Assembly: GCA_003598085.1 (NCBI GenBank)
Contig: QZKU01000005.1
Coordinates: forward strand, 1 to 16,839
Direction of reading: 5' to 3'
Length of the DNA: 16,839 bases
From: Candidatus Abyssobacteria bacterium SURF_5
GTDB taxonomy: Bacteria > Abyssobacteria > SURF-5
Positions 1-16,839 of this stretch are shown here, piece after piece. The notes below the pieces were generated by a model. It had not been told where the DNA came from. It ran no database searches and saw only the letters and a list, made by a program, of their open reading frames with translations. The stretch's first letter is position 1. Every line of letters starts with the position of its first letter. A program made the position numbers and the translations under genes.

Positions 1-135
1 TACGGCTACCGCACCTTCGAAACTTTTTCTTTGGCCCTTTATCACGTACTCGGAAATCTCCCTATACCAGAATTAACCCACAAATTCTTGTGAGGAGCTG
101 AAAAAATATGGCGGCCCAGCTTATCCTTCTCCATC

Positions 136-1488
136 TTAATTTGGCAGACATTGCTGGTTTTCCTCCGTAATTCGTATTTCATTCTTCCATAGCAAAAGTA
201 ACTCTTGATCTTCGTACGGTATTACGTGGGGGCTGATGTCCAAAATATCCGCCCAATGCCCTGGGCATTCCTCTTGATCGACGAAGTAACAATAGATCAA
301 ACCTTCCATATAATCGACAGCATCGTTATAGTATCTCTCGCGGAAATCGTACAATTCCAGTCCGCTTAAATCTTCGTATGACATTGGCAGGGTGCTGAAA
401 GTATCCGGAATTGGACCGATACCAAAAGAAAGGTCGTAGAGATATAGTGTGCCTTCGTAATCCAGAAAGTTTACACAATGCCCATCATAGAGTCCAAACC
501 TATATGCTTTTCGTGTCTCCTCCCGCACATCATCGAAACCAGAGCCTTCGCCGAACCAGCGCGGGCAAGGATAGGCTGAGTCAACCTCCTTCATTTCCAG
601 AAAAGATACGGTTGGATAGCTACCGGTGGGCTCGTCGCGCCCCAGCCCAGGATCGAAGAAAATGGTGTGATACCACTTGAACTCGATGAACATATCAGAA
701 GGCCACAGTTCCCAACAACTCCTCTCCACATATACGCCCTGCGTAGCGCAAGCATCATAGAAAACCTCTTTCATTCCTCCGCACATGCCTTCTCCATAGC
801 AGAGCACGTCATCGGTGGTATAGCCCGGATTATCCCCGCAATACTTGATCACTCCCGTGGAGACAAATCCCTGGAATATAGCATCAGCTATCGCCTTGTC
901 ATTTATTGGCTCAGGCAGGGCGTCACACCAATCAGTAGTCCAGACTACCAACGGAAAATAGAGGTTCGGCTCTACTGGAGGCTTGTTCAGTCTATAGATC
1001 TTATGGGTGGAGGAGCCTATTTTTTGCCATGGATTTAAGTAAGTCTTGTAGCCCCATGTCCACAGGACGTCCTCGACCCCGATTGTATTTGCCAAAGGCT
1101 CCAGCGTTTTCATCGTTACTACCTGCGAATATCCCCCATAGAAAAAAGCCAGCTCCGGTCCTAGTCCACCCAAACTGCCCTTCGCTGCGACTACGGCAGC
1201 CGACACCGTCCCCCATCGTAACCGAAAGATCACTTTTACGGTCACATAAGAACCCCGTGCATAGGCAGCCGATTCAGCCAAAATCTCACCCGTACATGGG
1301 TCCTTAACCGTGATCTGATCTGGATCTTGTCCCCAGCCGAAAGAAATGATATATGGCACGATTTGAGGACCGCCGGAAGTCACGTTTTCACTCCATTCCA
1401 GCGCGAGAACGGCTTCATTCGCTGGCACGAGGAAAAAAGCCAGAAACAGGGCCACAATTAATGTCCGCTTTGAAAGAATGGCACCCAT
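136..1488 (-). CDS. Secreted transglutaminase-like (Cys-His-Asp) protein
   Basis: A 450-residue protein with a clear Sec signal peptide: a basic N-terminus (SKR), a hydrophobic core around residues 10-22, and a likely cleavage near residue 29 (VLA). The C-terminal half carries an arrangement typical of transglutaminase-like enzymes. Cys236 lies in a Gly-rich MCGGM turn at the start of a helix, His337 is in GHCVNF, and Asp352 is in YDLSFG. The His-Asp spacing of 15 residues is usual for the fold. The Cys-His distance of about 100 residues is longer than usual and would need an insertion. Other cysteines in the mature part could form disulfides outside the cytoplasm. The start ATG is preceded by a good Shine-Dalgarno (GGAAGGAAG, 1496-1504 on the other strand). 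Substrate unknown; the family includes proteases, peptide cross-linkers and inactive members. The fold call is moderate, the gene call strong. Confidence 0.8.
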   Translation of the reverse strand: MGAILSKRTLIVALFLAFFLVPANEAVLALEWSENVTSGGPQIVPYIISFGWGQDPDQITVKDPCTGEILAESAAYARGSYVTVKVIFRLRWGTVSAAVVAAKGSLGGLGPELAFFYGGYSQVVTMKTLEPLANTIGVEDVLWTWGYKTYLNPWQKIGSSTHKIYRLNKPPVEPNLYFPLVVWTTDWCDALPEPINDKAIADAIFQGFVSTGVIKYCGDNPGYTTDDVLCYGEGMCGGMKEVFYDACATQGVYVERSCWELWPSDMFIEFKWYHTIFFDPGLGRDEPTGSYPTVSFLEMKEVDSAYPCPRWFGEGSGFDDVREETRKAYRFGLYDGHCVNFLDYEGTLYLYDLSFGIGPIPDTFSTLPMSYEDLSGLELYDFRERYYNDAVDYMEGLIYCYFVDQEECPGHWADILDISPHVIPYEDQELLLLWKNEIRITEENQQCLPN

Positions 1489-1495
1489 CTTTTAT

Positions 1496-1504
1496 CTTCC
1501 TTCC
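1496..1504 (-). promoter_or_regulatory. Shine-Dalgarno of the transglutaminase-like gene
   Basis: On the minus strand this reads GGAAGGAAG, ending 7 nt before the ATG at 1488. It fixes the start of that gene. Confidence 0.7.
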
Positions 1505-1543
1505 TATAAATCGCTTTTCTTTTTGAAGCCCGATCGTGCAACA

Positions 1544-1602
1544 GGCGCTGTGCGAAAACTTAGCGCCGGCAGCCTCTCAATAAGAATCCGTGCGAATCTT
1601 AT
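1544..1602 (-). promoter_or_regulatory. Two-hairpin 5' leader of the 136-1488 gene
   Basis: The untranslated leader between the predicted promoter and the start codon contains two hairpins. One is a perfect 6-bp stem, GGCGCT (1544-1549) with AGCGCC (1562-1567), and a 12-nt loop. The other is a 9-bp stem with one mismatch, 1580-1588 with 1594-1602, and a 5-nt loop. Both contain the same plus-strand word TGCGAA followed by CTTA (1551 and 1591). This could be a regulatory RNA element. I do not recognise it as a known riboswitch class. Confidence 0.35.
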
Positions 1603-1616
1603 CCTGTGGCTGAAGC

Positions 1617-1646
1617 ATCATATTCATATGCACTGGTAATTGTCAA
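1617..1646 (-). promoter_or_regulatory. Sigma70-type promoter for the 136-1488 gene
   Basis: On the minus strand the -35 is a perfect TTGACA (1641-1646), followed by an 18-nt spacer and TATGAT as the -10 (1617-1622). Transcription would start near 1610, giving a leader of about 120 nt. Confidence 0.7.
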
Positions 1647-1746
1647 GCAAACAATTGATACTTTTCCTGAGATTTCAAGTTAAGATATTGATTTATATTG
1701 CTTTAAAAGAGATCATAAAGCGAAATAGTGAAATCAGTGATCCCAT

Positions 1747-1776
1747 TTGACATCCCCCTTTTCCTTTCGATAAAAT
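1747..1776 (+). promoter_or_regulatory. Sigma70-type promoter (cassette copy A) for the 2061 gene
   Basis: TTGACA (1747-1752), 18-nt spacer, TAAAAT (1771-1776). The spacer and flanks match those at 8093-8121 and 9467-9495, so it belongs to a repeated promoter family. The predicted transcript starts near 1783, about 280 nt before the 2061 start codon. Confidence 0.65.
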
Positions 1777-1817
1777 TTACTCCTCCTTGAGAACCAGACA
1801 AAAAATTGGGGGGTGCT

Positions 1818-1868
1818 ATGTATCTGGCGCAGCAGGTGCTTCCTATGCGGAACCTATCGCGTGCCTGA
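1818..1868 (+). other. Possible 16-codon upstream ORF in the leader of the 2061 gene
   Basis: A short frame begins with ATG at 1818, 4 nt after a run of six G that could act as a Shine-Dalgarno, and ends with TGA at 1866. In the two related cassettes the ATG at the equivalent place starts a signal peptide, but here the reading frame does not encode one. It may be a decayed cassette start or a leader peptide. The stop codon lies in the first of two GCCTG/CAGGC hairpins. Confidence 0.3.
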
Positions 1869-1897
1869 CAAATCAGGCGGCGCCTGACGTTGCAGGC
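1863..1897 (+). repeat. Tandem GCCTG/CAGGC hairpins in the leader
   Basis: Hairpin 1 is GCCTGA (1863-1868), loop CAAA, TCAGGC (1873-1878). Hairpin 2 is GCCTG (1882-1886), 6-nt loop, CAGGC (1893-1897). A GC-rich tract with GGCGCGCC (1923-1930) follows. These sit between the predicted promoter and the 2061 start and could be a REP-like insertion or a structured leader. Confidence 0.4.
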
Positions 1898-2047
1898 TAT
1901 ACGGTCATCGCGCGAGATGGCAGGCGCGCCGCCAACCGGCGCCATGGTCGTGGACCTTAAAGGGAAGCTATGACTCCTCGTTCTGCGAATGGACGGAACA
2001 AGGTTCTTCCCCGCACAAATTTTCCGCAGCCCGCTGAGCGGCTGAAG

Positions 2048-2055
2048 AGGAGGGA
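2048..2055 (+). promoter_or_regulatory. Shine-Dalgarno of the propeller-like gene
   Basis: GAGGAGGG ends 5 nt before the ATG at 2061 and supports that start. Confidence 0.75.
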
Positions 2056-2060
2056 GCGAG

Positions 2061-3545
2061 ATGAAACTGTTCACAAAGGCGTTTTTCACTCTAACCATTT
2101 CTTCGTTGTTAGTTACCGGCGCAATGGCTCAGGACCTCGAATGGGATAAATGTTTCGGGGGATACAGCGAGGACGTGGGCAGAGCCGTTCAGCAAACCAG
2201 TGACGAAGGATATATCGTCGCAGGGTACACCTTTTCCACCGGCGCGGGTGCAGCCGATGTCTGGCTCATCAAGACGGACGCGGGCGGAAATAAGCAGTGG
2301 GACAAGACCTTTGGCGGGGTCGAATCCGACTGGGCCACGAGTGTACAGCAGACGCTTGACGGCGGCTACATTATCTCCGGTGTCACCTACTCTTTCGGCG
2401 CCGGCGAGCACGACGCATGGCTTATCAAGACCGATGCTCTCGGAAATAAACAATGGGATAAGACATTTGGTGGAAGTCTTTCCGATTTCGGTCACTCCGT
2501 CCAGCAGACGCTTGATGGCGGATATATCATGGCCGGAATGCTTGACCATGATTTTTGGTATGGAATAGGCGGTGACTTCTGGCTTATAAAGACGGACGCA
2601 AGTGGAAACAAAGTGTGGGACAAGATGTTTGGCGGATACAATTGGGACGAAGCCTTCAGCGTTCAACAAACGGTTGAGGGAGGTTACGTCATCGCCGGCA
2701 CAACAGGGTCTTTTGGCGCGGGCAGCTACGATGCATGGCTTATCAAGACAGATGCTAACGGAAATGAGATCTGGAATAGAACCTTCGGAGGATCAGGCTG
2801 GGATGACGCCTACTGTGTCCGCCAAACCGCCGATGGCGGCTTCATTATCGCCGGCAACATGTGGCCCGTGGGAATGAGTGTCGATTTCTGGCTGATCAAG
2901 ACCGACGCCGACGGGCACGAACAATGGCAAAGAACTTTCGGCGGCACGGAATTTGACAAAGCGTATTCCCTTGAATTAGCTGCCGACGGCGGCTATATCA
3001 TGGGAGGGTTCACTTGGTCGTATGGAGCAGGCACGATTGATCTTTGGCTGGTCAAAACCGACGCCAGCGGGCTGAAGGAGTGGGACCAGACGTTCGGAGC
3101 AGCAGCCTTCGATTACGGATACGACGTCGGAACAACGTCCGACGGCGGCTATATCGTCACCGGCTTCACGGAGTCATATGGGGCGGGTTTGGCCGACGTT
3201 TGGCTGCTGAAAGTCAGTTCTGATCTAACTCGTATAAGTCTTATATCGCCGGATAATTTGGCCGTCCTAACGGCTCCTCCGAACTTTGAATGGGCGGCGT
3301 ACGGAGGAATCAGCAATGCCTTTGCCGTCGACCTGAGTTTCTTGTCCGATTTCACGTCGTTCTATTCAACCTATGAGCATCTCCACCAGATCATTTACGG
3401 TGACACCTGGACCATGCCTCCCGGAATCTGGAACAGGATTCCGACGGGGACGCCGATATACTGGCGCGTTCGCGGCGTCGATCTCGACCATGACCCGTTG
3501 ACCGTCATCACCAGCGACGAGGTCTGGTCGTTTAATAAAGAGTAG
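2061..3545 (+). CDS. Secreted seven-repeat (beta-propeller-like) protein with shared C-terminal domain
   Basis: A 494-residue protein. A Sec signal peptide (residues 1-23, cleavage after AMA) is followed by seven tandem repeats of about 52 residues, from residue 28 to about 390. Each repeat has the pattern W-D-K-T-F-G-G, a variable turn, S-V-Q-Q-T, D-G-G-Y-I-I-A-G, G-A-G, then W-L-I-K-T-D and G-N. Seven such repeats suggest a seven-bladed beta-propeller. Repeats 6 and 7 are the most diverged, and repeat 3 carries a small insertion. The last ~100 residues form a separate domain ending in a Y-W-R-V-R-G-V-D segment and D-E-V-W-S-F. It is closely related to the C-terminus of the 9540-11060 product and may be a binding, anchoring or sorting module. 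No catalytic residues are evident, so the likely role is extracellular or periplasmic binding. Fold assignment is inference. Confidence 0.88.
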   Translation: MKLFTKAFFTLTISSLLVTGAMAQDLEWDKCFGGYSEDVGRAVQQTSDEGYIVAGYTFSTGAGAADVWLIKTDAGGNKQWDKTFGGVESDWATSVQQTLDGGYIISGVTYSFGAGEHDAWLIKTDALGNKQWDKTFGGSLSDFGHSVQQTLDGGYIMAGMLDHDFWYGIGGDFWLIKTDASGNKVWDKMFGGYNWDEAFSVQQTVEGGYVIAGTTGSFGAGSYDAWLIKTDANGNEIWNRTFGGSGWDDAYCVRQTADGGFIIAGNMWPVGMSVDFWLIKTDADGHEQWQRTFGGTEFDKAYSLELAADGGYIMGGFTWSYGAGTIDLWLVKTDASGLKEWDQTFGAAAFDYGYDVGTTSDGGYIVTGFTESYGAGLADVWLLKVSSDLTRISLISPDNLAVLTAPPNFEWAAYGGISNAFAVDLSFLSDFTSFYSTYEHLHQIIYGDTWTMPPGIWNRIPTGTPIYWRVRGVDLDHDPLTVITSDEVWSFNKE

Positions 3546-4061
3546 CAGGACAGCATAAGTAGACAGCGAATCAGTCTACAGTCCACAGTCCACAGTCTGC
3601 AGGGAAGGAATTTTTCGATCCGCAGACGGCGTCCCGGAGCTCGATCCGCAGATTGCGCTGATCCCGGATCGGGTCCGGGACAAGCTTTCACTGATTGAAA
3701 ACAAAGACTCATTCGACCACGAATTCGCACGAATTGAGCGAATTCAAGAGGAACATCCTTGGACCACGGATTAGCACGAATTTGAAAAACAGCTAACAAC
3801 CCTCGGTCCATAATTCATCCCGCGAGACGCAGGGCGGAAACGATTTACGATCCGCTGATTGGGCAGATTCTTGAGGATGATTGGAACCGCCTGACCTGCC
3901 ACGCTTCGCGTGGTGAACGCTGATGAACGCCGACAAGAGAGGCGGACTTCAGGCGGTGGGCTTTAGGGATAGGAACAGCCCAACAATCCCATTATCTTCC
4001 CTCAATCTTAAAATCACTGCGCATATCCCCATGTAATTTCTCAAATCTTCTTCAAACAGTT
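3546..4061. repeat. Gene-free stretch with interspersed repeats
   Basis: No convincing gene. The stretch holds tandem CAGTCCA-type units (about 3573-3601), a 12-bp direct repeat TCGATCCGCAGA (3615-3626 and 3641-3652), and a perfect 8-bp inverted repeat GTCCCGGA (3631-3638) with TCCGGGAC (3674-3681). It also has CACGAATT-rich repeats (about 3717-3785). The 29-nt segment at 3863-3891 recurs with two mismatches at 7872-7900 and is followed by GATGAACGCCGA-type units in both places. This looks like decayed intergenic repeat families. Confidence 0.6.
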
Positions 4062-4067
4062 TATAAT
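4062..4067 (+). promoter_or_regulatory. -10 box for the ABC-F gene
   Basis: A perfect TATAAT lies 55 nt before the ATG at 4123. No good -35 is seen at 17-18 nt upstream (only TTCTCA or TCTCAA), so the promoter call is tentative. Confidence 0.4.
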
Positions 4068-4122
4068 AGTACAGTCCAAGATTATTAATGGTCTCTGAAT
4101 CCCACCAAGTATTTATTAACTC

Positions 4123-6117
4123 ATGCTAAGCGTTGTCAATATCTCCAAGGTCTATGGCGAGCAGGTGCTCTTCAGTGGCGTCAATTTCAATGTCGGCGCC
4201 CGTGATCGTATCGCCGTCATCGGTCCCAATGGTTCCGGAAAAACCACCCTTTTCGAAATACTGGCGGGTAATGTTGTTCCCGATTCGGGCAGCCTCGCCA
4301 TGCGGAAGGATGTTACGATAGGCTATGCTCGTCAGGAAATTACGCCTTTCGCCCATGAACGACTGCTTCCCCATGTCGCTCATGCTTCTACCCGGATAGC
4401 CGGGCTTGAGCACCGCATTCATGTGCTTCAGGAAGCTCTCACCGAAAACAGCGATGATGAGGATACTGAAGAACTTTTACGCGAACTCGGTGAATTGCAG
4501 CATAAATATGAGTTTGCCGGCGGCTACCATGTTGAGCATGAGGCTGAAGAGGTCCTTACTGGTCTGGGATTCAGGGAAATGGATTTCCTCCGACCCTTAA
4601 GCGAGTTCAGTGGCGGAACTCTGATGCGGGTGACTCTGGCCAAGCTGCTGGTGTTGAACCCGGATATGCTTCTCCTGGACGAACCCACCAACCACCTCGA
4701 TTTGGAATCCTGCATCTGGTTTGAAGAATACCTGAAGTCATACCAGGGCGCCGTCATGGTCACTTCCCATGATCGAGCCTTTCTCAATCGGGTAGCCCAT
4801 AAAATAATTTCCATTGAGAGGGATGACGTTATTTTCTATCGCGGCACCTATGATGATTTTATTGTGGCTCGTGAGCAAGACCTGGCTACCCGAGAAGCTA
4901 CCGCCCGCCGACAAGAGATCAAAATCAGGAAGGAAATGCGCTTTATCGAGAAGTTCCGTTATAAAGCCAGCAAGGCCGCCCAGGTGCAAAGCCGGATCAA
5001 AGCGCTTGCCAAGATCGAACGGATCGAGGTTCCACGGGCGACCCGTAAGATTCACTTCAATTTTCCGGATCCGGAACGGAGTGGGGATGAGGTTATCAGT
5101 CTCAATCAGATTGCCAAGTCCTATGACGGTAACGTCGTTTATCGGGACTTGAATCTGAAGCTGCGGCGGAACGATCGTGTTGCGCTGGTAGGTCCTAACG
5201 GGGCGGGGAAAACTACTTTGTTGAAAATATTGGCGGGGGTGCTGCCGTTTGATTCGGGAGAACGCAAATTGGGGGCCAATGTTTCCACGGCTTACTACGC
5301 TCAATATCAACTGGAGCTTCTGAACCCGGAAAATACGGTTCTGGAAGAACTGCGACGGGTAGCCCCCGGTGAATCCGAACAAAATCTGCGGGGGCTTTTG
5401 GGGGCTTTTCTTTTCAGCGGGGATTCCGTCCTCAAAAAAGTAGAGGTTCTTTCCGGAGGTGAGAAAAGCCGGCTTTCTCTTGCTAAAATGCTGGTGTGCC
5501 CGGCCAATTTCTTACTGATGGATGAGCCTACCAATCATCTCGATATTGCCTCGCGGGAAATGTTGAGTGATGCCCTTGATGCTTATCATGGCACTCTCTG
5601 CTTTATCACCCACGACCGGACGCTTATTCGCGAAGTTGCCAACAAAATCATTGAGATCCGGAACGGTGTTGCTTCCGTTTATGCCGGCAACTATGATGAA
5701 TTCCTGGCGTGGAAGGATCGAGCGGCCATCCTCGAAGAAGAAAAATCCCTTCCCATCCCCGGTACTTCTGACGCAATCTCGCAACGGGAATTACAGCGCC
5801 GGCGTAAAGCCGCTGAAGGTGACTTGCGCAATGATTATTACCGCGTCAGTTCTCCTCTAAAAAAGCGAATAGAGGAAATAGAAGCTGAGCTTGGTAAATT
5901 GGAAGCTGAATTCAAGGAATTAGAAGAATATTTCGCGCATCCGGAAGGTTATGGGGATGCTGATGAGCTGAAGGCTGCTACCCGCAGACACGGCGAATTG
6001 AAGAAGATGATACCGGAGCTGACTGATGAGTGGGAACGGCTTTCCCTCGAGGCGGAATTGAAGAGACAGGAATTCGAGGAAGCGAAAAAGAAACTGGAAG
6101 CAGAGTATGAGAGATAA
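4123..6117 (+). CDS. ABC-F family ATPase (Uup/YheS-like)
   Basis: A 664-residue protein with two ABC ATPase domains and no membrane segments, the layout of ABC-F proteins. These are cytoplasmic and usually act on ribosomes (translation factors or antibiotic protection). Domain 1 has Walker A GPNGSGKTT (residues 34-42), signature SGGTL from Ser163, and Walker B ending in Asp186-Glu187 within DEPTNHLD. Domain 2 has Walker A GPNGAGKTT from residue 357, signature LSGGEKSR around Ser444, and Asp467-Glu468. Between them lies the charged linker with the FRYKASKAAQVQSRIK stretch typical of ABC-F. A C-terminal coiled coil, about residues 570-664 and rich in Glu and Lys, matches Uup/YheS-type tails. 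Both catalytic glutamates are present. The start codon has only a weak Shine-Dalgarno but is the natural domain start. Housekeeping versus resistance role cannot be told from sequence alone. Confidence 0.95.
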   Translation: MLSVVNISKVYGEQVLFSGVNFNVGARDRIAVIGPNGSGKTTLFEILAGNVVPDSGSLAMRKDVTIGYARQEITPFAHERLLPHVAHASTRIAGLEHRIHVLQEALTENSDDEDTEELLRELGELQHKYEFAGGYHVEHEAEEVLTGLGFREMDFLRPLSEFSGGTLMRVTLAKLLVLNPDMLLLDEPTNHLDLESCIWFEEYLKSYQGAVMVTSHDRAFLNRVAHKIISIERDDVIFYRGTYDDFIVAREQDLATREATARRQEIKIRKEMRFIEKFRYKASKAAQVQSRIKALAKIERIEVPRATRKIHFNFPDPERSGDEVISLNQIAKSYDGNVVYRDLNLKLRRNDRVALVGPNGAGKTTLLKILAGVLPFDSGERKLGANVSTAYYAQYQLELLNPENTVLEELRRVAPGESEQNLRGLLGAFLFSGDSVLKKVEVLSGGEKSRLSLAKMLVCPANFLLMDEPTNHLDIASREMLSDALDAYHGTLCFITHDRTLIREVANKIIEIRNGVASVYAGNYDEFLAWKDRAAILEEEKSLPIPGTSDAISQRELQRRRKAAEGDLRNDYYRVSSPLKKRIEEIEAELGKLEAEFKELEEYFAHPEGYGDADELKAATRRHGELKKMIPELTDEWERLSLEAELKRQEFEEAKKKLEAEYER

Positions 6118-6242
6118 AAAATACCCAGAGGTGGGATCATCCATTACGCCGGTTGTGGAAAAGGAATTTCCGGTGGAGTCGGAGATGGCAGGCTTGTGAA
6201 TGTGTATGGCGTGTTGTGGCTGTTTCGGTCGGCAACTACATA

Positions 6243-6250
6243 GGGAGAGG
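6243..6250 (+). promoter_or_regulatory. Shine-Dalgarno of the flavoprotein gene
   Basis: GGGAGAGG ends 3 nt before the ATG at 6254. It favours that ATG over the in-frame ATG 54 nt further upstream, whose extra residues are Cys-rich and unlike the family. Confidence 0.65.
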
Positions 6251-6253
6251 CAA

Positions 6254-6844
6254 ATGAAGATTCTGGCATTCAATGGAAGCCCGAGGAAAAAAGGAAACAC
6301 CGAGACCTTATTAAGTGAGGTTTTAATGGGCGCCGCAAGTAAAGGGGCGGAGACTCGGTTGATCTGTCTCAACGAGTTGAACATGAAAGGCTGCCAGGGC
6401 TGCGGCGCCTGCAGAAAGAAGCTCGGGGCCTGCGTTCAAAAAGATGACGTGTCGCCGTTGCTTCAGGAAATGAAAAATGCCGATGCCCTTGTCTTTGGGA
6501 CCCCGGTCTATTGCTACAACGTCAGCTCGCAATTCAAGGCTTTGATCGACCGCTTCTACTGTTTCTATGGAGAGGATGTTGACCCGGCCACGGGCAATAA
6601 AGGTGTGCGGGTGTGGTTTCCATCCGGGAAAAGGATTGTGATAGTGACCTCACAGGAAGCTCCCGATGTTTTCGAAACAGTCCACAACTGGCTGAGCCTG
6701 CTCGGGTATTTGTTGAATGCCGGCGGCATGGAATTTATAGAGCATTGCGCTTCTGAGAACAAAAGAAATTCGGCGCGGGACAATCCAACAATTCTTTCTC
6801 AGGCAAGGGCCGTGGGAGAATCACTGGTAAAAAGCTCTTCTTGA
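6254..6844 (+). CDS. Iron-sulfur flavoprotein / NADPH-dependent FMN reductase
   Basis: A 196-residue flavodoxin-fold protein. The N-terminus has the FMN phosphate loop FNGSPRKKGNT (residues 6-16). A compact cysteine motif follows: C47-x2-C50-x2-C53-x6-C60, then a DD pair. This is the [4Fe-4S] ligand arrangement of archaeal and bacterial iron-sulfur flavoproteins. The next conserved segment, FGTPVYCYNVSSQFKALIDR, is the usual flavin and dimer contact region of NADPH-dependent FMN reductases. The product probably passes electrons from a ferredoxin or NAD(P)H to a small oxidant in the cytoplasm; the substrate is unknown. It begins 136 nt after the ABC-F stop on the same strand and could be co-transcribed, but no functional link is evident. 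It ends where repeat-like sequence begins. Confidence 0.9.
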   Translation: MKILAFNGSPRKKGNTETLLSEVLMGAASKGAETRLICLNELNMKGCQGCGACRKKLGACVQKDDVSPLLQEMKNADALVFGTPVYCYNVSSQFKALIDRFYCFYGEDVDPATGNKGVRVWFPSGKRIVIVTSQEAPDVFETVHNWLSLLGYLLNAGGMEFIEHCASENKRNSARDNPTILSQARAVGESLVKSSS

Positions 6845-7013
6845 AAAAGGAGCCTTCCACTAATCGAGATCTGTCACTTCTGTCACTCTGGCACAATGAG
6901 CATGCGTCATTGCGTCAGGAAGGAGGAGCAAGGAGTCTTACCCGATTCGTTTCCTTTGTAAAAAGTGTAGACCTGACACTATTGTCTTCCCCCGAAGTGA
7001 AAGGACCCGATGC
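6845..7013. repeat. Repeat-like spacer after the flavoprotein gene
   Basis: No gene is supported here. The spacer contains a CTGTCACT direct repeat (about 6870-6886), a perfect inverted repeat CAATGA/TCATTG with a 7-nt loop, and an AGTGT/ACACT hairpin around AGACCTG. The word AGACCTGAC recurs at 13146 near the accessory segment. These look like interspersed intergenic elements. Confidence 0.35.
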
Positions 7014-7325
7014 TCACGCCGTCTCTTGGCGCTTTGCAGTCTGGACTTTTAGTTTCAAGCGCAACGCTCGGATTACTTTTAGGACGGTGGCAAATTCAGG
7101 ATTGCCCTCCGGAGAAAGAGCCTTATAAAGACTTTCCCTTCCCAGTCCAGTCTCACGCGCAATCTCTGCCATGCCTTTGGCGCGAGCTATATCGCCCAAA
7201 ACAGCAGAGATTAAAGAGGGGTCTCCCTCCTCTAACGCAGCCTCAAGATAGGCAGCCATATCTTCTTCGGTTTTAAGATTCTCCACTACGTCCCATGGAC
7301 GAGTTATTGTCTTCTTGCGTTTCAT
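7014..7325 (-). CDS. Antitoxin of a RelE/HigB-type module (helix-turn-helix)
   Basis: A 103-residue protein matching the addiction-module antidote family with an Xre-like helix-turn-helix. The N-terminal half has the family's Asp-Val-Val-Glu-Asn-Leu-Lys-Thr-Glu-Glu-Asp-Met-Ala-Ala-Tyr-Leu stretch. The DNA-binding part reads GMAEIARETGLGRESLYKAL and is followed by G-N-P-E-F-A-T-V-L-K-V-I-R-A-L. The family antitoxin binds its partner toxin and represses the shared promoter. The start at 7325 is chosen because TCCT (7331-7334 on the plus strand, AGGA on the minus) sits 5 nt upstream of ATG. It lies downstream of the broken toxin with a 106-nt gap, unusually wide for this toxin-first arrangement. 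It appears intact and could still act as an orphan repressor. Confidence 0.85.
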   Translation of the reverse strand: MKRKKTITRPWDVVENLKTEEDMAAYLEAALEEGDPSLISAVLGDIARAKGMAEIARETGLGRESLYKALSPEGNPEFATVLKVIRALRLKLKVQTAKRQETA

Positions 7326-7329
7326 GTTA

Positions 7330-7362
7330 GTCCTGTCTCCTGTCACTTGTCTCTTGTCTCTT
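7330..7362 (-). repeat. Heptanucleotide tandem repeat carrying the antitoxin ribosome binding site
   Basis: On the plus strand, four consecutive 7-mers, GTCTCCT, GTCACTT, GTCTCTT and GTCTCTT (7335-7362), follow a partial unit GTCCT (7330-7334). The antitoxin Shine-Dalgarno (AGGA) is the last partial unit on the minus strand. Confidence 0.6.
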
Positions 7363-7431
7363 GAGTAACCTTTCTCCCGCACCTTGCCGCCACGAGGAGT
7401 GCGGCCCGGCCGGGAGACCGGTAAAATCTAC

Positions 7432-7723
7432 TTACAAATTCCGCGCCAGTTCCCGCGCAATGAGAATATCTCTACCTTGCGTGCGCTTGTCTCCGCCCGC
7501 GAGCAGAATCACCACTTCACGTCCTCGATGAGTAAAATACACGCGATAACCAGCAGCGTAGTCAATGCGCAGTTCGGAAACGCCCTCGCCGACCGGTTTG
7601 ACATCTCCCGGATTCCCCCAGCGATAAACGTCGAATACGCGTATTGATACGGGCGCGGACCTCCTTGTCTCGCAGGGAATCGAACCATTGCGCGAATTCG
7701 TCTGTCTGGCGCACTTCAATCAC
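7432..7723 (-). pseudogene. RelE-family addiction-module toxin, frameshifted
   Basis: Two overlapping frames together make one complete toxin of the addiction-module killer family (HigB/RelE type, mRNA interferase). The first gives a stretch with TDEFAQWFDSLRD and ARINTRIRRL. The second continues with GNPGDVKPVGEGVSELRI, GYRVYFTHRG, LLAGGDKRTQ and a final ARELARNL. The frames join exactly at a run of five C on the plus strand (7615-7619, G on the coding strand); the family sequence needs four. The gene therefore has one extra base, either a real inactivating insertion or a sequencing error. The GTG at 7723 begins the conserved part; an earlier GTG at 7774 would lie upstream of the predicted -35. 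The antitoxin follows downstream. Confidence 0.8.
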
Positions 7724-7729
7724 ACTCTG

Positions 7730-7758
7730 ATTGTATCCCAAAGGATACTGAAAAGCAA
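7730..7758 (-). promoter_or_regulatory. Toxin-antitoxin promoter
   Basis: On the minus strand: TTGCTT (7753-7758), 17-nt spacer, TACAAT (7730-7735). Transcription would start around 7723, at the toxin GTG itself, suggesting a leaderless toxin message. Confidence 0.6.
7733..7748. promoter_or_regulatory. Operator-like palindrome of the toxin-antitoxin operon
   Basis: A perfect inverted repeat, GTATCC-CAAA-GGATAC, fills most of the spacer between the -35 and -10 boxes. This is where an autorepressing antitoxin would be expected to bind. Confidence 0.6.
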
Positions 7759-7774
7759 GTCGTCGGATTTCCAC

Positions 7775-8090
7775 TGATTAAAAATCGCCTGCCACGCGTC
7801 TCAGCGGGATCACGGGGCTTCGCGTGACCTCTAGCGGGAATCCATTTTAAGGTGTTTTATCCGCAGATTCCGCAGATTCTTGAGGAGTATTGGAACCGCC
7901 GATGAACACCGATGAACGCCGATGTAGGGGCACGGCGCGACGTGCCCGTTAGCACGATTGGAAAAACGGGGATTCAGGGATGGGTTTTGGATAAGATTCC
8001 TTTGAACAGGAGGTCGCAGAGGGAACGGAGGGAGGAGACATGGGAGCGGGCTAGTAGCATTCTCCCGCACGGGATTACCGGCCAGCGCTG
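7775..8090. repeat. Gene-free stretch with interspersed repeats
   Basis: No gene is supported. The segment 7872-7900 repeats 3863-3891 with two mismatches, followed by tandem GATGAACACC/GATGAACGCC units. A GGGCACG/CGTGCCC inverted repeat with a 6-nt loop lies at 7927-7946. A purine-rich GCAGAGGGAACGGAGGGAGG tract lies near 8014-8033. The composition resembles the 3546-4061 stretch. Confidence 0.5.
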
Positions 8091-8092
8091 AT

Positions 8093-8121
8093 TTGACTTT
8101 CCGTTTTCCTTCCGATAGAAT
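8093..8121 (+). promoter_or_regulatory. Sigma70-type promoter (cassette copy B)
   Basis: TTGACT (8093-8098), 17-nt spacer, TAGAAT (8116-8121). It is nearly identical to the promoter of the beta-helix gene. Confidence 0.7.
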
Positions 8122-8166
8122 TTAGTTCTTCCAGGGAACCCACAGAACAAACATGCGGAGGGCGTT

Positions 8167-8256
8167 ATGCATTGGATGCGCCGGACACTTGTCGCTTTTG
8201 CCGTTCTTCTTCTCATTTCCTCTCCTGCGATTGCGAAGGCCGCAAAGACAGAATAG
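8167..8256 (+). pseudogene. Signal-peptide-only ORF (29 codons), gene remnant
   Basis: An ATG at 8167, with GGAGGG just upstream, starts a 29-residue product consisting of a Sec signal peptide: an MRR basic start, a hydrophobic core and LLISSPAIA as the cleavage region, followed by only about six residues and TAG. It closely matches the signal peptide of the 9540 gene (LFLISSPAIA). The mature protein is missing, so this is probably the 5' end of a lost or deleted gene, although a real small secreted peptide is not excluded. Confidence 0.6.
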
Positions 8257-8390
8257 AAGTAAGGATTTGAGATGTCTTCTTGTGCATTGTCTTTCTCTGC
8301 GCTCTTCGCGTCTCCGCGGTGAAAAAAGCTTTTATAAAAACAGCCTTGAATTAGTCACTCTAATTGGCCTTCTAGAATATTCGTTTTTGA

Positions 8391-8549
8391 GAATCAAAAT
8401 GCCATATCGCAATTATCTTGGACAGCAGTGAAGAAACCTTTCAAATCCCGCGCCGCGCGGAATTATCTGATGTTCCGCTTTCGAAAATTATCTTGGACAA
8501 CAGTGTCCGCATGAAGAGAATTCGGGAGATTGAAGGAAGTTTCGACTAA
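8391..8549 (+). pseudogene. Open 52-codon gene tail without a start codon
   Basis: An open frame after a TGA at 8388-8390 runs to TAA at 8547-8549. Its composition looks coding (for example PRRAELSDVPLS and RMKRIREIEGSFD), but it has no in-frame ATG except one near its end. It contains an internal repeat: AIILDSS and KIILDNS are encoded by a 20-nt DNA repeat (8411-8430 and 8486-8505, one mismatch). It ends 2 nt before the methyltransferase ATG. It is probably the tail of a decayed gene. The family is not recognised. Confidence 0.35.
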
Positions 8550-8551
8550 GA

Positions 8552-9322
8552 ATGGGATTGACTCGGGCCGGCGTAATGGACTCACATATTCTGTATAAGA
8601 GTCTCGCAAAATATTATGACAAGTTGAACTCTCACGTTGATTATGAGGGCGAAGCGAAATTTGTCCTGGAGATGGCGAAGAAACATGGCGTCCGCCGGCA
8701 CGGCAGCTTGCTCGACGTGGGCTGCGGAACCGGGAATCATCTTCGGCTTCTCAGGCAGCATTTCGACGTTATTGGAGTCGATGCCAATGAAGGAATGCTC
8801 AAAATAGCCAGAGAAAAGCTTCCGCAGACTCCGCTATCCGTCATGGACATGAGAACACTGCAACTCAATAAGAGATTCCAAATAATAATCAGCATGTTCG
8901 GCGCGATAACTTACAATCGGAATCTCGAAGAATTGTCGCAGACTCTTCTGAACTTCAAGAATCATCTCGAGTCTGGAGGAATAGCGATCATAGATATGGA
9001 GTTTTGTAAGGAGTACTGGCTCGAAGGAAAAACGTGGATCACGACCGTAATCGAAGACAACTTCACCCTTGCGCGGATACATACATCAACCGCTGAAGGA
9101 GATGTCTTTCCTTACCGGCCGCTCTTTTTGATCAACGATAATGGAAGGATCGATTTTCAAATCGATGAGCACAGACTCAGCATCTTCAGATTGCGAGATG
9201 TTCTGGAGATGCTGGACGAGCATGGATTCCGGACTACCGCTTACCATGGCTTCAGCCAGACCTCATGGAGCGAAGAAAACCCCGGCAGGCCGGTACTTGT
9301 TTCTTCGCTGCCGGGGCTATAG
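8552..9322 (+). CDS. SAM-dependent methyltransferase, DesVI/TylM1-like
   Basis: A 256-residue class I methyltransferase. Motif I is LLDVGCGTGNHL (about residues 50-61), the acidic end of strand 2 is VIGVDANEGML, and the post-I block is MDMRTL. Then come IIISMFGAITYNRNLEEL and FKNHLESGGIAIIDME. The order and wording of these blocks resemble the N,N-dimethyltransferases of deoxyaminosugar pathways (DesVI, TylM1), where SMF and HLxPGG are conserved. No sugar-nucleotide genes lie nearby, so the substrate is open. The 8552 ATG follows the preceding reading-frame tail by 2 nt. An in-frame ATG at 8576 is an alternative start, and neither has a strong Shine-Dalgarno. The gene ends in CGGGGCTA (9312-9319), which is complementary to TAGCCCCG (9361-9368) downstream. 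Confidence 0.88.
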   Translation: MGLTRAGVMDSHILYKSLAKYYDKLNSHVDYEGEAKFVLEMAKKHGVRRHGSLLDVGCGTGNHLRLLRQHFDVIGVDANEGMLKIAREKLPQTPLSVMDMRTLQLNKRFQIIISMFGAITYNRNLEELSQTLLNFKNHLESGGIAIIDMEFCKEYWLEGKTWITTVIEDNFTLARIHTSTAEGDVFPYRPLFLINDNGRIDFQIDEHRLSIFRLRDVLEMLDEHGFRTTAYHGFSQTSWSEENPGRPVLVSSLPGL

Positions 9323-9368
9323 AGCGCGGTTTGATGATAGAATCTAACCGGCACGGGCGTTAGCCCCG
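9312..9368 (+). terminator. Inverted repeat after the methyltransferase gene
   Basis: CGGGGCTA (9312-9319, overlapping the gene end) pairs perfectly with TAGCCCCG (9361-9368). A smaller nested hairpin GGGC-GTTA-GCCC lies at 9355-9366, with a short T run (GATTTT) shortly after. It is a weak intrinsic terminator at best. Confidence 0.3.
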
Positions 9369-9464
9369 AGTGATTTTAAGTCCGAACAATCATTTCCTGC
9401 CGAACATGGGGCGGCTCAGAGGCTTGCAAATAGGGGCTTTTTAGTGTCCTTTGTTAGCATCCGG

Positions 9465-9611
9465 ATTTGACTTTCCGTTTTCCTTTCGATAGAATTTAGT
9501 TCTTCCAGAGAACCTACGAAAGAACTAATGGAGGGTATTATGCACAGGGCACGGCGAATACTTCTTGTTCTTGCAGTTCTTTTTTTGATTTCCTCTCCTG
9601 CGATCGCCACC
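9465..9611 (+). repeat. Promoter plus signal-peptide cassette, copy C
   Basis: This copy has the promoter, Shine-Dalgarno and signal-peptide coding region of the beta-helix gene. It matches copy B over promoter, leader and signal peptide, and copy A over the promoter. Confidence 0.75.
9467..9495 (+). promoter_or_regulatory. Sigma70-type promoter (cassette copy C) of the beta-helix gene
   Basis: TTGACT (9467-9472), 17-nt spacer, TAGAAT (9490-9495). The predicted start near 9502 leaves a leader of about 38 nt. Confidence 0.75.
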
Positions 9612-11060
9612 ACGTATTATGTGCCGGATGATTTCAGTACAATTCAGGCGGCGCTCGATGCGGCTACTGGCGGCGATATTATCGTTGTCCGTGACGGCAC
9701 CTATACGGGTGCCGGAAACAAGAATCTCGATTTCAAGGGAAAGGCGCTGACACTACAATCTGAAAATGGACCGGAGACGTGCATTATTGATTGCGAAGGG
9801 AGCGGAAGGGCATTCTACTTTCACTCAGGAGAAGCGTCGACATCCATAATAAACGGCTTCACTTTTATGAACGGTCGCGCAAATTATGGTGGCTCTATAT
9901 ATTGTTCCTCATCTTCACCAACAATCTCGAATTGCTATATTCGCGGAAATGCCGCTGATATTGATGGCGGCGGAATTTACTGCCGGGACTCCTCTTCTCC
10001 GACAATAGGCAACTGCACAATCGATGGGAACTCAGCTCTCAATTATAATGGCGGTGGCATTTATTGCGTGTTCTCCTCATCGCCAATTATAACCAATTGT
10101 ATTTTCACGGAAAACTGGACTAATCATAGTGGTGGGGGAATCCATTTAACCGCCGGTTCATCCGCGAAAATCAGCAACTGTATCATCAACAATAATGTCG
10201 CCCATATTTATCATGGCGGTGGCATTGTTTGTGCTGACCATTCTTCACCAACTATTCTTAACTGCACTATCAGCGGAAATTCTGCTAGTAGTCAAGGTGG
10301 TGGTATTTACTGCAGGGACCCCTCATCACCGATTATTAGTAACTGTACAATAAGTGATAATACCGCTGGGGTTACATCCGGAGGGCTTTATTCGGAGAAT
10401 TCCTCACCTGCTGTGAATGGTTGCATTTTTTGGCAGGATGCTGCACCTACTGCACCTGAGATAGGCCTTTATCTTTTTGCTTCAGTTACTGTAGCTTTTA
10501 GTGACATCGAAGGCGGTGCGATGGCTGTGTATGCGGACTCCGGCTCTACATTGGACTGGGAATCTGGGAATATAGATGCCGATCCGCTTTTTATGGGCGC
10601 TAGTGACTACCACTTAAGCATTGGCTCGCCCTGTATTGATGCGGGTATTGATATTGGTATATATGAGGATATAGACGGCGATATCCGGCCACAAGGCGAA
10701 GGCTTTGATATCGGAGCCGATGAATTCGTATTTGCTCCCTCCCTGTTACAGATAAATCTCCAATCGCCCACCGATGGCAGCATCTTATCTGCTCCTCCCA
10801 TCTTCACTTGGATTGCGGACGCTGGCGAAAGTAATGCTTATGCGGTCGATTTCTCATTGCCGCCCCTCGTCCCATTCTGGTCCACATATGAAAACATGCA
10901 TCTGATCATCTATGACACCACGTGGACAATGCCGCTTTGGATGTGGGACCGAATTCCATCGGGGAAGCGGGTTTACTGGCGAGTGCGAGGCGTGGATTTG
11001 AGTCTTAAGCCGCTATCGGTCATAGAGAGCGATGAGGTCTGGTCGTTTTATAAGGAGTAA
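9540..11060 (+). CDS. Secreted right-handed parallel beta-helix protein
   Basis: A 506-residue protein. The start is set at 9540 because GGAGGG (9530-9535) lies 4 nt upstream; the ATG at 9528 is in frame but overlaps this site. A Sec signal peptide ends at SSPAIA (about residue 23). The body then opens with YYVPDDFSTIQAALDAA, the usual beginning of NosD/pectin-lyase-like parallel beta-helix proteins. Repeated units of the type SSPTISNCTI-GNSA-GGGIYC occur about eight times between residues 105 and 290. A short D-x-D-G-D-x-R-P and G-x-D-x-G-A-D-E segment (residues about 375-395) is typical of the end of such helices. The last ~100 residues are a copy of the domain at the end of the propeller-like protein. 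Such folds bind or cleave polysaccharides or act as surface proteins; no catalytic site is evident. The next gene starts within about 30 nt. Confidence 0.9.
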   Translation: MHRARRILLVLAVLFLISSPAIATTYYVPDDFSTIQAALDAATGGDIIVVRDGTYTGAGNKNLDFKGKALTLQSENGPETCIIDCEGSGRAFYFHSGEASTSIINGFTFMNGRANYGGSIYCSSSSPTISNCYIRGNAADIDGGGIYCRDSSSPTIGNCTIDGNSALNYNGGGIYCVFSSSPIITNCIFTENWTNHSGGGIHLTAGSSAKISNCIINNNVAHIYHGGGIVCADHSSPTILNCTISGNSASSQGGGIYCRDPSSPIISNCTISDNTAGVTSGGLYSENSSPAVNGCIFWQDAAPTAPEIGLYLFASVTVAFSDIEGGAMAVYADSGSTLDWESGNIDADPLFMGASDYHLSIGSPCIDAGIDIGIYEDIDGDIRPQGEGFDIGADEFVFAPSLLQINLQSPTDGSILSAPPIFTWIADAGESNAYAVDFSLPPLVPFWSTYENMHLIIYDTTWTMPLWMWDRIPSGKRVYWRVRGVDLSLKPLSVIESDEVWSFYKE

Positions 11061-11090
11061 AGGGCGGTTTCTAGGGTGAGAGAGCGTGAA

Positions 11091-12935
11091 ATGCTGGATA
11101 CGTGCCACATAAAAGGTGCGTGCTCTTTCAAGTCAATGAGTAATCGAAGCATCTTCAAACATTCTCTTCTATTTCTCACGTTGCTTCTAGCCTTGCTGCC
11201 ACCCCTTCTGCTTTCACCTGAAACTGTGACCGCGGATATTCTGAAGACGGGACAGGGGCTGGAATTTAAAGGGAAATGTCTTGGAGTGAAAGGAAAATAT
11301 CTCCATTTCCGAACAGAAGAAGGAATAGTGCTCAAGTTTAGCCCTGACAAAGTGTCTGTTGAAATTGAAACCACTCCCGATGACGCCCCTTCTGATTCTC
11401 CACCGGTTGATGCCAAGGCAATGCGAGAGAATGCGACAGTACCGGAGGATGTTCCCTATACAGTTACGGCGTCGACGAGTGAGTATGAGGAAGTGGTTCT
11501 GCAAACAGGTGGCACGGTGAAAGGTTTGATCGAATCTATCACTGATGAAGAGTTGGAAATGAGTGTCATAACCGGTAAAAGCTCCATTGCCAATGCGACT
11601 TTTCCGATAGATCAGATCTGTGGAATCAAAAGGCTCACAGAGTCTTCAAGGGAGAAATTGAAAGAGAACATTCAATGGATAAGGCGGACCGGACCTGGCG
11701 GAGAGTCATTTAAAAGAGTTGGTCAGCCCGAACGTGGTTATGACCCAGTTGTTGGTGAATGTTGGAAACTCACGACCGCACATTTTCACATAGCTGGTGA
11801 ATCTGCTGAATCTTTTATCAGGGCCATTGCACTGAGAATGGAGCAGATGTTTGAGGCATATCATTCCTATTTCAACGTGCCAGTGTCAAACGAGCCTTTT
11901 GTAAAGATTCTGATTTTCCCTTCATACACGAAATATGCCAGGTCTATGGAAGCAAACAAGCAATTAGCTTCTCCCAGGGTTGCGGGATTTTATGTGCCTG
12001 ACTTGAATATGATTGTCACTCATCAAGAATATGAAAACTTTGCTGCTGAGGCTGAAACTTACGTATGCGCAATTGCTGAGATTGAAAGAAAGATCGCGTC
12101 ACTTCGTGAAGTGGTAGACGCCATGGATGGTACAGCTTTAACTGAGGCAAAAGAGGAAAGACGGGACATCGCTGAGCGAGAGCGGGCAATCAAGAAATAT
12201 GCAGATGACCAGATATACAGGCTTAATGAGAATAGCAAGGATATGGACCCATCTGAATACAATAGGAGAAGAGATCAGATAGAGGAGTGGAGGCGGAAGG
12301 AATTAGATGCAATCAACAAGGAATGGCGGCTTTCAAAGGAAAACTACGGTCGCACCCAGGAGTCGATTAGGGAACTGGATATCCTCATTTCGCAGAGAGA
12401 GTCTCTCCTGGACAGGGAAAGGAGATTCTGCCGGAGCTTACTGATAGAATTCGAAAAGAGTCAACTCCAAACACTATACCATGAGGCTTGGCATGCTTAT
12501 GTCGATCATGTCATTAAAAGGGATCAAGAGAATGCTGGGCTTCCCCTTTGGTTGGAAGAGGGCTTGGCCGAATTTTTCTCGAACAGTGAAATAAACGTCG
12601 CAGAAGTTCTTGTCCCCAGAATAGCCAAAGGTCGGCTGATTACTCTAAAACTGGCGGGGAACGATGGTCTTATTCCTCTCAGGCAACTGGTCCGATACAC
12701 CAAGAAAGAGGGGTATGCCGAACAAGCAGAATTATTTTACGCTCAATCCTGGGGATTCATCTATTACCTGAACGAAAAGTTTGATTTGAGAAACGAAGAT
12801 CTTCTGCTTCAGTATATAGACGATTTGGAACAAGAGGGGGATCCAATTAATGCTTTCGAGAGCACTTTCGAAATGAACTTGGATGTAATAGAAAAGGACT
12901 TTAAGGCCTGGATTCTCAGCCGTCCGATTGAGTAA
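11091..12935 (+). CDS. Secreted coiled-coil HExxH metallopeptidase-like protein
   Basis: About 614 residues from the ATG at 11091. A GTG at 11076 and an ATG at 11136 are alternatives; the last gives the most compact signal peptide but lacks a Shine-Dalgarno. A very hydrophobic Leu-rich segment (about 20-45) is followed by two similar small beta-rich units, one after DILKTGQ and one after EEVVLQTGG. A central region follows, then about 120 residues rich in Glu, Arg and Lys that should form a long coiled coil. Directly after it comes HEAWHAY (from His464), then LPLWLEEGLAEFF about 20 residues on. This is the HExxH-plus-Glu arrangement of gluzincin-type zinc peptidases, similar to DUF1570-like proteins. 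The product is likely exported and may remodel envelope proteins. It lies about 30 nt after the beta-helix gene, suggesting an operon. Confidence 0.85.
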   Translation: MLDTCHIKGACSFKSMSNRSIFKHSLLFLTLLLALLPPLLLSPETVTADILKTGQGLEFKGKCLGVKGKYLHFRTEEGIVLKFSPDKVSVEIETTPDDAPSDSPPVDAKAMRENATVPEDVPYTVTASTSEYEEVVLQTGGTVKGLIESITDEELEMSVITGKSSIANATFPIDQICGIKRLTESSREKLKENIQWIRRTGPGGESFKRVGQPERGYDPVVGECWKLTTAHFHIAGESAESFIRAIALRMEQMFEAYHSYFNVPVSNEPFVKILIFPSYTKYARSMEANKQLASPRVAGFYVPDLNMIVTHQEYENFAAEAETYVCAIAEIERKIASLREVVDAMDGTALTEAKEERRDIAERERAIKKYADDQIYRLNENSKDMDPSEYNRRRDQIEEWRRKELDAINKEWRLSKENYGRTQESIRELDILISQRESLLDRERRFCRSLLIEFEKSQLQTLYHEAWHAYVDHVIKRDQENAGLPLWLEEGLAEFFSNSEINVAEVLVPRIAKGRLITLKLAGNDGLIPLRQLVRYTKKEGYAEQAELFYAQSWGFIYYLNEKFDLRNEDLLLQYIDDLEQEGDPINAFESTFEMNLDVIEKDFKAWILSRPIE

Positions 12936-13200
12936 CGGTGTGAAGAGATACAAAGGGGGCACGTCTACCCATACGGATCATCACGTGACGCTAAGAGATG
13001 TGCTTGACCTTTGACCATGGACGCGGAGAAGATTCAAGACCTGGAAATTTCTTTATAGCCACCGGTTCAGCGAAAAAAGAACAGCAACCAAAGATGAGGA
13101 AGAAGATCAAAGACGGTCAGCAAGCTCAGGATGTTGTTAATAGTTAGACCTGACCCTCTTGTTTTCCTAAAAGGAATGGATTTGAATTAATAGGTCGAGA
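12936..13200. other. Spacer with decayed coding-like and repeat sequence
   Basis: No gene is supported. A lysine-rich stretch ending at TAG (13143-13145) could be the tail of a lost gene. The word AGACCTGACC follows at 13146, related to AGACCTGACA near 6970, so a repeat family is present. A GTTAGAC at 13143-13149 fits the integron R' consensus, but no partner half-site was found within the usual distance. Confidence 0.3.
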
Positions 13201-13800
13201 ATGACGCCAAAGTGGGAAAAGATAGCGATACTTACTTCTGCGCTAGCTGCGTTTGTTGCCGCTGTTGTGGCTGCATACCAGGGGTGTTTAACACGTGAAA
13301 CCATCCAGATTTCACAAGCCACGACTCGCCCTTTTATTGTAATAGAGCCAGCGTCGCAACCTCACAGCCTTGACGTAATAGTTCTACGAGCAAAGAATAC
13401 TGGTCCAGTGCCTGCTCGTGTTCTATATGAGTCCGGAAAAACTTGGGTGGCATCAAAGCCTTTAAGAACAGCTGTTGATTCGGCGTCTCACCACGTTTTA
13501 TATCCGACGGAGGCAGTTGTACTATCGGAAATTACCCTTGGTTCTCCTCAGTTAATATTGGAGGGAAAACAAGACCTCCGTATCGGATTCTGCACTCTCT
13601 ATGAATCCATAAGTCCAGGAGATACTAGAAGGTGGGTGGCGGAGTCTTGGTTTTTCTTTAATCCAAAAAACAGAAAACTCGAGATTTGGAAAAGAGATGA
13701 AGGTTCAGAAAAGGCTGATGTGTCTGCTTGCCATATTGACGAATTGATTCCAAAGGAATGGTTCGAATCTTTGGAGCCACCTTGGAGAAATAGAGAGTAG
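13201..13800 (+). CDS. One-pass membrane protein of unknown function
   Basis: A 199-residue protein that I do not recognise. An N-terminal membrane segment (residues about 8-27, ILTSALAAFVAAVVAAY) has a short positively charged front, so it is an anchor or uncleaved signal. A TRPFIVIEPAS segment leads into a predicted beta-rich domain of about 120 residues with VIVLRAKNTGPVPARV, reminiscent of an immunoglobulin-like sandwich. The C-terminal 40 residues are charged (NPKNRKLEIWKRDEG). The Shine-Dalgarno is weak (AGGTCGAGA next to ATG). The stop is followed after only 3 nt by an attC-like hairpin, so the gene may be, or derive from, an integron cassette. It precedes the QueC-like module by about 280 nt; a functional link is possible but unproven. 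Confidence 0.75.
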   Translation: MTPKWEKIAILTSALAAFVAAVVAAYQGCLTRETIQISQATTRPFIVIEPASQPHSLDVIVLRAKNTGPVPARVLYESGKTWVASKPLRTAVDSASHHVLYPTEAVVLSEITLGSPQLILEGKQDLRIGFCTLYESISPGDTRRWVAESWFFFNPKNRKLEIWKRDEGSEKADVSACHIDELIPKEWFESLEPPWRNRE

Positions 13801-13803
13801 AAG

Positions 13804-13874
13804 TCCGAACTATGCCTTGCAGCTGACGGGACCTCCTCTGCGCTTCGTTCCCACAACTGAGAGCCACATTCGGT
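13804..13874 (+). other. attC-like recombination site candidate
   Basis: A 71-bp imperfect dyad lies directly after the 13201-13800 stop codon. The outer arms are TCCGAAC (13804-13810, R''-like) and ATTCGGT (13868-13874, R'-like); five central bases pair. The inner arms CAGCTGACGGG and CCCACAACTG pair with one extra base on the left side, as in attC sites. CTGAGAGCCAC before the right arm also resembles known attC spacers. The right arm begins with A instead of the conserved G of GTT, so the site may be degenerate. Confidence 0.4.
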
Positions 13875-13991
13875 AAAGAGCGAGAAAAGCAACGAACCCA
13901 CAGCTATAAGATGAAAATGGCGGCACGGAAAGTCCTTCTTAGAACTTTGAACATTGAACCGAAACTTGACAATCTGGTTGAATTTTAGGGG

Positions 13992-14022
13992 TTGACGGCG
14001 GACGAGATAGCGACCGTCAACA
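13992..14022 (+). promoter_or_regulatory. Perfect 8-bp inverted repeat before the QueC-like pair
   Basis: GTTGACGG (13992-13999), 15-nt loop, CCGTCAAC (14015-14022). It could be an operator, an RNA hairpin or a read-through signal, since it begins 3 nt after the amber at 13986. It lies 54 nt before the ATG at 14077. Confidence 0.45.
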
Positions 14023-14063
14023 AGACGAGCAATCATTTTCGAGAATTATTAGAACTCATAATC

Positions 14064-14068
14064 AGAGG
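14064..14068 (+). promoter_or_regulatory. Shine-Dalgarno of the 14077 gene
   Basis: AGAGG ends 8 nt before the ATG at 14077. Confidence 0.55.
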
Positions 14069-14076
14069 TTGATGCT

Positions 14077-14853
14077 ATGGGTCACGAGAGAGTCGGAAGA
14101 TTGCCGAAGTCTCAGTGTTGGCGCAATATAGTTGATACTATCGCCGCGTCAGCATATTCTGCTGAGCCTCTCACGGCTACTCTTGCAGCCAAGACGATCG
14201 AAAATGTTAAACATCGCTTTTTCGCTATTCATAAGGATAAAGGGGTCCAAGCCGCTTTTGCCTACCTGATCTCTCTTGCTACTGACCATCTTCCGGAAAC
14301 AGAAGGTTTGGCTTCGCCTGAGACTCGACTAAACGAAAATCCCTCCCCAATAAGGCTGGCGAAGCAACTGAATGAATGGGTAAGGAAACACGCAAGTTCG
14401 AACGAATACGCGGAAATCGCCTGTCGAGCAGGCGCTGACAGTATAGCTGAATGGACAAAAGCAAGTAGTCGTCAGAGGAGCCTATTTGACGACAGCATGG
14501 ATGCCAAGACCGTTTGGTCGAAGTCCGCTAGTGCAAGAGGCTTCTGCGAGGTAGCACGGACTTTCTTTGCTAGTTTTACAGAACGTTATCTACGTTATTT
14601 TCTGGAGCGCGAAGCATCCGCGACTTTGCCTTCGCTGAAGGCTCGCGAAGAGTTTTCGAAAAACCTTCACACACACATAGATAGTGTTTCAAAACATGCT
14701 TTTGAGACTTCCAAGATCACCCAATCGTTCGCAGCTGGGTGGTTCAATAATCATGCCCTAAAATCACGACCATCCGATAGAGAGATCGAAGGCTTCCTTG
14801 CGATTGCATTTGGCAAGATCCAAGAGGAAATGCAGAGAGAATCGACGAAATGA
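14077..14853 (+). CDS. Helical partner protein of the QueC-like gene
   Basis: A 258-residue, probably cytoplasmic and mostly alpha-helical protein without a recognised catalytic motif. It opens with MGHERVGRLPKSQCWRNIV, which looks like a conserved N-terminal signature. The middle has DKGVQAAFAYLISLA, and the C-terminal half has FFASFTERYLRYFLERE and ITQSFAAGWFNNHA. The stop TGA overlaps the next gene's ATG (ATGA at 14850-14853), so the two are translationally coupled and their products likely act together. By position it corresponds to QatB in qatABCD systems, the gene before the QueC-like qatC. I cannot show homology to QatB, whose N-terminus I remember as different. No signal peptide or membrane segment is seen. 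Function unknown; the gene call itself is strong. Confidence 0.85.
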   Translation: MGHERVGRLPKSQCWRNIVDTIAASAYSAEPLTATLAAKTIENVKHRFFAIHKDKGVQAAFAYLISLATDHLPETEGLASPETRLNENPSPIRLAKQLNEWVRKHASSNEYAEIACRAGADSIAEWTKASSRQRSLFDDSMDAKTVWSKSASARGFCEVARTFFASFTERYLRYFLEREASATLPSLKAREEFSKNLHTHIDSVSKHAFETSKITQSFAAGWFNNHALKSRPSDREIEGFLAIAFGKIQEEMQRESTK

Positions 14854-16706
14854 CTGCAAGAGCGGGCCGACATATTATTCTTGGGAATGGAGCAGAAGGC
14901 CCAGAGAATGTAGTCAATCCGTTTGTGCTTAATTATCTGGACGGTCGAGGGCCCGTTAACGTTCGTATAGGACTGCAGCGCTTAGTGCGTTCAGTCTATC
15001 ATCTACCTCCGCGCATTTTAGATTTGCTGGAAATCGCCGGTTACGTTTTTGCCGCTGACCGCAGCATCTCTAGGGGACGCAATGATTTGGTGGAGTATCA
15101 TTCATGGTCCCGTTCCATCGAATTCCATATTCGCGTTAGAGACTGTGAGTTCTGGTCGCAACATCTCGTGACAGAACGTCTTCGGGAAGTTTTGAAGTTC
15201 ATGACCGGTGATGCGGAATTTTCTTTTCACTTTCAACCTGGCCATTCCACTGAGCCTACAAGCTTGTTTGACCTTCCCGAATGCCGTATAGAGCCAAAAG
15301 CTGGTGAACCAAATGTATGTCTCTTCTCCGGTGGCATTGATTCTCTTTGCGGAGCGCTTGATCTACTCGCACACGAGGACAAGGAGGTAATCCTAGTGAG
15401 TCATCAGTCGCAACCCGGGACTGTGCGAACACAGAAGAGCCTTGTGGATGCGCTCGACCGACTTTATCCCCGTAGAGTTGCACATTTCAAGTTTGAGTGT
15501 ACTCTAAAGGGAGCTCGCGCAGATGAAGAGACACAGAGAAGCCGCTCGTTCTTATATACAAGCGTGGCTTATGCTATAGCTTGGGCCTACGGACAGAAAC
15601 GTATTAATGTTTTCGAGAACGGCGTTACAAGCATAAACCTAAGGCGAAGAGAGGATCTGGCAAACGCCCGCGCAAGCAGGACCACCCATCCTCAGACAAT
15701 GGCTCGGATGGCCACGCTCCTTTCCTTAATCGATGGACAACCATTTGAAATCGCTCTTCCTTATCTCTTCTCGACAAAAACGGATGTCATTCGAAAGCTC
15801 GCGTCGGTTGCCGAAGATTTGCTTGCAAGTTCTGTATCCTGCAGCCGTACTGTTAAAAAAAGAGACACAACACACTGCGGTCACTGCTTTCAATGTATCG
15901 ACCGAAGGATCGCATCGTACGCAGCGGAAGCTGAGACAATAGACCATCGGGGTTTGTATATGACAGATATAGTATCAGATCACATTGACGATCGAGAAGC
16001 GAGAAACATTATGATCGATTATATTCGTCAAGCGAAATCGTTTTCAGAAGATTCTGCAGACAAATTCTACGAGGAATATCTTAGTGACCTAGCCGAATGT
16101 CTCGATTACCTGCCCTTAGATTGCCTGGACCAAGAAAAGGTCTGTCGAATATGGGATCTCTTCAGAAAACACGGAAACCAGGTTCGGGACGGCCTAAACA
16201 GAATCAGAGCGCTTCATGAGGATGTGTTCGAATCCCTGCCTGAACATTCCCTTCTCCATCTCATCTCTCTCCGTGAATACCTGAAGCCAGAGGTTGAAAG
16301 GCTCGTAGCAACTATCTGCAAGACATTGCAATCACCGATAGCGGAAATGTTCGCTCGACATCGTCCTGTTGACGAACCAGATTTGAATGAAAAGCTAGGG
16401 GCATTCCTCCGAAGTCACGAACCAAAAATCCGAAGCGAACATCCCAACGTATCGTTTGCCTGCGCTAGAGTCATTCCAGATCATGGTTCCATAGAGGTAG
16501 ACTTATTAATAGAAGCAAAATATATAAGAGGCAACACCTCTCCATCAAAGGCAACAGAGGGTATAGCTGCTGATCTTACGAAGTACCCTGATCAGGCTTA
16601 CATTCTTTTCATTGTTTACGATCCAGAACATAAAATTCTGGACGACAATGCTTTTTGCAAAGACATTCGAGCGAAAAGGCCGAGTAGAGTATTGATAATT
16701 CGATAA
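14850..16706 (+). CDS. QatC/QueC-like PP-loop protein fused to a PD-(D/E)XK nuclease-like domain
   Basis: A 618-residue protein with four parts. Residues about 1-150 resemble the N-terminal region of QatC-type proteins, with ILDLLEIAGYVFAADRSISR, a W-x-R segment, FW and FMTGD. Residues about 150-370 are a QueC-like ATP-pyrophosphatase domain: PP-loop FSGGIDSL with Ser160-Ser165, and a zinc site C331-x11-C343-x2-C346-x2-C349 in the HCGHCFQCIDRR context. Residues about 380-520 are helical. Residues about 525-618 look like a PD-(D/E)XK nuclease of the DpnII/MboI-associated type: Pro543-Asp544, then EVDLLIEAKYIR with Glu555 and Lys557, followed by DLTKY and ILFIVYDP. QueC makes 7-cyano-7-deazaguanine; QatC is its relative in anti-phage Qat systems. 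The nuclease fusion suggests a self-contained effector. The gene is complete; further operon members may lie beyond the window. Confidence 0.88.
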   Translation: MTARAGRHIILGNGAEGPENVVNPFVLNYLDGRGPVNVRIGLQRLVRSVYHLPPRILDLLEIAGYVFAADRSISRGRNDLVEYHSWSRSIEFHIRVRDCEFWSQHLVTERLREVLKFMTGDAEFSFHFQPGHSTEPTSLFDLPECRIEPKAGEPNVCLFSGGIDSLCGALDLLAHEDKEVILVSHQSQPGTVRTQKSLVDALDRLYPRRVAHFKFECTLKGARADEETQRSRSFLYTSVAYAIAWAYGQKRINVFENGVTSINLRRREDLANARASRTTHPQTMARMATLLSLIDGQPFEIALPYLFSTKTDVIRKLASVAEDLLASSVSCSRTVKKRDTTHCGHCFQCIDRRIASYAAEAETIDHRGLYMTDIVSDHIDDREARNIMIDYIRQAKSFSEDSADKFYEEYLSDLAECLDYLPLDCLDQEKVCRIWDLFRKHGNQVRDGLNRIRALHEDVFESLPEHSLLHLISLREYLKPEVERLVATICKTLQSPIAEMFARHRPVDEPDLNEKLGAFLRSHEPKIRSEHPNVSFACARVIPDHGSIEVDLLIEAKYIRGNTSPSKATEGIAADLTKYPDQAYILFIVYDPEHKILDDNAFCKDIRAKRPSRVLIIR

Positions 16707-16839
16707 CAGAGTTGGTAAGAAAAAAAGACGAGAAAGATGGAGGGTCATCTCTAAAAACCAAAGTCAAGAAAAAAATCTCCTTTTCCCTCCTTAATTACCA
16801 TCTTTTGATTTTGGAGGGCATCCATAACGCAAGCGCCGA
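16707..16839. other. Terminal spacer
   Basis: An A-rich stretch with a small AGATG/CATCT inverted repeat (about 16735-16755). No gene start, terminator or attC-like site is convincing before the window ends. Confidence 0.4.

Follow-up and report, generated by a model that had tools for sequence, protein, structure and literature searches.

A QatC-like protein carrying a PD-(D/E)XK-type domain and its QatB-fold partner: a candidate two-gene relative of the Qat defense system

Results

The B–C gene pair

The window, that is, the whole stretch of DNA analyzed here, is a complete contig of 16,839 b within the 5.1-Mb genome of Candidatus Abyssobacteria bacterium SURF_5. Near one end of it lie two genes, B and C, which overlap by 4 bases, ATGA (Table 1); the DNA visible 3′ of gene C amounts to 133 b, where the contig ends. 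Gene C has an ATG start and a reading frame open across 618 codons, and its PP-loop and four cysteines fall where an earlier note on this DNA had placed them. A queD-queE-queC operon of the host's own lies on another contig (C34), indicating that gene C is not the housekeeping QueC. Elsewhere in the window (7014–7719, minus strand) is a gene pair for a Gp49/HigB-like toxin and an HI1420-type antidote, a common type II toxin-antitoxin module.

Table 1. Coordinates of the B–C gene pair and of its features in the window
Feature	Position	Strand	Description
Gene B	14077..14853	+	258-aa QatB-fold partner, all-helical; tail M-G-H-E-R-V-G-R-L-P-K-x3-W
B N-terminal tail, codons 1-15	14077..14121	+	Putative acceptor Gly2 after Met removal; conserved residues
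Gene C	14850..16706	+	618 aa; QatC-like part and C-terminal nuclease domain; start lies within the final codons of B
QatC-like part of C, residues 6-476	14865..16277	+	N-terminal extension, PP-loop core, Zn site, helical extension; fold match
PP-loop SGGIDS, residues 160-165	15327..15344	+	SGG and DS invariant in family and QatC
S276-R-T-T-H-P281	15675..15692	+	Counterpart of QatC substrate-site motif T278-R-T280-T-H-P; Ser for first Thr
Cys4 zinc site C331...C343-G-H-C346-F-Q-C349	15840..15896	+	All four Cys invariant in family and QatC
PD-(D/E)XK (DpnII-MboI type) domain, residues 502-618	16353..16703	+	E509, P543-D544, E555-x-K557, Y590-D591-P592

The QatC-like part of C

C is a QatC-type PP-loop ATPase with a Cys4 site. 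It matches the QatC profiles of PADLOC (1.1e-55) and NCBIfam (1.9e-60; 204.8 bits, below the 280-bit equivalog cut-off) as well as the QatC sequence in the PDB (1.5e-32). The Pfam QueC family is matched at 2.6e-6, above gathering; the NCBIfam QueC model (TIGR00364) scores 16.6 bits, below its cut-off of 150.3, and the canonical QueC motifs YxQxHxxE, VPxRN, and YPDC are absent from the sequence. The best fold match of a structure model of C (13 sequences, pLDDT 80) is QatC chain 9y02_B, with a Z score of 31.6 over 400 residues (rmsd 3.2, 26% identity), compared with 13.6 for Cap9 and 13.5 for QueC. This match spans residues 6–476 and takes in the N- and C-terminal extensions. Profiles and fold alike bear out the earlier assignment of C as a QueC-like protein of the QatC type.

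The SGGxDS PP-loop and the Cys4 site (CGxCxxCxxRR) are present in 14/14 full-length members of the C family. Together with RxR, ENG, R-T-x-HP, and TK, they are common to the family and 11 QatC sequences, and further QatC-type motifs can be followed through the family (D-x4-R...WxR, RxRxxxF/Y, ENG, HP, P-x4-TK, and a C-terminal Tyr). The Pro of P-x4-TK (Pro304) is replaced by Asn in two of the 14 members, and the spacing from D-x4-R to WxR shows a three-residue insertion. At the substrate site, the second residue, Thr278 (T280 of Pseudomonas aeruginosa QatC), is kept in all 14 members, whereas the first is Ser276 in all 14 and Thr (T278) in 11/11 QatC sequences. Among known substrate residues, this Ser is the only one that differs consistently, and its presence in the whole family counts against the mechanism that we propose below.

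Conceivably, the QueC-like part of C could produce a modified base or small molecule, as dpd DNA modification or preQ0 synthesis does, with the nuclease cleaving DNA that either lacks or carries this product in the manner of restriction-modification. The QueC superfamily fold of C would fit such a scheme, as would the presence of QueD- and QueE-type genes in 13/13 hosts tested. The missing YPDC and VPxRN motifs and the low QueC score speak against it, however, as do the QatB-like nature of the partner of C, the lack of a DNA-inserting transglycosylase gene beside C in the window, and the report that QatC does not replace QueC in Escherichia coli (PMC13329287). We regard this scheme as very improbable. 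The same QueD and QueE counts make a weak case for CDG as the substrate of C, as these genes are common in control genomes too (QueD in 9/14, QueE in 10/14). In the hosts of L023–L026, L029, L031, and L034, QueD/QueE-type genes are found but QueC-family matches are weak (E 1e-6 or worse), and CDG may be made there in the absence of a standard QueC.

The C-terminal domain of C

Judged by its sequence, the C-terminal domain of C is of the PD-(D/E)XK type and belongs to the DpnII-MboI family. Residues 508–609 match the Pfam DpnII-MboI family (PF18742) at 4.7e-9 (36.4 bits, gathering 27), in support of the fusion proposed in the earlier note, and 9/13 family members match it at E 0.01 or better. 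Pro543-Asp544, Glu555-x-Lys557, and Tyr590-Asp591-Pro592 are found as that note had placed them. The note had also made its proposal depend on conservation of the nuclease residues among homologues: E509, D544, H545, E555, K557, D575, K578, Y590, D591, and P592 are invariant in 11/11 nuclease-bearing copies, which share 37–62% identity with the window copy. The predicted order of secondary structure, a-b-b-a-b-a-b (helix 509–522, strands 536–538 and 552–558, helix 565–578, strand 584–590, helix 599–607, and strand 612–617), fits a PD-(D/E)XK core in a model that is weak around D544 (pLDDT <50 at 544–547). No solved nuclease homologue of this domain was found in the PDB by sequence profile. Fold searches with full-length C were dominated by QatC, matched no solved nuclease, and barely probed residues 477–618. 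The domain resembles DpnII-MboI-type nucleases in its family match, its E...PD...ExK residues, and its predicted helix and strand order. Unlike the PF18742 domains of restriction proteins and of the Argonaute-associated helical-REase proteins of PADLOC, it sits on a QatC-type ligase. It would be expected to act as a nuclease on a nucleic-acid target.

The fusion is conserved but not universal. In a tree built from 27 sequences (14 members of the C family and 13 QatC), the C family forms a clade apart from QatC with support of 99/99, and within it the nuclease has been replaced twice, once in L027 and once in the clade of L019, L030, and L032. The nuclease-less members (L019:6780-8447, L027:2950-5034, L030:8780-10519, and L032:2576-4315) have other C-termini; no Pfam family was found for that of L019. 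We considered a nuclease hidden in another frame at these four loci and rejected it, as no nuclease sequence is present in any frame. The replacements suggest that C-terminal effectors are exchangeable on the QatBC core. They also indicate that the core can work without a nuclease, which counts against our proposed mechanism and tempers the view in the earlier note of the nuclease as integral to the effector: the fusion is conserved, but the domain is dispensable in two lineages.

These losses bear on a further possibility, in which the C-terminal domain, although folded like a nuclease, would do no more than bind nucleic acid or act as a scaffold, and defense would come from the modified B–C complex itself. 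Two separate losses have left four family members with C-termini other than the nuclease, and QatBC by itself, without any nuclease, protects against lambda-vir (PMC13279940). The invariance of E509, D544, E555, and K557 at such low overall identity is nevertheless typical of catalysis, and we think a noncutting domain distinctly unlikely.

The partner protein B

The earlier note read C as an effector contained in one polypeptide. It had missed gene B, directly upstream, and C is always accompanied by this QatB-fold partner. B has no match in Pfam or NCBIfam and none that is convincing in PADLOC. Its start follows the consensus MGH[E/K]R..LP[K/R]...W, with M1, G2, H3, R5, L9, P10, and W15 identical in 15/15 B sequences (the phage copy in L018 left aside), and a second conserved block reads HAFET[S/A]KI. 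An AlphaFold2 model of B (15 sequences, pLDDT 77) has ten helices from residue 15 onward and pLDDT <50 at residues 1–6; the tail is thus conserved despite the lack of modeled structure ahead of residue 15.

In a VIA-align comparison, the QatB chains 9y01_A and 9y02_A rank 1–2 of 996 against this model, with a Z score of 10.2 over 182–191 residues (rmsd 4.4 over 191). Helical bundles reach Z scores of up to ~13 by chance against the whole library, above the 10.2 of B, but the QatB match ranks first at about twice the score of the next unrelated chain (Z 5.4). Sequence similarity between B and QatB was detected neither by phmmer against the PDB nor by hhalign profile comparison, and Foldseek gave no significant match for B, with QatB not among the best 50. 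A Z score of 10 alone is no proof of kinship. What makes the match of the modeled fold convincing is the position of B as partner gene to a QatC-like protein, together with its conserved Met-Gly tail. In B, MG is followed by H-E/K-R rather than by TS as in the MGTS of QatB; Gly2, constant in B apart from one phage copy, is invariant in QatB too. The QatB tail has been modeled in the QatC active site, and the G2D substitution abolishes defense (PMC13279940).

Distribution and neighborhoods

A B gene followed by a C gene was found at 17 places: the window, a Leptospira plasmid, two viral contigs, and 13 genome loci. The hosts of the genome loci represent at least five phyla (Planctomycetota, Bacteroidota, Verrucomicrobiota, Omnitrophota, and Ignavibacteriota). 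On the Leptospira noguchii plasmid, the pair lies directly after an IS982 transposase; its B and C are each 47% identical to the window proteins, and they overlap in the same way. The probe that worked was an alignment of B, which found the two viral contigs and the 13 genome loci. C alone found no relatives in a single-protein scan of genome contigs, and alignments of C or of the nuclease had no matches among viral contigs. No further members were found within the phylum (three genomes) or around G246, and a search among 386 distant relatives gave two ordinary QatC matches and no further family members.

B is intact in 12/13 genome loci, the exception being L033, in which both B and C are broken. 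At each locus, a QatC-like gene lies directly 3′ of B; in the phage contig L018 only a remnant of it is left. The C genes of L029 (L029:8783-10647) and L033 (L033:8784-10600) carry single-base indels that disrupt them in the same region but differ between the two loci, and B of L033 is frameshifted as well. A programmed frameshift was considered and rejected because the indels differ and B of L033 is also broken, which leaves sequencing errors or pseudogenes. Two more distant observations may be recorded here. L005 (L005:1147-3119, minus strand) encodes a very divergent QatC-like protein and a short partner starting MSDGPHKSLPMSPSW, with a tail pattern that resembles both QatB and the B family. 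A QatC-like ORF is also present on the unannotated Listeria phage contigs OR848142.1 and OR846725.1 (L013).

Searches by tblastn with five QatA and five QatD sequences found neither qatA nor qatD in the window and 16 loci, whereas the two control loci gave matches; the flanking DNA covered is short in the window (133 b downstream), L023, L027, L028, and L032. The earlier view that the locus differs from four-gene qatABCD therefore stands, as does its expectation of homologues with the same fusion, which are often beside defense genes. Type IIG restriction-modification adjoins L028 and also L019, the latter as read from the upstream ORF; type I restriction-modification adjoins L025, a locus of the cultured species Chitinophaga tropicalis, and, by reading, L030. 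Hachiman HamB lies beside L024 and an HNH effector beside L029. L019 and L030 resemble each other in arrangement: an integrase gene and a primase-like gene lie downstream, those of L030 identified by reading only, much as phage satellites or integrative elements are organized. On the contig with L019 (L042), a terminase-like match contains two in-frame stop codons, suggestive of a decayed prophage or element.

The scattered distribution on mobile elements and the arrangement as two overlapping genes, the small one first, invite comparison with toxin-antitoxin pairs. This is the main rival to a ligation mechanism: C would be a nuclease toxin silenced by bound B, its ligase domain would mainly sense ATP or a metabolite, and loss of or change in B would activate it with no covalent tag. 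A cellular nuclease inherently needs restraint, which such a scheme would supply. The scheme sits poorly, however, with the invariance of the entire PP-loop and zinc active site and of the Gly2 tail of B. Nuclease-less modules keep both, indicating that the conserved activity is not neutralization of a toxin. On this evidence we consider a toxin-antitoxin-like pair unlikely.

A remnant of the module in a phage

L018 is IMG/VR 3300028883_000054 (IMGVR_UViG_3300028883_000054), a tailed-phage contig of 58.9 kb on which terminase, portal, head, and tape-measure genes are present. Within a densely packed region of early type, with genes for a DnaQ-like exonuclease and a DnaC-like loader as neighbors, it carries a B copy and a truncated C copy, B′ and mini-C′ (L018:6001-7106). 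B′ is 54% identical to window B and has Arg in place of Gly2 (MRHERLGILPRRKNW). Directly after it, mini-C′ (110 codons) consists of ~15 N-terminal residues joined in frame to a part that aligns with C residues ~354–445, and it has no PP-loop, zinc site, or nuclease. The C-terminal extension of QatC binds QatB (PMC13279940), and the part retained in mini-C′ is the counterpart of this extension. Relative to L022, differences at the three codon positions are 0.34/0.18/0.58 for B′ and 0.35/0.16/0.59 for mini-C′, a pattern that looks like protein-coding constraint, although much of this divergence may predate the deletion.

The two phage genes could be a decoy that poisons the host B–C complex from both sides. 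Alternatively, they could be a neutral remnant or serve another phage function. We prefer the decoy to these alternatives only tentatively, as a possible reading. Should the decoy prove true, modification of B at Gly2 would be the step that a phage must block, and the QatBC-nuclease module would be a real anti-phage system. The B′ of L018, with its changed acceptor glycine, offers a ready-made test of the modification model.

Discussion

We consider it fairly probable that B and C form a compact immune module of two genes, akin to Qat yet separate from it, in which C tags B and the nuclease in cis is the effector. B would be the substrate protein, with an unstructured tail that opens with an invariant glycine. 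C, as a QatC-type ATP-dependent ligase, would bind B in the way that QatC binds QatB, and the tail would enter the PP-loop active site, where C could ligate a small carboxylate, possibly one of the 7-deazaguanine type, to Gly2. Sensing of infection would be the trigger, and the modified state would license the cis PD-(D/E)XK domain to cut nucleic acid. The nuclease on C would then take the effector role that separate QatA, QatD, or other factors would have in qatABCD. We favor this explanation because of what is observed: the gene pair and its overlap, the predicted folds, the invariant residues, the separate clade, the lack of qatA and qatD, and the defense neighbors at several loci. The module probably serves in anti-virus defense and would protect against phages. 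The earlier note had left the chemistry as base or protein modification; modification of a protein N terminus is the probable form, by analogy with QatBC and Cap9 and with a B tail that looks like a substrate.

The resemblance to QatBC of qatABCD (PDB 9y01/9y02; PMC13279940) extends to the N- and C-terminal extensions of C, the PP-loop, Cys4, RTTHP, and CGxCxxCxxRR, to an adjacent overlapping partner with the QatB fold, and to a Met-Gly tail with a Pro and a Trp. Unlike qatABCD, the B–C loci are without QatA or QatD and have a nuclease fused in cis to C. B is without sequence similarity to QatB, and its tail is ~14 residues long compared with 30–90 and opens with MGHER, not MGTS. C differs from QatC in the Ser at the first substrate-site position and in its separate clade. 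Type IV CBASS with Cap9 and CdnD likewise combines a QueC-fold ligase with a partner, and the N-terminal glycine that is the acceptor in the Cap9 system has a possible counterpart in B. In contrast to type IV CBASS, B is not a CD-NTase but an all-helical protein of the QatB fold, and C has QatC-type extensions and the QatC-type substrate motif. The window contains no CD-NTase gene, and no Cap10-like gene was seen beside C.

Two 2026 papers treat QatC and the QueC superfamily (PMC13279940 and PMC13329287). According to the latter, qatA and qatD lie near only about a third of QatC-cluster genes, so that undescribed forms are to be expected. A word search of the same paper found no nuclease, and the only fusion in it is to GMP-synthase; no mention of a QatC-nuclease fusion or a natural two-gene form was found in PMC13279940. 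A description of a QatC-nuclease fusion was not found in the open papers searched, which do not include bioRxiv or subscription papers. These searches suggest that the two-gene QatBC-like form with a fused nuclease is a variant for which no published description was found.

The structural paper of 2026 (PMC13279940) names two open questions: the way in which QatBC stops phages and the identity of what QatC attaches to QatB. The B–C family is a naturally occurring two-gene form whose likely output, nucleic-acid cleavage, would be hard-wired to the ligase. With such a link, a tag on Gly2 of B and cleavage by C can be sought without QatA or QatD. The B–C module may thus serve as a stripped-down version of Qat in which Qat's open questions can be tested.
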